A program made the translations under genes and the position numbers. Source: Janibacter sp. Soil728 (GTDB lineage Bacteria; Actinomycetota; Actinomycetes; Actinomycetales; Dermatophilaceae). From it: a stretch of 64,000 bases of DNA. Under the pieces are notes generated by a model. It saw nothing but the letters and a program-made list of their open reading frames with translations. It ran no database searches and was not told the origin of the DNA. The stretch lies in assembly GCF_001428305.1 (NCBI RefSeq), contig NZ_LMRZ01000001.1, positions 620,289 through 684,288 of the forward strand, given 5' to 3'. Shown here piece by piece: positions 1 through 64,000 of the stretch (positions within the stretch are counted from its first letter, which is position 1; every line of letters starts with the position of its first letter).

Positions 1-636
1 GTTGCGCAGGTAGGGCGTGGCCTGGTCGGCTCGCTGCTCGACGTCGTCGAGCAGGCCCCGGTTGGCGATGGCCAGCTGGAGCAGGCCGGTCGACTGCAGC
101 TCGACGAGCCGGTCGGGGTCGTAGGTGCGCCCGGCGGACAGGCCCAGACCGGTGCAGGTCAGGGCCGTGACGGTGAGGGCGCCGAGACTCGTGCGTGCCG
201 TGGGCAGGGACCGGCGACGCAGCCCCAGGACGAGCAGGACGAGCCCGACCCCACCCAGGGCGCCGACACCGAAGTGCAGGGCGACCCCCTTCGCCGCCTC
301 ACCGATCACCCGGGAGCGTTCTTCGGGGCTCACGTCGAGGGCTGCAGGGCCGAGGTTGCCGGAGGCGACCAACTCGGTGATCTCGGGCTTGACCCGTGGC
401 GAGACCCGCACGCCCGGGGCGAGGCCGGAGAACTGCGCGGAGACGCTGCCCACGACGGTGTCCGTCCCGATGCGGGAGCGCTCGCCCCAGCTCGGCGAGA
501 GCCGCACGTCGGCGGCGTAGTAGTCGGTCTCGACGGTGACCGGCCACAGCGCGGCGGTCACGAGGCCGCCGGCGAGCACGGCCGCGGCCACGAGCAGGGC
601 CAACGCGACCGGGCGCAGGTGAGCGATCCGTCCCAT
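1..636 (-). CDS. Membrane protein, N-terminal part (possible metallophosphoesterase)
   Basis: This is an open frame of 212 codons that starts at an ATG at 636 and runs off the left edge, so only the N-terminus is visible. Three hydrophobic segments can be seen, at about residues 8-31 (signal-anchor-like), 120-139 and 150-168. About 88 mostly polar residues lie between the first two, probably outside the membrane. After the third segment comes a stretch starting TYDPDRLVELQ that resembles, from memory, the region before the catalytic domain of membrane-anchored actinobacterial metallophosphoesterases. No catalytic metal motif is inside the window, so that identity is only a suggestion. The gene diverges from the flavoprotein at 708, with about 70 bp between them for both promoters. 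No clear ribosome binding site is seen. Confidence 0.6.
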   Translation of the reverse strand, partial: MGRIAHLRPVALALLVAAAVLAGGLVTAALWPVTVETDYYAADVRLSPSWGERSRIGTDTVVGSVSAQFSGLAPGVRVSPRVKPEITELVASGNLGPAALDVSPEERSRVIGEAAKGVALHFGVGALGGVGLVLLVLGLRRRSLPTARTSLGALTVTALTCTGLGLSAGRTYDPDRLVELQSTGLLQLAIANRGLLDDVEQRADQATPYLRN

Positions 637-707
637 GTGCTCACTGTAGGGAGGCGGGCCTGAACCCCATGTGCTACCCGTGAGTAATGAGGTCTAGAGT
701 CGCCCCC

Positions 708-2372
708 ATGGATGCAGACGCCATTGTCGTGGGCCACGGACTTGCCGGGCTCGTCGCCGCAGCGGAGCTCGCTGATGCGGGCCGCAAGGTGCTCGTCGTC
801 GACCAGGAGAGCGAGGCCAATCTCGGGGGCCAGGCGCACTGGTCCTTCGGCGGGCTCTTCTTCGTCGACAGTCCCGAGCAGCGACGTCTGGGGATCAAGG
901 ACTCGGCCGAGCTCGCCCACGCCGACTGGATGAACACCGCCGGCTTCGACCGCGACGAGGACAACTGGCCACGGCAGTGGGCGCAGGCCTACCTCGACTT
1001 CGCCGGCGGGGAGAAGCGCTCGTGGCTGCACCAGCAGGGCATGCGTTGGTTCCCGATCGTCGGCTGGGCCGAGCGCGGCGACGGCTCCGCGCACGGCCAC
1101 GGCAACTCCGTGCCCCGTTTCCACATCACGTGGGGGACCGGACCCGGTGTGGCCGCTCCCTTCGTCCGGCGGGTCGAGGAGGCCAAGGAGCGCGGCCTGA
1201 TCACCTATGCCCACCGCCACCGGGTGGACGAGCTCATCGTCGAAGGGGGTGCCGTCACCGGTGTCCGCGGGGCCCGGCTCGCGGACGACCCCGCCGAGCG
1301 GGGAGTGGCGACCAACCGCGACGCGGTGGGCGGCTTCGAGCTGCGCGCACCCGTCGTCCTCGTCGCCTCCGGTGGCATCGGCGGCAATCACGACCTCGTG
1401 CGGGAGAACTGGCCCGAGCGTCTCGGCACCCCGCCCAAGCACATGATCACCGGCGTCCCGGCGCACGTCGACGGCCGGATGATCGCCATCACCGAGGCCG
1501 CGGGCGGCAACCTGATCAACCGCGACCGCATGTGGCACTACGTCGAGGGCATCAGGAACCACTCACCGATCTGGGACCAGCACGGCATCCGGATCCTGCC
1601 CGGGCCGAGCTCGATGTGGCTCGACGCCGAGGGCAGCCGCCTGCCCGCGCCCCTCCTGCCCGGGTACGACACGCTCGGCACCCTCGCCCACCTGCGTGCG
1701 ACCGGCCACGACCACTCGTGGTTCATCACCAACCGGTCGATCGCGGGCAAGGAGTTCGCCCTGTCGGGCTCGGAGCAGAACCAGGACCTGACCGGCAAGG
1801 AGGTCGCCGGGGTCATCCGCAAGCGCTCGCTGGCCGATGTCACGCCGTCGATGCAGGCCTTCCTCGACAAGGGGGCCGACTTCGTCCAGGCCGACACGGT
1901 CGAGCAGCTCGTCGCGAAGATGAACGAGCTCGTCGAGGACGGCGAGCCCCGGCTCGACGTCGCACACGTCAAGAAGCAGGTCGACGAGCGCGACATGCAG
2001 CTGGACAACGCCTACTCCAAGGACGCCCAGATCGCTGCGATGCGGGTGGCGCGCTCCTACATCGGCGACAAGATCTCCAAGCGGGCCTACCCGCCGCACA
2101 AGCTGACCGACCCCAAGAAGGGGCCGCTCGTCGGCGTCAAGCTGCACATCCTCTCCCGCAAGACGCTCGGCGGTTTCGAGACCGACCTGTCGGCCCGCGT
2201 GCTCGGGCACGACGGTGAGCCGATCCGCGGGCTCTACGCGGCGGGCGAGGCAGCCGGCTTCGGCGGTGGTGGCCTGCACGGCTATCGGGCGCTCGAGGGC
2301 ACCTTCCTCGGCGGCTGCATCTTCAGCGGCCGGACCGCCGGCCGGGCGATGGGCGCCGAGATCGGGGACTGA
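708..2372 (+). CDS. FAD-binding dehydrogenase (KstD-like)
   Basis: A 554-residue flavoprotein of the fumarate reductase/3-ketosteroid-delta-1-dehydrogenase superfamily, close to the actinobacterial group usually called putative FAD-binding dehydrogenase. The N-terminal dinucleotide-binding motif GHGLAG is at residues 9-14, followed by an acidic ribose-binding end (VVDQE). A C-terminal AAGEAAGFGGGG segment closes the FAD site. An upstream in-frame ATG at 687 exists, but the ATG at 708 puts the Rossmann fold at the usual distance from the N-terminus, so I prefer 708. Length fits the family (about 550). The substrate cannot be read from sequence, since this family is distinct from true KstD and rarely characterised. 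It stands alone, convergent with the permease gene to its right. Confidence 0.85.
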   Translation: MDADAIVVGHGLAGLVAAAELADAGRKVLVVDQESEANLGGQAHWSFGGLFFVDSPEQRRLGIKDSAELAHADWMNTAGFDRDEDNWPRQWAQAYLDFAGGEKRSWLHQQGMRWFPIVGWAERGDGSAHGHGNSVPRFHITWGTGPGVAAPFVRRVEEAKERGLITYAHRHRVDELIVEGGAVTGVRGARLADDPAERGVATNRDAVGGFELRAPVVLVASGGIGGNHDLVRENWPERLGTPPKHMITGVPAHVDGRMIAITEAAGGNLINRDRMWHYVEGIRNHSPIWDQHGIRILPGPSSMWLDAEGSRLPAPLLPGYDTLGTLAHLRATGHDHSWFITNRSIAGKEFALSGSEQNQDLTGKEVAGVIRKRSLADVTPSMQAFLDKGADFVQADTVEQLVAKMNELVEDGEPRLDVAHVKKQVDERDMQLDNAYSKDAQIAAMRVARSYIGDKISKRAYPPHKLTDPKKGPLVGVKLHILSRKTLGGFETDLSARVLGHDGEPIRGLYAAGEAAGFGGGGLHGYRALEGTFLGGCIFSGRTAGRAMGAEIGD

Positions 2373-2383
2373 CCCCCGACCCC

Positions 2384-2401
2384 GGCGCCGATCGCGGCGC
2401 C
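2384..2401. terminator. Hairpin between convergent genes
   Basis: GGCGCCG at 2384-2390 pairs perfectly with CGGCGCC at 2395-2401 around an ATCG loop. It sits between two converging genes (stops at 2372 and 2418), where a bidirectional terminator is expected. There is no T-run, which is common for actinobacterial terminators. Confidence 0.45.
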
Positions 2402-2417
2402 CATCCCAGCGCCCAGG

Positions 2418-5267
2418 TCACTCCGTGCGACGGGTCAGGTCCGGCGTGCGTCGGATCCCGAGCCCGGCGAGCAGTGCGGCCAGTGCCGGCACGGCGACCA
2501 GGACGATCGCGAGCGGCAGCCACGGGATGTCGATGATCGCCTCACGGTCGAGCTGCAGGCCGGTGAAGGGGTCCCAGCCCTCGGAGGTCAGGGCCCGCGC
2601 GATCGTGATGCCGGGGAAGCTCCCGACGAGCGCACCCAGGACGATCCCGATCGTGGCGAGCAACCAGGTCTGCGAGGCGACCATGAGTCGTCGGGTCCGT
2701 CTGCTGCCGCCGACCGCCGCGATCGTCGCCTGGTCGCGCTCCTGCTCGGCCATGCTCAGCGCCGTGGCGGTGAGGGTGACGACGAGCAGCACGAGGGTGA
2801 AGATCGCGATGAGCACCGCGATGACGATGGCCAGCGGGTTGCTGAACCCGCGCTCGACGTCGACATAGGTCTCGTCGCCGAGGACCTGCTGCAGCCGCTC
2901 CTGCGTTGCCGTGTCGATCGGGCCGTCGGGGTCGTGCAGGAGGTAGCCGGTGACGGTCAGTGGCCAACCAGCGTCCACGGCGGCCTCGGTGGGCAGGACC
3001 AGACCCGACTGCCAGGCCCGAGCGAGGGTGTCCTTGGTCTGGGGACGGATGACCACCGGGACCCGGCTCGTGGACGGGGTCCCCCCGAGCTTTGCCTCTC
3101 CGGTCTCGTCGGCGACCGTCAGCGTCCCCCGGCCGAGCGCGACCCGCCCCTCGGACACGATCCCGTCGGGCTCGCCGGCAACGAGCACGCCGCCGCCGTC
3201 GGTGACGGTGCGGGCCTCGTCCCCCGTGAGGTCGAAGCGACGGACGATGTCCGCGGCGGGCATGAAGGAGATCGTCGACATGGACATCGTGGACCCGGAC
3301 CCGGTGCTGAGGTCGAGGCACGGGTTGCCGGTGCCGTCCTCGGGCGCCAGCTCGACGTCGCCCTGCGGCGTCCTGTCGGGGCTCACGACGTCCTTGACGG
3401 TGCAGCCCCTGGGCAGCGTGGTGACGAAGGGCTCGGCGGGCACGTCCGACGCGGCTGGGGCGTCCTCGTAGGACGATCCGTAGGAGTGCACCGGGGTGAT
3501 GACGAGCTCGGGCAGCTCGCGGGCCGCCCGGTCGATGGCGTCCTGTCCCTGTGTGCTCCCGCCCCCGTACATGTAGCCCTCCCCGGAGATCGTCTGCGGG
3601 AGGTAGTCCAGCCGTTGCTGGGTGTTGTCGCTGGTGGCCCCGATGAGACCCATGGTCAGGGCGGCGGACCCGGCGAGCACGGCGGCCACGGTCGGTGCGC
3701 TGCGGGTGCGGTGGCGCGCCAGGTCCCGTACCGCGAGGCGAAGGGGGAGTGGCAGCGGTCCTGCGAGACCGCCGAGCGCATGCAGGATCCGGGGGACGAG
3801 GAGGAGCGTGCCGAGCACCAGGAGGATGGCCGCGAGGGCGATGACGTACTCGGTGCGGTCGAGGCCGATGATGACCCCGGCGCCACCGACGCCCGCGAGC
3901 ACCAGGCCGAGGACGAAGAGCCAGCGGGAGGGCGGCGCGGAGACGACCCGCCCTCGCATCGCGCCGACGATGTCGAGCTTGGTGAGCCGCTGTGCCGGGA
4001 CGAGCGCGGCGAGGATCGCGGCCACCAGGGCGATCGCGCAGATCGCGCCGAGCTGCCACCACGGCACCTCGAAGGGCCCCAGCGGTGAGCCACGGTCGGT
4101 GATCACCCGGATGACGACCCAGCCGACCGGGACCGCGACGAGGGCCCCGACGAGCGCGCTCAGCCCGCCGAGGACGATCGCCTGCGCCAGCACCGTGCGC
4201 CGCAGCTGACCGGCGGTCGCGCCGTTGCTCGCAGCGAGGGCGAGCGTGCGTCGCTGCCGGGTGGCGCCGACGGCGAAGGCCGGCCCGACGAGGAGGGCGA
4301 TGACGATGAGCAGGAGGGTGGCTCCCAGGGCGACGAGCTGGGCCGTGTCGCTGGTGCTCGAGCCCATCTCGCGCAGCTCGGGGTCGATCTGGTCCTGGGT
4401 CGGTGGGTGGGTCACCACGTGGGCGCTGTGCACGGCGAGGCCGTACTCGTTGAGCCGGGTGACGTCCGCCCAGGTGACGGGCCGGTCGCCCATGAGGAAC
4501 CAGCCGCTGCTGCGCGACTCGTCGACCATCGCGTCGGGCGTCGTCGTGAGGAGCTCGTGGCTGGCTCCCCAGCTCTGGAGGGACAGGGCCGTGCCGACGA
4601 CCTGGACGGTGCGCTCGTCACCGTCGACCAGAAGCTGCAGCGACCCGCTGTCGGGGACGCCTCGTCGCACGGCGGCGGGGGAGACGAGCACCTCGTCCGC
4701 GCCGGTGGGCCAGCGGCCCGAGCGCAGGGTGATCTTGCCCGTGAGGCGGCTGGGCTCGGCGACGGCGAGGGTGTCGAGCCCGAGGTCACGGTCGCCGATG
4801 CGGGCCCGGGTCTGGCCCATGGTCCACGGGAGGGCCTGCCCGCCGGCGAGCTCGCCGACCGCGGCGGCATTCATCTCGACCGTGCCCCCGGGGCGGGCGC
4901 CGGGGATCTCTCGCGCCGCGGCGTCCTTGACGCTGAACCCGTACTCGGGGTTGGCCGTCTGCGCGACCCGGTGGCCCTCGCTCGTCGTGATCGAGGCCTG
5001 CGCCGGCCCCATGGTCAGCGGGACCGACTCCTCCGGCGAGATCGAGCCGGTCGCGCCGACGACGAGCCCGAGGCAGATGAGCATCGTCGGCACGCCGACC
5101 ATGAGCAGCACGGCGAGCGAGCGGCCCCGGTGGCGGCGCACGTCCCGCCGCGCCAGTCGCAGGGCCACCCGCCACGAGGCGAGCCAGGCCGATCCTCGCG
5201 ACGGCGAAGGGGGTGACGCCGGCGGTGTCCCCCCTGCGGACACCGCCGGCGCGGTCTGGGTGGTCAT
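2418..5267 (-). CDS. ABC transporter permease, FtsX/MacB type
   Basis: A 949-residue integral membrane protein with the layout of large actinobacterial FtsX-domain permeases. An N-terminal membrane helix (about 50-72) is followed by a long extracellular region, two FtsX-like membrane bundles and a second large extracellular segment. I count about ten hydrophobic helices in all. The ATG at 5267 overlaps the stop of the ATPase gene (ATGA), so both are translationally coupled and should form one transporter. Such systems usually export peptides, lipids or lipoproteins, or respond to cell-wall antibiotics; the substrate is unknown here. Expression is probably set by the PadR protein at the head of this three-gene unit. 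Confidence 0.88.
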   Translation of the reverse strand: MTTQTAPAVSAGGTPPASPPSPSRGSAWLASWRVALRLARRDVRRHRGRSLAVLLMVGVPTMLICLGLVVGATGSISPEESVPLTMGPAQASITTSEGHRVAQTANPEYGFSVKDAAAREIPGARPGGTVEMNAAAVGELAGGQALPWTMGQTRARIGDRDLGLDTLAVAEPSRLTGKITLRSGRWPTGADEVLVSPAAVRRGVPDSGSLQLLVDGDERTVQVVGTALSLQSWGASHELLTTTPDAMVDESRSSGWFLMGDRPVTWADVTRLNEYGLAVHSAHVVTHPPTQDQIDPELREMGSSTSDTAQLVALGATLLLIVIALLVGPAFAVGATRQRRTLALAASNGATAGQLRRTVLAQAIVLGGLSALVGALVAVPVGWVVIRVITDRGSPLGPFEVPWWQLGAICAIALVAAILAALVPAQRLTKLDIVGAMRGRVVSAPPSRWLFVLGLVLAGVGGAGVIIGLDRTEYVIALAAILLVLGTLLLVPRILHALGGLAGPLPLPLRLAVRDLARHRTRSAPTVAAVLAGSAALTMGLIGATSDNTQQRLDYLPQTISGEGYMYGGGSTQGQDAIDRAARELPELVITPVHSYGSSYEDAPAASDVPAEPFVTTLPRGCTVKDVVSPDRTPQGDVELAPEDGTGNPCLDLSTGSGSTMSMSTISFMPAADIVRRFDLTGDEARTVTDGGGVLVAGEPDGIVSEGRVALGRGTLTVADETGEAKLGGTPSTSRVPVVIRPQTKDTLARAWQSGLVLPTEAAVDAGWPLTVTGYLLHDPDGPIDTATQERLQQVLGDETYVDVERGFSNPLAIVIAVLIAIFTLVLLVVTLTATALSMAEQERDQATIAAVGGSRRTRRLMVASQTWLLATIGIVLGALVGSFPGITIARALTSEGWDPFTGLQLDREAIIDIPWLPLAIVLVAVPALAALLAGLGIRRTPDLTRRTE

Positions 5268-5992
5268 CGCACCGGCTCGGTCTCGAGCAGGTCCTCGGCG
5301 TCCGACGGGTCACCGGTGGTGTCGACGACGACGCCGTCGCGCAGGAAGACGACCCGGTCGGCCCACGCCGCGTGCCGGGCCTCGTGGGTGACGAGCAGGC
5401 CACCGGTCCCGGCGTCGCAGCGCTCGCGCAGCACGCGCAGCACCTCTTCACCCGTGTGGGTGTCGAGGGCGCCGGTGGGCTCGTCGGCGAGCACCAGCCG
5501 GCGGCTGCCGACGAGCGCGCGGGCGAAGGCGACGCGCTGCTGCTGTCCTCCCGACATCTGGTCCGGGTACCGGTCGACGAGGTCGGCCAGGCCCATCCGC
5601 TCGAGGGACTCGATCGCCGCCCCACGTGCGGCGCGCACGCGCTGGCCGTCGAGCTCGAGCGGCAGCGCGACATTTTCGGCAGCAGTGAGCGCCGGGATGA
5701 GGTTGTAGTCCTGGAAGACGAAGCCGACGTGGCGACGCCGCAGGGCCGCCAGCCCCTTGGGTGAGAGGGAGTTGATCTCCTGCCCCTCGATCACCACGCG
5801 TCCGGAGGTGGCCCGATCGAGCCCCCCGGCGAGGTTGAGGAGCGTCGACTTGCCGGAGCCGCTGGGGCCCATGACGGCCACCAGCTCGCCCGGCCGCACG
5901 GTCAGGCTGACGCCGGCCAGCGCCGGGACGGACGTCGCGCCCTCACCGTGGACCCGGGTGACGTCGTCGAGGACGAGGCAGGGGGCGCTCAT
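5264..5992 (-). CDS. ABC transporter ATP-binding protein (LolD/MacB type)
   Basis: A 242-residue nucleotide-binding subunit. Walker A GPSGSGKST is at residues 42-50. A Q-loop (FVFQDYN), a full signature motif (MSGGQQQRVAFARAL) and a Walker B with the MacB/LolD-type end (LADEPTGALD) follow in order, so all catalytic elements are present. The ATG at 5992 overlaps the stop of the padR gene and the stop overlaps the permease start, both as ATGA, which shows a tight operon. It energises the FtsX-type permease at 2418-5267. The longer upstream frame is not needed, since residue 1 chosen here gives the standard family N-terminus. Confidence 0.93.
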   Translation of the reverse strand: MSAPCLVLDDVTRVHGEGATSVPALAGVSLTVRPGELVAVMGPSGSGKSTLLNLAGGLDRATSGRVVIEGQEINSLSPKGLAALRRRHVGFVFQDYNLIPALTAAENVALPLELDGQRVRAARGAAIESLERMGLADLVDRYPDQMSGGQQQRVAFARALVGSRRLVLADEPTGALDTHTGEEVLRVLRERCDAGTGGLLVTHEARHAAWADRVVFLRDGVVVDTTGDPSDAEDLLETEPVR

Positions 5993-6582
5993 CGTTGCAC
6001 CTGCGTCGCGGTCGACGTGTCCGCGTCGGCGCTGACGGCCGTGGCGCGGCGAGGGAGCGAGGAGTAGCGCGCGAGCGTGGACTCCACGTGGTCGAGCCAC
6101 CGGATCTCGGCCTCCGAGGTGAAGACGAGGTTGTCCAGCACGAGCAGCCAGGCCAGGTCGGTCTCGGTCTCGGTCGCGGCCGATCGCTTGAGCTTCGTCA
6201 GGTCCCGCAGGTGGCGCAGGGTGGCGGTCCGCTGGGTCTGGACGACCCGGGTGACGTCCACGCCGACGGCGGTGACGGACAGCGCCAGCTTGATGACCAG
6301 CTCGTCGCGGGGGGTGTTGCTGCGGTCCACCGGGGTGAGCCACCAGCCGTCGACCTCGGCGCGGCCACTGTCGGTGAGCGAGTAGCGGATCCGGCCCTCG
6401 TCGTCCGGCCCGCCGGACTGGCCGACGAGGCCGTCGCGCTCGAGCCTGGTCAGCGTCGTGTAGACCTGCCCGATGTTGAGCGGCCACGTGCCGCCCGTGC
6501 GTGCCTCGAACTCCGCGCGCAGCTGCGCGCCGTACATGTCTTCCTCCGCCAGCAGCGCAAGAATCCCCAGTCGTACGGACAT
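5989..6582 (-). CDS. PadR-family transcriptional regulator
   Basis: A 197-residue protein with the PadR winged-helix domain in the first about 80 residues (LGILALLAEEDMYGAQLRAEFE is diagnostic) and a helical C-terminal dimerisation domain of the Vir_C type. The ATG at 6582 is preceded by GAGGGGAA, a good ribosome binding site; an upstream in-frame ATG at 6639 lies inside the operator and is rejected. It heads the operon with the ABC ATPase and permease genes, overlapping the former by 4 nt. PadR proteins next to ABC exporters usually repress them until a toxic ligand binds. The perfect inverted repeat just upstream is the likely operator. Confidence 0.92.
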   Translation of the reverse strand: MSVRLGILALLAEEDMYGAQLRAEFEARTGGTWPLNIGQVYTTLTRLERDGLVGQSGGPDDEGRIRYSLTDSGRAEVDGWWLTPVDRSNTPRDELVIKLALSVTAVGVDVTRVVQTQRTATLRHLRDLTKLKRSAATETETDLAWLLVLDNLVFTSEAEIRWLDHVESTLARYSSLPRRATAVSADADTSTATQVQR

Positions 6583-6594
6583 TTCCCCTCCTGG

Positions 6595-6626
6595 ATACTC
6601 GGTATGGAGGAAGGTATACCGAGTAT
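6595..6626. promoter_or_regulatory. Putative PadR operator, perfect 11-bp inverted repeat
   Basis: ATACTCGGTAT (6595-6605) and ATACCGAGTAT (6616-6626) form a perfect 11-bp inverted repeat with a 10-bp spacer. It lies 13 bp upstream of the padR start and between two divergent ABC-exporter units, so one bound PadR dimer could control both directions. Its AT-rich outer ends stand out from the surrounding DNA. The symmetry is seen directly; that PadR binds it is inferred from position. Confidence 0.75.
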
Positions 6627-6709
6627 TCACCCGATGCAAGGACCGCCTGGGAGTGCAGGCACGCGTCGGAGGGGGCTAACGTGTCGCTCGGCAATCAGGG
6701 GGAGATCAG

Positions 6710-9700
6710 ATGTGGGCAGCGCTGCGCCACCGCCGAGGGCAGGTCATCGCACTCGCCCTGGTGTCGGCACTCGTGGCCACGTGCGCGGTCTTCGCGCCCG
6801 TCTTCGCCCGGAGCCTCGACCAGGGCCTGCTCCGGGTCCACGTCACCGAGGCCGACCCCGTGACGACCGCCACCGCGATCTCCCGCAATCGCACGGCGCA
6901 GGAGCGCACGCTCATGCCACAGGCGGTAGCCGATCTCGTCCCTCCTGACCTCGCCGCGGTCTCGGGGGAGCCGGTCCTCGCGATGCGCCAGGCGAGCCTC
7001 CTGAGCCCCCGGGCGGGCAAGAAGCCCTCACCCGTCGTCATCCGCTCTCGGTCTGCGGTCTGCGACCACCTCGAGATCACGGGTCGGTGCCCGCAAGCCG
7101 CCAGTCAGGTCATCGTCTCTGCCGCCGACGCGGAGGCGTGGGACTGGCGCCCCGGGACCCGTCTGAGCATCCCGCAGAAGAAGTTCAACCGCCTCGAGCC
7201 CGACCTGCAGGACCTGCACCTCGAGGTCGTCGGGACGTACCGGGTGCTCGACGATCCCGCGTACTGGCTCAGTGATCGTCCCGACGGCAAGTCCGGCGTC
7301 GTGCAGCCGGGCCTGGACAACGTGCCGGGTATCGACGACCTCTTCACCGCCGAGGCGACCTTCGCTGATGCCGTCCCGACGGCCTCGGTCGTCGTGGTCC
7401 TTCCGCTCGCACCCGACAGGGCGACCCTCGACTCCCTTCCCCTCGCTGCCGCCGCGGCGGACCGGCTGCAGGAGGATCACGCCGAGCTGACGGTCGACGA
7501 GTCCGCCCGCAAGGTCGTCGACGGCATCGCGACCGGTCGCAGCCAGACCGCGGTGATCGTCCCCTTCGTGATGATGCAGCTCGCCCTGCTGTCGGTCCTC
7601 GTGCTCTTCCTCGTCGCCCAGGCGGCCGTCGACCAACGACGGCACGACGTCGCCCTGGCCCGCCTGCGCGGGCGCTCCCGCTCCGGTGCCCGGCGGCTGC
7701 TGCTCACAGAGCTCGTCGTGCCGGTGCTGCTCGGACTGCCCATCGGCTGCGCGGCCGCACTCGGGCTGGCGGTGCTCGTGCGCGGGGCGATGCTACCGGC
7801 GGACATCCCCTTCGAGATCCCGCTCGCGGTCCTGCCCTGGCTCGTCGGGGCACTCGTCGCCTCGGTCCTGACGGTGCATCTTGCCGCGCGCCCGGTGCTG
7901 CGTGAGCCGGTCAACGACCTGCTGCGCTCCGTCCGGCCCGGCGCAGCAGCCGGGCCGCCCGTCGTCGAGGCCGTGATCGTCGTCCTCGCCGTGATCGGGG
8001 TCGCCGGCCTGGCCACCGGCGCACTCAGCGGCCCCGCCGCGCTCGCCACGCCCACCCTCCTGGCGATCGCAGTCGGTGTCCTCGCGGCCCACCTCGTCCC
8101 TCGGCTCGCGGCCGCGCGGGCGCGCTCGGCCATGCGACGCGGACGCGTCGCGACGGCCGTGGCCGGGCACTCGATCGCTCGGCGGCCGGCCGCTCGCCGC
8201 ATCCTCGTCGTGACGACCGTGGCGACGGCCATCGCGGTCTTCGGTGCCAACGCCGTCGTCGTCGCCGACCGCAACCGGCTCGCCCGCGCCGAGCTCGAGA
8301 CGGGCGCGCCGACCGTCGTGTCCGTGGACTCGGCCTCCGCTCCCGCTCTGATCGCCGCAGCCGACGCGCTCGAGGAGCAGGGCATCCCCGCCGCACCGGT
8401 CGCCGTGATCAGGCCGCACTCGCAGGAGGCCGCCGCGACGATGGCGACAGACCCGCGGCGGCTCCTCCGGGTGGCCCACCCCGATGCGGTGCGCGGCCTC
8501 GACGTCGCCAGGCTCGCCCTGCCCAGCCAGAAGCCGATCGTCCTGCCCGCCGGCTCGGCGACCGCCACCGTCTCGTGGAACCTCACCTCGACCGAGGACA
8601 CCCCACCCACCCTGATCATGGACATGACGACCCCTGACGGCGACAAGCGGTCGGCCGACATCGCCACGCTCGGTCCGGGGTCGTCGGGCACCCGGCGGGT
8701 CGACGCCCCGCTCTTCTGCTCCGCTGGTTGTCGCCTCGCCGGACTGCGCGTGAGCACGTCGGGATCGACGGGTAGCCAGGCCAAGGGGACGGTCACGATC
8801 TCCGGCCTGGGTGTCGACGGGGCAGCGCTGCCGGTCACCGGTGACGGGGTGTGGGCGGCGACTGACTCCACCGACGGCACCGGCCTGTCGGTCACGACGC
8901 GCGGCAAGGACCTGCAACTCGACGTGGCCGCAGCCGACGGAGAGGACGTCTCCGCCCACGTGGGTGATGTGCCGCGACCGATGCCGGCCATCGTCTCTGG
9001 TGACGTGGGGCAGCCGGGCACTGTGCTCCAGGTGCTCGACATCGCCGGTGGCCAGACCGAGGTCCGGGTCGACCAGCAGGTCAGTGCCCTCCCCGGAACC
9101 ACCGACCGGGGCGTGCTCCTCTCCCTTCCCGCTCTCGCGCGGGTGACCGGCGATCTGGACGCGGCCCGAGTCGACCGCCAGCTGTGGCTCGGGGACGACT
9201 CGCCGCAGGTCATCACCAAGACCGAGCGGGTCCTCGAGGACGCGGGGGTTGCCGTCCGGGCGGTGCACACGACCGCCGAGGCCGACCGGGCATATGACGA
9301 CTCCGCGTCCGGGTGGGGTCTGCAGCTCGCGCTGCTCGGCGGAGCGCTCGCGGTCATCCTCGCCGGACTGGTCCTGCTCATCCTCGCGATCACCGGGTGG
9401 CGAGCAGCAGCCCGTGACCTGGCCGCCTTGCGGATCAGTGGCGTGAGCCACCGGGCGGCCGGTCGCGCGCTGCGCACGGAGCACCTGACGAGCGTGGCGG
9501 TCGGTGTCGTCCTCGGCGCCCTGTGCGCCCTCGCCGGGTCATGGATCGCGTTGCCGGCGCTACCGCTCTTCGTCTCTCCTGCTGCGGTGCCCGTGCCCGA
9601 CTTCGCGCCCGCGTGGCTCGCGGTGGCCGCGGCGACCGTGGCCGTCGCGCTCGTCCTGATCGGCATCGCCTGGTTGCTCGCTGCCGCCGTCCTGCGCCGG

Positions 9701-9736
9701 GTCCGCCTCTCCGCAGCGAAGGGAGAGCCGACGTGA
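6710..9736 (+). CDS. Large FtsX-type ABC transporter permease
   Basis: A 1008-residue membrane protein that starts almost at once with a membrane helix (about 12-33). A long extracellular region follows, then an FtsX-like bundle near residues 285-400, more helices near 420-460 and 500-520, a second extracellular region, and a terminal bundle near 870-1000. The ATG at 6710 has a GGGGGAG ribosome binding site. The stop overlaps the start of the next ATPase gene (GTGA). It is not closely similar to the permease at 2418-5267 beyond the shared architecture. It is likely the membrane part of an exporter with the two ATPases that follow; substrate unknown. Confidence 0.85.
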   Translation: MWAALRHRRGQVIALALVSALVATCAVFAPVFARSLDQGLLRVHVTEADPVTTATAISRNRTAQERTLMPQAVADLVPPDLAAVSGEPVLAMRQASLLSPRAGKKPSPVVIRSRSAVCDHLEITGRCPQAASQVIVSAADAEAWDWRPGTRLSIPQKKFNRLEPDLQDLHLEVVGTYRVLDDPAYWLSDRPDGKSGVVQPGLDNVPGIDDLFTAEATFADAVPTASVVVVLPLAPDRATLDSLPLAAAAADRLQEDHAELTVDESARKVVDGIATGRSQTAVIVPFVMMQLALLSVLVLFLVAQAAVDQRRHDVALARLRGRSRSGARRLLLTELVVPVLLGLPIGCAAALGLAVLVRGAMLPADIPFEIPLAVLPWLVGALVASVLTVHLAARPVLREPVNDLLRSVRPGAAAGPPVVEAVIVVLAVIGVAGLATGALSGPAALATPTLLAIAVGVLAAHLVPRLAAARARSAMRRGRVATAVAGHSIARRPAARRILVVTTVATAIAVFGANAVVVADRNRLARAELETGAPTVVSVDSASAPALIAAADALEEQGIPAAPVAVIRPHSQEAAATMATDPRRLLRVAHPDAVRGLDVARLALPSQKPIVLPAGSATATVSWNLTSTEDTPPTLIMDMTTPDGDKRSADIATLGPGSSGTRRVDAPLFCSAGCRLAGLRVSTSGSTGSQAKGTVTISGLGVDGAALPVTGDGVWAATDSTDGTGLSVTTRGKDLQLDVAAADGEDVSAHVGDVPRPMPAIVSGDVGQPGTVLQVLDIAGGQTEVRVDQQVSALPGTTDRGVLLSLPALARVTGDLDAARVDRQLWLGDDSPQVITKTERVLEDAGVAVRAVHTTAEADRAYDDSASGWGLQLALLGGALAVILAGLVLLILAITGWRAAARDLAALRISGVSHRAAGRALRTEHLTSVAVGVVLGALCALAGSWIALPALPLFVSPAAVPVPDFAPAWLAVAAATVAVALVLIGIAWLLAAAVLRRVRLSAAKGEPT

Positions 9737-10569
9737 GCGGGCTGCCCGTGCGCACCCACGGACTGGTGCACATCTATCGCGCCGAGGGCCACGACGTCGC
9801 GGCGCTCTCGGGTGTCGACCTGACCGTCGCGGCCGGCGAACGCATCGCCCTCCTCGGGCCCAGCGGCGCGGGCAAGTCGACGCTGCTCGCGCTCTTCGGC
9901 GGGCTGCTGCGACCCAGCGCCGGGCGGATCCACGTCGGCGAGCACGAGCTGTCCGCGATGTCGGAGGCGCAGGTCGACGCCTTCCGCGCCGGTGAGGTCG
10001 GCATCGTGCTGCAGGGCGCCGCACGCAACCACCTGCCGTGGCTCACGGCCCGGGGCAACATCGAGTTCGCCCAGCGCCCGGCCCGCCGCAGCGGTAGGAC
10101 CGTCCCGCCCGTCGTGGAGCTGCTCGACCTGCTGCGGCTGGGCGAGGTGGCCGACGCGCCGCTCGAGTCGCTCACCCCCGGGCAGCTCCAGCTCGCCGCG
10201 CTCGCGGTCGCGCTGGCCAGCGGGCCGGGCCTGCTGCTCGGGGACGAGCCGACGAGCCAGCTGGACCAGGAGTCGCGCGATGTCGTCCTCGACGCCCTGG
10301 CGGAGGTCGGCCGCACGCTCGGGACCACGGTCGTCGTCGTCACCCACGACCCGGACGTGGCGCGGGCCTTCCCCCGGACCGTCACGATCCGCGACGGTCG
10401 CGTGGGGGGTGAAGGCCGTAGCGGTGAGGAGTACTCCGTCGTCGCCGCCGACGGCTCGCTGCCCCTGCCGGCGCCGGCTGTTGCAGCCTTCCCGCCCGGG
10501 ACTCTTCTGCGGGTGCACCGCACCGATGACGGCACGTGGCAGCTCATTGCCGAGGAGGGGGACGCATGA
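9733..10569 (+). CDS. ABC transporter ATP-binding protein with degenerate signature
   Basis: A 278-residue ATPase. Walker A GPSGAGKST is at residues 42-50 and Walker B is GLLLGDEPTSQLD. The signature motif reads LTPGQ instead of LSGGQ, so one of its two composite ATP sites may be weak. A C-terminal extension of about 50 residues follows the H-loop. The GTG start at 9733 overlaps the permease stop (GTGA), and its own stop overlaps the next ATPase start (ATGA). With the neighbouring ATPase, which has a normal signature, it could form an asymmetric heterodimer serving the 1008-residue permease; this is inference from gene order. Confidence 0.9.
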   Translation: MSGLPVRTHGLVHIYRAEGHDVAALSGVDLTVAAGERIALLGPSGAGKSTLLALFGGLLRPSAGRIHVGEHELSAMSEAQVDAFRAGEVGIVLQGAARNHLPWLTARGNIEFAQRPARRSGRTVPPVVELLDLLRLGEVADAPLESLTPGQLQLAALAVALASGPGLLLGDEPTSQLDQESRDVVLDALAEVGRTLGTTVVVVTHDPDVARAFPRTVTIRDGRVGGEGRSGEEYSVVAADGSLPLPAPAVAAFPPGTLLRVHRTDDGTWQLIAEEGDA

Positions 10570-11252
10570 CGGACTCGATGACCGACCGGCTCGTGCTGGA
10601 CGACGTAAGCGTCCGCTACGGCGACGTGGTGGCTGTGGATGGTGCAGCGGCAACCGCGGTGCCCGGGGAGCTCACCGCCGTCACGGGGCACTCTGGAGCG
10701 GGCAAGACGTCGCTGCTGTGGGCCATCGGAGGGCTGCTCGACGACGGTCGGTTCAGCGGGTCGATCACGTTGGGGGACAAGGCGATCGGTGACGAGGTCT
10801 CGTCGCGGGATGCCGGTGCGGTGCTCATCCCGCAGGGGAGCGCGCTCGCGGAGGTGCTCACGGCGCGGGACAACATCGCGATCTCGCTCGTGGCTGCGGG
10901 CATGTCGGGGGCCGAGGCGACCGCCCTCGCGGATCGCACGCTCGCATCGGTGGGACTGGCCGAGCACGGTGGGCACCTCGCCGAGGAGCTCTCCGGAGGT
11001 CAGCGGCAGCGCGTGGCCGTGGCCCGCGGACTGGCGCTGTCCTCCCTTCGCCTCGAGTCGGGGAGTGCGGTGCTGCTCGCTGACGAGCCGACCTCGGAGC
11101 TCGACCACGACACCCGTGAGCTGGTCGTCGCGCTGCTGCAGGACATCGCCGGTCGCGGCGGGATCGTGCTGCTCGCGACGCACGACCCGGAGGTCGCCGA
11201 GGTCGCTGCTGCCACGTGGCACCTCGAGGACGGCCGCCTCGTGACCACCTGA
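10566..11252 (+). CDS. ABC transporter ATP-binding protein
   Basis: A 228-residue ATPase with Walker A GHSGAGKTS (residues 41-49, ending TS rather than the usual ST), a complete LSGGQRQRVAVARG signature and Walker B VLLADEPTSELD. The ATG at 10566 overlaps the previous stop; a second in-frame ATG lies four codons in. It is the last gene of the rightward unit (permease, ATPase, ATPase) and ends just before the 49-bp palindrome at 11257. Together with the preceding ATPase it probably powers the large permease. Two separate ATPase genes for one FtsX-type permease are less usual than one. Confidence 0.9.
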   Translation: MTDSMTDRLVLDDVSVRYGDVVAVDGAAATAVPGELTAVTGHSGAGKTSLLWAIGGLLDDGRFSGSITLGDKAIGDEVSSRDAGAVLIPQGSALAEVLTARDNIAISLVAAGMSGAEATALADRTLASVGLAEHGGHLAEELSGGQRQRVAVARGLALSSLRLESGSAVLLADEPTSELDHDTRELVVALLQDIAGRGGIVLLATHDPEVAEVAAATWHLEDGRLVTT

Positions 11253-11256
11253 CCCC

Positions 11257-11305
11257 GGGTGGAGGTATACGCGCGGACGACTCGTCCGCGCGTCCACCTC
11301 CACCC
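11257..11305. repeat. 49-bp palindromic element, copy 1 (likely bidirectional terminator)
   Basis: GGGTGGAGGT at one end pairs with ACCTCCACCC at the other, and the middle (CGCGCGGACGA with TCGTCCGCGCG) also pairs. By my alignment 22 of 24 arm positions match. It lies between two converging genes (stops at 11252 and 11328), which suits a terminator. A second copy of identical length, 43 of 49 bases the same, is at 13572-13620, so it is a repeat family and not just a local hairpin. Confidence 0.8.
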
Positions 11306-11327
11306 GATGATCGGGAGGTGGCGGGCG

Positions 11328-12305
11328 TCAGGCCGTGAGCAGGATCTTGCCGATGTGAGCGCTGGCCTCGAGCTCACGGTGGGCATCGGCGGCTCGGTCC
11401 AGCGGGTGGGTGCCCTGGATGATCGGCTTGACGGCGCCGTCCTCGATGAGCGGCCACACGTGCTCGCGCACGGCGGCGACGATCGCTGCCTTCTCCGCGG
11501 CGGGACGGGCCCGCAGCGAGGTGGCGATGACCGCGGCGCGCTTGCTGAGCATCTTGCCCAGGTCGAGCTCGCCCTTGCGGCCACCCATGAGACCGATGAC
11601 GACGAGCCGGCCGGCGATGGCCAGCGCGTCGACATTGCGGGGCAGGTACTTGGCCCCCATGAGGTCGAGGATGACGTCGGCGCCACGACCATCTGTCGCC
11701 GTCTTGATCTCCTCGACGAAGTCCGCGTCCTTGTAGTTGATGAGCACCTGGGCGCCGAGGTCACGGCAGACGTCGAGCTTGGCCTGCGAGCCTGCCGTCA
11801 CGGCGACCCGGGCGCCCGCCGCGCTGGCGAGCTGGGTGGCCATGGTGCCGATGCCCGACGACCCGCCGTGGACGAGGAAGGTCTCGCCCGGTTGCAGGTT
11901 GGCGGTCATGAAGACGTTGGACCACACCGTGCACGCCACCTCGGGCAACCCGGCGGCGTCGGTGAGGGAGACCCCCTTCGGCACGGGCAGCAGCTGGGCG
12001 GCCGGCACCAGGACCTGCTCCGCGTAGCCGCCGCCGTCGACGAGGGCACACACCTCGTCACCGACGGACCAGCCCTCGACGTCGGGCCCGACCTCGCGGA
12101 TCGTGCCCGAGACCTCGAGACCGGGAAGGGGGGAGGCCCCCTTCGGCGGTGGGTAGTGCCCCAGGCGCTGCATGACGTCGGCGCGGTTGACCCCGGCGGC
12201 CACCATGTCGACGACGACCTGTCCGGGACCGGCGGTCGGCGCGTCGACGTCCGCGATCTGCAGGACGTCGGCGTCACCCGGCTCGGTGATGGCGATGCCG
12301 CGCAT
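11328..12305 (-). CDS. NAD(P)H quinone oxidoreductase, zinc-free MDR (PIG3 type)
   Basis: A 325-residue medium-chain dehydrogenase/reductase. An N-terminal GroES-like domain carries GVNRADVMQRLGHYPPP, typical of the PIG3/quinone-oxidoreductase group, and a Rossmann nucleotide site HGGSSGIGTMA lies near residues 145-156. The cysteine and histidine ligands of zinc-dependent family members are absent, as expected for this branch. It should reduce quinones using NADPH in the cytosol. The ATG at 12305 overlaps the stop of the DUF4235 gene by one base, so they are co-transcribed. The 49-bp palindrome lies just past its stop. Confidence 0.92.
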   Translation of the reverse strand: MRGIAITEPGDADVLQIADVDAPTAGPGQVVVDMVAAGVNRADVMQRLGHYPPPKGASPLPGLEVSGTIREVGPDVEGWSVGDEVCALVDGGGYAEQVLVPAAQLLPVPKGVSLTDAAGLPEVACTVWSNVFMTANLQPGETFLVHGGSSGIGTMATQLASAAGARVAVTAGSQAKLDVCRDLGAQVLINYKDADFVEEIKTATDGRGADVILDLMGAKYLPRNVDALAIAGRLVVIGLMGGRKGELDLGKMLSKRAAVIATSLRARPAAEKAAIVAAVREHVWPLIEDGAVKPIIQGTHPLDRAADAHRELEASAHIGKILLTA

Positions 12306-12592
12306 CAGGAGACCTTGTCGATCTCATCCTTGAGGCCGAGCATGGCGTCGGGGAGGTGGCCGGAGGACTTCTTGTAGAAGGAGGCCGCCTGACGGGTGGC
12401 CATCGTGCGTGCCAGACCCATCGCCAGACCGGCGAGCGCGGCGAAGGCGATGGCCTCACCGATGGGGTTCTCAGGGTTGTTGGGGTCGATGTCCTGGCCA
12501 CTGCCGAAGCGTGACCACACGATCGCCACGACCTTGTTGGCGACGATGCCGGCGACGATCGCGGAACCGGTGCCGAGGATCTTCCAGACCAT
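12305..12592 (-). CDS. DUF4235 membrane protein
   Basis: A 95-residue protein of the DUF4235 family, which is widespread in actinobacteria and of unknown function. Two hydrophobic helices flank the conserved middle: residues about 6-24 (GTGSAIVAGIVANKVV) and 48-64. The central DPNNPENP segment is typical. I place the start at the ATG at 12592 because the family begins with a short MVWKIL-like segment; an upstream GTG at 12673 would add 27 basic, unconserved residues. Its last base overlaps the start of the quinone oxidoreductase gene. On the other side, about 120 bp upstream, begins the riboswitch leader that reads the opposite way. Confidence 0.85.
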   Translation of the reverse strand: MVWKILGTGSAIVAGIVANKVVAIVWSRFGSGQDIDPNNPENPIGEAIAFAALAGLAMGLARTMATRQAASFYKKSSGHLPDAMLGLKDEIDKVS

Positions 12593-12726
12593 GTTGCCCA
12601 CAGCGGACCTGCCCTTCGCGTAGATGCGGTGGACGAGGAGCTCGCCCACCCGGTGCGTGGACAACATTGCCACAGGAGCGCCGGGCCCGAGGCTCCGCTG
12701 CCGACGGCGCTATGCTGGACGGGCAC

Positions 12727-12812
12727 GACAGGGGAGCGCAGCAGCGCTGAGAGTGCGGGTGACCGCAGACCCTCGTACCTGATCCGGCTCGCACCGGCGT
12801 AGGGAGTCGAGT
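12727..12812 (+). promoter_or_regulatory. TPP (thiamin pyrophosphate) riboswitch
   Basis: The THI-box consensus elements appear in order: ACAGGGGAGC, GCTGAGAG, ACCCTCGTACCTGATC and GCACCGGCGTAGGGA. A TATGCT at 12711-12716, just upstream, is a plausible -10 box. The element precedes the ykoE start at 12902 by about 90 nt. TPP binding should switch off the ECF cassette downstream, as known for this riboswitch class. Confidence 0.95.
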
Positions 12813-12867
12813 CTCAGGACCTGATCGTCGATGGCCAGACGTCAGCGTCCGGTCGCGACGGCAGGCC

Positions 12868-12892
12868 CTCCCTGTGGGTACCGACACAGGAG
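12868..12892 (+). promoter_or_regulatory. Hairpin that can hide the ykoE ribosome binding site
   Basis: CTC-C-CTGTG (12868-12876) can pair with CACAG-GAG (12885-12892), with one bulged C. The right arm contains AGGAG, the ribosome binding site of the gene starting at 12902. It lies in the expression-platform position of the TPP riboswitch. Pairing is read directly; its role in translational control is inferred. Confidence 0.6.
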
Positions 12893-12901
12893 AAGCACCA
12901 C

Positions 12902-13546
12902 ATGTCCACCACCACGACACCGGCCGCCGAGCGCGCCCGGACCGTCCTCGCCACCGGCCAGCTCATGGGCTGGCGCACCGTCGACCTGCTGACCATCGCC
13001 TTCCTCGGCGTGGCCTTCGGCGTCGCCTACTGGGGCTACGGCCTCCTCTACAACGGCCCGATCTCCGCGCTCGGCCTGGCCTTCCAGCCGCTCTTCGGAC
13101 TCTTCGTCGGCTTCTGGTTCATCGCCGGTGTCGTCGGTGGGCTCGTCGTCCGCCGTCCCGGTGCCGCGCTGGCCTGCGAGCTGATCGCGGCGATCGTCTC
13201 GGCACTCTTCGGCAACCAGTGGGGCGTCACGACGGTCGTCTCCGGGCTCGCGCAGGGCCTCGGCGCCGAGCTGGCCTTCGCGATCTTCGCCTACAAGGCC
13301 TTCGGTCCGGCCGTCGCGGTCCTCGCCGGCGCGCTCTCGGCACCGCTCGAGTGGGTCTACGAGGCGTACGCCTACTTCGCCGACTGGACCTGGGCGTGGA
13401 AGCTCGCCTACCTGCCCCTCATGGTCGTCTCCGGCATCGTCATCGCCGGCGTCGGCGGGTGGCTGCTCACCCGGGCGCTGGCGCAGGCGGGCGCGCTCAA
13501 CCCCTTCCCCCCGGGCCAGGAGGTCCTCGAGCGGAAGGCTGTCTGA
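12902..13546 (+). CDS. ykoE: ECF transporter substrate-binding component, YkoE family
   Basis: A 214-residue membrane protein matching the YkoE family, the substrate-specific S subunit of an energy-coupling-factor transporter for thiamin or its pyrimidine precursor HMP. I see five to six membrane helices with the family-typical stretches GVAYWGYGLLYNGP and FGNQWGVTTVVSGLAQGLGAELAF. The ATG at 12902 follows AGGAGAAG. The TPP riboswitch upstream and the fused ATPase/permease protein downstream fit an import system for thiamin or thiamin precursors. Which of the two it carries cannot be read from sequence. It works in the cytoplasmic membrane with the product of the next gene. Confidence 0.93.
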   Translation: MSTTTTPAAERARTVLATGQLMGWRTVDLLTIAFLGVAFGVAYWGYGLLYNGPISALGLAFQPLFGLFVGFWFIAGVVGGLVVRRPGAALACELIAAIVSALFGNQWGVTTVVSGLAQGLGAELAFAIFAYKAFGPAVAVLAGALSAPLEWVYEAYAYFADWTWAWKLAYLPLMVVSGIVIAGVGGWLLTRALAQAGALNPFPPGQEVLERKAV

Positions 13547-13571
13547 TCCCCATCGAGCACCCCACCCCGTC

Positions 13572-13620
13572 GGGTGGAGGTGTGCGCGCCGACGACTTGT
13601 CCGCGCGGACACCTCCACCC
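13572..13620. repeat. 49-bp palindromic element, copy 2, over a gene start
   Basis: The same palindrome as at 11257-11305, with six base differences, some on paired positions. It lies 25 bp past the ykoE stop and covers the best GTG start (13582) of the downstream ATPase-permease gene. In mRNA it would form a strong hairpin over that start and its GGAGG. It may either damp expression relative to ykoE or mark an insertion at the gene's 5' end. Confidence 0.8.
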
Positions 13621-15834
13621 GCGGGAGCGGCTGCCGTCGCCGTCCGCGGTCTCACCTGGCGACCGGCCGGGCGAAGGGAGCCGGTCCTGCGCGAGATCGA
13701 CCTCACCCTCGTCGAGGGCGAGCGGGCGCTGCTCGTCGGCCCGAGCGGGTCCGGCAAGTCCACGCTCCTGCGGGCCCTCGCGGGCCTGCTGCTGACCGTC
13801 GACTCGGGCGACCTGTCCGGGAGCGTGACGGTCGACGGACGCGAGCCGGGTCGGCGTCCCGGCGCCGTCGGGCTCGTCCTGCAGGAGCCCGGCTCCGGGA
13901 CGGTCGCCGCGACCGTGGGCCGAGATGTTGCCTTCGGCCTGGAAAATGTCGGGCTGCCCGCAGACGCCATGCCAGCCCGTGTCGATGCGGCGCTCACCGC
14001 GGTCGGGCTCGACCATCTCGAGCGGGACACCCCGACCGGGGCCCTCTCCGGTGGCCAGACCCAGCGACTCGCGCTCGCCGGCGCGCTCGCCCTGCGCCCG
14101 AGCCTGCTCCTGCTCGACGAGCCGACGGCGATGCTCGACGAGGCGAGCGCGGCCACCGTGCGAGATGCCGTCGTCCACGGCGCAGCCGGCCTCACGACGG
14201 TCATCGTCGAGCACCGCATCGAGCCGTGGCTCGACCACGCCGAACGCCTCGTCGTCCTCGGACGCGATGGTCGGATCCAGCACGACGGTCCGCCCGCGCA
14301 GGTGCTCGCGCAGCACGGGGACGAGCTCGCCGCTGACGGCATCTGGGTGCCGGGCGTCCCCACGCCCCAGCCCCTCGACATCGACCTCGGGCCGCTCGCT
14401 CGACCAGTCGAGGCCGGCGTCGAGCTGCTCACCTGCGAGCCCCTGCGCGTCGAGCGCCGTCGCAACCACCTCGACGGCAGCAGCGAGGTCGCCACCGTGC
14501 TCGTCACGGACGTGCCGCTCGCCGTGACATCCGGCCGGTCCACCGCGCTCGTGGGCCCGAGCGGTGGGGGCAAGAGCACGTGGCTCGCCGCGATCGCTGG
14601 ACTCATCCCCCCTTCGTCGGGGCGGGTGGTGGGCGCCGACGGTCGTGAGGTCGGCGAGCTGCCGGCCACCGACGTGGCCCCGCTCCTGGGCTGGGTGCCG
14701 CAGTGGAGCTCCAGCGCACTGCTCTCCCGCACGGTCCTGGACGAGGTGCTCCTCACCGGTCGCACCCTCGGTGCCGCCGACGAAGGGAGGGCCCGCCACC
14801 TCCTCGAGGTCCTCGGCCTGGCGCACCTGGAGCGCGCCGACCCGCAGACCCTCTCGGGTGGGGAGCAGCGTCGGCTGGCCGTGGCTGCCGCCCTCGCCCA
14901 CGGCCCCAGCGCCGTTCTGGCGGACGAGCCGACGGTCGGGCAGGACCGGGGGACGTGGGCGGCCGTGACCGGGCTCCTGCTCTCGCACCGCGCCCGGGGC
15001 GGGGCCGTCGTGACGGCCACCCACGACCCCGACCTGGTCCCGCTCGTCGACGAGGTGCGGCACGTGCGCACCCCACCGTCGGAGCCTCAGCGCAGCACCC
15101 CGCGCGCCGTGCTGTCCGCGTGCGGGCCGCTCTCCCTCTTCGCCGCGGCAGCGGTCCCGATGCTCGCGGCGGTGCTCTCGCCCGGCTGGCGGGTCTCGCT
15201 CGTCGTCCTCGCGGTGATCGCGCTCGGGGCCCTCGTCGGCCTGTCCAACCGTCCCGGCTCCGGTGCCGGGTGGACCGTGGCCGGACGGTGGCGCGGGCTG
15301 GCCATCCGCCTGCTGCCGGGTCTGGTCGGAGGTCTGAGCGTCGGCTGGTCGACCTGGCTGCTCGGCTCGCACGACGTCGAGACGGCCCTGTCGGCCGCGC
15401 TGCGGCTGCTCGTCATCGTCGCTCCGTCAGCGATCACCCTCGCCTTCATCGACCCCGACGATCTCGCCGACCACCTCGGTCAGCGGCTGCGGCTGCCGGC
15501 GCGACCGGTGGTCGCGCTCGGTGCTGCGCTGCAGCGGGTGCAGTCCTTCGGGGCCGCCTGGACCGAGGTCGGCTGGGCCCGTCACCTGCGCGGCCAAGGC
15601 GTCACGTGGCGAGAGCCACGCTCCGTGATCGGCTACCTCTGGGCCTCGACCTTCGGCATGCTGCTGCGCTCCCTCGGGTCGGCCGCGACGCTCGCCGTGG
15701 CGATGGACGCGCGTGGCTTCGCCTCCGGAGGTCGTCGGACCTGGGCCGAGCCGGCCCCGTGGCGTCTGGCCGACACGCTCGTCGTGCTCGCCTCGCTGGT
15801 CACCGTGCTCGTCGTGGCCATCGCCCGGCTCTGA
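13582..15834 (+). CDS. ykoD: ECF transporter: two ATPase domains fused to a permease (YkoD-YkoC)
   Basis: A 750-residue fusion. Domain 1 is an ABC ATPase (Walker A GPSGSGKST at residues 53-61, signature LSGGQTQRLALAGAL, Walker B LLLLDEPTAMLD). Domain 2 is a second ATPase (Walker A GPSGGGKST at 325-333, signature LSGGEQRRLAVAAAL, Walker B AVLADEPTVGQD). From about residue 505 comes a CbiQ/EcfT-like permease with the ATMDARGF-type motif (AMDARGF) near its end. In Bacillus the permease part is the separate ykoC gene. It drives the YkoE subunit encoded just upstream. The start is uncertain: GTG 13582 lies inside the 49-bp palindrome with GGAGG only two bases before it, and TTG 13597 is the other choice. 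No ATG is available near the ATPase start. Confidence 0.9.
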   Translation: MRADDLSARTPPPAGAAAVAVRGLTWRPAGRREPVLREIDLTLVEGERALLVGPSGSGKSTLLRALAGLLLTVDSGDLSGSVTVDGREPGRRPGAVGLVLQEPGSGTVAATVGRDVAFGLENVGLPADAMPARVDAALTAVGLDHLERDTPTGALSGGQTQRLALAGALALRPSLLLLDEPTAMLDEASAATVRDAVVHGAAGLTTVIVEHRIEPWLDHAERLVVLGRDGRIQHDGPPAQVLAQHGDELAADGIWVPGVPTPQPLDIDLGPLARPVEAGVELLTCEPLRVERRRNHLDGSSEVATVLVTDVPLAVTSGRSTALVGPSGGGKSTWLAAIAGLIPPSSGRVVGADGREVGELPATDVAPLLGWVPQWSSSALLSRTVLDEVLLTGRTLGAADEGRARHLLEVLGLAHLERADPQTLSGGEQRRLAVAAALAHGPSAVLADEPTVGQDRGTWAAVTGLLLSHRARGGAVVTATHDPDLVPLVDEVRHVRTPPSEPQRSTPRAVLSACGPLSLFAAAAVPMLAAVLSPGWRVSLVVLAVIALGALVGLSNRPGSGAGWTVAGRWRGLAIRLLPGLVGGLSVGWSTWLLGSHDVETALSAALRLLVIVAPSAITLAFIDPDDLADHLGQRLRLPARPVVALGAALQRVQSFGAAWTEVGWARHLRGQGVTWREPRSVIGYLWASTFGMLLRSLGSAATLAVAMDARGFASGGRRTWAEPAPWRLADTLVVLASLVTVLVVAIARL

Positions 15835-15850
15835 GGGCAGGATGGGGGGC

Positions 15851-16345
15851 ATGGCACGTCTGCTCGTCGTCCACCACAGCCCGACCCGATCGACCCGCGC
15901 CCTGCTCGACGCGGCGCTCGAGGGCGCCCGCCACCCCGACATCGAGGGGGTGGAGGTGCAGGTCGTCCCGGCGCTCGAGGCCACCGCTGACGATGTCCTC
16001 GCTGCTGACGGGTACCTGCTGGGGACCCCGGCCAACTTCGGCTACATGTCGGGGGCGCTCAAGCACTTCTTCGACTCGACCTTCCTCCAGATCGGCGGCG
16101 CGCTCGACGACTCCGGCGGCGCCGGCGACGGCTCGGGGGGAGGGGGCACCGCCAAGCGACCGTACGGACTGTGGGTGCACGGGCGCTACGACGTCACGGG
16201 CGCCGTGCGGGCCGTCACCGGGATCGTCCAGGCACTCGACTGGAAGCAGTCCGCGGACATCCTCGAGGTCGTCGGTGACGTCGACGAGGCCGCACTCGAG
16301 TCGGCCACCGAGCTCGGCGGGACCTTGGCCGCGCTGCTGGCCTAG
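15851..16345 (+). CDS. Flavodoxin / NADPH-dependent FMN reductase-like protein
   Basis: A 164-residue flavodoxin-fold protein. The N-terminal phosphate-binding loop reads HHSPTRSTRALLDAALEG (residues 8-25) and the second FMN loop reads YLLGTPANFGYMSGALKHFFD, both typical of WrbA/flavodoxin-like reductases. A glycine- and serine-rich insert (about residues 86-99) is unusual and looks like a flexible loop. I prefer the ATG at 15851 over the in-frame ATG at 15842 because the GGGGGG before it can serve as ribosome binding site. It follows the ykoDC stop by only 16 nt and may be co-transcribed with the thiamin cassette, though no functional link is known. A strong terminator follows. Confidence 0.85.
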   Translation: MARLLVVHHSPTRSTRALLDAALEGARHPDIEGVEVQVVPALEATADDVLAADGYLLGTPANFGYMSGALKHFFDSTFLQIGGALDDSGGAGDGSGGGGTAKRPYGLWVHGRYDVTGAVRAVTGIVQALDWKQSADILEVVGDVDEAALESATELGGTLAALLA

Positions 16346-16363
16346 GGATCCACCCCGACGACG

Positions 16364-16400
16364 AAGGGGGGATCCCACCGACTCGGTGGGATCCCCCCTT
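16364..16400. terminator. Strong bidirectional hairpin terminator
   Basis: An 18-bp perfect stem (starting AAGGGGGGATCCCACCGA) around a single central C, ending in CCCCCCTT. It lies between converging genes with stops at 16345 and 16424. The left arm begins with the CGAAGGGG word that is over-used in this window. Confidence 0.85.
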
Positions 16401-16423
16401 GGTCCTGCCGGGGAAACGGGGCG

Positions 16424-16903
16424 TCAGGCGTGACGCGGGGCGTAGCGGCTGTGGCGCGCGGTGTAGCGGGCGTTGGTGCGGCGAAGGGCGACCGTGGCGC
16501 TGACGACCACGAGGGCGTAGATGCCCAGGGCGATCCACCCGGCGAGCCAGGTGGCGGCCGCACCGACGAGGACGACCGAGACGAGGACCGTGGCGATCGC
16601 GACGAGGTTGCGGCGGATCGCGGCGACCGACTCGGGGGTCGCGTGGCGGCTGCGCAGGTTGTGGCCGACGGGGGTGACGACGTGCTCGACGGTGTCATCG
16701 GGCGACTCGACGACGGTGACCATGCTGTGCCCGGGGGCGGCGGCCTCCTCGACGGCGTCGCGGTAGGCCAGACGGGGGATGACAGCGGTGTCCACCGTGT
16801 CGTCGTCGGTCGCGAGCATCGCCTCGAGATCTGCGGTCTGGATGGCCCAGGTCGGCAGGTCGGTCGGGGCGGTGCGGGAAGAGGTCGTGCTCGCCGTGCT
16901 CAT
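16424..16903 (-). CDS. Hypothetical membrane protein
   Basis: A 159-residue protein that I do not recognise. The first 95 residues are hydrophilic, threonine- and aspartate-rich, with no domain I can name. Two closely spaced hydrophobic helices follow at about residues 99-117 and 120-138, separated by a short WLAGW turn, and a basic tail (RRTNARYTARHSRYAPRHA) ends the protein. The topology suggests a helical hairpin anchored in the membrane with both ends in the cytoplasm. The ATG at 16903 is the only good start. It sits alone, convergent with the flavodoxin-like gene and downstream of the coiled-coil gene on the same strand. Confidence 0.7.
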   Translation of the reverse strand: MSTASTTSSRTAPTDLPTWAIQTADLEAMLATDDDTVDTAVIPRLAYRDAVEEAAAPGHSMVTVVESPDDTVEHVVTPVGHNLRSRHATPESVAAIRRNLVAIATVLVSVVLVGAAATWLAGWIALGIYALVVVSATVALRRTNARYTARHSRYAPRHA

Positions 16904-16944
16904 GAGGCCATGATCCCGCGCCCCCGTAGGGATCGGGGGGAGGT

Positions 16945-17727
16945 CTAGGCCTTCGGGCGTGTCTCGAGCCGGGTGATGAGGCTCGTCACATCCGCAACAC
17001 GTGCCTCATGGGTGTTGACGAGGTCGCGGGCGGAGACGAGGGCGGCACGCGCTCGTGACTCGGCCAACCGTGCGGCGCCCAGCTCCCGCTCGGCCTCGCG
17101 CAGCTCGTCGCGAGCCTGCTCGAGCTCCTGCTGACGGGCCCGCTCGGCCTCCTGCGCCTCCTTGGTGTCGTCCTCGGTCTCGTCCGCGTCGTCCGTCTCG
17201 TCGTCGGGCAGGGGCGGCACCAGGCGAAGGGGGGTCGCCACGGCGTCGTCGAGCTCGACCTCGCCGAAGCCGGCGTAGGACAGCGGTCGCAGCAGGCTGC
17301 CCGACGCGAGGGCGCGTCCGCTCTGCTCGTCAGCGAGGGCCGCTACAGCGGTCGCGTCGACCTCGTCCTGGGTCGAGGGGCCGAAGGTCGCGCCGCTCGC
17401 CTCGGCGCAGCGCCCGGCCGCGGCGATGAGGGCGTCGATGGCGGCCCGACGCTCGGGCCGCGCCTGCGCCAAGGCGGGCATGTCGCCCTGCGACTGGGCC
17501 GAGCGCATCCGGGCGCCGAGCTCCTCGAGGTCGGTGATGACCTGCGGCTCGTCGCGGGCGACGCGGTTGAGCAGCCACGCGGCCACGGTCGGCTTGCGCA
17601 GGGCCTTGATCTCGGCCGCGAGGGCGGGGTCATCCCCCTTCGCCGTCGTGGTCAGTCGGGTGCGGGTCGCGACGAAGTCCCCGAGCGGGACCCCGTAGAG
17701 CTCGTCGACGGCAGCGCGCAGGTCCAT
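16945..17727 (-). CDS. Conserved actinobacterial coiled-coil protein of unknown function
   Basis: A 260-residue protein. An N-terminal about 170-residue region starts MDLRAAVDELYGVPLGDFVATR and includes KPTVAAWLLNRVARD, a segment I know from conserved but unnamed actinobacterial proteins. An acidic linker (DDETDDADETEDD) and a long alanine-, glutamate- and arginine-rich coiled coil of about 70 residues complete it. There is no signal peptide or membrane segment, so it should be cytosolic. The ATG at 17727 lies 14 bp after the stop of the DinB-like gene upstream, so the two probably share a transcript. No function can be assigned from sequence. Confidence 0.8.
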   Translation of the reverse strand: MDLRAAVDELYGVPLGDFVATRTRLTTTAKGDDPALAAEIKALRKPTVAAWLLNRVARDEPQVITDLEELGARMRSAQSQGDMPALAQARPERRAAIDALIAAAGRCAEASGATFGPSTQDEVDATAVAALADEQSGRALASGSLLRPLSYAGFGEVELDDAVATPLRLVPPLPDDETDDADETEDDTKEAQEAERARQQELEQARDELREAERELGAARLAESRARAALVSARDLVNTHEARVADVTSLITRLETRPKA

Positions 17728-17741
17728 GGGACGATCCTGCC

Positions 17742-18326
17742 TCAGCCGTGCCGATCGGCGATCCGGGTGAGGCGCCCGACGTACTCGGCCCAACGCTGCT
17801 CGTCCCACTCCGGCAGGTTGTTGCCCTCGGACCGCAGGCCGACCCGGCCGTCGAGCTGCTCGCGCAGGATGTCGGCGTGGCCGGCGTGACGGGCCTCGTC
17901 GAGGGCCATGTGGATGATGATCTGGTCCAGCGTGACGTGGTTGCGCTCCGGCGGCCACCACGCGACCGTCCCCGGTGCGTCGAGCGCCAGCGCCTCGATC
18001 GTCGAATCGGCGTGGTCGAAGCAGGCCCGGCTCCAGGCGAGCACGTCGGCCATCGACTCGGTCTCGGTGGCGAACATGTCCTCGTTGTCGTCGGGGTCCA
18101 CGCCCTCGACCTCCCACGGCAGGACGAGCTCGCTCGGCCGGTCGAAGGTCTCGCCGAAGTACCCCAGCTCGCACGCCGCCGCATGCTTGACCAGACCCAG
18201 CAGGTTGGTGCCCGTCGGGGTGCGCGGCAGCCGGGCCTCCCGCTCGTCCAGTCCGTCGAGCTTGAGCAGCAGCGCCGCCCGCTGCGCCTTGAGGAAGCCG
18301 TGCAGGTGGTCCTTGAGGTCCGTCAT
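17742..18326 (-). CDS. DinB-superfamily protein (DUF664)
   Basis: A 194-residue protein of the DinB/YfiT superfamily, DUF664 branch. It has the four-helix-bundle signature: an N-terminal LDGLDEREARLPRTPTGTNLLGLVKHAAACELGYF, where the first metal-ligand histidine sits in VKHAA, and a later HMALDEARHAGHADILREQLDG carrying further histidines. In mycothiol-producing bacteria many relatives are metal-dependent thiol transferases, so a role in mycothiol-dependent detoxification is plausible but not shown. The ATG at 18326 is well placed. It is probably co-transcribed with the coiled-coil gene downstream. Confidence 0.88.
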   Translation of the reverse strand: MTDLKDHLHGFLKAQRAALLLKLDGLDEREARLPRTPTGTNLLGLVKHAAACELGYFGETFDRPSELVLPWEVEGVDPDDNEDMFATETESMADVLAWSRACFDHADSTIEALALDAPGTVAWWPPERNHVTLDQIIIHMALDEARHAGHADILREQLDGRVGLRSEGNNLPEWDEQRWAEYVGRLTRIADRHG

Positions 18327-18430
18327 GGGTCCACCCTGCCACCGGGGTGCGACAGCCGCTGGGCTCTGGCATGCCCCACCGTTCCCTGAGGTGCCGCCCG
18401 CCCGCTCCCGACGAGCACGGCCGGCGCGCT

Positions 18431-18480
18431 GCCGAAGTCCTTCGTCATCGGGTGGGCACGTTGTCGTGCCCGACTTCGGC
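18431..18480. repeat. Nested inverted repeat in a 289-bp intergenic region
   Basis: The gap 18327-18615 separates two divergent genes. It holds a nested hairpin: outer arms GCCGAAGTC (18431-18439) and GACTTCGGC (18472-18480), inner arms GGGCAC (18454-18459) and GTGCCC (18466-18471). I see no convincing ORF in the gap; the rest should contain the two divergent promoters. The structure could be a regulatory site or a REP-like element. Confidence 0.5.
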
Positions 18481-18615
18481 TTGATGCTGCGCCAACCCTG
18501 CGCGTCGTCCGCTCACTGACGTCGTCGCCTCCGAGACGGTCGCTGGCGCGCCTCCTCAGGGAGCGTGGGGGAGACGTCCAGCAGGCCCCAAGATGGGGGG
18601 CCTACGGTTTGTCGG

Positions 18616-19320
18616 ATGGCACAGATCTCGCACCCCGGGCGTTGGCTGACGGGGCTCACCCTGCTCCTCGTGGCGGGCACGCTGATCGCTGCGGGGCTGC
18701 AGGACGTACGGGCCGAGCGGGCGGGCGCGCCGGTCTTCGCCTTCCTCTTCTGGAACCTCTTCCTCGCGTGGGTCCCCTACGTGCTGGCGCTGGTCATGGC
18801 CGGGTTGCACCGGGCCCGGGCGTCGGGCTGGCTGCTCGGGGCGATCGGCATCGTGTGGTTGGCCTTCCTGCCCAACGCGCCGTACATCCTCACCGACTTC
18901 ATCCACCTGGGTGCGATCCCGGGGGCGCCGCGGTGGTTCGACGCGTTGCTCATCGGGTCCTTCGCGGGCACCGGGCTGCTGCTCGGGCTGGCCTCCCTCC
19001 TCCTCGTGCACCACGTCGTCGAGGTGCGCGTGGGCCGGGTTGCCGGGTGGGCGCTCGCGATCGGCTCGCTGGCGCTGTCCTCGATCGGGATCTACCTGGG
19101 ACGCTTCCCGCGCTTCAACTCCTGGGACATCCTCACCAACCCGCACGGGCTGCTGGAGGTCATCGCCTACCGGCTCGCGGACCCGCTGGGCAACCCCTTC
19201 CTGCTGCAGTTCGGGGCGCTCATGACGGGCGGGCTGGTCCTGTCCTACCTCGCCACGTGGGCTGCCGGTCGGGTCATCGTGCGGGCCCGCACAGGGCATC
19301 GCTCGGTTACGGTGGAGTGA
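18616..19320 (+). CDS. DUF1361 membrane protein
   Basis: A 234-residue membrane protein of the DUF1361 family, recognised by the conserved LPNAPYILTDFIHL motif (about residues 86-99) and by about seven hydrophobic helices. Function of the family is unknown. The ATG at 18616 gives a normal N-terminus (MAQISHPGRWLTGLTL); an upstream in-frame ATG at 18565 would add 17 polar residues and is less likely. It is followed 62 bp later by the universal stress protein gene on the same strand, with no clear terminator between them. Confidence 0.85.
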   Translation: MAQISHPGRWLTGLTLLLVAGTLIAAGLQDVRAERAGAPVFAFLFWNLFLAWVPYVLALVMAGLHRARASGWLLGAIGIVWLAFLPNAPYILTDFIHLGAIPGAPRWFDALLIGSFAGTGLLLGLASLLLVHHVVEVRVGRVAGWALAIGSLALSSIGIYLGRFPRFNSWDILTNPHGLLEVIAYRLADPLGNPFLLQFGALMTGGLVLSYLATWAAGRVIVRARTGHRSVTVE

Positions 19321-19382
19321 CGCACAGCACAGGCGTGGGACCTCTCGCGCCGGGCCAAGCCTCACAGGACAGGTGCACTGAC

Positions 19383-19820
19383 ATGGACGGCAAACCAGTC
19401 ATCGTCGGAGTCGACGGGTCCCCGGACTCCCTCCGGGCGCTCAGATGGGCTGCCGACTACGCCCAGCTGGTCGGGGCGCCTCTCGAGGCCGTGATCACCT
19501 GGGAGGTCGAGACGCTCTACGCCACCACCTTCGCCGGCGCGTGGGACACGACCGCCGTCGAGCAGCGACACCGCGAGTTCCTCGACGAGGCGGTCACCAC
19601 GGCTCTCGGCGATGGGGCGCAGGTCCGCACGCGCGTCGAGAAGGGCAACGCGTCGGAGGTGCTCGTGCGAGCGTCCGAGGATGCGCAGATGGTGGTCGTC
19701 GGCAGCCGCGGCCACGGCGGTTTCGCCGGGATGATGCTGGGCTCGGTGAGCCAGCACCTCGTCACGCACGCGCGGTGCCCCGTGCTCGTCCTGCCGCACA
19801 AGGACCGCACGAAGCAGTAG
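19383..19820 (+). CDS. Universal stress protein, UspA family
   Basis: A 145-residue single-domain Usp. It begins with VIVGVDGSPDSLRALRWA, where the early aspartate contacts ATP, and ends with VVVGSRGHGGFAGMMLGSVSQHLVTHARCPVLVL, the classic G-2x-G-9x-GS ATP-binding signature. It therefore belongs to the ATP-binding branch of the family and should be cytosolic. Such proteins aid survival in stress and hypoxia in actinobacteria. The ATG at 19383 is clear. It may be co-transcribed with the DUF1361 gene; the MFS gene follows 81 bp later. Confidence 0.93.
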   Translation: MDGKPVIVGVDGSPDSLRALRWAADYAQLVGAPLEAVITWEVETLYATTFAGAWDTTAVEQRHREFLDEAVTTALGDGAQVRTRVEKGNASEVLVRASEDAQMVVVGSRGHGGFAGMMLGSVSQHLVTHARCPVLVLPHKDRTKQ

Positions 19821-19901
19821 TAGCGGGGCTGCCCCCGAGCGGCGGGCGGATCGGCCCGGGGCGCTGCGAGGATGTCCTGGACGGGTGGCACAGTACGCAG
19901 G

Positions 19902-21107
19902 GTGACAACCCCGGCCACCCCTGCGCAGGAGCAGCCACCCGTCCCGACCGAGATCAAGGTCCTGGTCGCTGCGGCCTTCGTCATCGCGATCGGCTTCGGG
20001 CTGATCTCCCCGGTCCTGCCGCAGTTCGCACAGAGCTTCGACGTCGGCGTGACCGCGGCGTCCGTCATCGTCTCGGCCTTCGCCTTCTTCCGCCTGCTCT
20101 TCGCGCCCGCGGGAGGTGCTCTCGTCACCCGACTGGGTGAGCGGCCCGTCTATCTCTACGGCCTGGTCATCGTCGCGCTGTCGACCGGTGCCTCGGCCTT
20201 CGCCCAGAGCTACTGGCAGCTGCTGATCTTCCGCTCCCTCGGCGGCATCGGATCGACGATGTTCACCGTCTCGGCCATGGCCCTCCTGGTCCGGCTGGCC
20301 CCACCGCTGATCCGCGGCCGCGTCTCCTCCATGTACGGCAGCGCCTTCCTCATCGGTGGCGTCATCGGCCCCGTCATCGGTGGCGCGCTCGGCGAGCTCG
20401 GGATGCGCGTCCCCTTCGTCGTCTACGGCGTCGCCCTGCTCATCGCGGCCGGCTTCGTCGGGCTCATGCTGCGCGGGACCCCCCTTCGCCACATCCCGGT
20501 CGACGGTGCGCTGCCACCGATGACCGTCAAGGAGGCGTTGCAGGACAGTGCCTATCGCTCGGCGATGGCCTCGGCCTTTGCCAACGGGTGGACCAACTTC
20601 GGGGTGCGGGTGGCGATCCTGCCGCTCTTCGCCGTCGCGATCGTGGGGGAGACCTGGGCCGCGGGTGTCGCGCTCGCCGTGGGTGCCGCGACGACTGCCC
20701 TGACCCTGCAGTACTCCGGGCGACTGGCCGACAGCATCGGACGACGCCGCCCGATCATCATCGGCCTGGCCCTCAGCGCGGTCTCCATGGGGACCATGGG
20801 TCTGGCCGGCGGACTGGTGATGATCCTCGTGCTGACGGCAGTCCTCGGGGTGGGCTCCGGCCTGCTCAACCCCGCCCAGCAGGCGACCGTCGCCGATGTC
20901 ATCGGCAATGGCCGCTCCGGCGGCAAGGTCCTCGCGGCCTTCCAGATGTGCCAGGACGCCGGAGGCATCGGCGGCCCCGTCCTCGTCGGGCTCGTCGCGG
21001 ACAATGCCGGCTGGGAGTGGGCCTTCGCCCTCAGTGGGCTCATCTCCGCGCTCGCGATCATCCCGTGGCTGCGCTCCCGGGAGACCTTGCTCGTCCACGC
21101 GGGATGA
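19902..21107 (+). CDS. MFS transporter, DHA1-like
   Basis: A 401-residue protein with twelve predicted membrane helices and the major-facilitator loop motif after helix 2 (GGALVTRLGERPVYLYG), plus its weaker counterpart after helix 8 (SGRLADSIGRRRPIIIG). This fits drug:H+ antiporter-like exporters with 12 helices; the substrate is unknown. I chose the GTG at 19902, giving MTTPATPAQEQ; the ATG at 19872, ten codons upstream, cannot be excluded. The stop lies 29 bp before the FrnE-like gene, so the two may be transcribed together. Confidence 0.88.
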   Translation: MTTPATPAQEQPPVPTEIKVLVAAAFVIAIGFGLISPVLPQFAQSFDVGVTAASVIVSAFAFFRLLFAPAGGALVTRLGERPVYLYGLVIVALSTGASAFAQSYWQLLIFRSLGGIGSTMFTVSAMALLVRLAPPLIRGRVSSMYGSAFLIGGVIGPVIGGALGELGMRVPFVVYGVALLIAAGFVGLMLRGTPLRHIPVDGALPPMTVKEALQDSAYRSAMASAFANGWTNFGVRVAILPLFAVAIVGETWAAGVALAVGAATTALTLQYSGRLADSIGRRRPIIIGLALSAVSMGTMGLAGGLVMILVLTAVLGVGSGLLNPAQQATVADVIGNGRSGGKVLAAFQMCQDAGGIGGPVLVGLVADNAGWEWAFALSGLISALAIIPWLRSRETLLVHAG

Positions 21108-21136
21108 TCCCGGCGGCATCGCGTGTTGCCCCCGGT

Positions 21137-21841
21137 ATGAAGATCGACATCTGGTCCGACATCGCCTGCCCCTGGTGCTACATCGGCAAGCGCCGCCTCG
21201 AGACCGCCCTGGCCGACCACCCGCGCCGCGACGAGGTCGAGGTGACCTGGCACAGCTACCAGCTCGACCCGACGCTGCCGGAGCACTACGACGGCACCGA
21301 GATCGAGTACCTCGCGACCCGCAAGGGGATGCCGCAGGAGCAGGTGCGCCAGATGTTCGGGCACGTCACCGAGCAGGCTGCCGGCGAAGGGCTGGCCTAC
21401 GACTTCGACAAGCTCGTCGTCGCCAACTCCGCGCGGGCGCACGAGCTGCTCCACCTCGCCAAGGAGCGCGGCCTGGGCGACGCGGTCAAGGAGGCGCTGC
21501 TGTCCGGGCACTTCGAGCACGGCATGGACATCGGTGACGTCGACCAGCTGGCGCGGGTGGGCGTCGACGCCGGCCTGGACGAAGGGGAGATCCGCTCGGC
21601 CCTCGAGGACGGCCGGTACAAGGCTGCTGTGGCGTCCGACATCGACATGGCCCGCCAGATCGGGGTGACGGGCGTCCCCTTCGTCGTCGTGGACATGAAG
21701 TACGCCGTCTCCGGGGCCCAGCCGCCGGAGGTCTTCCGCGAGGTCCTCGACAAGGCGCTGGCCGAGCAGGCTCCCGCGCTCCAGGTCGTCGACGGGGCCA
21801 AGGACGCCGACGCCTGCGGTCCCGACGGCTGCGCGATCTGA
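21137..21841 (+). CDS. DsbA-family oxidoreductase, FrnE type
   Basis: A 234-residue thioredoxin-fold protein of the FrnE/2-hydroxychromene-2-carboxylate-isomerase-like DsbA family. The active-site CPWC is at residues 11-14, and the cis-proline region reads GVTGVPFVVVDMKYAVSGAQ. No signal peptide is present, so it acts in the cytosol, unlike classical DsbA. A C-terminal ACGPDGC cysteine pair is also seen, as in Deinococcus FrnE, where an extra cysteine motif takes part in activity. Start at the ATG at 21137 gives the canonical MKIDIWSD. Its stop overlaps the next start by one base (TGATG). Confidence 0.93.
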   Translation: MKIDIWSDIACPWCYIGKRRLETALADHPRRDEVEVTWHSYQLDPTLPEHYDGTEIEYLATRKGMPQEQVRQMFGHVTEQAAGEGLAYDFDKLVVANSARAHELLHLAKERGLGDAVKEALLSGHFEHGMDIGDVDQLARVGVDAGLDEGEIRSALEDGRYKAAVASDIDMARQIGVTGVPFVVVDMKYAVSGAQPPEVFREVLDKALAEQAPALQVVDGAKDADACGPDGCAI

Positions 21842-22341
21842 TGACACCGTCCCAGCTGCTCATCGACTCCTTCGAGCGCGTCCGCGAGGGCGCCCTCGCC
21901 GCCGTCGACGGGCTGAGCGAGGAGCAGCTGGCCCACCGGGTCGCCCCGGACGCCAACTCCATCGCCTGGCTGGTGTGGCACGCCTACCGTGTCCAGGACG
22001 AGCACCTCGCCGATGCCGCCGGGCTCCAGCAGGTCTGGGCCGCACGGGGGTTCATCGAGCACTTCGACCTCGACATCGACGAGGACGACACCGGTTACGG
22101 GCACACCCCCGAGCAGGTGGGCAAGGTCCGGGCTCCGGCCGAGCTGCTCGCCCGGTACGTCGAGGCGGTGCACCAGCAGACCCTCGCGTGGGTCGGAGGG
22201 CTGTCGGCCGGGGACCTCGACCGTGTCGTCGACACCTCGTGGGACCCGCCGGTCACGCTCGGCGTGCGGATCGTCAGCGTGATCAACGACGACACCCAGC
22301 ACATCGGCCAGGCCGCCTACGTGCGCGGACTGCTCGACTGA
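21841..22341 (+). CDS. DinB-superfamily protein (DUF664, mycothiol-transferase-like)
   Basis: A 166-residue DinB-fold protein. The conserved SIAWLVWHAYRVQDEHLAD and the C-terminal NDDTQHIGQAAYVRGLLD carry histidines at the positions that bind metal in this family. It is translationally coupled to the FrnE-like oxidoreductase gene (TGATG overlap). A thiol oxidoreductase next to a protein of a family that often uses mycothiol suggests a shared role in thiol chemistry; that is inference. It is a different subgroup from the DUF664 protein at 17742. The gene converges with the NrtR-like gene on its right. Confidence 0.88.
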   Translation: MTPSQLLIDSFERVREGALAAVDGLSEEQLAHRVAPDANSIAWLVWHAYRVQDEHLADAAGLQQVWAARGFIEHFDLDIDEDDTGYGHTPEQVGKVRAPAELLARYVEAVHQQTLAWVGGLSAGDLDRVVDTSWDPPVTLGVRIVSVINDDTQHIGQAAYVRGLLD

Positions 22342-22378
22342 CGGTCTGCCCCTCTCGGTCGCGGCAGCACGGGCCTGC

Positions 22379-23047
22379 TCAGCGCGTGAGCGGCGGGTTG
22401 AGCTGCTCGACCGGTCCGCGCCGGTAGAGCTTGGCCGGTCGTCCCGGCTCCGCGCTCGAGGCGCCCCCGGTCTCCTCGAGAAAACCGGGCGTCTTGGTCA
22501 CCTTGCGGTGGAAGTTGCGGGGGTCCAGCCGTTCGCCCCACACCGCCTCGTAGACCTCCCGCAGCTGGCTGACGGTGAACTCCGGCGGGCAGAAGGCTGC
22601 GCCCAGCGAGCTGTACTCGAGCTTGGCCCGCGCGCGCTCGACCCCGTCGCGCAGGATCTCGTCGTGGTCGAAGGCCAGGCCCAGGTCGAGTGCGCCCGCC
22701 ACGGGCCACCACTGCGCCTCGGCAGCGTCGGTGCCTGCGGCCGGTGTCGGAGCATCCGGCGTCAGCGCGAGGTGCGCCACCGTCACCGTCCGGCCCCGCG
22801 GGTCGCGGTCGGGCGCGCCATAGGTCGCCAGCTGCTCGAGGTGGATGTCGGTCAGCCCGGTCTCCTCCCGCAGCTCCCGGTCGGCCGCCGCGCGCAGGTC
22901 CTCGTCCGGGAGCACGTAACCACCCGGCAGCGCCCAGTCGCCGACGAAGGGGGGAACCCCCCTTCGCACGAGCAGGACGCACAGCTCGCCGGAGCGGACC
23001 GTGAGGATCGCCAGGTCCACGGTGACGGCCATGAGTGGTGCGGTCAT
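22379..23047 (-). CDS. Nudix hydrolase with C-terminal winged helix, NrtR-like regulator
   Basis: A 222-residue protein with two parts. Residues about 5-145 form a Nudix domain with an intact Nudix box starting at G43, including REL-REE-TGL at 57-65. Residues about 150-220 form a winged-helix domain (FTVSQLREVYEAVWGERLDPRNFHRKV). That pairing is diagnostic of the NrtR family, repressors of NAD metabolism that sense ADP-ribose. Many NrtR proteins have lost the catalytic residues; here the box is complete, so it may still hydrolyse substrate. It diverges from the SPFH/NAD-kinase-like operon, with two matching palindromes between the starts. The ATG at 23047 is chosen; an internal ATG at 23032 is possible. 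Confidence 0.9.
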   Translation of the reverse strand: MTAPLMAVTVDLAILTVRSGELCVLLVRRGVPPFVGDWALPGGYVLPDEDLRAAADRELREETGLTDIHLEQLATYGAPDRDPRGRTVTVAHLALTPDAPTPAAGTDAAEAQWWPVAGALDLGLAFDHDEILRDGVERARAKLEYSSLGAAFCPPEFTVSQLREVYEAVWGERLDPRNFHRKVTKTPGFLEETGGASSAEPGRPAKLYRRGPVEQLNPPLTR

Positions 23048-23070
23048 GGGAGCAGCCTAACCGCCTTTAT

Positions 23071-23083
23071 CGTCAAGTTGACG
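23071..23083. promoter_or_regulatory. Putative NrtR operator, site 1
   Basis: CGTCAAGTTGACG, a 13-bp dyad with six perfect base pairs around a central G, flanked by TTTAT and TTTAG. It lies 24 bp upstream of the nrtR-like start. It shares CGTCA-N3-TGACG and the preceding TTAT with site 2. AT-rich flanks set both apart from the surrounding GC-rich DNA. Confidence 0.75.
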
Positions 23084-23104
23084 TTTAGGTCTCGTCGGAG
23101 TTAT

Positions 23105-23117
23105 CGTCAACATGACG
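23105..23117. promoter_or_regulatory. Putative NrtR operator, site 2
   Basis: CGTCAACATGACG, with CGTCA and TGACG arms, preceded by TTAT as in site 1. Centre-to-centre distance to site 1 is 34 bp. It ends 26 bp before the start of the SPFH gene, so bound repressor would block rightward transcription. Confidence 0.72.
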
Positions 23118-23143
23118 CAAACAACCCAAGGAGGCGCGTCACC

Positions 23144-24166
23144 ATGGCAACCATCACCAGCTACCCCTTCGTCACCCACCTGCGGACCCCGGCCACGAGC
23201 TATGTCCAGCACCTCGCGCACGGCACCCTCAAGCACGAGGGGGTCGGCAGCTCCTTCTGGTTCCGCCGGCTGCCCGCGGTGCTCAGCGAGGTGCCGGTCG
23301 ACGACCGCGAGCAGGCCGTCCTCGTCAAGGTCCGCGCGAGCGACCTGCAGGAGGTCAACGTGCCGGGTGTCGTCACCTACCGCATCGCCCAGCCGGCGAC
23401 GGCCGCGGCCCGAGTGGACTTCGGGATCGACGCGAAGGGGGGAGCCTGGCTCGGCCGTCCCCTCGAGGTCGTGGGCGCCACGGTCCACGGGGCAGCGGCC
23501 GACGCGATCACCGCAGGACTGACCGGCCGGCCCCTGGCGCAGATCCTCATGAGCGACCCGGCAGACCTGGCCGGGCGGGTCATCCGGCGCCTCACCGCCG
23601 ACCCTCGCCTGGCCGACCTCGGCATCGCCGTCGTCGCCGTCCGCTTCGACGTGCTGCGGGCCGACCCGGACGTCGAGCGCGCGCTGCAGCTCCCCTCGCG
23701 GGAGCAGATCCAGCAGGAGGCCGACAAGGCGACCTTCGAGCGCCGGGCCGTCGCCGTCGAGCGCGAGGCCGCGATCGGGGAGAACGAGCTGACCAACCAG
23801 ATCGACCTGGCCCGCCGCGAGGAGGAGCTCATCGCGCAGCGGGGTGCCAACCGGGTGCGCGAGGCGCAGGACGCGGCAGCCGCCGACCGGGTCAAGGTCA
23901 CGGCGGAGGGCGAGCGCACCGTCTCGCTCGCGAGGGCGAGCGCCGAGGCGACCGAGGCCATCGGTGTCGCTGAGGCGCAGGCCGAGCGGGCCCGTCTGGC
24001 CGCCCAGTCGGAGGTGTCGCCGGAGGTGCTCATGGCGCTGGCACTCCGCGAGCTCGCGGGCAACCTGCCCGACATCGACCAGCTCGTCCTGACGCCCGAC
24101 GTCGTGAGCAGCGTGCTGGGTCGCCTGGCCGTCGGTCAGGCTCCGGCCGCGACCCAGGAGGTCTGA
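23144..24166 (+). CDS. SPFH / band 7 domain protein
   Basis: A 340-residue protein. Residues about 20-190 look like an SPFH (band 7, stomatin-like) domain, including VLVKVRASDLQEVNVPGVVTYRI. A long, highly charged coiled coil follows (about 195-300). Unlike typical slipins there is no N-terminal membrane helix, so it may be peripheral or cytosolic. The ATG at 23144 follows AAGGAGG, an excellent ribosome binding site. It is the first gene of a unit with the NAD-kinase-like gene four bases downstream, and is divergent from an NrtR-like regulator with two operators. Its role is unknown; the context points to NAD(P) or ADP-ribose metabolism. Confidence 0.85.
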   Translation: MATITSYPFVTHLRTPATSYVQHLAHGTLKHEGVGSSFWFRRLPAVLSEVPVDDREQAVLVKVRASDLQEVNVPGVVTYRIAQPATAAARVDFGIDAKGGAWLGRPLEVVGATVHGAAADAITAGLTGRPLAQILMSDPADLAGRVIRRLTADPRLADLGIAVVAVRFDVLRADPDVERALQLPSREQIQQEADKATFERRAVAVEREAAIGENELTNQIDLARREEELIAQRGANRVREAQDAAAADRVKVTAEGERTVSLARASAEATEAIGVAEAQAERARLAAQSEVSPEVLMALALRELAGNLPDIDQLVLTPDVVSSVLGRLAVGQAPAATQEV

Positions 24167-24169
24167 GCG

Positions 24170-25096
24170 ATGGCCGCCCCACGGGTCGTCGTCGCCCACC
24201 GGGCGAGCGAGTACGACGAGCTGCTCGCCCGGCACGGCACCCGCGGTCAGGTCGGCTTCGTCCTCGGCACCCGGGGGCGCGCGATCGAGGAGGTCGACGC
24301 CGGCCACGAGGCGCTGGTCGCGGCGCTGGCGACCGTGGCGGCGGCGATCCCCGCCGACTGGCGCCGGGCGGCGGTGGAGCGGGCCGAGCTGGCGCGCTTC
24401 GTCTTCGAGCCGGGCGACATCGTCGTCGCCGTGGGATCCGATGGCCTGGTCGCCAACCTCGCGAAGTACCTGCGCGGTCAGCCGGTCATCGGGGTCGACC
24501 CGCGCGAAGGGGTGAACGCCGGAGTTCTCGTGACCCACTCCGCGGCGGCCGTGGCGGGACTCCTGCCGGCCGTGGCGAAGGCGTCGTCCAGAGGTGCGAC
24601 GGAGGAGCCTCGAAGGGGAGTGGCCCGCACCCTCGAGCGCACCATGGTCGAGGCGATGGCCGACGACGGGCAGCGGCTGCTCGCACTCAACGAGGTCTTC
24701 GTCGGGCAGGCCGGGCACCAGTCGGCGCGCTACTCGCTGCAGGTCGGTGGTCGGGGAGAGCGGCAGTCCTCGTCGGGCGTGATCGTCGGGACCGGTACGG
24801 GGTCGACAGGTTGGTGCGCCTCGCTGCAACGCGTCCAGGCGCCGGACCTCCCGCTGCCCGAGCCGACCTCGGCCCGGTTGTCGTGGTTCGTCCGTGAGCC
24901 CTGGCCCTCGCCGAGCACAGGCGCCGACCTCGTCGCCGGAACGCTGGCCGAGGGGGAGGAGCTCGTCGTCGACGTCGAGTCGGAGGGCCTGGTCGTCTTC
25001 GGTGACGGCATGGAGGCGGACCGGCTGACCTTGGGCTGGGGACAACGGGTCGTCGTGCGCCGGGCACCCGAGGTGCTGCGTACCGTGGTCGCGTGA
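24170..25096 (+). CDS. NAD-kinase-like protein
   Basis: A 308-residue protein with marks of the NAD kinase/diacylglycerol kinase fold. GSDG at residues 89-92 stands where NAD kinases have GGDG. NEV at 174-176 matches their NE motif, and GTGTGSTGW at 207-215 matches the conserved TPTGSTAY region. The first glycine of GGDG is changed to a serine position shift (AVGSDG), so activity or substrate may differ from NadK. It is almost certainly not the housekeeping NAD kinase. It lies 3 bp after the SPFH gene and overlaps the next gene start (GTGA). Co-regulation by the NrtR-like protein supports a role in nucleotide cofactor metabolism. Confidence 0.8.
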   Translation: MAAPRVVVAHRASEYDELLARHGTRGQVGFVLGTRGRAIEEVDAGHEALVAALATVAAAIPADWRRAAVERAELARFVFEPGDIVVAVGSDGLVANLAKYLRGQPVIGVDPREGVNAGVLVTHSAAAVAGLLPAVAKASSRGATEEPRRGVARTLERTMVEAMADDGQRLLALNEVFVGQAGHQSARYSLQVGGRGERQSSSGVIVGTGTGSTGWCASLQRVQAPDLPLPEPTSARLSWFVREPWPSPSTGADLVAGTLAEGEELVVDVESEGLVVFGDGMEADRLTLGWGQRVVVRRAPEVLRTVVA

Positions 25097-25536
25097 GCGA
25101 ATTCGTGGTGCAGATGGAAACCGAGCTGGAGCCCCAGGTCGCGTGGGCGCGGTTGTGGGATCTCGACCAGCACACGGCCGTCATCCCGCTGACGACCGTC
25201 ACGCTCGACGCGCCTGCTCTCGCCCTCGCTGCGGGCGCCGGGTTCACCGGCCGCACGGCACTCGGCCCCGTCGGCTTCGACGACACGATGCGGGTCGTGG
25301 TCTGGGAGCCGCCCACCACGGGCGAGGGCCGGGCCGTCGTGGCCAAGTCGGGGGCCCTCATCGGCGGTCGGATCGAGGTGATCGTGGTCCCCTTCATCGG
25401 AGGTGGTGCTCAGATCACCTGGCGCCAGGACGTGCAGCTGCCGTGGCTCCCTTCGCGCCTGTCGCGGCTGGAGGGCGCCGCCGCCCGGCTTGCCGCGCCT
25501 GGATATCGCCGGGTGCTGCGGACCTTGCTGGACTGA
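25093..25536 (+). CDS. SRPBCC-fold protein
   Basis: A 147-residue protein with the polyketide-cyclase/START-like (SRPBCC) pattern: MSEFVVQMETELEPQVAWARLWDLDQHTAVIPL at the N-terminus and a long C-terminal helix (LEGAAARLAAPGYRRVLRTLLD). No catalytic residues can be named. The GTG at 25093 overlaps the stop of the NAD-kinase-like gene, so it is probably part of that transcript, though proteins of this fold bind very diverse hydrophobic ligands and a functional link is not evident. The VOC gene follows after 28 bp on the same strand. Confidence 0.75.
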   Translation: MSEFVVQMETELEPQVAWARLWDLDQHTAVIPLTTVTLDAPALALAAGAGFTGRTALGPVGFDDTMRVVVWEPPTTGEGRAVVAKSGALIGGRIEVIVVPFIGGGAQITWRQDVQLPWLPSRLSRLEGAAARLAAPGYRRVLRTLLD

Positions 25537-25564
25537 CCCATGGCGCGGTGGGAGGGTCGTGGGC

Positions 25565-25924
25565 ATGGGAGCGACACTGCGGATCGAGATCTTCCCGGCT
25601 GACATCGAGGCCTCGCTGGAGTTCTACGCGGCGCTGGGCTTCGAGGTGGTCGGACGCAAGGAGGACCCGCCGTATGCCTCGATCGCCAGGGACGACGTGC
25701 GCATCGGCATGGTGCAGTCACCGGTCCAGCAGCCTGCTCAGCGGGCGGTGCCGATCGGGACCGAGATCGTCCTCGCGGTCGACGACGTGCGGGCGGAGCG
25801 TGACCGGGTCGTGGCAGCCGGGGCCACGCTCGCCGAGGACCTGCGGGACCGCGAGTGGGGTCTGACCGACTTCCGCGTGCACGACCCCGACGGGTACTAC
25901 CTGCGGATCACCGACCGGCGCTGA
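25565..25924 (+). CDS. VOC-family (glyoxalase/bleomycin-resistance-like) protein
   Basis: A 119-residue vicinal-oxygen-chelate protein with a single beta-alpha-beta-beta-beta pair of modules. It opens IEIFPADIEASLEFYAALGFEVVGRKEDPPYASI and ends DFRVHDPDGYYLRITDRR, the usual C-terminal metal-ligand region of the family. Such small proteins act as dimers in the cytosol in lyase, dioxygenase or drug-binding roles; which applies here is unknown. The ATG at 25565 is chosen. It converges with the HrpB helicase gene, only 3 bp away, with no visible hairpin. Confidence 0.88.
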   Translation: MGATLRIEIFPADIEASLEFYAALGFEVVGRKEDPPYASIARDDVRIGMVQSPVQQPAQRAVPIGTEIVLAVDDVRAERDRVVAAGATLAEDLRDREWGLTDFRVHDPDGYYLRITDRR

Positions 25925-25927
25925 GCA

Positions 25928-28438
25928 TCAGGACCGCCGCTTGGTCCGCGCCGTCGCCGGAGCGGTCCAGGGGTCCTCGGGCCACGGGTGCCGCGGATAG
26001 CGACCACGCATCTCGGCGCGGACCTGCGTGTAGGGGCCTGACCAGAAGGAGGCGAGGTCGTCGGTCACCGCCAACGGCCGTCGCGCAGGGGAGAGCAGGT
26101 GAAACAGGACGGGGACCCGGCCGTCGACGAGCCGAGGTGTCGCGGCCAGCCCGAAGCACTCCTGCAGCTTGACCGCGAGCACCGGTGCGGCAGAAGGCTC
26201 GTCGTGCGGTGGCCAGGTGATCGTGATGCGTGACCCGCTGGGGACGGGCAGCCGCTCGGGGGCCAGCTCGTCGAGCCGGGTCGCCGCGGGCCACGGCAGC
26301 AGGCGGCGAAGGGGGTCGGCCAGGTCGATCCGCCCGATCTGCGTCCCGGTGGCGATGCGCTGCAGCTCCGGGCCGAGCCACTCGTCGAGGCGTGGGGCCA
26401 GTGCGTCGTCGGAGACATCGGGCCACGGGGCGCCGAGGTGGTGGTGCAGGACGGCCAGGCGGCGACGCAGGGCATCAGCAGCGGGGGACCAGCTGAGCAG
26501 CCCCAGACCCTGGGTCTGCAGCGCTCGGCGCACGGCTTCGGCCCCGCTCGCCGCGGTGGCGCGCACCGGTGTCGAGCTCAGCTCGATGGCACCGATCGCA
26601 TCGACCTCACGGGCGGTGACCCTCCCTTCGCCAAGGTCCGCGCGGACCTCACGCACCCGCAGCCCGGCACCGGCGGTCTCTGCCTCGTCGCGGGTGAGGC
26701 CCGCCGCCAGCCGGATGACCGCGCCGGTCCCGGCCGCCACTCGTCCGTCAGCGCGGGCGACGTCGGCGACGACGATCCACTCGTGGCGGCGCACGGGGCT
26801 GCCCGCGGGCAGTGCGGCGCGGGTGCCGGACGCGAGGAGATAGGTGGGTCCGTCGCCGACGCGGTGGGCGATGCGTCCGGGGTGGGCGAGGGCAGCGACC
26901 AGCCCGGTGCCATCGCCTCGTCCCTGCATTGCCCTAGGGGAATGCAGACCAGCGGTCACCAAGCGCGTCAGCCGGTCGACCTCTCGTCGCCAGCGGCCGG
27001 ACTCGCGGGCCCGGCCGGAGCGCAGGTCGGCGACGAGCCGGGTGAGGTCCCCGTCCTCGCTGCGGACGTCGTCGGCGAGAGTCGCGACGACCTCCGCGGC
27101 GGAGCGGACCCCGACGAGGTGGGCGCCGTCGAGCAGCGCCCGGGCGAGACGGGGGTCGGCCGGGACGCGGGCCGCGGCCTCTCCGGCAGGGGTGATCCGA
27201 CCGGTGTCGTCGACCAGCCCGAGCCCGCGCAGCCCGGCCTCGGCCGCGGCGATCGCGGCCGTCGGTGGAGGGGTGAGCAGCGGCAGACCGTCGCCGCGGG
27301 GTGAGCCCCACGCCGCGAGGGTCAGCGCGGTCTCGGTGAGGTCCGCGGTGGTGATCTGGGGTGTGACGTGCTCGGGAGCCCGCGACCAGGCGGACTCCTC
27401 GATGAGCCGCACCGCGCGCCCGGGCCCCAGTCGGGCAGCGCGCCCGGCGCGCTGGGTCATCGAGGCGCGGGAGGCCTGGACGGTGACCAGGCCCGACATG
27501 TCGCGGGCGGCGTCTCGACGCGGCTCGCGCGAGAGCGCCGCGTCGATGACGAGCCGCACCCCGGGCACGGTGAGCGAGGACTCGGCGAGGTCGGTCGAGA
27601 CGATGATTCGTGACGAATCACGCTCGCGCGCCCCGGTGGCGCGGTCCTGGTCTCGCGGGGCCAGTCGCCCGTGGAGGGGGAGGACCTCGGCGCGCGGCAC
27701 CAGCCCGCGCAGCTGGTCGGCCACCCGGTCGACCTCCCTGGCCCCGGGGACGAAGACGAGGGTGTCGCCCCCTTCGTCATGGTGGTGGGCGGTGGTCCTG
27801 GCGACGTGGTCGAGGAACTCGCGCGTGACACCCCTCGCGTCGGTCCGGGGCGTCGCGGCTGGCTGCCAGGTGATCGCGAGCGGGTGCAGCGCGCCTTCGC
27901 TGTCGACGACGGGGGCATCGTCGAGCACGCGGGCGATGCCGGGGGCGTCGAGGGTCGCGGACATGGCGACGAGTGGCAGGTCGCGCAGCTGACGGACCTC
28001 GGCCAGCATGCCGAGCAGCAGGTCGGTGTCGAGGGCGCGCTCGTGGACCTCGTCGAGGACGACTGCGGCAGTCCCGCTCAGCCCGGGGTCGGAGAGGAGG
28101 CGCCGCACGAGCACTCCGGGGGTGACGAACTCGATCCGTGTGCCGCGCTGCACGTGCCGCTCCCCGCGGACGGTGTAGCCGACCAGCTCCCCGAGCGGCG
28201 TGCCGGTCAGGTGGGCCAGACGGCGGGCGGCCGAGCGCACGGCGACCCGTCGTGGTCCGGTGACGACGACCCGGCCCGTGACCTGGGTCGCGACGAGCGG
28301 TGGCGCGAGGGTGGTCTTGCCCGACCCGGGCGGTGCTTGGACGACCGCGACACCACGCGCGGCGATCGCCTCGCGCAGCTCGGGCAAGGCTTCGGCGAAG
28401 GGGAGGCCCTCACCGATCGCGGTCAGGTCGAAGTCCAT
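25928..28438 (-). CDS. hrpB: ATP-dependent helicase HrpB
   Basis: An 836-residue DEAH-box helicase. Walker A APPGSGKTT is at residues 35-43, the DEVH box appears in VVLDEVHERALD, and SAT appears in VAMSATLD. Motifs V and VI are in STDLAESSLTVPGV and TQRAGRAARLGPG. The C-terminal HrpB domain includes the expected WPPHDEPSAAPVLAVKLQECFGL and the terminal SGPYTQVRAEMRGRYPRHPWPEDP. Length matches the family. Its substrate is poorly known in bacteria (RNA is assumed). The start at the ATG at 28438 overlaps the stop of the GNAT gene (ATGA). A CTAG-centred palindrome lies inside the coding region. Confidence 0.95.
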   Translation of the reverse strand: MDFDLTAIGEGLPFAEALPELREAIAARGVAVVQAPPGSGKTTLAPPLVATQVTGRVVVTGPRRVAVRSAARRLAHLTGTPLGELVGYTVRGERHVQRGTRIEFVTPGVLVRRLLSDPGLSGTAAVVLDEVHERALDTDLLLGMLAEVRQLRDLPLVAMSATLDAPGIARVLDDAPVVDSEGALHPLAITWQPAATPRTDARGVTREFLDHVARTTAHHHDEGGDTLVFVPGAREVDRVADQLRGLVPRAEVLPLHGRLAPRDQDRATGARERDSSRIIVSTDLAESSLTVPGVRLVIDAALSREPRRDAARDMSGLVTVQASRASMTQRAGRAARLGPGRAVRLIEESAWSRAPEHVTPQITTADLTETALTLAAWGSPRGDGLPLLTPPPTAAIAAAEAGLRGLGLVDDTGRITPAGEAAARVPADPRLARALLDGAHLVGVRSAAEVVATLADDVRSEDGDLTRLVADLRSGRARESGRWRREVDRLTRLVTAGLHSPRAMQGRGDGTGLVAALAHPGRIAHRVGDGPTYLLASGTRAALPAGSPVRRHEWIVVADVARADGRVAAGTGAVIRLAAGLTRDEAETAGAGLRVREVRADLGEGRVTAREVDAIGAIELSSTPVRATAASGAEAVRRALQTQGLGLLSWSPAADALRRRLAVLHHHLGAPWPDVSDDALAPRLDEWLGPELQRIATGTQIGRIDLADPLRRLLPWPAATRLDELAPERLPVPSGSRITITWPPHDEPSAAPVLAVKLQECFGLAATPRLVDGRVPVLFHLLSPARRPLAVTDDLASFWSGPYTQVRAEMRGRYPRHPWPEDPWTAPATARTKRRS
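26924..26947. repeat. CTAG-centred palindrome, copy A, inside hrpB
   Basis: A 24-bp dyad beginning CTGCATTG and ending GGAATGCAG, centred on CCCTAGGG, with one mismatched pair (26931 with 26940). Its 20-bp core matches the perfect palindrome at 30394-30415 at 19 of 20 positions. It lies in the coding sequence, where it spells HSPRAMQ on the minus strand. Confidence 0.7.
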
Positions 28439-28986
28439 CACCGCTCCAGCACGAAGAGCCGTGTCGTCGTGTCGTAGTAGCGGTCGGTGCTCCCGTGGTC
28501 CGCCATGCCCAGCCGGGTGGCCACCCGTTGCGAAGGGAGGTTGTCCGGGTGGGTCACGGCGACGATGCGTGGCAGATCGGCGGCGTGCTCCAGGACCCGC
28601 CGTGCTGCCTCCGTGGCGACCCCACGACCCCAGACGTCGGGGTGGAGGTGCCAACCGATCTCGATGTCCGGGCTCTGGAGTGCCAGCGCGAGATCCGTCG
28701 AGCGGGCATCGGCGGCCAGCGGGGACCCACTGATCGGGATGGGTTTGAGGAGCAGCGTGCCGACGAGACGCTCCTCGAGGTCGATGGCCCAGATGCCCAT
28801 CGGCTCGGGGAAGGGGAGGCGGCGACGCGGGATGGAGTTGGCGGCCTCGGCCGGGTCGGTCATCGGCCGTCCGTCCCCGATCCAGCGCTGCACCTCCTTG
28901 CGGGAGTGCAGGTCGAAGAGGGCTGCGGCGTCGTCGTCGCGATAGGTCCGCAGGGTCAGGCGACCGGTGGTCAACGTGGTGGGCAC
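28438..28986 (-). CDS. GNAT-family N-acetyltransferase
   Basis: A 182-residue acetyltransferase of the RimJ/RimL-like GNAT type. It opens with LTTGRLTLRTYRDDDAAALFDLHSRKEV, and carries the acetyl-CoA-binding stretch HPDVWGRGVATEAARRVLEHA (about residues 114-134) and the usual VTHPDNLPSQRVATRLGM. Its substrate, an amino group on a protein or small molecule, cannot be named. The start is a GTG at 28986 giving MPTTLTTG; no ATG fits. The stop overlaps the hrpB start by 4 nt, so the two are translated together. Confidence 0.9.
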   Translation of the reverse strand: MPTTLTTGRLTLRTYRDDDAAALFDLHSRKEVQRWIGDGRPMTDPAEAANSIPRRRLPFPEPMGIWAIDLEERLVGTLLLKPIPISGSPLAADARSTDLALALQSPDIEIGWHLHPDVWGRGVATEAARRVLEHAADLPRIVAVTHPDNLPSQRVATRLGMADHGSTDRYYDTTTRLFVLER

Positions 28987-29021
28987 GGGGCTCCCTTCGT
29001 TGTGGGTGTGTGCAGGCCGGG

Positions 29022-30356
29022 TCACTCGGTGGGTGGCTCGGGGGGCTCGTGACTTCGGGCTGCGCGCATCGGCCGGCGGGCGAGCTGTCTGACGAAGGCG
29101 CGTCGAGCGGGGCTCAGGCGCGTGACGACGGACCGCAACGGGTGGGCCAGCCCCGCACCGACGAGCACACCGAGCGCGATGGACGCGACGATGACGAGCA
29201 CCTCCGCGACGGCGATCACTCCGGCGGTGGGCGACGACTCGATCTGGGCGACCGAGACCAGGCCGAGCGCTCCGGGCACGAGCAGCCAGAAGCTCGGCAG
29301 GAAGGCGACGACTCGCGGCACCTGGGGCCGCACGAACTCCACGAGGGTCGCGGTGAGGCTGGCGGCGCACGCACCGAGGAAGGCGCCGACCCAGGCCCCC
29401 TGACCCGTGAGGTTGCCGAGCGACTGCGCGATGAAGGTTGCGACCACCGTGATGAGGAGCGCCGGCACGAGCGAGGGCGGGACCGACTCCAGCAGGGAGA
29501 TGCCGACCGCGATGATGACGAGCCCGATCAGGGGAGCCCACCAGCCGAGAGCATCGGGTCGTTCTCCGTCGATGAGCGACAGCGGGACGCCGAGGACGGC
29601 CACTGCGGCGCCCACCCCGAGCGTGGCGAGCAGCATCTGGGTGCCGCCGAAGGCCAGCCGGCCGGTGCCCGCCATCATCGCCCCCGCCGACAGCTCGGTG
29701 AGCCCGGTGACGATGAGCGAGCCGGGCAGCAGGACCGCGATGGGTGGGACGAGGGTCCACAGCGGGGCGTCGATGAGCCCCTGATCCGCGAGCGCGAAGG
29801 CGGCGACGGACGAGGCAAAGGCGGCGAGGAAGGGCAGCAGCGGCCCGACGAGCAGGGTGCGGCCGCTGAGCGCCATCAGCCCGGCGACGACCTGGCTGAT
29901 GACGGCGGCGAAGGCGATCGACGACCAGGTGGGGGCGAGGACGAGCGCGATGCCGGTCGCGACGAGGAAGGTGCCGAGAGGCAGTCCGTAGGCGGGGTAG
30001 CGGTGCGGGTGCTGGCGCAGGACCGAGAGCCGCTGGAGGGCCTCGGCGGCAGGGAGGGTGCCTGCGGTCAGGGCAGCGTGCACGGCGGTGACCTCGGCGA
30101 GCTGGTCGAGGCGCACCCCACCGTCGACGGACTCGAAGGTGCTCGCCTCACCGCTGGAGAGAGTGACCCACATGCCGGTCGGGGAGGCGGCGACCTCGAT
30201 GCTGTCGTGGCCGAGAGCGGCAGCGGCCTCGCGCACGTCCTCCTCGACCTCGTGCACCGGCATCCCGCCGGCGAGCAGCCCGGACCCGAGCCAGGCGAGC
30301 AGGCGGCGGGTCTGCTGGGGTTCGGTCAGCTGGGGTGGGGGCGGGGACGTCGGCAC
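29022..30356 (-). CDS. Threonine/serine exporter, ThrE family
   Basis: A 444-residue membrane protein with the two ThrE parts in one chain. The N-terminal DUF1212-like soluble region (ARRLLAWLGSGLLAGGMPVHEVEEDV type) is followed by about ten hydrophobic helices covering both membrane halves, including LPLGTFLVATGIALVL and LLPGSLIVTGLTELSAGAMMAG. A Corynebacterium relative exports threonine and serine by proton exchange. The GTG at 30356 gives a good N-terminus; an ATG at 30398 lies inside the 22-bp palindrome upstream. It follows the DUF1697 gene on the same strand by 46 bp. Confidence 0.9.
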   Translation of the reverse strand: MPTSPPPPQLTEPQQTRRLLAWLGSGLLAGGMPVHEVEEDVREAAAALGHDSIEVAASPTGMWVTLSSGEASTFESVDGGVRLDQLAEVTAVHAALTAGTLPAAEALQRLSVLRQHPHRYPAYGLPLGTFLVATGIALVLAPTWSSIAFAAVISQVVAGLMALSGRTLLVGPLLPFLAAFASSVAAFALADQGLIDAPLWTLVPPIAVLLPGSLIVTGLTELSAGAMMAGTGRLAFGGTQMLLATLGVGAAVAVLGVPLSLIDGERPDALGWWAPLIGLVIIAVGISLLESVPPSLVPALLITVVATFIAQSLGNLTGQGAWVGAFLGACAASLTATLVEFVRPQVPRVVAFLPSFWLLVPGALGLVSVAQIESSPTAGVIAVAEVLVIVASIALGVLVGAGLAHPLRSVVTRLSPARRAFVRQLARRPMRAARSHEPPEPPTE

Positions 30357-30393
30357 GCCGATGATCCTCCCACCCGGGGTCCGACCGTTCGTC

Positions 30394-30415
30394 CGCATTG
30401 CCCTAGGGCAATGCG
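30394..30415. repeat. CTAG-centred perfect palindrome, copy B
   Basis: A perfect 22-bp palindrome whose core is GCATTGCCCTAGGGCAATGC. It spans the TAG stop codon of the DUF1697 gene (30403-30405) and lies 38 bp before the thrE-like start. It differs from copy A (26924-26947) at one core position. CTAG is normally rare in such GC-rich genomes. Confidence 0.75.
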
Positions 30416-30951
30416 AGTTTGGTGGCGATCCGCTGGACCGTCAGCCAGGTGCGGGTGGTGATGTCCTTGCCGTGGGTGCGCTCGAGCCAGCGCATGAAGT
30501 CCGGGGTCTTGCCCGGTTCGCTGTTGTCGATGACCGCGAGGAAGGCTCGGGCCGGCTCGTCGAAGCGCACCAGGCGCATCCGCGGGTCGGGGTCGGTGGG
30601 CAGGTCGGCCGGTGGCCCGGCGCCGTCCTTGAGGAAGGTCGCGACGAGGTAGCTGCCGCGGCCGTGCGTCAGCCCGGGGAAGGGGTCGCTGTCGATGAGT
30701 GCCTGCAGCTCGCCGAGCTCACGGATGATCGTGCCGCCACCGATGCCGAGGCCGGCGACCAGAGCCTCCTGGATGGTCCGCTCGAGATGCGGCACATCGG
30801 TCTGCTCGCTGCGGAAGAGGATGTTGCCGCTCGCGAGGACCGACTCCACCCGCTCGTGCCCGAGACCCTCGATCACCCCGCGCAGCTGGACATTGCTGTT
30901 GTTGGGCAGCGCCGGAGCGATCCCACGCAGGAGCGCGACGTAGCGGTTCAC
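30403..30951 (-). CDS. DUF1697 protein
   Basis: A 182-residue member of the DUF1697 family, recognised by the opening YVALLRGIAPALPNNSNVQLRGVIEGLG (family form: ALLRGINVGGNN...LR) and by VESVLASGNILFRS. Function of the family is unknown. The GTG at 30951 overlaps the stop of the SDR gene upstream (GTGA), so they form one transcript. The TAG stop lies at the centre of the CTAG palindrome. No membrane segments or signal peptide are visible. Confidence 0.9.
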   Translation of the reverse strand: MNRYVALLRGIAPALPNNSNVQLRGVIEGLGHERVESVLASGNILFRSEQTDVPHLERTIQEALVAGLGIGGGTIIRELGELQALIDSDPFPGLTHGRGSYLVATFLKDGAGPPADLPTDPDPRMRLVRFDEPARAFLAVIDNSEPGKTPDFMRWLERTHGKDITTRTWLTVQRIATKLALP

Positions 30952-31730
30952 GGCCGCAGGTGGGACGCGCCGTTGAGGTCGAGCGTCGCCCCGGACGCCC
31001 AGACCGCCTCGGGGGAGGCGAGCCACAGCACCGCCGAGGCCACCTCCTCGGGACGACCGACCCGGCCGAAGGGGGAGCCCCCCCGGATCTCGTCGCCGGC
31101 AGGGGAGCTGAGGCGATCGGCAACCCGCTCGGTCTCGATGAAGCCGGGAGCGACGGTCGCCACCGCTATGTCGTGCGGCGCCAGCGCCACCGCGAGCGAG
31201 GCGTCCATCGCGTGCAGCGCGGCCTTGGACGCCGCGTAGGCGGGGAACTCCGGCTCGCCCTTGTGCACCCCACGGGTGCCGATGCTGATCACCCGGCCGG
31301 GTAGCCCGAGCTCCACGAGTCGGGTCGTCATCGCGTGCGTGACGATCGCCGTGCCGAGGGTGTTGATCCGCAGGTAGGTCTCCCAGTGGCGTCGCCACGT
31401 CGCGGGGTCCGTGCTCGCCGGGGGGTGGGCGAGGTCGGCGGCGGTGGCCACGCCCGCGTTGTTGACGAGCACGGTCACGGGCTCGCCGAGCGCCTCCTCT
31501 GCGTCCGACGGCAACCGCGCTGCCTGGTCCGCGTCGCCGAGGTCGGCGACGACGAGGACGTGACCGGTCCCCGGGAGGGAGGCGAGGGTCTCCCTCCCTT
31601 CGTCCACGCCGGAGTGCACGTGGAGCGCGACGCGGTCGCCCTGCTCGGCGAAGGCGTGCGCCACGGCCCGGCCGATGCCGCGGGCAGCGCCGGTGACGAG
31701 GACGGATCGGGGAGCGGGTGGAGAGGTCAT
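30948..31730 (-). CDS. Short-chain dehydrogenase/reductase
   Basis: A 260-residue classical SDR. The cofactor loop TGAARGIGRAVA is at about residues 13-24, NNAG follows in VTVLVNNAGVATA, the catalytic serine lies in VISIGTRG, and YAASK carries the catalytic tyrosine and lysine. The last stretch SGATLDLNGASHL matches the usual SDR end. It should use NAD(P)H to reduce a carbonyl or oxidise an alcohol in the cytosol; the substrate is unknown. Start at the ATG at 31730. It is followed, with a 4-nt overlap, by the DUF1697 gene. Confidence 0.93.
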   Translation of the reverse strand: MTSPPAPRSVLVTGAARGIGRAVAHAFAEQGDRVALHVHSGVDEGRETLASLPGTGHVLVVADLGDADQAARLPSDAEEALGEPVTVLVNNAGVATAADLAHPPASTDPATWRRHWETYLRINTLGTAIVTHAMTTRLVELGLPGRVISIGTRGVHKGEPEFPAYAASKAALHAMDASLAVALAPHDIAVATVAPGFIETERVADRLSSPAGDEIRGGSPFGRVGRPEEVASAVLWLASPEAVWASGATLDLNGASHLRP

Positions 31731-31806
31731 CGCCACAGTCTGCTCGCTCGGGATTGCCAGCGGGCCGTGCGGGTAGTAGGACGACCCCGAGCGATAGGAG
31801 TTGGTC

Positions 31807-32028
31807 ATGCGCGACCGGACAGAGGAACCCGACGAGGGCGGGCAGGTCTCGGAGACGAACAACCTGCGTGACAGTGACGTGGACGCCGACCTCCAGCAGG
31901 GCGAGGGCACCCCACCGGGCGAGGACGCACAGCAGGAGGACCAGAGCGTGGCCGAGGCCAGGATCTCGCCCGAGGAGGGCGACGTCGAGGAGTCCGTCGA
32001 GCACAGCCTCGGCGAGGACACGCAGTGA
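31807..32028 (+). CDS. Small acidic protein of unknown function
   Basis: A 73-residue protein, very acidic (over 20 Asp/Glu), glutamine-rich and without hydrophobic segments; it looks largely disordered. I do not recognise a family. AGGAG lies 9 nt before the ATG at 31807, and the stop overlaps the GTG start of the diiron-oxidase-like gene (GTGA), both of which argue that it is a real translated gene. It heads a four-gene operon with a haem-oxygenase-like protein, a CDGSH iron-sulfur protein and a methyltransferase. An accessory or metal-related role is only a guess. Confidence 0.75.
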   Translation: MRDRTEEPDEGGQVSETNNLRDSDVDADLQQGEGTPPGEDAQQEDQSVAEARISPEEGDVEESVEHSLGEDTQ

Positions 32029-33017
32029 GCGCACCCCTGCCCGCCGCTCGCGGGCCGGTCAGCGAGCTCGCGCTGGGACTCCTCCTCGGCGACGAGCCGA
32101 GACCCTTGCCGCTCCTGCCGGCCGGCATCGACGTGCTGCGGGATGACGACGTCCAGCTGGCGCTCTGGCTGCTGCTCGAGCTGCACCACCGCGGTCTTCA
32201 GGGGGTCGACCCCGACCTCGAGTGGGACCCGGAGGTCATCCGGCTGCGCCGGGACCTCGAGGAGGTGCACCTGGCAGCCGTCCACGAGCTGGTCCGGGAC
32301 CGGCTCGCGCTCGTGGACCCCGACGACGACCTGTCCGCACAGATCGCCACCCTGCTCGCGCAGGACGATGGTCCGTCGGTTGCCGACTTCCTGGCGCGTC
32401 GGGCCGACGCGGAGCAGTTCCGGGACTTCCTGCGACAGCGCAGCATCTACCACCTCAAGGAGTCCGATCCTCACGCCTTCGTCGTGCCGCGTCTCGACGG
32501 GCCGGCGAAGGTCGCCCTCGCCGAGCTGCAGTACGACGAGTTCGGTGCCGGACGTCCGGCCGGGCTGCACTCGCTGCTCTTCGCGCAGGCCCTTCAGGCC
32601 TGCGGTCTCGACCCGGCCTACGGCGCCCACCTCGACGAGGCCCGGGCAAGCACCCTCGCGGTCAACACGACGATGTCGATCTTCGGACTGCACCGTCGCT
32701 GGCGCGGTGCGGCCATGGGGCATCTCGCCGCCTTCGAGTCGACGAGCTCGCTGCCGTGCCGCCGCATCGCGACGGGCTCGCGTCGCCTCGGCCTTCCTGA
32801 CGCGCTCGCCGCCTACTACGAGGAGCACGTCGAGGCCGACGCGGTCCACGAGCAGCTGGCCGTCCGCAACATCTGCATGCCCATGGTGGCCGCCGAGCCC
32901 GAGCTGCGTGAGGACGTCCTGCTGGGCGTGGCCGCATGCCTCGCGCTCGACGCGCTCGCCGGCCGCGAGCAGCTGGAGCTGTGGCACGCCGGCGTGACCC
33001 AGGAGGTCCCGGCATGA
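32025..33017 (+). CDS. Haem-oxygenase-like diiron protein (iron-containing redox enzyme family)
   Basis: A 330-residue all-helical protein of the iron-containing redox enzyme family (Haem_oxygenas_2 type). The diagnostic motif ELQYDEFGAGRPAGLHSLLF is at about residues 167-186, with E167, D171 and H182 as likely metal ligands. A second set is in EEHVEADAVHE (H268, D272, H275). Members of this superfamily with a diiron site oxidise amino acids, amines or fatty acids. The substrate here is unknown. The GTG start overlaps the stop of the acidic-protein gene and the stop overlaps the CDGSH gene start (ATGA). The iron-sulfur partner next door could supply electrons. Confidence 0.85.
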   Translation: MSAPLPAARGPVSELALGLLLGDEPRPLPLLPAGIDVLRDDDVQLALWLLLELHHRGLQGVDPDLEWDPEVIRLRRDLEEVHLAAVHELVRDRLALVDPDDDLSAQIATLLAQDDGPSVADFLARRADAEQFRDFLRQRSIYHLKESDPHAFVVPRLDGPAKVALAELQYDEFGAGRPAGLHSLLFAQALQACGLDPAYGAHLDEARASTLAVNTTMSIFGLHRRWRGAAMGHLAAFESTSSLPCRRIATGSRRLGLPDALAAYYEEHVEADAVHEQLAVRNICMPMVAAEPELREDVLLGVAACLALDALAGREQLELWHAGVTQEVPA

Positions 33018-33223
33018 GTCGCGCGACCCCCGCCCAGGTGTCCGTGGAGCGGTGCCCTGGCGGCCCGATCCTCGTCCGTGGCGCCGACGTGGTCCGCGAC
33101 GCCGGCGGGACCGAGCACGAGGTCACCCGCCCCGTCGTGGCCGTCTGCGCCTGCGGCATGAGCGGGCGGGCCCCGTGGTGCGACGGCACCCACAAGGTCG
33201 TCGCGGCGAAGGGAGCGGGCTGA
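33014..33223 (+). CDS. CDGSH iron-sulfur domain protein
   Basis: A 69-residue protein with one CDGSH-type motif, CACGMSGRAPWCDGTH. The [2Fe-2S] ligands are C45, C47, C56 and H60, with threonine replacing serine of CDGSH, which the family allows. It is a minimal, cytosolic version without membrane anchor. The ATG at 33014 and its stop both overlap the neighbouring genes, so it is tightly coupled to the diiron-protein gene before it and the methyltransferase gene after it. An electron-transfer or cluster-transfer role for the diiron protein is a reasonable inference. Confidence 0.93.
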   Translation: MSRATPAQVSVERCPGGPILVRGADVVRDAGGTEHEVTRPVVAVCACGMSGRAPWCDGTHKVVAAKGAG

Positions 33224-33867
33224 TGGCGCGTTCCGACTTCACCTTCGCGGACCTGCACCTCGTCACCGACGACCGTCTCCTGGCGCCCCGGGCATGGACG
33301 CAGCTGCAGTCCGCGTGGGCCGCCGACCTGCTCTCTCAGGTGCCGGAGGGCCCCGTGCTCGAGCTGTGCGCGGGGGCGGGGCACATCGGGCTGGCTGCCC
33401 TGCGCCAGAGCGAGCGTCGGCTGGTCGCCGTCGACCGCGAGCCGGTGGCCGCGGACACGATCTGCGAGAACGCCGAGCGGGTCGGCATGGCGTCTCGCGT
33501 CGAGGTCCGGTGCGGGGAGCTCTCGCAGGTGGTGGAGCCGGGCGAGTGCTTCGCCCTGGTCATCGCCGACCCGCCGTGGGTGCCGACGTCACGCATCGGT
33601 CGGTTCCCCGAGGACCCGCGCGGCGCGATCGACGGCGGGGACGACGGGCTCGCCGTCGCCCAGCAGTGCGTCGCCGTCATCGCCGAGCACCTCCTGCCGT
33701 GGGGTGCCGCGCTGCTGCAGCTCGGCACGCGCGACCAGGTGGGCGCCCTGGACCTGCCGGCCGGCCTCGTCGTGGTCGAGGTGCGGGAGTACCCGCGTGG
33801 CGTGCTGGCGCGACTGGTGCCTGCCGGTGGTGACCAGGTCAGCTGCGCGGCAGGACCATCGCGATGA
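33223..33867 (+). CDS. SAM-dependent methyltransferase, HemK/RlmG-like
   Basis: A 214-residue methyltransferase. Motif I is VLELCAGAGHIGL (residues 45-57), the acidic residue after strand 2 is in VAVDREP, and motif IV reads IADPPWVPTS (about 115-123), similar to the NPPY motif of enzymes that methylate amino nitrogens. Substrate could be a glutamine side chain, a nucleic-acid base or a small molecule. The ATG at 33223 shares one base with the CDGSH stop. Its last 29 bp overlap the end of the convergent GNAT gene. It is the last gene of the four-gene operon. Confidence 0.85.
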   Translation: MARSDFTFADLHLVTDDRLLAPRAWTQLQSAWAADLLSQVPEGPVLELCAGAGHIGLAALRQSERRLVAVDREPVAADTICENAERVGMASRVEVRCGELSQVVEPGECFALVIADPPWVPTSRIGRFPEDPRGAIDGGDDGLAVAQQCVAVIAEHLLPWGAALLQLGTRDQVGALDLPAGLVVVEVREYPRGVLARLVPAGGDQVSCAAGPSR

Positions 33868-34369
33868 CATCGGGGGAGTCGGCGTGCAGCCAGCTGGGGC
33901 GGGTCGCCCCCACCTCGAGCCAGCCGGTGCGCCGGTAGAGGCCGACCGCCCCGCCGGTCGGGATGACGTCGAGGCACGGTGCGAGATCGCGGACCGCGAG
34001 GTCGTCGAGGGCGGCGCGCATGAGGGCGCCGCCGACCCCCCGGCCGCGCACGTGCGTCGCGGTGAAGTACACCCCGATCTCCCCGAGCCGCTCCGCCGGC
34101 AGGTCGTGACCGGCCGCCCACAGTCGAGCCAGCTCCGGCTCGCCACTCACCGCGGGGTCGAGCACCGGCAGGGTCGCGATGTGCCCGACCGGCTCGCCGT
34201 CGAGCTCGGCCGTCCACGTGGCGAGGGCCCCGGCGCGCGCGACGAAGTCCTCCGGCGCCATGGGGAGCGGGTCGCGGTGCGGGTACCCGGACGCGGGCTG
34301 CTGCTCGACGAGGGCCCGGCCCAGGGCCGGCAGGTCGGCGTCGAGACGGGGGCGGATGGTCAGGCTCAC
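33839..34369 (-). CDS. GNAT-family N-acetyltransferase
   Basis: A 176-residue GNAT protein. The acetyl-CoA motif A is GVYFTATHVRGRGVGGALMRAALDDL (about residues 98-123), with the R/Q-x-x-G-x-G/A signature as RGRGVGG, and the C-terminal YRRTGWLEVG is typical. Its substrate is not predictable. The start is a GTG at 34369 giving MSLTIRPRLDADLPALG, the usual beginning of the family. The end of the gene overlaps the convergent methyltransferase gene by 29 bp. Confidence 0.9.
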   Translation of the reverse strand: MSLTIRPRLDADLPALGRALVEQQPASGYPHRDPLPMAPEDFVARAGALATWTAELDGEPVGHIATLPVLDPAVSGEPELARLWAAGHDLPAERLGEIGVYFTATHVRGRGVGGALMRAALDDLAVRDLAPCLDVIPTGGAVGLYRRTGWLEVGATRPSWLHADSPDVIAMVLPRS

Positions 34370-34455
34370 CGGTGCATCATCGCCGACGGCGGGTTCGCTC
34401 GGCGGAGGTGACTGCCAGAGGTTTGCCTCGCGACCTCGTCAGGGACCGGGCGGGG

Positions 34456-34863
34456 TCAGCGGCGCAGCACCTCGGCGGCCATCGACAGACCGGCCTCGCG
34501 CTCGGGCTGGATGATCCGGGCGACGCCCAGCCGGGTGAGCGCCTCGACGTGCTGGCGGGAGCCCGCCTTGGCCCACACCTCGCGCACCTCCAGCTCGGCG
34601 AGGGCGGTCGCGATCATCAGGGAGGGGGCGACGCTCGTCATGCCGAGCACGACCAGCGTGTCGGTGCGGATGTCGAGCTGGCGCAGGGTCTCCTCGTCGT
34701 GGGCCTCGGCGATCACGAGGTGCTCGATGTCCGCGGCGAGCGAGTTCACCACGGCCTCGTCGACGTCGACGCCGAGGACGCGTTGCCCCTCCTCGACCAG
34801 ACGCAGGGCGAGGGTCGAGCCGAACCGGCCCAGCCCGATGACGGCGACGTCGTACCTAGCCAA
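34456..34863 (-). CDS. ktrA: Short potassium-channel regulator (KtrA/TrkA, RCK N-domain only)
   Basis: A 135-residue protein that consists only of the RCK nucleotide-binding domain: GLGRFGSTLALRLVEEGQRVLGVDVDE (residues 10-36) binds NAD or ATP. Usual KtrA proteins are about 220 residues and carry a C-terminal RCK_C domain that is missing here, with a clean stop and no remnant visible downstream. The start is a TTG at 34863, overlapping the last codons of the KtrB gene by 8 nt; no ATG or GTG fits the fold. It should gate the KtrB potassium channel, and without RCK_C may not sense c-di-AMP in the usual way. Confidence 0.85.
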   Translation of the reverse strand: MARYDVAVIGLGRFGSTLALRLVEEGQRVLGVDVDEAVVNSLAADIEHLVIAEAHDEETLRQLDIRTDTLVVLGMTSVAPSLMIATALAELEVREVWAKAGSRQHVEALTRLGVARIIQPEREAGLSMAAEVLRR

Positions 34864-36205
34864 CGAGGATCCTCTCTTCTGGGACCTCGTAACGTCGAGG
34901 CCGGTGGCGCAACGCCAGGGCGGCGCCCAGCGTGATCGGCCCGATGCGGCCGAGGAACATCATGACGATGAGGATGAGCTGCCCCGGCGCGGGGATGTCC
35001 GCGGTGATGCCCGTGGACATGCCGACGGTGGCGAAGGCCGAGATCACCTCGAAGAGGACGACGTCGAGGCGGAAGGGGGTGAGCACCATGAGTGCGCCCG
35101 TGGCGGTGACGACCATCCCCGTCGCCAGCAGCGCCACGGTGAGTGCCTGGCGCATGTTGCTGGGGGAGAGGCGGCGGTTGAGGACCCTGACGGTGGGCTC
35201 GCCGCGCAGCTCGGCCCAGATGACGAACCCGAGGATGGCGAAGGTCGCGACCTTGACGCCACCGGCCGTGCCCGCGCTGCCGCCACCGATGAACATCAGT
35301 CCGTCGAGGAGCAGCAGGCTCTCCTGGTGGACCGCGCCGAGGTCGACGCTGTTGAAGCCGGCAGTGCGGGCGACGACCGACTGGAAGGCGGCCGCCAAGA
35401 CCTTGCCTCCGGTGCCCATCGGCCCGAGGGTGGCCTCGTTGTCCCACTCGGCGGCGGCGAAGAGCACCGTGCCGAAGACCCACAGGACGATCGAGCCCCA
35501 GATGGTGATCGTCGCGTGGACCGTCCACCGGCCGTAAGGGCGGCGCCAGTGCCGCAGCATCTCCCACCAGACGGGGAACCCGAGGCCGCCGACCATCACC
35601 GACAGCATGAGCGGCACGCACATCCACGGGTCCTGCGCCCACTGGACGGCACTGTCGGGGAGCAGTCCGAAGCCGGCGTTGTTGAAGGCTGAGATCGCGT
35701 GGAAGATGCCGGAGTACACGGCCGTGCCCCAGTCTGCGTGGTAGGCGATGCGCAGGCGCAGGATGAGGACGAGGGCCATGGCGACCTCGACGGCGAGGGT
35801 GAAGCGCACGACACCGAGGAGCACCTGGCCCGGGGTGCGGTCGGCGATGGAGCGTGCCTCCGCGCCCGTCAGCACGTCGGCCGAGGCGGTGAGCCGGCGC
35901 CCGACGAGCATGACGAGGAGCGTCGCGACCGACATGATCCCCAGCCCACCGACCTGGATCAGCCCGAGGATGACCAGCTCGCCGAAGGTCGACCAGTGGC
36001 CACCCGTGTCGACGGTGACCAGTCCGGTGACGCAGGTGGCCGAGGTGGCGGTGAAGAGCGCGGTGAGCAGCCCGGTGGCTTCGCGCGACTGCGCGGCGAA
36101 GGGGGTCATCAGCAGGAGGGTTCCGACCATGATCGTCGCCGCGAAACCCAGCATGACCGTCCGGGACGGGTTCGCCACGAGACGGTTGAGGAGATGCGTG
36201 CTCAC
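34856..36205 (-). CDS. ktrB: Potassium uptake channel subunit KtrB/TrkH
   Basis: A 449-residue membrane protein of the SKT potassium transporter family. Four membrane-pore-membrane repeats are visible through their selectivity-filter segments, for example TSATCVTGL near the start, FNNAGFG, and TAGFNSVDL, each with the key glycine. It imports K+ with the RCK protein whose gene overlaps its 3' end. I place the start at the GTG at 36205 (MSTHLLNRLVANPSRTVMLGFA), since the upstream frame to 36340 reads as basic, non-membrane sequence. Length then equals typical KtrB. Confidence 0.93.
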   Translation of the reverse strand: MSTHLLNRLVANPSRTVMLGFAATIMVGTLLLMTPFAAQSREATGLLTALFTATSATCVTGLVTVDTGGHWSTFGELVILGLIQVGGLGIMSVATLLVMLVGRRLTASADVLTGAEARSIADRTPGQVLLGVVRFTLAVEVAMALVLILRLRIAYHADWGTAVYSGIFHAISAFNNAGFGLLPDSAVQWAQDPWMCVPLMLSVMVGGLGFPVWWEMLRHWRRPYGRWTVHATITIWGSIVLWVFGTVLFAAAEWDNEATLGPMGTGGKVLAAAFQSVVARTAGFNSVDLGAVHQESLLLLDGLMFIGGGSAGTAGGVKVATFAILGFVIWAELRGEPTVRVLNRRLSPSNMRQALTVALLATGMVVTATGALMVLTPFRLDVVLFEVISAFATVGMSTGITADIPAPGQLILIVMMFLGRIGPITLGAALALRHRPRRYEVPEERILVG

Positions 36206-36302
36206 GCGTTCCTGACCCACGAGGGAGGACGGTACTCCGGTCCGGGCCCCGCAGGCGTGCCTCCGCCACGGGGGCCACACGCACACCCTGGCGCTCGGGT
36301 GG

Positions 36303-36893
36303 TCAGTTGATGAGGCCAGCTGCTCGGGCGGGCTCGGCATAGGACCGGGCGAGGGTCTCCACGGTCTCGTGGGCGTTGAGCCCGCTTGGGTTGGGCACCA
36401 CCCACAGCCGCGCGCCCTCGAAGCCTTCGTCCTGCTCGCCGACCCGGGCGCCGCGCACGCCGAAGGCGCTGCGGTAGGCGGTGATCCCGGCGACGGCCAC
36501 CACCACCGGTCGGGCTGCCCGCACAGTGGCTCGCAGGCGCTCGCCGCCCTCGCGCAGCTCGGCAGCCGTCAGCTCGTCGGCCCGGGCCGACGCTCGTCGC
36601 ACGATGTTGGTGATGCCGATGCCGCGGGCACGCAGGTGGGTTCGGTCCTCGTCGGTCATGCCCGCGGACGGGCTGATCGGGCGCTCCAGGATCCCGGCGA
36701 GGGCGAGCGCGGGGTAGAAGCGGTTGCCCGGGTGCGCGAAGTGCGTGCCGGTGGCGGCGGTCCACAGGCCGGGGTTGATCCCGACGAAGAGCAGTCGCAG
36801 GGCCTGCTCGGGGGCGGGGAGCAGGTCCGGCACCTCGGCGTCCCTGAAGCTCTCGAGCTCCGCGCGGGTGAAGCTGCGTCCGGTGTTGGCCAT
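36303..36893 (-). CDS. mug: G/U mismatch-specific DNA glycosylase (Mug/TDG family)
   Basis: A 196-residue uracil-DNA-glycosylase-fold enzyme. Motif 1 reads LLFVGINPGLWTAATGTHFAHPGNRFYPAL (from about residue 34), with the N of GINPG as the catalytic asparagine of the Mug/TDG branch. The C-terminal VVPNPSGLNAH is the DNA-intercalating loop. It removes uracil or thymine from G/U and G/T mismatches formed by deamination. The ATG at 36893 is clear. It follows the KtrB gene divergently spaced by about 100 bp on the same strand and likely has its own promoter. Confidence 0.95.
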   Translation of the reverse strand: MANTGRSFTRAELESFRDAEVPDLLPAPEQALRLLFVGINPGLWTAATGTHFAHPGNRFYPALALAGILERPISPSAGMTDEDRTHLRARGIGITNIVRRASARADELTAAELREGGERLRATVRAARPVVVAVAGITAYRSAFGVRGARVGEQDEGFEGARLWVVPNPSGLNAHETVETLARSYAEPARAAGLIN

Positions 36894-36932
36894 GCCCTCA
36901 GGGTAGGACTGGGCCGACCCTCGCCATCGGGC

Positions 36933-37874
36933 TCAGTCGTGCGTCGTGCCGGCGGGCTCGGTGCGGCTGACCGACGGCGGCTCGATCTGGAAGGTCGAGT
37001 GGTGGATCGCGATGTCGAAGTGCTCGGCGACACACGTGCGCACCTGGTGCAGGACCTCGGCGGCGTGCCCGTCGACGAAGCACTCCTCGTCGACGACGAC
37101 GTGCGCGGTGATGGTGGGCAGGCCGGTCGCCACGGTAGAGGCGTGCAGGTCGTGGACCGCGCGCACGTGCTCGAGCGCGAGGATGTGGTCGCGCACCTCG
37201 TCGAGGTCCAGCCCCGCCGGCGCGAACTCCATGAGCACGCTGGAGGTCTCGCGCAGCAGTCTGATCGCGCGCGGCACGATGAGCGCCGCGATGAAGAGAC
37301 CAGCGATGGCGTCGGCCTGCAGGAAGCCCGTGGTCGAGATGACGATCGCCGCGATGATCACGCCGAGCGAGCCGAGGGCGTCGTTGACGACCTCGAGGAA
37401 GGCCGCGCGCATGTTGAAGTTGGCCGACCGTCCCGATGCCAGGACCGCGATGGCGATGACATTGGCGACGAGGCCGATGACGCCGAAGACGAGCAGCTCA
37501 CCGGCCGGCACCGCCGGGGGTGCGACGAGCCGCCGGATCCCTTCGATGGCCGCGTAGGCGCCGACGACCAGCAGGAGGGTGGCCTGGGCGAGGGCGGCGA
37601 TGACCTCGATCCGCCGATATCCCCAGGTCCGCGTGGACGAAGGGGGGCGCAGCATCAGCGTTCCGGCGACCAGGGCCACCAGGAGGCCGGACGCATCGGT
37701 CAGTGCGTGGGCGGTGTCGGTGAGCAGCGCGAGGCTGCCGGTCTGCCAGGCGCCGACCGCCTGGGCGACGACGATGATCGCCGTGATCGCGAAGGCGATC
37801 GCGAGCCTGCGTCTGAAGTCACCGGGACGGCCCTCGTCGCCCGAGGGTGGTCCGTGCTGGTGGCCTGAACCCAT
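36933..37874 (-). CDS. Cation diffusion facilitator metal exporter (CzcD-like)
   Basis: A 313-residue CDF transporter. A histidine-containing N-terminus (GSGHQHGPPSGDEG) precedes six membrane helices. The metal-site residues are in DTAHALTDASG (helix 2, H-x3-D) and AAFLEVVNDALGS (helix 5, where glutamate replaces the common histidine). A C-terminal cytoplasmic domain of about 90 residues ends the protein. It should export Zn2+, Co2+ or related ions using protons. The ATG at 37874 is chosen. The short HMA-type peptide gene lies 47 bp upstream on the same strand, so both may belong to one metal-response unit. Confidence 0.93.
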   Translation of the reverse strand: MGSGHQHGPPSGDEGRPGDFRRRLAIAFAITAIIVVAQAVGAWQTGSLALLTDTAHALTDASGLLVALVAGTLMLRPPSSTRTWGYRRIEVIAALAQATLLLVVGAYAAIEGIRRLVAPPAVPAGELLVFGVIGLVANVIAIAVLASGRSANFNMRAAFLEVVNDALGSLGVIIAAIVISTTGFLQADAIAGLFIAALIVPRAIRLLRETSSVLMEFAPAGLDLDEVRDHILALEHVRAVHDLHASTVATGLPTITAHVVVDEECFVDGHAAEVLHQVRTCVAEHFDIAIHHSTFQIEPPSVSRTEPAGTTHD

Positions 37875-37921
37875 GGGGCCATCCTCCCCCTTCGTCGATG
37901 GGGCGGTCAGTCGGTCGTGGC

Positions 37922-38068
37922 TCAGGCCCTCGACGCCTGGTACCCGGCGTCGGTGACGGCGGTGAGGACCGCTGCGTCGTCGATGCCGTCGCCGGTGACG
38001 ATCAGGGTGCCCGCCTCGCAGTGCCCGCAGGTCATGCCGCTCACCCGGTACTCGTTCGTCGTGCTCAC
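37922..38068 (-). CDS. Shortened heavy-metal-associated (HMA) copper-chaperone-like peptide
   Basis: A 48-residue peptide that begins exactly like a CopZ-type chaperone, with VSGMTCGHCEAG (C14 and C17 bind metal), and ends like one (DDAAVLTAVTDAGYQA). About 20 residues that normally form the first helix and second strand are missing between CEAG and TLIVTG, so the domain has an in-frame internal deletion. GGGAGG lies 8-13 nt before the GTG start, so it looks translated. Whether it folds is doubtful. It may be a relic, or a minimal metal-binding peptide next to a metal exporter gene. Confidence 0.75.
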   Translation of the reverse strand: MSTTNEYRVSGMTCGHCEAGTLIVTGDGIDDAAVLTAVTDAGYQASRA

Positions 38069-38082
38069 GGTGGATCCTCCCG

Positions 38083-39618
38083 TCAGGGGGCGACGAGCGC
38101 CAGCGCCCGCTCGGCGGCCGGCGTCGCCGCGGCGACGTCCGCCTCGACGAAGCTCGTCCGGGTACGGCGCTCGAGCAGGTCCTCGACGGTGAGGGCGCCC
38201 TCGTGGGCGACCGCGTACGCGAGCTCGACACCGAGGGTCGCGCAGCCCGGCGCGACCGGCTCGGCCAGCGTCGGGTCCTGGTCGGCGAGGGCCATGACCT
38301 GGGGGGCGAAGGTGCCGTACCGGCGCACGAGGCGCGGCGGTGCGTCGACCTTGCGCAGGATCTTGGCCGGGGCAGCACCGAGGAGGGGAAGGGTGGTGGT
38401 CCGGCACGCGGCGACGTCACCGTCGACTCGCCGGGCGATCGCGTCGATGGCGTCCTCCGCCATCCGGCGGTACTCGGTGAGCTTGCCGCCCGTGATCGTG
38501 ATCGGTGCGCCGGGCTCGTCGATGAGGAGGTGGTCGCGCGATGCGTCGGCGCTGGACCCCCCTTCGCCCTTGCCTGCCATCGTCACGAGGGGACGCAGCC
38601 CGGCGAAGCGGCCGACCACGTCAGCCGACGTGAGCGGCTGTGCCAGGACACCGCTCATCGTCTCGAGGAGGAAGGTCTCGTCCTCGAGGGGCACCGACGG
38701 CGCCGTGCCGTCGACGCCCGGGGCCGGCTCGTCGGTCAGACCCAGCAGGACGAGGTCCCCACTGATCGGGATGGTGAAGATGAAGCGGCCGAAGTGGCCC
38801 GGCACGGGCGCGCTCAGCTGGGCCTTGGGGAACCCGAGGCGCTCGGCGCGCAGGACGAGGTGCGACCCGCGCGAAGGGGTGACCGTGATCTTGGGCTCGT
38901 GCTCGCCGCCCCAGACGCCGGTGGCGAGCAGGACGTTGCCGCGAGCCTCGAGGCTCTGGCCGGTCAGCGTGTCGGTGAGCCGCACCCGATCGCCGCTGAG
39001 CGGGTCGGCCTCGCAGTAGGTGACGATGTCGGCGCCGTAGGCCGCCGCGGTGCGGGCGAGGGTCGCGACGAGTCGGGCGTCGTCCTCGACCTGCCCGTCG
39101 GAGTACATGATCCCCCGCACGCCCTGGCGGGCGCCGGGGACGAGCTCGTGGACCGCGCGGGCGGAGACACGGCGGGGCGTGGGCAGGATGCTGCTCGGTG
39201 TGCCAGCGGCCCGACGCAGCCCGTCGGCCATGAAGATCCCGGTGTTGCCAGCGACCGACTCGATCACGCTGGTGTCCGGGACGATGTTGCGCAGCGGCCG
39301 CACGAGGTGCGGGGCGATCCGGGTGATCAGGTGGTGGCGCTCGACCGCGGAGCGGTAGGCGATGGGGAAGTCGGCCTTGGCGAGGTAGCGCAGTCCGCCG
39401 TGGATGAGCTTGCTGCTCCAGCGGCTGGTGCCCGAGGCGAGGTCGTGACGCTCGACGAGCGCCGTGCGCAGACCCCGGGACGCGGCATCGAGGGCGGCCC
39501 CCGCGCCGGTGACGCCACCACCCACGACGATGACGTCGTACTCCTCGGTGGCGAGGCGCTCGAGGGCCGCCTGGCGCTGGGTGCGGTTGAGGCTGGCGGA
39601 GGGCGCGCTGATGCTCAT
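38083..39618 (-). CDS. glpD: Glycerol-3-phosphate dehydrogenase, FAD-dependent
   Basis: A 511-residue flavoprotein. The FAD motif is VIVVGGGVTGAGAALDAASRGL (about residues 29-50), followed by the GlpD-specific ASGTSRWSSKLIHGGLRYL. The C-terminal DAO_C-like domain is present. It oxidises glycerol-3-phosphate to dihydroxyacetone phosphate and passes electrons to quinone at the membrane. Start is ambiguous among ATGs at 39618, 39636 and 39648; I use 39618, which gives MSISAPSASLNRTQRQ. It diverges from an alkyl-DHAP-synthase-like gene, so its product DHAP is also the backbone for the neighbouring enzyme's likely substrate. Confidence 0.93.
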   Translation of the reverse strand: MSISAPSASLNRTQRQAALERLATEEYDVIVVGGGVTGAGAALDAASRGLRTALVERHDLASGTSRWSSKLIHGGLRYLAKADFPIAYRSAVERHHLITRIAPHLVRPLRNIVPDTSVIESVAGNTGIFMADGLRRAAGTPSSILPTPRRVSARAVHELVPGARQGVRGIMYSDGQVEDDARLVATLARTAAAYGADIVTYCEADPLSGDRVRLTDTLTGQSLEARGNVLLATGVWGGEHEPKITVTPSRGSHLVLRAERLGFPKAQLSAPVPGHFGRFIFTIPISGDLVLLGLTDEPAPGVDGTAPSVPLEDETFLLETMSGVLAQPLTSADVVGRFAGLRPLVTMAGKGEGGSSADASRDHLLIDEPGAPITITGGKLTEYRRMAEDAIDAIARRVDGDVAACRTTTLPLLGAAPAKILRKVDAPPRLVRRYGTFAPQVMALADQDPTLAEPVAPGCATLGVELAYAVAHEGALTVEDLLERRTRTSFVEADVAAATPAAERALALVAP

Positions 39619-39697
39619 GGGTGGGGTCCTCGACATGGTGGGAATCACTGGTACTCGGGGGTCACAAAGAGGCTACCCCGCAGGCATGATGTCCCTC

Positions 39698-41365
39698 ATG
39701 GCTGATCTCACCGAACTCCCTCGCCGTTCCGTCTGGCACGGCTGGGGCGACCCCACTCACGTCAAGCCGCTGCCGACGGGCGGGTGGCCGCTGCTGAAGT
39801 TCCTCGGCGGCATCGAGCCGGCCGCCCAGGACACCCCGCCCGTGGCCCTCGAGGACGTGCGTCTGCCCGATGTCCGCCTGTCCGAGGCGGCTCGGGAGGC
39901 CCTCGTCGCCGTCGTGGGAGAGTCCCACTACTCGACCGAGCGGCTCGACCGTGTCGAGCATGCGGGTGGCAAGAGCTACCCCGACCTGTACCGCCTGCGC
40001 AGCGGTGACGGATCTCACGCCCCTGACGCCGTCGTCTTCCCCGGGACGTCGAAGGAGATCTCCGACCTGCTCGCCGCCTGCGTCGAGCACGAGATCGCCG
40101 TCGTCCCCTTCGGTGGTGGCACGAGCGTCGTCGGTGGCGTCGACCCGGTCCGCGGCCGCTTCGCCGCAGTGATCAGCCTCGACCTGCGGCGGCTCAACGC
40201 CGTCACGAGCGTCGACCCGGTCGCCCAGACCGCCGTCGTCCAGGCCGGTGCCCGCGGGCCCGAGGCCGAGGCGGTCTTCCAGCGTCACGGCCTGACCCTG
40301 GGTCACTTCCCGCAGAGCTATCAGCAGGCCACGATCGGTGGCTACCTGGTGACGCGCAGCGCCGGCCAGGCCTCGTCGGGCTACGGGCGGTTCGAGGAGA
40401 ACGTCGTCTCGGTGACCATGGCCACCCCGACCGGTGAGCTCGTCCTCGGCGGCCGTGCCCCGGCCAACGAGACGGCCGCCGGCCCCAAGCTCCTCGACGT
40501 CGTCATCGGCAGCGAGGGCCTGCTCGGTGTCGTCACCGAGGCCACGGTCCAGCTCTTCCGTCGCCCGGAGGTCGAGCACCAGGAGACCTGGGCGCTGCGC
40601 GACACCGTCACCGGCTTCGCCGCCTTCCGCGACCTGGCCCAGGAGCTCGGCCACGGGATCATGCCGGACGTCTCCCGCCTGTCCGACGACCACGAGACGA
40701 CCACCGTCATGGCCCAGGCCGGGCTGCTCGGAGTCACCGGCATGGGTGTCCTGCGGGCCCGCGGGTGGAAGGCCCCGGCGCTGGCCGTCTTCCAGTTCGA
40801 GGACGGTGACAAGGAGACGCTGAGGTTCCGCCGCAAGAGGCTGGCCAAGGTGCTCAAGCGTCACGGTGCGGCGAAGATGACCGACTCGATCGCCCGGCAC
40901 TGGATGAGCCACCGCTTCCGCGGGCCCTACCAGCGCGACCACCTCATGGACCACGGCGTCTTCGTCGAGACCGTCGAGACCGCGACGACCTGGGACAACC
41001 TCGAGCACCTCTACACCTCGGTGCAGTCGGCGATCAGAGAAGCGATCGGCAAGGGCTGGGTGCAGTGCCACGTCTCGCACCTCGAGGACGGTGGCGCCTC
41101 GCTCTACTACACCTTCATGGCGACGGGCGAGAGTGATCCCCTCGCCCAGTGGGCGCGGGTCAAGACCGCGGCCAGCCAAGCGATGATCGATGCCGGCGGC
41201 ACGATCACCCACCACCACGCGGTCGGCACCGACCACCGCCCGTGGATCGACGAGGAGATCGGCGACGGCGGGATCCGCATCCTGCGCGCGATCAAGGCCG
41301 AGCTCGACCCGACCGGTGTCCTCAACCCAGGCAAGCTCATCCCAGAAGAAGGTGGCGCGCAATGA
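39698..41365 (+). CDS. FAD-binding oxidase, alkyl-DHAP synthase-like
   Basis: A 555-residue vanillyl-alcohol-oxidase-fold flavoenzyme. The FAD-binding loop is PFGGGTSVVGG (about residue 137), the middle reads QSYQQATIGGYLVTRSAGQASSGYGRFEENV, and the C-terminal HHHAVGTDHRPW is the histidine cluster typical of alkyldihydroxyacetonephosphate synthase. It could make the ether bond of ether lipids, but bacterial members are mostly uncharacterised. ATGs at 39686, 39689 and 39698 are all possible starts; 39698 gives MADLTELPRRSVWHGWGDP. The stop overlaps the lipid-kinase-like gene (ATGA). Neighbouring GlpD makes DHAP, which fits lipid synthesis. Confidence 0.88.
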   Translation: MADLTELPRRSVWHGWGDPTHVKPLPTGGWPLLKFLGGIEPAAQDTPPVALEDVRLPDVRLSEAAREALVAVVGESHYSTERLDRVEHAGGKSYPDLYRLRSGDGSHAPDAVVFPGTSKEISDLLAACVEHEIAVVPFGGGTSVVGGVDPVRGRFAAVISLDLRRLNAVTSVDPVAQTAVVQAGARGPEAEAVFQRHGLTLGHFPQSYQQATIGGYLVTRSAGQASSGYGRFEENVVSVTMATPTGELVLGGRAPANETAAGPKLLDVVIGSEGLLGVVTEATVQLFRRPEVEHQETWALRDTVTGFAAFRDLAQELGHGIMPDVSRLSDDHETTTVMAQAGLLGVTGMGVLRARGWKAPALAVFQFEDGDKETLRFRRKRLAKVLKRHGAAKMTDSIARHWMSHRFRGPYQRDHLMDHGVFVETVETATTWDNLEHLYTSVQSAIREAIGKGWVQCHVSHLEDGGASLYYTFMATGESDPLAQWARVKTAASQAMIDAGGTITHHHAVGTDHRPWIDEEIGDGGIRILRAIKAELDPTGVLNPGKLIPEEGGAQ

Positions 41366-42237
41366 CTGCACGTGAAGCCCTGATCGTCGCGAACCCGGCC
41401 GCACGCAACGGCGAGGCCAAGGCCATGGTCCCGGTCGCCGCGGACATCCTGCGCTCGCACGGCTGGTCCGTCGAGATCGTGATCACGACGTCCGCCGAGC
41501 ACGCCGCCGAGGTCGCGGCCGCCGGCCGGCCCGACGGCCCGCTCCTCGTCGCGCTGGGTGGCGACGGCCTCGTGGCCCGCGTCGCCGAGGGCGCCATCCG
41601 CTCCGGTGCGCTCGTCGCGCCACTGCCGGGGGGCCGCGGCTGCGACTTCATCCGGGCCATCGGCGGCTCCCTCGACCTGCAGGAGGCGGCGTCCAACCTC
41701 CCCTTCGCCACGGAGCGGTTGGTGGACGTCGGGTTCGCGGGGGAGACCCCCTTCCTCGGTGTGGCGACGGTCGGCTACGACTCGCGGGCGAATGACCACG
41801 CCAACGAGGCGCCTGCCTGGCTGCCTGCCTCGCTCGTGTACGCCTACGGAGGCATGCGGGCCCTCGCGGAGACCCGCTCGACGGCCATCACGATGACGAC
41901 CGACGGCGTGGCGCGGACCTTCGACGGCTGGAGCGTCGCGATCGGCAACTCCGGTCGTTACGGCGCCGGCATGATCGTCAACCCCGACGCCGAGCTCGAC
42001 GACGGCGAGCTCGACATCACGACCGTCGAGGGCCTGCCCCGCTGGAAGTACCCGATGCTGCTGCCGCGCTACTTCAAGGGCACGCACATCGACGGCGAGG
42101 ACATCCGCGCCGCCCGGGGCAAGGAGATCGAGATCTCCGCGCCCACCGGCTACCGCGTCTACGCCGACGGCGACATCGTCGGTGAGACGCCGATGACCTT
42201 CACGGTCAAGCCCGGGGCGCTGCGCATCCTCGTGTAG
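41362..42237 (+). CDS. Diacylglycerol kinase-like lipid kinase
   Basis: A 291-residue protein of the DAGK catalytic family. NPAARNG at residues 10-16 and LVALGGDGLVARVAEGA (about 62-78, GGDG is the nucleotide site) are conserved; in most members the motif is GGDGT. The C-terminal beta-sandwich domain with GNSGRYGAGMIVNPDAELDDGELDI is also typical. It should phosphorylate a lipid such as diacylglycerol, alkylglycerol or a related alcohol. It is translationally coupled to the flavoenzyme before it. A related mycobacterial enzyme in the same neighbourhood has diacylglycerol kinase activity, as I recall. A strong terminator follows. Confidence 0.92.
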   Translation: MTAREALIVANPAARNGEAKAMVPVAADILRSHGWSVEIVITTSAEHAAEVAAAGRPDGPLLVALGGDGLVARVAEGAIRSGALVAPLPGGRGCDFIRAIGGSLDLQEAASNLPFATERLVDVGFAGETPFLGVATVGYDSRANDHANEAPAWLPASLVYAYGGMRALAETRSTAITMTTDGVARTFDGWSVAIGNSGRYGAGMIVNPDAELDDGELDITTVEGLPRWKYPMLLPRYFKGTHIDGEDIRAARGKEIEISAPTGYRVYADGDIVGETPMTFTVKPGALRILV

Positions 42238-42248
42238 TCCGCTGCTGG

Positions 42249-42292
42249 GCGAAGGGGGTGACCGGGCAGATCTGCCGGGTCACCCCCTTCGC
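42249..42292. terminator. Large bidirectional hairpin terminator
   Basis: GCGAAGGGGGTGACC pairs perfectly with GGTCACCCCCTTCGC, and the inside GGCAGA/TCTGCC pairs too, with a single G-G mismatch between. The whole 44-bp element is nearly one palindrome. It lies between converging genes (stops at 42237 and 42344). Both arms carry the CGAAGGGG word. Confidence 0.88.
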
Positions 42293-42343
42293 TCTGCGCG
42301 TGATCTCGGTGGCCGGTGACGACACGGTCCAGTCTCCTGCGGA

Positions 42344-42625
42344 TCAGCGTTGCCGGTAGGCGTCGCGACGGTGGTCGACGCGAAGGACGACGACCTCGCG
42401 ACGGCTCTCATTGATGCGGTAGAGCACGCGATAGGTGCCGCGCCGGGCGGAGTGGATGCCAGACAGGTCGCCTCGTAGTTGTTTGCCGACCCGGTGAGGA
42501 TTGTCGATCAGCGCGCCGGTGACGAACTCGATGACGGCCGCGGCGACGTTCTCCGACAGCTCGGCCTGGATGCTGCGGACCGCGGGAGGGGTGAGGACCA
42601 GCTCGTAGCCGGGGGCCGAGCTCAC
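42344..42625 (-). CDS. relE: RelE-family toxin
   Basis: A 93-residue protein of the RelE/ParE toxin fold. The core GKQLRGDLSGIHSARRGTYRVLYRINESRREVVVLRVDHRRDAYR contains the pattern of RelE endoribonucleases: basic residues, the YRVLYRI strand and a C-terminal RRDAY with tyrosine and arginine near the active site. It should cut mRNA at the ribosome when not bound by its antitoxin. The GTG at 42625 overlaps the antitoxin stop (GTGA), the standard order antitoxin then toxin. Confidence 0.93.
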   Translation of the reverse strand: MSSAPGYELVLTPPAVRSIQAELSENVAAAVIEFVTGALIDNPHRVGKQLRGDLSGIHSARRGTYRVLYRINESRREVVVLRVDHRRDAYRQR

Positions 42626-42888
42626 GAGCGCAGCGCACGCACGGCGTCAACGCCACGGATCACGTCGTCTGCGGCGTAGGCCGCGTCCGCCTCGCGGATG
42701 TCGGCCAGAGCTCGCGGGTCACCGAGGACAGCCACGGTTTCTTCGAGGCTCGCCAGGTCGTCCGGACTGATGATGACGGCAGCTGCGTGACCGTTGCGGG
42801 TGACCGTCACGCGTGCGTGCTCACGCTCCACGCGATCGATCACCTCGCTGAAGTGGTTGCGGACGTCTCGGAGCGGCTCGATGCTCAT
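42622..42888 (-). CDS. Phd/YefM-family antitoxin
   Basis: An 88-residue antitoxin. The N-terminal YefM/Phd DNA-binding part reads RDVRNHFSEVIDRVEREHARVTVTRNGHAAAVIISPDDLASLEETV, which is the family consensus almost end to end. The acidic C-terminal part (about 55-88) should wrap the RelE toxin. The ATG at 42888 lies directly at a TGTACA palindrome, so the protein can repress its own operon by binding there. It is co-translated with the toxin through a 4-nt overlap. Confidence 0.94.
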   Translation of the reverse strand: MSIEPLRDVRNHFSEVIDRVEREHARVTVTRNGHAAAVIISPDDLASLEETVAVLGDPRALADIREADAAYAADDVIRGVDAVRALRS

Positions 42889-42901
42889 GTACACAATTGT
42901 G
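42888..42901. promoter_or_regulatory. YefM-type operator (TGTACA) at the antitoxin start
   Basis: TGTACA at 42888-42893 is the hexamer known to be recognised by YefM antitoxins. It overlaps by two bases a second palindrome, CACAATTGTG (42892-42901). Together they cover the 5' end of the antitoxin gene, the expected place for autoregulation. Confidence 0.7.
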
Positions 42902-43003
42902 GCGCGAACAAGGGGTGTTGGCAACCCCTGGTGGAACTGACCTGTGGATACCGCACCCTGCATGGGTGACCGGCAGGTCCTCCTGCCGGCAGACACGCCG
43001 GAC

Positions 43004-43054
43004 CTGTTGTGCCACAACGACCTTGCTCCGCGGAATCTGATCGTCGACGGCCAC
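43004..43054 (+). pseudogene. Relic of an aminoglycoside-phosphotransferase-family gene
   Basis: About 17 codons read LLCHNDLAPRNLIVDG, the active-site (Brenner) motif of APH/choline-kinase-like phosphotransferases, whose usual form is HNDLAPWN. Neither the ATP-binding N-lobe nor the following DFG-like segment is present, and the frame enters the next gene only by chance. It sits in the 237-bp gap between the antitoxin gene and the spermidine-synthase-like gene. I read it as the remnant of a deleted gene. Confidence 0.55.
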
Positions 43055-43138
43055 GGCGCTCGTACGAGAGTGAGGGTCGCTGCCCTGGGTGCCCAAGCGC
43101 GTCGTGTCCGGCCGCCCGACGGCAGGCAGACTGTGGCG

Positions 43139-43846
43139 ATGCGACGATTCGAAGAGCTCGCCTGGAGCGAGACCCCGCGGGGTGAGATCAGCCTGCGCCG
43201 CCGGATCGAGCCGACGCTCAAGGTGGACGTCTACGAGGTCAAGCTCGGCGACGAGTTCCTCATGTCGAGCCTGTTCACCGTGGCCGAGATCGAGCTGGCC
43301 CGGCTCGGCCTGGCGCAGGCGAAGGGGGAGTCCCTCGACGTCGTCGTCGGCGGCCTCGGGCTCGGGTGCACTGCCCGGGCAGCGCTCGAGGACCCGCGGG
43401 TCAGCTCCCTGGTCGTCGTCGATGCGATGCCCGAGGTCATCGACTGGCACGAGCGCGAGCTGCTGCCGGACGCCGCTGCGCTCGTCCGGGATCCGCGCAC
43501 CCGGCTGCTCCTGGCCAACTTCTTCGAGCTCGCCGCGTCCGACGCCGGCTTCGACGTGGAGGAGCCGGGGCGGACCTTCGACGCGGTGCTGCTCGACATC
43601 GACCACACGCCGCACCACCTGCTGCACCCGGACCACGCCCCCTTCTACACGGCCGAGGGGCTGCGCCGGCTGAAGGGGCACCTGCGCACCGACGGGGTCT
43701 TCGCCCTGTGGTCCGACGACCCGCCGGACGCTCCCTTCGTGCAGCTGCTCGAGGAGGTCTTCGGCCGGGTGGACGCCCACGTGGTGACCTTTGCGAACTT
43801 CCTCACCGGCGGGGAGTCGAGCAACACCGTCTACGTCGCGCGCTGA
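43139..43846 (+). CDS. Spermidine-synthase-like protein
   Basis: A 235-residue Rossmann-fold protein. GGLGLGCTARAALED at about residues 66-80 is the nucleotide loop of the spermidine synthase family, followed by VVVDAMPEVIDWHERELLP, typical of actinobacterial relatives. LDIDHTPHHLLHPDHAPFYT holds the acidic catalytic-site region. It lacks the full N-terminal strand domain of true SpeE (about 280 residues), so aminopropyl transfer is uncertain. The ATG at 43139 is chosen; the longer frame from 42944 includes the unrelated phosphotransferase relic. It stands alone. Confidence 0.82.
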   Translation: MRRFEELAWSETPRGEISLRRRIEPTLKVDVYEVKLGDEFLMSSLFTVAEIELARLGLAQAKGESLDVVVGGLGLGCTARAALEDPRVSSLVVVDAMPEVIDWHERELLPDAAALVRDPRTRLLLANFFELAASDAGFDVEEPGRTFDAVLLDIDHTPHHLLHPDHAPFYTAEGLRRLKGHLRTDGVFALWSDDPPDAPFVQLLEEVFGRVDAHVVTFANFLTGGESSNTVYVAR

Positions 43847-43928
43847 GGGTGGTCTGCGGTCCTGCCCGACGACCTTCGGCGAAGGGGATGAGTCTGGTCG
43901 CGGCCGAGCCCAGAGTCGGCGGTGTGCC

Positions 43929-44016
43929 GTCGTACTGCAGTTCACGGGAGCGAGGAGAGGCCACCCCCGAAGATCCGGGGGTCGCCTCCGGGTGTGCGTC
44001 CGAACTGCAGTACGAC
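43929..44016. repeat. 88-bp intergenic inverted-repeat element
   Basis: Perfect 15-bp arms, GTCGTACTGCAGTTC (43929-43943) and GAACTGCAGTACGAC (44002-44016), enclose 58 bp that itself holds a CCCCCG/CGGGGG hairpin. It lies in the 425-bp gap 43847-44271, whose right part is the dnaK control region. I see no ORF in the gap. It looks like a REP- or MITE-like element. Confidence 0.7.
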
Positions 44017-44143
44017 ACGCGGTCAGTCGTGGCGAGCGAGCGCGCGGGGTGGCTCGTCGGGCCCCGGCCACGGGTTCGTGAGTCCCATCCGGCCACCGTC
44101 TCACTGGGGTGCACGCTGCGGGGAATGAACCCCCTTCGCCCGT

Positions 44144-44166
44144 AGTTGAGCCCTGTGTACTCAACT
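44144..44166 (+). promoter_or_regulatory. HAIR box 1 (HspR operator)
   Basis: AGTTGAG and CTCAACT arms separated by 9 bp, a perfect dyad close to the HAIR consensus CTTGAGT-N7-ACTCAAG. It is the distal site, 106 bp before the dnaK start. HspR, encoded at the end of the operon, should bind here. Confidence 0.88.
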
Positions 44167-44180
44167 TTTGAGACGTGGAT

Positions 44181-44209
44181 TTGCGCAACTGCAGATCGCC
44201 TCCTAAGTT
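44181..44209 (+). promoter_or_regulatory. Likely dnaK promoter
   Basis: TTGCGC (44181-44186) and TAAGTT (44204-44209) are separated by 17 bp and form a reasonable -35/-10 pair. The -10 box overlaps HAIR box 2, so bound HspR would block polymerase directly. Spacing and overlap are seen; promoter activity is inferred. Confidence 0.55.
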
Positions 44210-44228
44210 GAGCAACAACAACTCAACT
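44206..44228 (+). promoter_or_regulatory. HAIR box 2 (HspR operator)
   Basis: AGTTGAG and CTCAACT arms separated by CAACAACAA, a perfect dyad with the same arms as box 1, 62 bp further on. It overlaps the proposed -10 box of the dnaK promoter. Confidence 0.9.
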
Positions 44229-44271
44229 CCGTCGGGGTGACCACCTCGACACCCGATCAAAGGAGCGCCCC

Positions 44272-46160
<1,889 letters not shown>

Positions 46161-46164
<4 letters not shown>

Positions 46165-46826
46165 CCGACCCCAACCAGCCGATCGACCCTGAGGTGGGCG
46201 CGGATGCCGCGCAGCCCGTGGGCGAGGAGCAGGTCGTCGACGCCGAGGTGGTCTCGGGCGAGCAGCCCGAGGCCACCCCGGCCGGGGACGAAGGCGCTGC
46301 CCTGAGGGGCGACGAAGGAGCCTCGAAGGGGGGCGACGCCCCCGTCGTCGAGGCCGCCGCTGACACGGAGGTCCACCCCGACACGGCCCGCGCCGACCAG
46401 CTCCACGACGACTACCTGCGCCTGCAGGCCGAGTACGTCAACTACAAGCGGCGCGTCGACCGGGACCTCCCGGTGCACAAGACGCGTGCCGCCCAAGAGG
46501 TGCTCGAGACCCTGCTGCCGGTGCTCGACGAGATCCAGCTCGCCGAGCAGCACGGTGACCTGCCTGAGGGCAGTCCCTTCCGCGCGATCGCCGACAAGCT
46601 CGAGCAGTCTCTCGGCAAGCACGGCCTGGAGCGGGTGGGCGTCAAGGGTGAGGTCTTCGACCCCAACGTCCACGAGGCGCTCATGCACGCACCGTGGGAC
46701 GCGGAGGACGCTGAGCTCCCGAGCGACGCGACGGCCACCACGGTCGTCACGGTGCTGCAGCCCGGCTACCGCGCAGGCGAGCGCGTCCTGCGCGCCGCCC
46801 GCGTCGCAGTCGCCGACCCGCAGTAA
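46161..46826 (+). CDS. grpE: Nucleotide exchange factor GrpE
   Basis: A 221-residue GrpE. An unusually long acidic, probably disordered N-terminus (about 75 residues) precedes the coiled coil and the conserved core [16 protein letters not shown]. The C-terminal beta domain has [12 protein letters not shown] and the end [27 protein letters not shown], which is close to consensus. It releases ADP from DnaK. The GTG at 46161 overlaps the dnaK stop (GTGA). The N-terminus repeats the VVDAEVV found at the DnaK tail, perhaps a chance similarity of acidic linkers. Confidence 0.97.
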
Positions 46827-46853
46827 CCGCAAGAGAATCTGAGAGGAGGAGAC

Positions 46854-47879
46854 ATGGCCAGTCAGGACTGGTTGGACAAGGACTTCTACGCCGTGCTCGG
46901 CGTCAGCAAGGACGCCGACGAGGGTGAGATCAAGAAGGCCTACCGCAAGCTCGCCAAGCAGTACCACCCCGACCGCAACGAAGGGGATGACGCTGCCGAG
47001 CGGAAGTTCAAGGACGTCGGTGAGGCGCAGGCCGTGCTCTCCGACCCCGAGCAGCGTCGTGAGTACGACGCGATCCGCTCGATGGCCGGCGGCGGTGCAC
47101 GCTTCACCGCCGGCGGTCAGGGCGGGGGCGCGGGCTTCGAGGACATCTTCTCTGCCTTCGGCGGGGGAGGAGGCGGCTCCCGGATGCGTTACAGCTCCGG
47201 CGGCGGCTCCCCCTTCGCCGGGGGTGGGGGCGGTGAACCCGACCTCGAGGACATCATGTCGATGTTCAGCGGGGGTGGCGGTGCTTCCGGCTTCGGCGGT
47301 CAGGGTGCGGGCTTCCGCGCGCCGCGTGGCCCGGTCAAGGGCCAGGACCTCACGGCTCGCACCGAGCTGTCCTTCCGCGACGCGGTCGAGGGGCGCACCA
47401 TCTCGCTGAGCGTCAACGGCGAGAAGGTCAACGCCAAGATCCCCGCCGGGGTCAAGGACGGGCAGAAGATCCGTCTGCGCGGCAAGGGTGCTCACGGTGA
47501 CCGTGGCGCCGACCGCGGCGACCTGATCCTCACCGTGTCCGTCGGCAAGCACCCTGTCTACGGGCGTGACGGGTCCAACCTGACGATCGACCTGCCGGTG
47601 ACCTTCGCCGAGGCGGCGCTCGGCGCCACGGTGGCCGTGCCGACCCTCGACGGTTCGCAGGTCAAGGTGCGCATCGCCCCGGGCACCCCGAGTGGTCGCG
47701 TCCTGCGGCTCAAGGGTCGCGGCATCGCGACCAAGGCGGCCACCGGCGACCTGCTCGCCAAGGTGCAGATCATCGTGCCGACCGAGCTCAGCGAGGCCGA
47801 GCGTGAGGCCGTCGAGGTGCTGCGTGATGCGCGCCCCGACGACCCGCGGGCGGAGCTGGCCTCCGGCGCGACCGCCTGA
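46854..47879 (+). CDS. dnaJ: DnaJ-type co-chaperone without zinc finger
   Basis: A 341-residue J-protein. The J-domain (about residues 8-72) has the HPD motif in KQYHPDRNEG. A glycine/phenylalanine-rich stretch of about 80 residues follows, then two C-terminal substrate-binding domains. There is no CxxCxGxG zinc-finger repeat and in fact no cysteine, so it is a class B (CbpA-like) protein rather than a classical DnaJ. The position in dnaK-grpE-dnaJ-hspR corresponds to dnaJ1 of other actinobacteria, which usually keeps the zinc finger. GAGGAGGAG precedes the ATG. Confidence 0.95.
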   Translation: MASQDWLDKDFYAVLGVSKDADEGEIKKAYRKLAKQYHPDRNEGDDAAERKFKDVGEAQAVLSDPEQRREYDAIRSMAGGGARFTAGGQGGGAGFEDIFSAFGGGGGGSRMRYSSGGGSPFAGGGGGEPDLEDIMSMFSGGGGASGFGGQGAGFRAPRGPVKGQDLTARTELSFRDAVEGRTISLSVNGEKVNAKIPAGVKDGQKIRLRGKGAHGDRGADRGDLILTVSVGKHPVYGRDGSNLTIDLPVTFAEAALGATVAVPTLDGSQVKVRIAPGTPSGRVLRLKGRGIATKAATGDLLAKVQIIVPTELSEAEREAVEVLRDARPDDPRAELASGATA

Positions 47880-47926
47880 GGCCGCGGCAGACTCGATGAC
47901 ACCGATGGCGAAGGGAGGCGGGCACG

Positions 47927-48382
47927 ATGGCACGGATCTCTGGACTGAGCGGTGACGACCAGACGCCCGTCTTCGTCATCTCCGTCGCGGCCGACCTCGC
48001 CGGGATGCACGCGCAGACCCTGCGGCAGTACGACCGCATTGGACTGGTCATCCCATCGCGCACCCGAGGTGGCGGCCGACGCTACAGCGCCGCCGACGTC
48101 ACCCGGTTGCGCGAGGTGCAGCGCCTCTCCCAGGAGGAGGGTGTCTCGCTCGGCGCGATCCAACGGATCTTCGACCTCGAGATGCAGGTCGAGGCACTGC
48201 GCGCCCGCGTGGCCGAGCTGGACGACGAGCTCGACACCGCGCGCGAGGCACTCGGTCAGGGACGGCGATTCTTCGCGGTCGGGTCCCAGGGCGACATCGT
48301 CGCGCTGCGCCACGGTCAGCGCCCCCGCCCCCGCACCGGCGGGCAGGCGCTCGTGGTGTGGGAGCCGCGCGCTCGCCGTTGA
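47927..48382 (+). CDS. hspR: Heat-shock repressor HspR (MerR family)
   Basis: A 151-residue MerR-type regulator. The helix-turn-helix reads ISVAADLAGMHAQTLRQYDRIGLVIPSRTRGGGRRYSAADVTRLREVQRL, the HspR consensus, followed by a coiled-coil dimerisation helix and a basic, short C-terminus. It represses the dnaK operon by binding HAIR boxes, with DnaK acting as co-repressor in Streptomyces. Two matching boxes lie before dnaK at 44144 and 44206, so it closes its own feedback loop. GAAGGGAGG lies upstream of the ATG. Confidence 0.98.
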   Translation: MARISGLSGDDQTPVFVISVAADLAGMHAQTLRQYDRIGLVIPSRTRGGGRRYSAADVTRLREVQRLSQEEGVSLGAIQRIFDLEMQVEALRARVAELDDELDTAREALGQGRRFFAVGSQGDIVALRHGQRPRPRTGGQALVVWEPRARR

Positions 48383-48395
48383 CGCCCCTCGCTCT

Positions 48396-48435
48396 GTCAA
48401 GCGTGCTTTACTCATCCTTGTAAAGCGCGCTTGAC
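48396..48435 (+). promoter_or_regulatory. Large palindromic operator before the membrane protein/Xre pair
   Basis: GTCAAGCGTGCTTTAC (48396-48411) and GTAAAGCGCGCTTGAC (48420-48435) are inverted repeats matching at 15 of 16 positions, with an 8-bp spacer. Each half is itself a dyad (AAGC-N2-GCTT), so two regulator dimers could bind side by side. It ends 14 bp before the first gene and is the likely site for the Xre protein of the pair. Confidence 0.78.
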
Positions 48436-48449
48436 CAAAGGGGATCCCG

Positions 48450-48878
48450 ATGACCACGACCACTCGACCCACGGCACCGCCTGAGGCGTACGCCAAGGCG
48501 GCCCTCGTCGCGCTCGCTCTCTCCTTGACCGCCGGGGCGGTGGCCGGGTGGGTGCGCAGTGACGAGTTCTGGCTCGTCGCAGTCGTCTTCGCGGTCTGCA
48601 CGCTCGGTCCGGCGATCGCTCTGGGCTGGCTGATCTTCGTCTCGGGCCACACCGTGCAGCCCGACCCGCACGTGGAGGACAGCGTCGAGGCGCGGTGGGT
48701 GGAGCGCGCATGCTCTGGCGCCTTCATCGATCTCGTCGTCGCTGCCGGGGTCGCGCTGACCCTGACCTCGGTCCTCGACCTCGAGGTCCCGGGAGGGCTG
48801 GTCCTACTGGCGGTCGTCGCGGGGGCCGGCATCGACGCGGTCCTGCGCTACGCCGTCATCTCGCGCCGCGAGTCCTGA
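48450..48878 (+). CDS. Hypothetical four-helix membrane protein
   Basis: A 142-residue membrane protein with four hydrophobic helices, at about 17-35, 42-64, 90-108 and 114-132. I do not recognise a family. It is co-translated with a small Xre-type regulator (TGATG overlap), and a 40-bp operator lies right before it. In other bacteria similar pairs of a small membrane protein and a Cro/Xre-like regulator are common and mostly uncharacterised. The ATG at 48450 follows AAAGGGG. Confidence 0.78.
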   Translation: MTTTTRPTAPPEAYAKAALVALALSLTAGAVAGWVRSDEFWLVAVVFAVCTLGPAIALGWLIFVSGHTVQPDPHVEDSVEARWVERACSGAFIDLVVAAGVALTLTSVLDLEVPGGLVLLAVVAGAGIDAVLRYAVISRRES

Positions 48879-49078
48879 TGGACAACGATCTCGCGGACCG
48901 CCGCGCGGAGCGCGGGTGGTCGCAGGCGCGACTGGCCGAGGCGCTCGGGGTCTCCCGGCAGACGGTGATCTCCATCGAGCGCAGCCGCTTCGACCCGAGC
49001 CTGCCCCTCGCCTTCCGCATCGCGGCGACCTTCGGCTGCACGATCGAGGAGATCTTCCGGCCGGATCTCGCCGACTGA
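48878..49078 (+). CDS. Small Xre/Cro-type transcriptional regulator
   Basis: A 66-residue protein that is almost entirely a helix-turn-helix domain: RAERGWSQARLAEALGVSRQTVISIERSRFDPSLPLAFRIAATFGCTIEEIF. It belongs to the short YozG-like group, usually placed next to a membrane protein gene. Its ATG at 48878 shares a base with the stop of that gene. It probably binds the inverted repeat at 48396-48435 and represses the pair. Confidence 0.93.
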   Translation: MDNDLADRRAERGWSQARLAEALGVSRQTVISIERSRFDPSLPLAFRIAATFGCTIEEIFRPDLAD

Positions 49079-49118
49079 GGCCGTGGCGGCCGAGGGCCCA
49101 GGTGCTGCTCCAACCCCT

Positions 49119-49200
49119 CCGGTCGTGACTCATGTGGTGAATCGACACCTTGTGGCGAGACCTGGCACCCGCGGTGATTCACCGTGCGAGTCACGGCCGG
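49119..49200. repeat. 82-bp intergenic inverted-repeat element
   Basis: Imperfect arms of about 25 bp: GTGACTC-ATGT-GGTGAATC on the left matches GATTCACC-GTGC-GAGTCAC on the right, with outer CCGG extensions. The middle 32 bp is unpaired or weakly paired. It fills most of the 168-bp gap between converging genes at 49078 and 49247 and could also act as terminator. Confidence 0.65.
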
Positions 49201-49246
49201 AGCGCCCGCAGAGGGAGCTGCGCCGCCGGGCAGGCGCGCCTCGGCC

Positions 49247-50086
49247 TCACACCCGCTCGAGCACCTCGCCCCACTCGCGCAGGCGCCGCTCGACCGCTGC
49301 CTGCTCGGCTGCCAGGCGCTTCATCCCGTCGGAGGGGTGGACCGGCTCGGGCCACTTGGGGCGGGCGGTGTCCCCGTCGTAGACGCCACGCAGGCGCCGC
49401 CGCACCAGCGGGACCACCTCGTCGCGGACGAACGCCGCCTCGCCCCGCATCGCGTGCCGCCACCCGGGGCGGTCGGGCGGTACGAGATCGCTCAGCCTGA
49501 GCGTGTGCGGCACACCGAGCACCTGCGCGACCTCGGCGGCCATCCGCTTGTGACCGGGCCGGGACAGGTGGATCCGGTCGAGCGCCCACAGCCCCTTGTC
49601 GTCGAACTCGCGCATCGCATCATGGTCGACGAGCGTCGCGTCGTGCGTGGCCGCGAGATCGCGGATGGCGCTGTTGAAGGCATCCACCCTGCGGATCAAC
49701 GGCTTGAGGAGTCCGCTGGCCCGCGGCACGAAGGTCGTGAAGACGACGATCTCGGCGCCGGACCCCACGAGTCGCAGCAGTGCCTGCTCGTAGCGGTCGG
49801 TGATGCCGTCGACGTCGGCTCTCAGGGAGAGCAGGTCATTGCCGCCGGCGCAGAAGGAGATGTGCGTCGGTGCCAGCGCGAGGGCGGGCTCGAACTGGTC
49901 GGTGACGACCTGGTCGAGGAACTTGCTGCGGATGGCGAAGTTGGCATAGCGCCACGTCGGGTCGGCGCGCCCGAGCTGGCGTGCCAGCCGGTCGCTCCAC
50001 CCGCGAACCTGGTTGGGGTAGTGGAGGTTGGGGTCACCAACGCCCTCGGTGAAGGAGTCGCCGAGGGCGACGAAGAGCCTGCTCAT
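49247..50086 (-). CDS. SGNH/GDSL-type hydrolase
   Basis: A 279-residue esterase/lipase-fold protein. Block I is FVALGDSFTEGVGDP with the nucleophilic serine at about residue 11, a glycine is in the block II position, block III reads FCAGGNDLL, and block V reads LDRIHLSRPGHKRMA with the catalytic Asp-x-x-His. It has no signal peptide, so it should act in the cytosol on an unknown ester. The C-terminal 60 residues are basic and partly coiled coil. Start at the ATG at 50086 gives MSRLFVALGDS; the in-frame upstream start at 50125 is less likely. Confidence 0.93.
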   Translation of the reverse strand: MSRLFVALGDSFTEGVGDPNLHYPNQVRGWSDRLARQLGRADPTWRYANFAIRSKFLDQVVTDQFEPALALAPTHISFCAGGNDLLSLRADVDGITDRYEQALLRLVGSGAEIVVFTTFVPRASGLLKPLIRRVDAFNSAIRDLAATHDATLVDHDAMREFDDKGLWALDRIHLSRPGHKRMAAEVAQVLGVPHTLRLSDLVPPDRPGWRHAMRGEAAFVRDEVVPLVRRRLRGVYDGDTARPKWPEPVHPSDGMKRLAAEQAAVERRLREWGEVLERV

Positions 50087-50227
50087 GTCGTCGCCATGCT
50101 CGCCGGGCACCCGGGTCCGGATCAAGAGGCGGGGCGTTCCCTTCGCCGTCCCGCCGTCGAGTGTTCACCCGCTGGGCGAAGGGGGAAAGCCGTGGCGGTT
50201 GTCGGACCACGGTGGCAGGCTGGCGCC

Positions 50228-50794
50228 ATGCCCCTCCCTCGTGATGCCGCTTCCGTCTTCGACCGCAAGAACACGCCGCTCATGCGGCTCATCGACGCCA
50301 CCGATCCGCGCGCGCTCGAGCACGAGAGCCCGTGCGAGGGCTGGTCGGGTCTCGACGTGGTCCAGCACCTCATCGACACCCAGCGCGACTTCATGCTCAA
50401 GGCCGGCGCGGACCTGCCCGACCCGGCGCCGACGGTCGCTGCTCTCGGCCCGGCGACCGCGTGGCGCACCCACGCCGAGGGCGTAGCTCGCCAGCTGGCC
50501 GACGACACCCTGGCGGAGCGGGCCTACGAGACCCCGTTCGGTGTGTCGACGGTGGGGGCGGCCTTCGACCAGTTCTTCGGCTTCGACCTGATCGTGCACC
50601 GGTGGGACATCGGGCAGGCCGCGGGAGTCTCGGTGGACTTCTCCGAGGCGGAGATCGAGCAGCTGGAGACGGCGATCGCCGGCTTCGGTGAGCACATCCG
50701 TGGCGAGGGCGTCTGTGGGCCGGCCATCGACGTGGGCGCTGACGCCTCCCGCCAGGACCGGGCCCTCGCGCTCACCGGCCGCGACCCGTCCTGA
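50228..50794 (+). CDS. Maleylpyruvate-isomerase-like (DinB superfamily) protein
   Basis: A 188-residue protein of the mycothiol-dependent maleylpyruvate isomerase-like group (TIGR03086-like). It contains SPCEGWSGLDVVQHLIDTQRDFM, where the histidine is the first metal ligand, and FGFDLIVHRWDIGQAAG, the second histidine region. Most relatives lack a known substrate. The ATG at 50228 is used. Its TGA stop lies inside the first copy of a 30-bp tandem repeat, and the cysteine-desulfurase-like gene converges from the right. Confidence 0.9.
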   Translation: MPLPRDAASVFDRKNTPLMRLIDATDPRALEHESPCEGWSGLDVVQHLIDTQRDFMLKAGADLPDPAPTVAALGPATAWRTHAEGVARQLADDTLAERAYETPFGVSTVGAAFDQFFGFDLIVHRWDIGQAAGVSVDFSEAEIEQLETAIAGFGEHIRGEGVCGPAIDVGADASRQDRALALTGRDPS

Positions 50795-50910
50795 TCCCTG
50801 CGGAGGCCGCTCGCGCCGTCCTGATCCCTGAGGAGGCCGCTCGCGCCGTCCTGATCCCTGAGGAGGCCGCTCGCGCCGTCCTGACCCCTGAGGAGGCCGC
50901 TCGCGGCCGT
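50791..50910. repeat. Four tandem copies of a 30-bp unit
   Basis: The unit begins CTGATCCCTGAGGAGGCCGC and ends TCGCGCCGTC; copies start at 50791, 50821, 50851 and 50881 and differ by only one to three bases. The first copy contains the stop codon of the gene before it, and the last ends 10 bp before the stop of the convergent gene. There are no spacers, so it is not a CRISPR array. Confidence 0.92.
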
Positions 50911-50919
50911 CTCGAAGGG

Positions 50920-52125
50920 TCAGCGCCCGAAGAAGTCCGTGAGCCCCTCCAGCAGCCGGTCGACGTCCGAGTCGTCGGTGTAGGGCGCCGCGCCGACCCG
51001 CATCCCGAGGTCGACCCCCGGCGCGAGCGCGCGGAAGGGCTCATGCGCGTAGAAGGTCCCGGCCGGCGCGAGGACATCGCGTTCCGCGAGGAAGGCAGCG
51101 GCCTCGCGCGCGTCCCGGTCGGCGAAGGTGAAGAAGAGCGTCGGGGTGCGCTGCTGCGCTCGTGAGTGCAGCGTGACCCGGTCGCCCAGGTCGGCGAGGC
51201 CCCCTTCGATCCGCTGGCGCAGACCGAGCTCGTGCTCGTGGACGAGCGCGTTCGCCACCGCCAGACGCTCGCGGCGAGTGCCCTCGCCCGGGGCCAGCGA
51301 CGCGAGGACGTCGACCGCAGCCGTCGCACCGGCCATGATCTCGTAGGGCAAGGTCCCGAGCTCGAACCGCTCGGGGACGGTGTCCGTCGACGGCAGCAGC
51401 TTGTCCGGGTGCAGCGTCTCCAGCAGCGCGGGGTCGGCAGCCAGCGCCGCGCAGTGCGGGCCGAAGAACTTGTACGGCGAGCACACGAAGAGGTCCGCGC
51501 CCATCGTCGTGACATCGATGTGGGAGTGCGCCGTGAGGTGGACCCCGTCGACGTGGACCAACGCGCCGACGGCGTGCGCCCGCGCGGCGATCCGGGCGAC
51601 GGGCGGCACCGTCCCGAGCAGGTTGGACGCACCGGTCACCGCGACCAGGCGGGTCCGCTCGCCCACGACCTCGTCGAGGTCGCTCAGGTCCAGCTCTGCG
51701 CTGGTCGGGTCGAGTCGCAACCACCGCACTGTCGCGCCGACGGCCTGGGCAGCCTGCACCCACGGCCGCACATTGCAGTCGTGGTCGAGCTCGGTGACGA
51801 CGACCTCGTCACCCGGCCCCCATCCCTTCGCCAGAGCGCGGGAGATGTCGTAGGTGAGCTGGGTGGCGCTGCGGCCGTAGACGATCCCGCCCGGCTGCGC
51901 GCCGAGCAGGTCGGCCATCGCGGACCGGAAGCCCGCGATCGCGCTCTCGGCGTTGCGCTCGCTGGCGACGGAGCCGCCGCGGTTGGACAACGGTCCCGTG
52001 AGAGTGGCGGCGATCGCCGACCCGACCTCGGCCGGGGTCTGGGTGCCACCCGGCCCGTCGAAGTGGGCGATGCCGGAGGTCAACGAGGGGAAGCGGGCGC
52101 GCAGCGCGGCGACGTCGAGGGACAT
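50920..52125 (-). CDS. Cysteine-desulfurase-like aminotransferase class V protein (VC1184 family)
   Basis: A 401-residue PLP enzyme. The opening FPSLTSGIAHFDGPGGTQTP and the PLP region CSPYKFFGPHCAALA, whose lysine should hold PLP, identify the cysteine-desulfurase-like VC1184 family (TIGR01976). VDGVHLTAHSHIDV holds the aspartate that contacts PLP. I do not see the conserved cysteine loop of IscS/SufS, so sulfur transfer is unproven. Its substrate is unknown. The ATG at 52125 is clear. The gene ends beside the 30-bp tandem repeats and is separate from known fe-s assembly genes. Confidence 0.92.
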   Translation of the reverse strand: MSLDVAALRARFPSLTSGIAHFDGPGGTQTPAEVGSAIAATLTGPLSNRGGSVASERNAESAIAGFRSAMADLLGAQPGGIVYGRSATQLTYDISRALAKGWGPGDEVVVTELDHDCNVRPWVQAAQAVGATVRWLRLDPTSAELDLSDLDEVVGERTRLVAVTGASNLLGTVPPVARIAARAHAVGALVHVDGVHLTAHSHIDVTTMGADLFVCSPYKFFGPHCAALAADPALLETLHPDKLLPSTDTVPERFELGTLPYEIMAGATAAVDVLASLAPGEGTRRERLAVANALVHEHELGLRQRIEGGLADLGDRVTLHSRAQQRTPTLFFTFADRDAREAAAFLAERDVLAPAGTFYAHEPFRALAPGVDLGMRVGAAPYTDDSDVDRLLEGLTDFFGR

Positions 52126-52175
52126 GTGTCGATCATGCCCGGTGACGCCGCCGCGGGGGAGGAGGCTTTCCGTTG

Positions 52176-52640
52176 TCAGCCGCTCACTGCGGCCGCGAGA
52201 CGACCCAGAGTCTCCTCGAGCTGGTCCTGCGTGACGAGCGGGAAGCTGATCTTGTCGAGCAGGGCCTTGTCGGTGACCTTGCTCCAGTCGTAGGTGTGGG
52301 TGACGAGGGTGCTGTCCGCGCCCTGCGGCTCCAGCTCCCACAGCCACTCCCATCCGGGCGGCTCGGTGCCGGCAGGCGCGGTCTTCCAGCCGACCATCTT
52401 GTTGGGGTCGAAGGCCGTGACGTGGTTGTCCGTCTGGTACTCACCGCCCATGTGGTCGCCGGTCATGTTCATCGTGAAGACATCGCCGACCGCCTGGATC
52501 CGGTCGCTCTTCTCGTCCGAGCGGACGAAGCCGGAGCCGTCGAGCTCGGCGTGCCGCTCGGGATTGGTGAGCACCTCGAAGATGTCCTTGGCGGACGCGT
52601 CGATGGTGCGCTGGACAGTGACTTTCTGTTCCTGAGCCAT
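52176..52640 (-). CDS. SRPBCC-fold protein
   Basis: A 154-residue START-like protein: KVTVQRTIDASAKDIFEVLTNPERHAELDGSGFV at the N-terminus and GWEWLWELEPQGADSTLVTHTYDWSKVTD in the middle match polyketide-cyclase-like SRPBCC proteins common in actinobacteria. No catalytic residue can be assigned; such proteins bind hydrophobic ligands in a central cavity. The ATG at 52640 is used. It diverges from the RraB-like gene at 52704, with 63 bp between for promoters. Confidence 0.9.
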   Translation of the reverse strand: MAQEQKVTVQRTIDASAKDIFEVLTNPERHAELDGSGFVRSDEKSDRIQAVGDVFTMNMTGDHMGGEYQTDNHVTAFDPNKMVGWKTAPAGTEPPGWEWLWELEPQGADSTLVTHTYDWSKVTDKALLDKISFPLVTQDQLEETLGRLAAAVSG

Positions 52641-52703
52641 GCCTTCGACGACACCACGCCTCGTCCCTGTTGTCCACCCCCGTCGTCGTGGGAGGCTGAC
52701 GTC

Positions 52704-52976
52704 ATGACCGAGCACCTGATGGTCTTCCCCGACCGGGACGACGCCGACCGCATCGCCGAGGACCTGCGCGACGAGGGCTTCACCGAGGTGCGTGTCGTGC
52801 GCGAGGCGCTGGCCGGTGAGGACGACGGCGAGGACCACGAGTGGGCCGTCCACGTCCGCGAGGACATGGTTGCCGACCAGACCGGACCCGTGGAGCAGGG
52901 CCTGCGCGAGCGGTTCCAGGCCCTCGCCGAGAAGCACGAGGGCTGGTACGACCCGGACCCCGCCGCCCACGGCTGA
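52704..52976 (+). CDS. RraB-domain-like small protein
   Basis: A 90-residue acidic protein. The pattern EHLMVFPDRDDADRIAEDLRDEGFTEVRVVR, then EWAVHVREDMVADQTGPVEQGLRERFQALAEKHEGWYDPD, resembles the RraB fold (regulator of ribonuclease E activity B), especially the final ALAEKHEGWYD. Whether it acts on an RNase is unknown; family assignment is by eye. GGGAGG precedes the ATG at 52704. A hairpin with a following T-run lies 15 bp after the stop. Confidence 0.7.
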   Translation: MTEHLMVFPDRDDADRIAEDLRDEGFTEVRVVREALAGEDDGEDHEWAVHVREDMVADQTGPVEQGLRERFQALAEKHEGWYDPDPAAHG

Positions 52977-52991
52977 GGCTCACGAAGGCTG

Positions 52992-53030
52992 GACCCCTCC
53001 CTTCGACGGTTTGCGGTCAGGGGTCTCTTT
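52992..53030 (+). terminator. Rho-independent-type terminator
   Basis: GACCCCT (52992-52998) pairs with AGGGGTC (53019-53025), followed by TCTTTTG. It closes the RraB-like gene whose stop is at 52976. The loop is 20 nt, longer than ideal, but the T-run is unusual for this GC-rich window. Confidence 0.65.
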
Positions 53031-53108
53031 TGTGTCACGATGTCGTGAACACCAGCCCACGGATGTCAGCGCTTGTCCACGGGTACCCGATACCGGAGGT
53101 TCGCACCC

Positions 53109-54608
53109 GTGGCCCAGAGCGAGACCCCCGAGAGCCCGAGCGGCCTCGGCGAGCGAGGACTCAGTGCCCGCCGCAATGCGCGCCAGAGCCGGCGGTTCTA
53201 CGCCCTGACCGCTGCCAGCACGATCCTGCCTGGCCTGGGCCTCATCCCGAGTCGGCGTCGGACCGGCATGGCCATCATCGCGGCCTTCGCCGTGACCGTC
53301 CTCGCGGTCCTGGGCTACGCCTTGGCGAAGGGGGTGACCTCCTCGGTCATCAGCGTCGGCGTGAGCCGGCGCGCGCTGATGATCCTCATCCCGGTCGTCG
53401 TCATCGGGGCGATCATCTGGATCTGGGGCATCATCACGACCGCACGGGACAACCTGCCCGAGTCGGCGACCGGGCGTCCCAAGATCGCGATGGTCGTCTT
53501 CGCCGCGCTGGCCGCACTGCTGATCTTCGCGCCCGCGGCCCAGTCGGTCCGATATGCCGTCATCCAGCGCTCGCTGATCGGCAATGTCTTCGAGCAGTTC
53601 CGCCCCGACGGGGCCACCGGCCCGGGTGAGGGCAGTGACCCCTGGGCCGGCACCGACCGGGTCAACATCATGCTCGTCGGCTCCGACGCCGGCGCGGATC
53701 GCGTCGGCGTCCGACCGGACTCGCTCATGGTCGCCAGCATCGACACCCAGACCGGCGAGACGGTCCTCTTCGGGATCCCTCGCAACCTGCAGAACATCCC
53801 CTTCTCCAAGGACAACCCGCTGTCCCAGAAGTACCCCGACGGCTACAACTGCGGGGACCAGTGCCTCATGGAGTACGTCTGGACCCTGGGTCGGGACAAC
53901 GCAGACCTCTTCCCGCCCGACGTCAACCCGGGGCTCGCCGCCACGAAGGACGCTGCGTCGCAGATCCTCGGTCTGGACATCGACTACACGACCGTCATCA
54001 ACCTAGAGGGCTTCACCCAGCTCGTCGACGCGATGGGCGGGGTGACGGTCGACGTCAAGGACCGGGTCTGCATCGGCTGCAAGATCGAAGGTGGAGTCGT
54101 CGTGGGCACGACCGGCTACATCGAGCCGGGTGTCCAGGAGCTCGACGGCTTCCACGCGCTCTGGTACTCGCGCTCTCGCGCCGAGTCGGCGGACGGTGAC
54201 TTCTCCCGGATGCGTCGCCAGCGCTGCATGGTCGGGGCGCTGCTCAACCAGGTCAACCCCACCTCGATGCTCGTGCGCTACCCGGCGCTGGCCAAGACCC
54301 TCCAGGACAATGTCACCGTCGACATCCCGCAGCAGGACCTCAAGGCCTGGGCGGAGCTGGTCCAGCGCATCCAGAAGGGCGGCACCATCAAGTCGCTGCC
54401 GCTGACCAACAAGAACATCGACGTCAACCGGCCGGACTACGCCAAGATCCACGCGATGGTCTTCGACGCGATCAACCCGCCCGAGCCGAAGCCGAGCAAC
54501 AGCTCCCCGACGTCGAAGAAGACCACCTCCAGCACGACGACGCCGCCCACCTCGAGCTCGACCACGACGAACGGCGACGAGCTGAGCGACATCACGTCCA
54601 GCTGCTGA
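53109..54608 (+). CDS. LytR-CpsA-Psr (LCP) family cell-wall ligase
   Basis: A 499-residue membrane-bound protein. Three N-terminal hydrophobic helices lie at about residues 55-75, 85-105 and 120-140. The extracellular LCP domain starts near residue 195: DRVNIMLVGSDAGADRVGVRPDSLMVASIDTQTGETVLFGIPRN is the consensus. WYSRSRAESADGDFSRMRRQ is the second LCP hallmark with its arginines. The C-terminal tail is rich in serine and threonine. It attaches polymers to peptidoglycan. The GTG at 53109 follows GGAGG at good spacing; an in-frame TTG at 53073 is not needed. Confidence 0.95.
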   Translation: MAQSETPESPSGLGERGLSARRNARQSRRFYALTAASTILPGLGLIPSRRRTGMAIIAAFAVTVLAVLGYALAKGVTSSVISVGVSRRALMILIPVVVIGAIIWIWGIITTARDNLPESATGRPKIAMVVFAALAALLIFAPAAQSVRYAVIQRSLIGNVFEQFRPDGATGPGEGSDPWAGTDRVNIMLVGSDAGADRVGVRPDSLMVASIDTQTGETVLFGIPRNLQNIPFSKDNPLSQKYPDGYNCGDQCLMEYVWTLGRDNADLFPPDVNPGLAATKDAASQILGLDIDYTTVINLEGFTQLVDAMGGVTVDVKDRVCIGCKIEGGVVVGTTGYIEPGVQELDGFHALWYSRSRAESADGDFSRMRRQRCMVGALLNQVNPTSMLVRYPALAKTLQDNVTVDIPQQDLKAWAELVQRIQKGGTIKSLPLTNKNIDVNRPDYAKIHAMVFDAINPPEPKPSNSSPTSKKTTSSTTTPPTSSSTTTNGDELSDITSSC

Positions 54609-54647
54609 CCGCCGTCGCTTCCTGACCGGGCCGGGGGACAATGCAGC

Positions 54648-55559
54648 ATGGAACTTCACCACGTCCGGGCATTCCTCGCTGTGGCCGAAGAACTGCACTT
54701 CGGTCGCGCAGCCCAACGTCTGCACATGGCGCAGCCGCCGCTCAGCCGGACGATCAAGCAGCTCGAGCGCAGTCTGGGCAGCTCGCTCTTCGAGCGCACG
54801 ACCAGGTCGGTGCGGCTCACGGTCCAGGGCCAGGCGCTCCTGCCCCATGCTCGGATGATCATCGGCGCATTCGAGGAGGCCGAGCGTGCGGTGGTCCACG
54901 CTGGTGCGGGCGAGACCGGGCATGTGCGCGTCGGGTTCGCCGGTCCGTCGTCACACGGCCCCGTGAGCGATCTGGCTCGGGCGATGCGCAGCTCCTTCCC
55001 GGGGATCGAGCTCGGGCTGACCAGCTTCATCTACGGCAGCGACGTCGTCGGCCAGCTGATGAGCCACCACCTCGACATGGCCATCGTGCGCTTCGCGGAC
55101 GGTCCGCCGCCGGGCATCGCGGCACGTGTCGTCCAGCGTGAGAGCCTGATCATCGCCCTGCCGGAGGACCACCCTCTCGCCGACCACGAGCAGCTGCGGA
55201 TGGAGCAGCTCTCGGGTGAGTCGTGGGTGGTCCTGGACGCCGCCACGGGGTCCGTCGTGCGCGACGCCCTCTTCGGTCGGGCGCATGCCGCAGCCTTCAT
55301 CCCGCGCATCGCCCAGCAGGCACCGGACAGCTGGACGATCATGGCGCTCGTCCGCGCGGGCGTCGGCATCACCCTGAGCATCGACAGCGCCTTCGAGGCG
55401 CTCGACCCACGCGGCCTGCGGATCGTGCCGCTCGACGGACCGGACCCTCATACCCACGCCAGCCTCGCGTGGCGCGCCGACGACCCGAGCCCGGCGCTGC
55501 GTCGGGTCATCGAGATGTCTGAGCAGGTCTTCCCGAGCGGGGAGCGAGACGCCCGCTGA
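54648..55559 (+). CDS. LysR-family transcriptional regulator
   Basis: A 303-residue LysR protein. The N-terminal helix-turn-helix reads MELHHVRAFLAVAEELHFGRAAQRLHMAQPPLSRTIKQLERSLGSSLFERTTR, the family consensus with the BenM/CatR-like variant HFGRAA. The C-terminal ligand-binding domain follows (residues about 90-295). Close relatives often sense aromatic or organic acids. Its last 53 bp overlap the end of the convergent MFS gene, which tops the catabolic operon, so it is the natural candidate regulator for that island. Confidence 0.94.
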   Translation: MELHHVRAFLAVAEELHFGRAAQRLHMAQPPLSRTIKQLERSLGSSLFERTTRSVRLTVQGQALLPHARMIIGAFEEAERAVVHAGAGETGHVRVGFAGPSSHGPVSDLARAMRSSFPGIELGLTSFIYGSDVVGQLMSHHLDMAIVRFADGPPPGIAARVVQRESLIIALPEDHPLADHEQLRMEQLSGESWVVLDAATGSVVRDALFGRAHAAAFIPRIAQQAPDSWTIMALVRAGVGITLSIDSAFEALDPRGLRIVPLDGPDPHTHASLAWRADDPSPALRRVIEMSEQVFPSGERDAR

Positions 55560-56925
55560 TGCTGGACAGGTGGGGGCGCGTGAGCACCATCGTCAGCAAG
55601 GTCACCAATGCGACTCCTGCCGACCCGGCGTGCACGAGCAGTGGCTCGTCGAGAGGGATGGTCAGGGCCAGCCAGGCGTACCCCGCGCAGAGCCCGGAGA
55701 ATCGTCCGACATTGTGCACACCCATCGCGGAGCCGGAGCTGCCCGCGACCTCGAGCAGCGCCACCGCCGCCATGCTCTGCACCGTGGCGATACCGCAGCC
55801 AACCCCGTAGAGCAACGCGAGGATGACCGGCAGGCCGGACACCGTCGTGACCTGGCTCTCGGCCAGCGCCAGGCCGGTGGTCGTCATCGCGATGAGCAGC
55901 AGCCCGCAGGCGAGCGTGCGCCGGGTGCCCACCCGACCGGCGATCCGCCCGGCGAGAGGGGCGAAGCTCACCATGCCGATGGCCATGGTGAGCGTCGATG
56001 CCCCGATGACGCCGGGCCCGAGGTCGAGCACCGTGCCCATGTAGACCGGCACGCTGACGAGGGTGATGCCCATCGCGGCCATCGAGGCGGCGGCGGCCAT
56101 GGTGGTGACGGCATAACCGGGATCCCGCCCGATGTCCCCGAGCACGGGAGGTCTGCGCCCGGGTCGCAGGACGAGGGCCAGCAGGACGACGGCAACGGCG
56201 GTGAGGATCGCAGCAGGGCCGGGCCGGCCCTGCCCCATGCCGGTGAGCCCGACGGCGAGCAGGCCCGAGCCCACCGTCAGGCCGATGAGGGCACGCACGT
56301 CCATGAGGGCGACGGCAGGTGATGCGCTCGCCTCGGGGAGACTGCGCAGGAGGACGGCGAGCACGACCACGACGACGAGCGCGGCGGCGCCGAAGACCCA
56401 GCGCCAGCCGAAGGCCTGCGCGATGGCGCCACCTGTCACGGGGCCGATGGCCTGGCCCATCCCGATCGCCGATGCCCACGCGGCCATGGACTGCCGGCGA
56501 CGGTGGGGCCAGTGCATCGACAGGAGGTACTGGACGCAGGCGGGGATGCCGGAGCAGGCGATGCCTTGGACGGTCCGGGCGACGACGAGCGTCGTCAGGT
56601 CGTCCGCGACCCCGGCCATGCCCTGTCCGAGGACCATGAGCAGCAGCGAGACGAAGAGGTACCTGCGTGGTCCCATCCGGTCGGCGAGCCACCCGGCGAC
56701 GGGGGAGGTCACGACCATGGCCACGGTGAAGGCGGACACCGCGAGCACGATGCCGCGGTCCGTGGTCCCGATCGTGGCCGCGATCTCGTTGATCGGGGCG
56801 GACATGACCGTGCTCGAGATGGTGCCGAGCGAGGTCACGGAGAGGAGCGCGAGGTAGGCGGTGCGGCCGGGGGGCCGGGGGGCAGCGACGTCGCCCGCCA
56901 AGGCCTGCGCACCCTCGTGGCTCAC
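55507..56925 (-). CDS. MFS transporter, 14-helix (DHA2-like)
   Basis: A 472-residue transporter with about 14 hydrophobic helices. The first loop has SPVAGWLADRMGPRRYLFV, the MFS motif A, and IGPVTGGAIAQAFGWRWVFG is motif C of drug/H+ exporters. It could move the substrate or product of the operon, or a toxic intermediate. The GTG at 56925 overlaps the stop of the CoA-transferase beta gene (GTGA), so it is the last gene of a five-gene transcript. Its 3' end overlaps the convergent LysR gene by 53 bp. Confidence 0.9.
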   Translation of the reverse strand: MSHEGAQALAGDVAAPRPPGRTAYLALLSVTSLGTISSTVMSAPINEIAATIGTTDRGIVLAVSAFTVAMVVTSPVAGWLADRMGPRRYLFVSLLLMVLGQGMAGVADDLTTLVVARTVQGIACSGIPACVQYLLSMHWPHRRRQSMAAWASAIGMGQAIGPVTGGAIAQAFGWRWVFGAAALVVVVVLAVLLRSLPEASASPAVALMDVRALIGLTVGSGLLAVGLTGMGQGRPGPAAILTAVAVVLLALVLRPGRRPPVLGDIGRDPGYAVTTMAAAASMAAMGITLVSVPVYMGTVLDLGPGVIGASTLTMAIGMVSFAPLAGRIAGRVGTRRTLACGLLLIAMTTTGLALAESQVTTVSGLPVILALLYGVGCGIATVQSMAAVALLEVAGSSGSAMGVHNVGRFSGLCAGYAWLALTIPLDEPLLVHAGSAGVALVTLLTMVLTRPHLSSISGRLAPRSGRPAQTSR

Positions 56926-57719
56926 CGCAGGTACAGCCTGACCGTGTCGATCTCCTCGCGCAGCAGCCGGACGTCCTCGACTGTCGGGGCGGGCGTGGTC
57001 ACGAGGTCGTCCCGGACCACCAGGTCCCAGCCGGTCCGTGCCCGGACCTCTTCCACGTTCACGCCCGCGTGGACCTGGGCCAGCTCGAGCTCCGGACCGT
57101 CCGGGTCGCGGCGCAGGACTCCGAGCGGGGTGATGACCGTCGTGACGCCACCGCCTGTCGGAGCGAGGTGTCCCGACGCGCGGTGTGCACGCACCGGGCT
57201 GGGGGAGGTGCAGAAGTCGACCTCCGCGGGGAGGGAGGACAGGTCGTGGCGACGGAGGACGACGAAGCACTCCCGGGCGCTGGCGATGATGTCGGCGGCG
57301 CCGCCGGAGCCCGGCAGGCGCACCTGCGGCTGGTCCCAGTCGCCGATGACCGAGGTGTTGAGGCTGCCCTCCCGGTCGACCTGGGCCGCACCGAGGAAGC
57401 CCACGTCGACATTGCCGCCTTGCAGGACATAGCCGAAGAGCGCCTGCATCGACAGCACGGCCTCCGCGCCCGAGACGAGGGTGAAGTCGGCGATCCCCTC
57501 GGCCATCGTCTCCGGGTGGGCGCCGCAGACGCCCGACTCGTAGACGAGCTCGAGGTCACCGTTGACGGTGCGCTTGGCGAGGTCCACCGCGAGGGTCGGC
57601 AGGCCGACGCCGGCGAAGATCCGGCGGGCGCCAGCGAGCTCTCGCGCTGCGACGACCGCCAGGTACTCGGTGCTGTCGGGGCGGACGTCGGAGAGTGGTG
57701 GAGAGGCCAGGGTGGTCAC
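56922..57719 (-). CDS. CoA-transferase, beta subunit
   Basis: A 265-residue class I CoA-transferase subunit. VYESGVCGAHPE (about residues 59-70) holds the ESG-type catalytic-glutamate position known from beta subunits, and GSGGAADIIASARECFVVL is the family CoA-contact region. With the alpha subunit it should transfer CoA between an acyl-CoA and a carboxylic acid. The GTG at 57719 overlaps the alpha stop. The pair resembles glutaconate/3-oxoacid CoA-transferases and the IpdAB group; which acid is activated cannot be said. Confidence 0.9.
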   Translation of the reverse strand: MTTLASPPLSDVRPDSTEYLAVVAARELAGARRIFAGVGLPTLAVDLAKRTVNGDLELVYESGVCGAHPETMAEGIADFTLVSGAEAVLSMQALFGYVLQGGNVDVGFLGAAQVDREGSLNTSVIGDWDQPQVRLPGSGGAADIIASARECFVVLRRHDLSSLPAEVDFCTSPSPVRAHRASGHLAPTGGGVTTVITPLGVLRRDPDGPELELAQVHAGVNVEEVRARTGWDLVVRDDLVTTPAPTVEDVRLLREEIDTVRLYLR

Positions 57720-58645
57720 AGACGCTTCCTTCCGTAGTCGACGGGTTCGGACGGGCGTGGCCCCACCTGCAGCCCTTCGAGGCGCTCGCGCCCGAGCCGC
57801 TCCAGGTAGGCGGCGTGGTCGGGCTGCTCGATGATCTCCTCGCGCACCCAGCGGCGGATCGCGTCGCGGTCTCGCGAGATCGGGGTCCACTCGCGGTAGA
57901 AGGCGCTGTCCCGGTCGTAGTATCCCTGCGCGTACGAGGGGTGCGCGCCGTGCGGGACCTCGACGACTGCGTCGACCGCGTGGGCCGGGATGAGCGTGCG
58001 GTTGGGGTCGGAGCGGACGACCTCGGTCGGCACGATCTCCTCGACGGTGACGATGACGCGTGAGGCGGCGTAGGCCGCTTCCTGCTGGGCCCCGGTGATG
58101 CCCCAGACCTGTGCATTGCCGTACTCGTCCGCGCGCTGTGCGTGGATCACCGTGACATCGGGGTTGAGTGCGGGCACGACGTAGACGTCACCGTCCCCGT
58201 AGGGGCTCGTGACGCTGCGGATCCGGTCGTTGACCTGCGGGAGGTCACCGCCCACGTACGAGCGAAGGGGGAAGAAGGGCAGCTTGGACGCGCCCGCCTG
58301 GTACCTGCAGTACATGCCGTAGTGGCTGTACTCCTCCACCTCGAGCGGCTCCGGGTCGTGGTCCTCGAGACGTCGCCGGATCTCGTAGAGGGAGCCCGCA
58401 GAACCCGACGCGAAGAAGGAGGCCACCAGACGGGAGACGCACCCCGCGGCCAGCATCTGGTCGGTCAGGATGTCGGGCGTCATGCGGCAGATCGTCAGGT
58501 CGCGACGCCCCTGGCGGATGATCTCGTGCCCGGCGGCGAACGGGATGAGGTGGCCGAAGCCCTCCAGGGCCACCGTCATCCCGTCCGCGACGTGCGTCGC
58601 GATCGCGTCGTGGAGCGTTGTCACCTTCGACGAGCGCGCGGTCAT
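57716..58645 (-). CDS. CoA-transferase, alpha subunit
   Basis: A 309-residue partner subunit. The N-terminal GMTVALEGFGHLIPFAAGHEIIRQGRRDLTICRMTPDILTDQMLAAGCVSRLV is the CoA-transferase alpha pattern, and DVTVIHAQRADEYGNAQVWG is conserved too. EEYSHYGMYCRYQAGASKLPFFPLRSYVGGDL marks the GctA-like branch. The start at the ATG at 58645 overlaps the TRAP permease stop (ATGA), and the stop overlaps the beta start (GTGA), so both subunits are made at equal rates. It probably activates an organic acid brought in by the TRAP transporter. Confidence 0.92.
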   Translation of the reverse strand: MTARSSKVTTLHDAIATHVADGMTVALEGFGHLIPFAAGHEIIRQGRRDLTICRMTPDILTDQMLAAGCVSRLVASFFASGSAGSLYEIRRRLEDHDPEPLEVEEYSHYGMYCRYQAGASKLPFFPLRSYVGGDLPQVNDRIRSVTSPYGDGDVYVVPALNPDVTVIHAQRADEYGNAQVWGITGAQQEAAYAASRVIVTVEEIVPTEVVRSDPNRTLIPAHAVDAVVEVPHGAHPSYAQGYYDRDSAFYREWTPISRDRDAIRRWVREEIIEQPDHAAYLERLGRERLEGLQVGPRPSEPVDYGRKRL

Positions 58646-60675
58646 GCCGGCACCGCCGAGGGCTCCCTGTCCTTGAGCTCCGTGGTCTCGGAGTGCTGGG
58701 CCGGCGGCCGCAGTCGCAGGAAGGCTGCCAGCAGGAGGGTGGTGACCAGGCCAGCCACGTGAGTGGTGGTGTCGGGCAGGAGCAGACACACACCCCCGAC
58801 GACGGCGATCGTCCTGGTCACGAGGTTGAGGCGGCGGTCCACGATCGGCATCCAGCCTTCGAACCCGGAGGCCATGACGAAGACGCCGACGATCGCCAGC
58901 CCGAGCGCGAGGCCGACCTGGGTCAGCGAGCCCTGCGCCACGAGCGCTGGGTTGAGGGCGAAGCAGAACGGGATGATGTACTTCACCGCCCCCAGACGCA
59001 TGGCCATGAAGCCCGTCTTCATGGGGTGTGACTTGGCGATGTTGGCCGCAGCGAAGGCAGCCAGCGCGACGGGCGGGGTGATGTACGACGCCGCGGCCCA
59101 GTAGATGACGAAGAGGTGCGCCGCAACGGGGTTCACGTCGAGGGCAACCAGAGCGGGAGTCATGACGATCGCGAGGAAGACGTAGACCGCGGAGATCGTC
59201 ATGCCCATGCCGAGGATGAAGGACGTCAGCGCGCCGGCGATGAGGATGAGCAGGACGTTGTCGCCGACGACCGCGACGAGCTCGCGGGCGAGGGAGAGCG
59301 AGACGCCGGACATCGAGAGCCCGCCGACGATGAGGCCGACACCGGCGATGATGCCGGTGATCTCGGCGATCGCCCGACCTGAGGAGACGACGATGTCGCG
59401 CAGGCCACGCAGCCGCAGCCGGTCGGACGGCCGGACGAAGGCGATGACGAGCATCGCGGCGACGGTGATGAAGGGAGCCTGGGCCTCGTCCTTGCGTACG
59501 ACGAGGAGGAAGGTCAGCAGGGCGATGGCGAAGATGTAGGGCCAGCCCGCCTTGACCGTCGGCCACATGCGCGGCAGCAGGTGCTTGGCCTCACCGCGCA
59601 GGTTGTGGCCCGCCGCGTGGGCGTCGACCTGGATGTAGATGCCGAGGTAGTACAAGAACGCGGGGATCGCGGCGGCGATCGCGACCTCGGAGTAGGGGAT
59701 TCCGAGGAAGGAGACCATGAGGAAGGCTGCCGTTCCCATGATCGGTGGGGTGATCGAGCCGCCTGCTGCCGCCGTCGCCTCGATGCCGGCCGCGTACGTC
59801 TTGGTGTAGCCCGCCTTCTTCATCGCGGGGATGGTCATCGGACCGGTGGTCAGTACGTTGGAGACGGCGCTGCCGGACATCATGCCCATGCCTGCTGACG
59901 AGACGACGGCGACCTTGGCCGAACCTCCGCGTGAGCGACCGAAGACCGAGCGCGCCACGTCCACGAAGAAGTCGGCGCCGCCGATGCGCTGGAGGGTCAC
60001 GCCGAAGATGAGGAAGCCGACGAGGATGACGGCCGCCGTCTGCAGGGGCAGCCCGAGGATCGAGTCGACGCCGAGCGAGTGCCGCTGCGCTGCCGAGGTG
60101 GAGTCGAACTGGACGCCCTGGAGGACGGGGAAGGGGATCGACGCGGAGACCATCGGGTACAGCGAGAAGGCCAGGGCGATGAGGGTGACGATCAGCCCGG
60201 CGGTCCGCCGCAGCGCCTCGAGGACGACCGCCCACAGGAGGTAGCTCAGGACGACGATCTGGCCCGGCGCGTTGACGTCCCACCCGAAGTTGACGATGTC
60301 CTCGGCCTTGACCGCGAGGTAGAGGCACATCGCGGCAGTGCCGGCGAAGAGCAGGGCGTCCCACCACGGCACCGCGAAGGTGCTGTCCTGGTCCAGGTGG
60401 TCGGGGTCGACGTGGTCGGGCGACTCCTCGGCCGCGAGCATCTCCACGCTCTTGGTCGGCTTGCGCCAGCGGTAGTAGATGAAGACCTGGGAGAGGAAGA
60501 GGGCCAGCACGACGTAGAGGAACTGGTTGGTCAGCATCGTGGGCCCGAAGGGGTTCCACAGGAAGATCTGGCTCATCACGACGGCGATGCCGGCGATGGT
60601 CATGAGGAGGGCCACGGCGCGCCAGATGCGCGACCGGGTGGACCTCCGGGTCGAGGTGGTGACGGACTCAGACAT
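58642..60675 (-). CDS. TRAP transporter permease, fused small and large subunits (TAXI type)
   Basis: A 677-residue membrane protein. An N-terminal four-helix DctQ-like part is followed by the large DctM-like part from about residue 175, which has GADFFVDVARSVFGRSRGGSAKVAVVSSAGMGMMSGSAVSNVLTTGPMTIPAMKKAGY and IMGTAAFLMVSFLGIPY, typical of TRAP 4TM/12TM fusion proteins of the TAXI type. It imports an organic anion driven by a sodium or proton gradient with the solute-binding protein encoded just upstream. The ATG at 60675 overlaps that gene by 8 nt. Confidence 0.95.
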   Translation of the reverse strand: MSESVTTSTRRSTRSRIWRAVALLMTIAGIAVVMSQIFLWNPFGPTMLTNQFLYVVLALFLSQVFIYYRWRKPTKSVEMLAAEESPDHVDPDHLDQDSTFAVPWWDALLFAGTAAMCLYLAVKAEDIVNFGWDVNAPGQIVVLSYLLWAVVLEALRRTAGLIVTLIALAFSLYPMVSASIPFPVLQGVQFDSTSAAQRHSLGVDSILGLPLQTAAVILVGFLIFGVTLQRIGGADFFVDVARSVFGRSRGGSAKVAVVSSAGMGMMSGSAVSNVLTTGPMTIPAMKKAGYTKTYAAGIEATAAAGGSITPPIMGTAAFLMVSFLGIPYSEVAIAAAIPAFLYYLGIYIQVDAHAAGHNLRGEAKHLLPRMWPTVKAGWPYIFAIALLTFLLVVRKDEAQAPFITVAAMLVIAFVRPSDRLRLRGLRDIVVSSGRAIAEITGIIAGVGLIVGGLSMSGVSLSLARELVAVVGDNVLLILIAGALTSFILGMGMTISAVYVFLAIVMTPALVALDVNPVAAHLFVIYWAAASYITPPVALAAFAAANIAKSHPMKTGFMAMRLGAVKYIIPFCFALNPALVAQGSLTQVGLALGLAIVGVFVMASGFEGWMPIVDRRLNLVTRTIAVVGGVCLLLPDTTTHVAGLVTTLLLAAFLRLRPPAQHSETTELKDREPSAVPA

Positions 60676-61792
60676 CGTTGTCGTCCTTCCAGCGCGACCA
60701 TGCGGCCGCGATCTCCTGGTCATCGGTGAGGCCGGCCGTGACGGTCGCCCACCCCTTCGTGAGCTTGGGTTCCAGCGCGAGCAGCTCGTCCTGCTTCTTC
60801 TGCGCATCGGTGGTCCACAGGTCGCGCTCCTTCAGCACGGAGACGAGGCCGTCGTGGAAGGGGACTTGCTGGGGCTCGAGGACTGCAGCCTCGGGGGACC
60901 AGTCCTGCGTCGTCCTCGTGGCGTCCTTGTACTTCGGGTAGGCGTCGAGGATCGCGGTGACGAAGTCGCTCACGGTCACCGGGTCCGTCGTCGAGTAGGC
61001 CACCACGGGCACCGAGTACACGTACCCGATGTCGCTCTGCCCCTTCGCCTGGCCGGGGGCGCCGGTGAACGAGCCGAGCATGAGAGAGGGGCTGAGCTCG
61101 CGGATCGCCTTCTGGAGGGCGGCATCGTCCTCGCGGAAGGTGATCCATCGAACCTTGGTCGAGCTCTCGAGCTCGAAGAGCGAGGAGCCGTAGACCTGCT
61201 GGAAGAGGAAGTCGATCTTGCCGGCCTTGAGGCCTTCGGCCTGCTCGCCGTAGCTGATCGGGACCATCTCGACGTCGTCCTCGGTGAGGCCGGCGGCCTT
61301 GAGCGCCACGCCGATCTTGCTGTTGACCGAAGGGTTGGCCGTGATGAGCGGGACCTTCTTGCCCTTGATGTCGCTCAGCTCGCGGATCCCGGTGTTCTCC
61401 CGGGTGAGCAGTCCGTGCGGCGCGGTGGGGGCCCACACGACGCGGGTCGGCTGCGGACCCCAGTCCTTGCCGGCGAACTCGTACTCCGCGCGGAAGGCGA
61501 AGATGTACTCGTCGCCGGTGCGCGAGAAGGTGGCCTGGCCCTTGCGGACCGGCGCCAGGCGTCCGATCGCGGTGTCCGAGGTCATGATGCGCGTGCGCAG
61601 ATCCTTGACGTCGGTCACCGCATTCGCGACCGCAGCCATGTCGGCATAGGTCGCCGTGCCGGTGCCGTAGGTCGTGATCACGGCCATCGACAGCCTGCCA
61701 TTGACGTACGCCGCGCCCTTGTTGGTCCCGCACCCGGTCAGGGTGAGCAGTGACCCAGCCGCGGTGAGCTTGAGGAGGTCTCTTCTCCGCAC
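60668..61792 (-). CDS. TRAP transporter solute-binding protein, TAXI family (lipoprotein)
   Basis: A 374-residue binding protein. Its N-terminus MRRRDLLKLTAAGSLLTLTGC is both a twin-arginine-like signal and a lipobox, with C21 as the anchor, so it should be exported folded and fixed to the membrane. The mature part has TYGTGTATYADMAAVANAV and the KGKKVPLITANPSVNSK region typical of TAXI proteins, whose known ligands include dicarboxylates and glutamate. The start is the GTG at 61792. It is the first gene of the leftward operon and should be the substrate sensor of uptake. Confidence 0.92.
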   Translation of the reverse strand: MRRRDLLKLTAAGSLLTLTGCGTNKGAAYVNGRLSMAVITTYGTGTATYADMAAVANAVTDVKDLRTRIMTSDTAIGRLAPVRKGQATFSRTGDEYIFAFRAEYEFAGKDWGPQPTRVVWAPTAPHGLLTRENTGIRELSDIKGKKVPLITANPSVNSKIGVALKAAGLTEDDVEMVPISYGEQAEGLKAGKIDFLFQQVYGSSLFELESSTKVRWITFREDDAALQKAIRELSPSLMLGSFTGAPGQAKGQSDIGYVYSVPVVAYSTTDPVTVSDFVTAILDAYPKYKDATRTTQDWSPEAAVLEPQQVPFHDGLVSVLKERDLWTTDAQKKQDELLALEPKLTKGWATVTAGLTDDQEIAAAWSRWKDDNDV

Positions 61793-61908
61793 GCTGTCTC
61801 CCTTCGTCGGTGGTCGTCCTTGACCACTCGCCGTCATCGGTGACGGCATTCTGGGACCAGCGTGCAACGAAGTGGTGGGTGAACTCCAATACTTCTTGGA
61901 CCCACAAC

Positions 61909-61927
61909 TGATGTCATATGGGCATCA
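61909..61927. promoter_or_regulatory. Possible LysR-type binding site in the divergent promoter region
   Basis: TGATG (61909-61913) and CATCA (61923-61927) form a dyad with a 9-bp spacer in the 204-bp divergent gap 61793-61996. It contains the T-N11-A pattern of LysR sites. The surrounding DNA is clearly AT-richer than the rest of the window, as expected for promoters. No other strong signal is seen in the gap. Confidence 0.45.
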
Positions 61928-61996
61928 ATGTCCTTCGGATCCATACCTGAATCGGCCATACGCTCGGTGCCACACGTACTCGAGAGGTGGTCCCAG

Positions 61997-62866
61997 ATGA
62001 CCGACGACATCACGTTGGAGCGGCTGTGGGAGATGCTCACGCCGACGGCGGAGCGCGGCGAGGGCGAGGGGACGACCTGGACCGTCCCCGACCAGCCCGT
62101 ACCCGACGACAGGGTCTTCGGCGGGTTGCTCCTGGCCCAGGCCGTCATGATCGCCGGGCAGGGGATGCCGCGGGGTGTCGTGCCGCTCAGCCTGCAGGCG
62201 GACTTCCTCGCCGGGGTGCCCGTGACCGGTCTCAACAGGTGGCATGCCGAGACGATCAGTGAGGCCCCCAGCCTGGTGAGTCGTCGGGTGCGGCTCGTCG
62301 CCGACGACGGGTCCGAGCTGTTCGCAGCGACGGTCCGCCTCGGGCTGGTGCGCGAGGACCTGCCCTCCTACGCGACGATCCAGCCGCGTGAGGTGGTCGG
62401 GCCGGACGAGGTCGTGGACCTGGCCACACGTCACGGCGGCGACGAGCGCATCCCTGTCTGGTGGCGGATCGAGCGGCCGGTCGACCTGCGGCACGTCGAG
62501 GAGCCGGCCTTCCTCGAGCCGGCGCCGGTGCGCAGTCCTGACCAGAGCCTGTGGTGGCGGTTGCGGGGCGAGCTCGTGGGGGACCCGCTGCGAGTGGCGG
62601 CCGTCATCGCCTATGTCTCCGACATGAGCCTCCTCGAGCCTGCCTTCCGCAACACGGGGACGAGTCGGCACGTGGTCGGCAGTCGCATCCTCAGCCTGAC
62701 CCACACGATCGTCTTCCACGAGCTGCCGGACCTCACCGACTGGGTGCAGATGGACGTCACGGTCGCCAGGGTGTCCCACGGGCGGGCGCTCGGTGCCGGC
62801 GAGCTCTTCGTGGCCGGGCGCCACGTGGCATCCCTCGGGCAGCTCGGGCTCGTCAAGCTCGCCTGA
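61997..62866 (+). CDS. tesB: Acyl-CoA thioesterase II (TesB family)
   Basis: A 289-residue double-hotdog thioesterase. The catalytic triad known from E. coli TesB appears as D209 (YVSDMSLLEP), T235 (LSLTHTIVFH) and Q282 (ASLGQLGLVK). The N-terminal hotdog has FGGLLLAQAVMIAG. It hydrolyses acyl-CoA to acid and CoA. The ATG at 61997 follows GAGGTGG; an in-frame ATG at 61928 would add 23 unconserved residues. It diverges from the TRAP/CoA-transferase operon and precedes a class III CoA-transferase, so it may release CoA from the pathway's intermediates. Confidence 0.93.
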   Translation: MTDDITLERLWEMLTPTAERGEGEGTTWTVPDQPVPDDRVFGGLLLAQAVMIAGQGMPRGVVPLSLQADFLAGVPVTGLNRWHAETISEAPSLVSRRVRLVADDGSELFAATVRLGLVREDLPSYATIQPREVVGPDEVVDLATRHGGDERIPVWWRIERPVDLRHVEEPAFLEPAPVRSPDQSLWWRLRGELVGDPLRVAAVIAYVSDMSLLEPAFRNTGTSRHVVGSRILSLTHTIVFHELPDLTDWVQMDVTVARVSHGRALGAGELFVAGRHVASLGQLGLVKLA

Positions 62867-62945
62867 CTGATTGTTTCTTTCACGGTATTAGTTCGATATC
62901 CAGATAGCGCTTGAAGATCTCAATGCGGCTAGAGAGGATCAAGGC
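62867..62945. other. AT-rich spacer with a small dyad
   Basis: This 79-bp gap between two same-strand genes is far less GC-rich than the flanking DNA (for example TTGTTTCTTTCACGGTATTA). It holds CGATATC-CA-GATAGCG, an almost perfect dyad, that may be an operator, and probably a separate promoter for the CoA-transferase gene at 62946. Confidence 0.45.
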
Positions 62946-64000
62946 ATGACACAGTCGTCCACCCTTCGCTCCGACCTCCCGCTCGAGGGAGTCCGCGTCG
63001 TCGCCCTCGAGCAGGCCGTCGCCGCACCCCTCGCGACCCGCCACCTGGCCGACCTGGGTGCCGAGGTCGTCAAGGTCGAACGGCTCGGTGAAGGGGACTT
63101 CGCACGGGCCTACGACGCCTCGGTGCGTGGCCTCGCCTCCCACTTCGTCTGGCTCAACCGGGGCAAGGAGTCGATCGCCCTCGACCTGAAGTCGCAGGAG
63201 GGGCGCGCACTCGTGCTGCGTCTCATCGACGAGGCCGATGTCTTCGTGCAGAACCTGGCGCCGGGCGCGGCCGACCGGCTCGGGCTCGACATCGAGACGC
63301 TCACGGCGCGCAACCCCCGTCTCGTCGCCGTCGGGCTCACGGGCTACGGCACGAGCGGTCCGCGTCGGGACCGCAAGGCCTACGACATGCTCGTCCAGGC
63401 AGAGTCCGGTCTGGTGTCGATCACCGGCACGCCCCTCGAGGCGACGAAGACCGGTATCCCCACCTCGGACATCGCTGCGGGCATGTACGTCTTCTCCTCC
63501 GTGCTCGCGGCGCTCTACCGACGTGAGCGGACCGGTCAGGGTGCTGTCATCGACATCTCGATGTTCGACTCCACCGTCGAGTGGCTCGGTCACCCGATGT
63601 ACGTGCAGCTCTACGAGGACCGTCAGATCCCGCGGATGGGCCTGAGTCACGCGGCCATCGCCCCCTATGACGCCTTCCCGACGACCGACGGCCAAGTTCT
63701 CATCGGCATCCAGAACGATCGCGGCTGGCAGCTGCTGTGCCACGAGGTCTTCGGCGACCCGGAGCTCGCTCTCGACCCGCGCTTCATCACCAACGTCGAC
63801 CGCGTGGGGCACCGGCACGAGCTCGACGGGGCCGTCGCCGAGCGCACTCGCCGGATGACGACGGCCGAGCTCGAGCAGGCGCTCGCCGGCGCGGGCGTCG
63901 CCGCCGCTCAGATCAACGACATGTCAGGTCTCGTCGGGCATCCCCAGCTGAGCGAACGGGACCGTTGGCGCGAGGTGGGCACCGAGGTCGGGCCCGTGCG
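62946..64000 (+). CDS. Class III CoA-transferase (CaiB/BaiF family), C-terminus cut off
   Basis: 351 codons and two bases of a family III CoA-transferase are visible before the window ends, about 90 percent of the usual length. The N-terminal VRVVALEQAVAAPLATRHLADLGAEVVKVER is the family hallmark. D147 in KAYDMLVQAESGLVSITG is the catalytic aspartate that forms the covalent acyl intermediate. SRAYDASVRGLASHF-like and GHPMYVQLY segments also fit. Substrate unknown. The ATG at 62946 is used. With the class I CoA-transferase and TRAP transporter to the left it forms an acid-activation island. Confidence 0.95.
   Translation, partial: MTQSSTLRSDLPLEGVRVVALEQAVAAPLATRHLADLGAEVVKVERLGEGDFARAYDASVRGLASHFVWLNRGKESIALDLKSQEGRALVLRLIDEADVFVQNLAPGAADRLGLDIETLTARNPRLVAVGLTGYGTSGPRRDRKAYDMLVQAESGLVSITGTPLEATKTGIPTSDIAAGMYVFSSVLAALYRRERTGQGAVIDISMFDSTVEWLGHPMYVQLYEDRQIPRMGLSHAAIAPYDAFPTTDGQVLIGIQNDRGWQLLCHEVFGDPELALDPRFITNVDRVGHRHELDGAVAERTRRMTTAELEQALAGAGVAAAQINDMSGLVGHPQLSERDRWREVGTEVGPV

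Follow-up and report, generated by a model that had tools for sequence, protein, structure and literature searches.

Our main and still tentative reading of a three-gene locus in the 64,000-nucleotide stretch of DNA analysed here (the window), with a probability of about 0.45, is that it encodes a loss-prone or mobile module responding to NAD breakdown, in which a repressor would control an SPFH protein and a kinase resembling human mitochondrial NADK2. The module is probably an uncharacterised NAD-related system, because it is kept in very different bacteria and because no description of it was found in the open-licence literature, searched mostly at the level of search results, which fits the claim of an initial annotation of this DNA that the system is undescribed.

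Organisation of the locus

As that annotation had proposed, a gene for a Nudix/NrtR-type regulator diverges from genes for an SPFH protein and an NAD-kinase-fold protein at 22379-25096, and two palindromes lie between them:

22379..23047, minus strand: Nudix plus winged-helix (NrtR/AraR-type) regulator, 222 aa (Pfam, NCBIfam, homologues)
23067..23087, no strand: operator 1, a palindrome holding the -35-like TTGACG at 23078-23083 (sequence pattern, conservation)
23101..23121, no strand: operator 2, a palindrome holding the -10-like TATCGT at 23102-23107 (sequence pattern, conservation)
23144..24166, plus strand: SPFH / Band 7 protein, 340 aa, with a long helix and without a transmembrane helix (Pfam, model, Foldseek)
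24170..25096, plus strand: NADK2-like kinase, 308 aa, GxDG motif at 89-92, GSDG in the window (predicted fold)
22339..25092, no strand: approximate stretch missing from same-genus genomes without the module (genome comparison)

The kinase gene begins 3 nt past the SPFH stop codon in the window, and the two genes overlap or almost touch both here and in copies from other phyla.

Conservation of the SPFH–kinase pair

A search for relatives of the kinase found 154, the best 80 of which were used as loci. In 79 of these 80 the kinase lies directly downstream of SPFH on the same strand, the sole exception (L029) beginning at a contig end. Among 396 genomes sampled evenly across the phylum, the window's own included, there were 13 kinases and 14 SPFH proteins of this type; all 13 kinases are paired with an adjacent SPFH gene, and the fourteenth SPFH gene is cut by a contig end. 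Eleven further weak kinase matches were counted as ordinary NAD kinases, and the eight of these that were fetched all carry GGDG and PTGSTA. The three-gene layout is repeated in Rhizobium, Cupriavidus, Methylomonas, Providencia, Moraxella and Proteus, with kinase identities of 33-37%; a DNA-level match to the Providencia copy was not found in E. coli. The co-occurrence search that the initial annotation had suggested, once run, therefore found the neighbourhood conserved far past close relatives, in agreement with its claim of a regulated unit.

Alignments A1-A3 comprised 43, 39 and 32 chosen sequences. The three proteins diverge in step: their distances correlate at r = 0.75, 0.61 and 0.73 (with L073 excluded from the Nudix correlations), values as high being reached in 0 of 2000 permutations. 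These observations bear on the highly improbable alternative that an ordinary second NAD kinase happens to sit beside an unrelated SPFH gene. Each domain is common by itself, and the genome holds three other SPFH matches; however, the adjacency in the best loci and across phyla, the conserved shared promoter described below and the co-divergence all speak against a local accident, which we rejected, as this SPFH type occurs in the 396 genomes only with the kinase, bar the one contig-cut case.

The regulator and its Nudix box

Both Pfam matches of the window regulator (NUDIX, 3.8e-20; NrtR_WHD, 2.3e-17) pass their cut-offs, confirming the NrtR-like assignment made earlier. It scores 147.6 bits against the NCBIfam NtrR model, an equivalog of ADP-ribose-responsive repressors with a cut-off of 400 bits, and is thus a relative of the proteins described by that model and not that equivalog. 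The Nudix box (G-x5-E-x7-REUxEExGU) is complete in the window regulator, as previously noted; across 32 aligned actinobacterial relatives E49, R57, E58, E61 and E62 are invariant and Gly64 is only nearly so. Six proteobacterial copies were examined and all six have a degenerate box, as do three divergent copies from actinobacteria, for which reason we rejected Nudix catalysis as a requirement of the system.

A divergent regulator homologue, with 52-93% identity across the aligned part, adjoins SPFH in 55 of 77 actinobacterial loci drawn from the best 80 relatives, and the other 22 have no adjacent regulator. Searching the genomes of eight of these 22 revealed a homologue of 61-67% identity elsewhere in seven, merely ~4.7 kb away in one case (L073), and just upstream of each of these seven genes lies an operator match of 15-16 out of 18 positions. 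The eighth genome (L048) has only a 39% homologue, and its SPFH gene is without an operator. Judged by sequence, the operators go with this regulator clade. Several cases count against our main reading: four genomes (G241, G402, G420 and G437) keep a strong regulator with neither SPFH nor kinase, and copies in Treponema, Roseomonas and on a Kitasatospora plasmid have no regulator next door.

Paired operators across the SPFH promoter

The promoter-like pair TTGACG-18-TATCGT sits within the two palindromes. Their pattern was found twice in the window against 0.02 expected by chance, a figure that is partly circular because the pattern was written from those two sites, and sequence conservation is the better test. 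Two operators, each matching at 13 of 18 positions or better, overlie the SPFH promoter's -35 and -10 elements in 74 of the 77 actinobacterial loci (L029 and L059 being excluded for lack of upstream sequence, and L014 not included), and in 69 of these 74 their spacing is 33-34 bp. No two-site match occurred in 7567 tiles from other parts of these loci or in 1540 shuffles, the latter control overstating the signal because the consensus derives from the same related loci. The palindromes of the initial annotation thus proved to be conserved and to accompany this regulator clade. Two loci count against our main reading, namely L053, which has a single site, and L047, where SPFH lacks an operator though its genome has a regulator with an operator elsewhere.

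In the window's own genome the operator pattern with up to three mismatches occurs at 12 places, and only the two at this locus retain the whole TATCGTCA half. Eight of the other ten were read: seven lie inside long, high-GC3 (likely coding) frames and one is unclear, and none of these eight pointed to an NAD gene as a putative target. A looser pattern gave many matches in 15 other genomes and fewer in a reversed control, among the matches listed. Beyond the actinobacteria, a GTC-N5-GAC core recurs in the Providencia, Moraxella and Proteus promoters, the Cupriavidus promoter has a different palindrome, and that of Rhizobium shows none by the core/palindrome test, yet a 17-bp palindrome is visible in another comparison.

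Patchy occurrence and mobility

Within the window's genus the module is either present or cleanly missing between conserved flanks, a mycothiol transferase gene ending at 22341 and a gene starting at 25093 that is retained in genomes without the module. Plasmid-borne copies exist (57 plasmid records); in the ten examined, annotations of the kinase include 'sugar kinase', 'hypothetical protein' and, twice, 'ATP-NAD kinase PpnK-type protein'. A phage origin is disfavoured, since the kinase was detected in 0 of 50,697 phage records at 1e-5 and a fold search at E 0.001 matched nothing viral. Among viral contigs, 18 pattern matches yielded two kinase relatives, one with SPFH alongside (L160), and some mobile carriage is therefore possible.

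The clean empty sites and plasmid copies would also suit a role in conflict or anti-phage defence: as an accessory unit, the module would guard or rewire the NAD pool when an NAD-consuming effector or a phage enzyme with ADP-ribosylating activity is at work, its Nudix repressor reading the released ADP-ribose; section 3.8 of PMC9503650 proposes repressors with a Nudix sensor for conflict operons linked to ADP-ribose. We consider this quite unlikely, given that the text of that paper mentions neither SPFH nor NAD kinase, that phage records lack the kinase at the threshold used, and that PADLOC, up to E 0.1, matched neither SPFH nor the kinase and gave the Nudix gene a weak match (PDC-S07, 8.3e-5, covering the Nudix part only). 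Moreover, ORF clustering of neighbours, with L014, L029 and L068 excluded, gave no fourth conserved gene.

An SPFH protein without a membrane helix

The SPFH protein passes the Pfam cut-off (Band_7/SPFH, 1.3e-9) and, as the initial annotation stated, lacks a membrane helix, its highest Kyte-Doolittle mean over 19 residues being 1.2. Its predicted monomer model (pLDDT 86.8) consists of the SPFH domain and a single helix of ~114 residues, with HflK as the best Foldseek match (7vhq_E, 1.4e-11), followed by erlin, flotillin, stomatin and prohibitin. SPFH proteins are membrane-linked as a rule and, to our knowledge, those with a known enzymatic client are rare. The conserved one-to-one SPFH–kinase pairing would offer a simple two-protein system for testing how an SPFH assembly serves an enzyme.

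An NADK2-like kinase with an altered motif

The initial annotation named GSDG as the altered motif of the kinase. Its position, 89-92, is correct, but across 43 aligned kinases the signature reads GQDG in 37, GPDG in five and GSDG in the window protein alone, so we rejected this rare variant as the key change; the regulated unit and its palindromes are supported parts of that interpretation. GGDG itself is absent from all 43, its second glycine being replaced by Q, P or S, and the reaction may therefore differ, a point against our main reading. Asp91 (catalytic), Asn174 and Thr213 are invariant in 19 sequences from three phyla, and the NE/D motif and second NAD-kinase region are kept, as LN[ED] and TGxG-x-T at equivalent places.

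In the Pfam and NCBIfam scans made, the window kinase stays below every curated cut-off: Pfam NAD_kinase gave no match up to E 0.1, and the NCBIfam NAD kinase model a weak one (2.8e-6, 26.7 bits against a cut-off of 211). It is nonetheless predicted to adopt the NAD-kinase fold, as annotated, with a kinship narrower than the NAD-kinase-like label. NADK2 is its best match in profile searches (8.1e-21, the next NAD kinase at 1e-6), in single-sequence searches and by VIA fold score; the VIA matches listed are NAD kinases only, and the absence of lipid kinases among them carries no evidential weight. Foldseek ranks P. aeruginosa NADK first by E-value (3.3e-17) with NADK2 close behind, which counts against our main reading. 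By sequence similarity, the kinase is tied specifically to human mitochondrial NADK2, which it resembles more closely than cytosolic or bacterial NADK. The genome also encodes an ordinary NAD kinase (C5:524084); this too counts against the main reading and argues that bulk NADP supply is not what the module is needed for.

Another possible reading, which we hold to be on the doubtful side, is that the kinase does not act on NAD(H). Its substrate would then be ADP-ribose, a damaged or cyclic form of it, a membrane lipid or some other adenine dinucleotide, and the module would dispose of or signal with the product. The replaced glycine, the ordinary NAD kinase, the membrane link usual for SPFH proteins and the poor curated scores (Pfam NAD_kinase matches only seven of 19 members, best E 0.0072) would agree with this, whereas the retained NAD-kinase motifs, NADK2 as closest relative and a DAGK_cat match in just one of 19 members (E 0.07) argue for an NAD kinase. 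In the accessible part of PMC6800001, ADP-ribose frees MsNrtR, of the same regulator class, from DNA, which also favours a non-NAD(H) substrate.

Proposed mechanism and meaning

In our main reading, the NrtR-kind repressor would occupy both operators and shut down its own gene and the SPFH–kinase operon, until a nucleotide freed in NAD breakdown, ADP-ribose or a relative, loosens it. SPFH protein and kinase would then be produced by coupled translation. The former would assemble a ring or cage through its long helix; the latter would act on or within this structure, its likeliest activity being the phosphorylation, at one place, of NAD(H) to give NADP(H) or else of an NAD-like dinucleotide.

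The kinase bears on the disputed origin of the eukaryotic mitochondrial-clade NADK, described as ancient and unknown in the portion consulted of PMC6675116 and as believed to derive from alpha-proteobacteria in that of PMC8553519; the former also reports an actinobacterial nadK1/nadK2 duplication, found unrelated to the eukaryotic one. A stronger proposal, which we regard as unlikely, places the kinase in a prokaryotic NADK2 lineage with a dedicated SPFH-scaffold partner, as the nearest known prokaryotic relative of that clade, and has the module answer NAD breakdown by making NADP, or phosphorylated ADP-ribose, on an SPFH assembly.

Comparison with known systems

Like SoNrtR (3gz5/3gz6), the window regulator combines a Nudix domain with an NrtR winged helix (profile match to 3gz5, 2.4e-42) and, as with NrtR regulators, faces a divergent promoter with a palindrome; NrtR regulators neighbour nadABC, whereas here the neighbours are SPFH and the kinase. 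The mycobacterial operator given in the excerpted PMC6800001, GTTTTCGA-N7-TCGAAAAC, differs from the module's TTATCGTCAnnnTGACGATAA, and MsNrtR has a mutated Nudix motif according to the same excerpt, while that of the window regulator is intact. Its best PDB profile match is Bacteroides AraR (5bs6, 4.5e-43, positions 2-210 of 221), which, in the source as available, governs arabinose use; the window unit has no sugar genes.

Human mitochondrial NADK2 (7r4j, 7n29) has GGDGT and 391 residues, against 308 in the window kinase at ~23% identity, and we know of no SPFH partner of NADK2. The genome's ordinary NAD kinase has the fold class, catalytic Asp and NE/D motif in common with the module kinase, but differs in carrying GGDGT and PTGSTAY and in matching human cytosolic NADK (2.2e-30) far better than NADK2 (0.0011), the reverse of the module kinase. 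The window SPFH protein resembles HflK/C and QmcA-YbbJ in its SPFH domain and long helix and differs in having no membrane anchor; its relatives with solved structures are oligomers according to the structure titles. The partners of HflK/C and QmcA-YbbJ are NfeD or FtsH, with which these titles agree, whereas the partner gene in the window encodes a kinase.

Genes and paired palindromes in the window

The module consists of an NrtR-type regulator and, divergent from it, an SPFH gene followed by an NADK2-like kinase-fold gene:

22379–23047, minus strand: Nudix plus winged-helix regulator (NUDIX 3.8e-20, NrtR_WHD 2.3e-17)
23067–23087: palindrome 1, between the regulator and SPFH genes
23101–23121: palindrome 2, between the regulator and SPFH genes
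23144–24166, plus strand, divergent from the regulator: SPFH gene (Band_7 1.3e-9)
24170–25096, plus strand: kinase-fold gene (no match to the Pfam NAD_kinase model)

The SPFH stop codon and the kinase start are 3 nt apart. A scan of 221 bases found a single promoter-like pair, with the -35 element within palindrome 1 and the -10 element within palindrome 2. The next gene (25093–25536) has a start codon that overlaps the kinase stop codon, an arrangement in which the two may be co-transcribed here; this gene is retained in same-genus genomes without the module.

Conservation of the three-gene unit

Within the genus, six of 16 genomes carry the module, nine lack it and have its flanking genes adjoining each other, and in one (G001) the match was limited to 403 bp of the region. 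Eight of the empty-site junctions are short; in G002, a gap of ~655 bp separates the flanking genes.

Scanning one genome per species, we found 154 kinase relatives, with actinobacterial titles, and analysed the best 80. A same-strand SPFH gene lies immediately upstream of the kinase in 79 of these 80 loci, the 80th starting at a contig end, and a divergent Nudix gene lies ≤400 bp from SPFH in 55 of the 77 loci with sufficient upstream sequence; ORF clustering of the loci yielded no fourth conserved gene. Because these loci had been chosen by kinase similarity, we added 396 genomes sampled evenly across the phylum, including the window's own. The kinase occurs in 13 of them (12 strong, one split across two frames) and an SPFH gene of the module type in 14, while 46 carry the regulator (E 1e-50 or better). 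In all 13 genomes the kinase adjoins SPFH, the 14th SPFH gene running off a contig end; SPFH and kinase therefore behave as a single unit, and the regulator more loosely. A regulator match at the same threshold is present in 11 of the 13 kinase genomes (10 strong), the Nudix genes beside the SPFH–kinase pair in G449 and G328 are all diverged, and four genomes (G241, G402, G420 and G437) have a regulator at 1e-105 or better without SPFH or kinase. The three proteins show correlated pairwise distances (r 0.75, 0.61 and 0.73; n 38, 31 and 29), at values reached by none of 2000 permutations, as would be expected under joint inheritance.

In three Streptomyces-like genomes (L149, L150 and L151) the regulator stands apart with its own operator; two of these (L150 and L151) are without the SPFH–kinase pair, and in both the regulator lies near a gene that looks helicase-like by eye. 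The window's genome has a second NrtR_WHD gene (L095 995–1695, C3 near 95861) in two overlapping frames of 122 and 128 aa, possibly a Nudix regulator that is broken or mis-framed, and no module-type operator was found alongside it at 13/18 consensus positions.

Copies beyond the phylum and on mobile elements

The kinase was detected in 57 of 72,556 plasmid records (33–57% identity), some of them actinobacterial. Ten of the 57 were inspected: SPFH adjoins the kinase in nine, and a divergent Nudix gene is adjacent in six (Rhizobium etli p42f, Cupriavidus, Methylomonas, Providencia, Moraxella and Proteus) and absent from that position in Roseomonas, Kitasatospora, Treponema and pHHV216. A neighbourhood confined to close relatives would have refuted the initial annotation; the phylum loci and plasmid copies such as those of Rhizobium and Providencia show that it extends further, and the three-gene unit is real and widespread.

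Moraxella (L147 4980–7841), Proteus (L148 5001–7828) and plasmid pHHV216 (L197 5980–8844) have kinase copies, annotated 'hypothetical protein', that directly adjoin genes for tetracycline efflux, either tet(H) with tetR or tet(J); in pHHV216 the kinase is flanked on its opposite side by an annotated transposase in place of SPFH. In these copies the kinase seems to have hitch-hiked with the resistance gene. In L158, a divergent contig from the same phylum as the window, regulator, SPFH and kinase follow in that order on one strand. A contig filed as viral (L160 1284–3184) carries SPFH and kinase side by side, 24% and 29% identical.

Operators and displaced regulators

The two palindromes reported initially between the regulator and SPFH genes recur widely: 74 of 77 loci have two sites of at least 13/18 no more than 150 bp from SPFH, spaced 33 or 34 bp apart in 69 of the 74. 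None of 1540 dinucleotide shuffles, and none of 7567 tiles from other parts of these loci, contained such a pair, the shuffles overstating the case because the consensus was built from these loci and the loci are related; for the window's two palindromes the chance figure is likewise partly circular, since the search pattern was derived from these same sites. In the window's genome the pattern occurs at 12 places, of which the module's two alone keep the whole TATCGTCA half; eight of the other ten were read, and seven lie inside likely coding frames.

Displaced regulators are a better test than shuffles. The adjacent regulator is missing in 22 of the 77 loci; eight of these genomes were searched, and seven encode a 61–67% homologue elsewhere, in L073 merely 4.7 kb off. 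All seven displaced genes have an operator match of 15–16/18 just upstream. Among the less similar paralogues that were read, two (L116 and L117) reach 13, and L118–L122 have no operator at 13/18. The eighth genome (L048) has neither an operator nor a close regulator. A counter-example is L047, whose genome has regulator and operator, yet none at its SPFH gene.

Promoters in Providencia, Moraxella and Proteus contain repeats with the same GTC-N5-GAC core. In Treponema (L144, upstream of 3806) the SPFH–kinase promoter contains a separate palindrome of AGTAGT type that does not resemble the actinobacterial operator, and the pair lacks a Nudix gene next to it.

SPFH and kinase proteins

No membrane segment was found in the window's SPFH protein, in agreement with its first description. 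Its predicted model (pLDDT 86.8, pTM 0.54) combines an SPFH domain with a single helix of ~114 residues; the highest-ranking structural hits are subunits of HflK, erlin, flotillin, stomatin and prohibitin, and the long helix makes many of them superpose poorly overall.

The kinase model (pLDDT 93.3) matches NAD kinases. Ranked by VIA Z, human mitochondrial NADK2 comes first (24.5, 2.8 A, 280 residues) and P. aeruginosa NADK second (21.8); Foldseek E-values reverse these top two places. Evidence for NADK2 kinship is sharper from sequence. With the family profile, NADK2 has an E-value of 8.1e-21, against 1e-6 for the next NAD kinase; as single queries, the window kinase matches NADK2 (3.2e-7) and no other NAD kinase, and the Rhizobium kinase matches NADK2 (5.7e-8) and yeast POS5 (0.0053). 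The ordinary NAD kinase encoded in the window's genome shows the reverse, matching human cytosolic NADK at 2.2e-30 and NADK2 at 0.0011.

Among 19 kinase sequences from three phyla, Asp91, Asn174, Thr213 and Trp215 never vary. The GSDG noted initially in place of GGDG is indeed present in the window kinase, but it is not the family norm: among 43 sequences, 37 have GQDG, five GPDG and one, the window's, GSDG. PMC8553519 gives GGDG, NE/D and region II as common to all NAD kinases; with GGDG replaced, the family therefore departs in one of the three motifs.

Comparison with known systems

The three-gene unit is apparently undescribed, as first proposed: no paper on it was among the matches listed in open-licence full texts, a scope that excludes the 2008 NrtR-regulon paper, which may mention such targets. 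PMC7159879 has SPFH solely in its reference list, and the text of PMC9503650 contains neither SPFH nor NAD kinase; section 3.8 of the latter proposes Nudix-sensor repressors for ADP-ribosylglycohydrolase operons.

We consider the unit likely to be a repressor-controlled SPFH–kinase pair tied to NAD chemistry. The five Nudix-box residues E49, R57, E58, E61 and E62 do not vary among 32 aligned regulators, and displaced regulators retain them. The six proteobacterial copies and L156–L158, in contrast, carry a degenerate box, so hydrolysis is not essential to the system, although one branch may use it to reset the signal. According to PMC6800001, ADP-ribose releases MsNrtR with no detectable hydrolysis.
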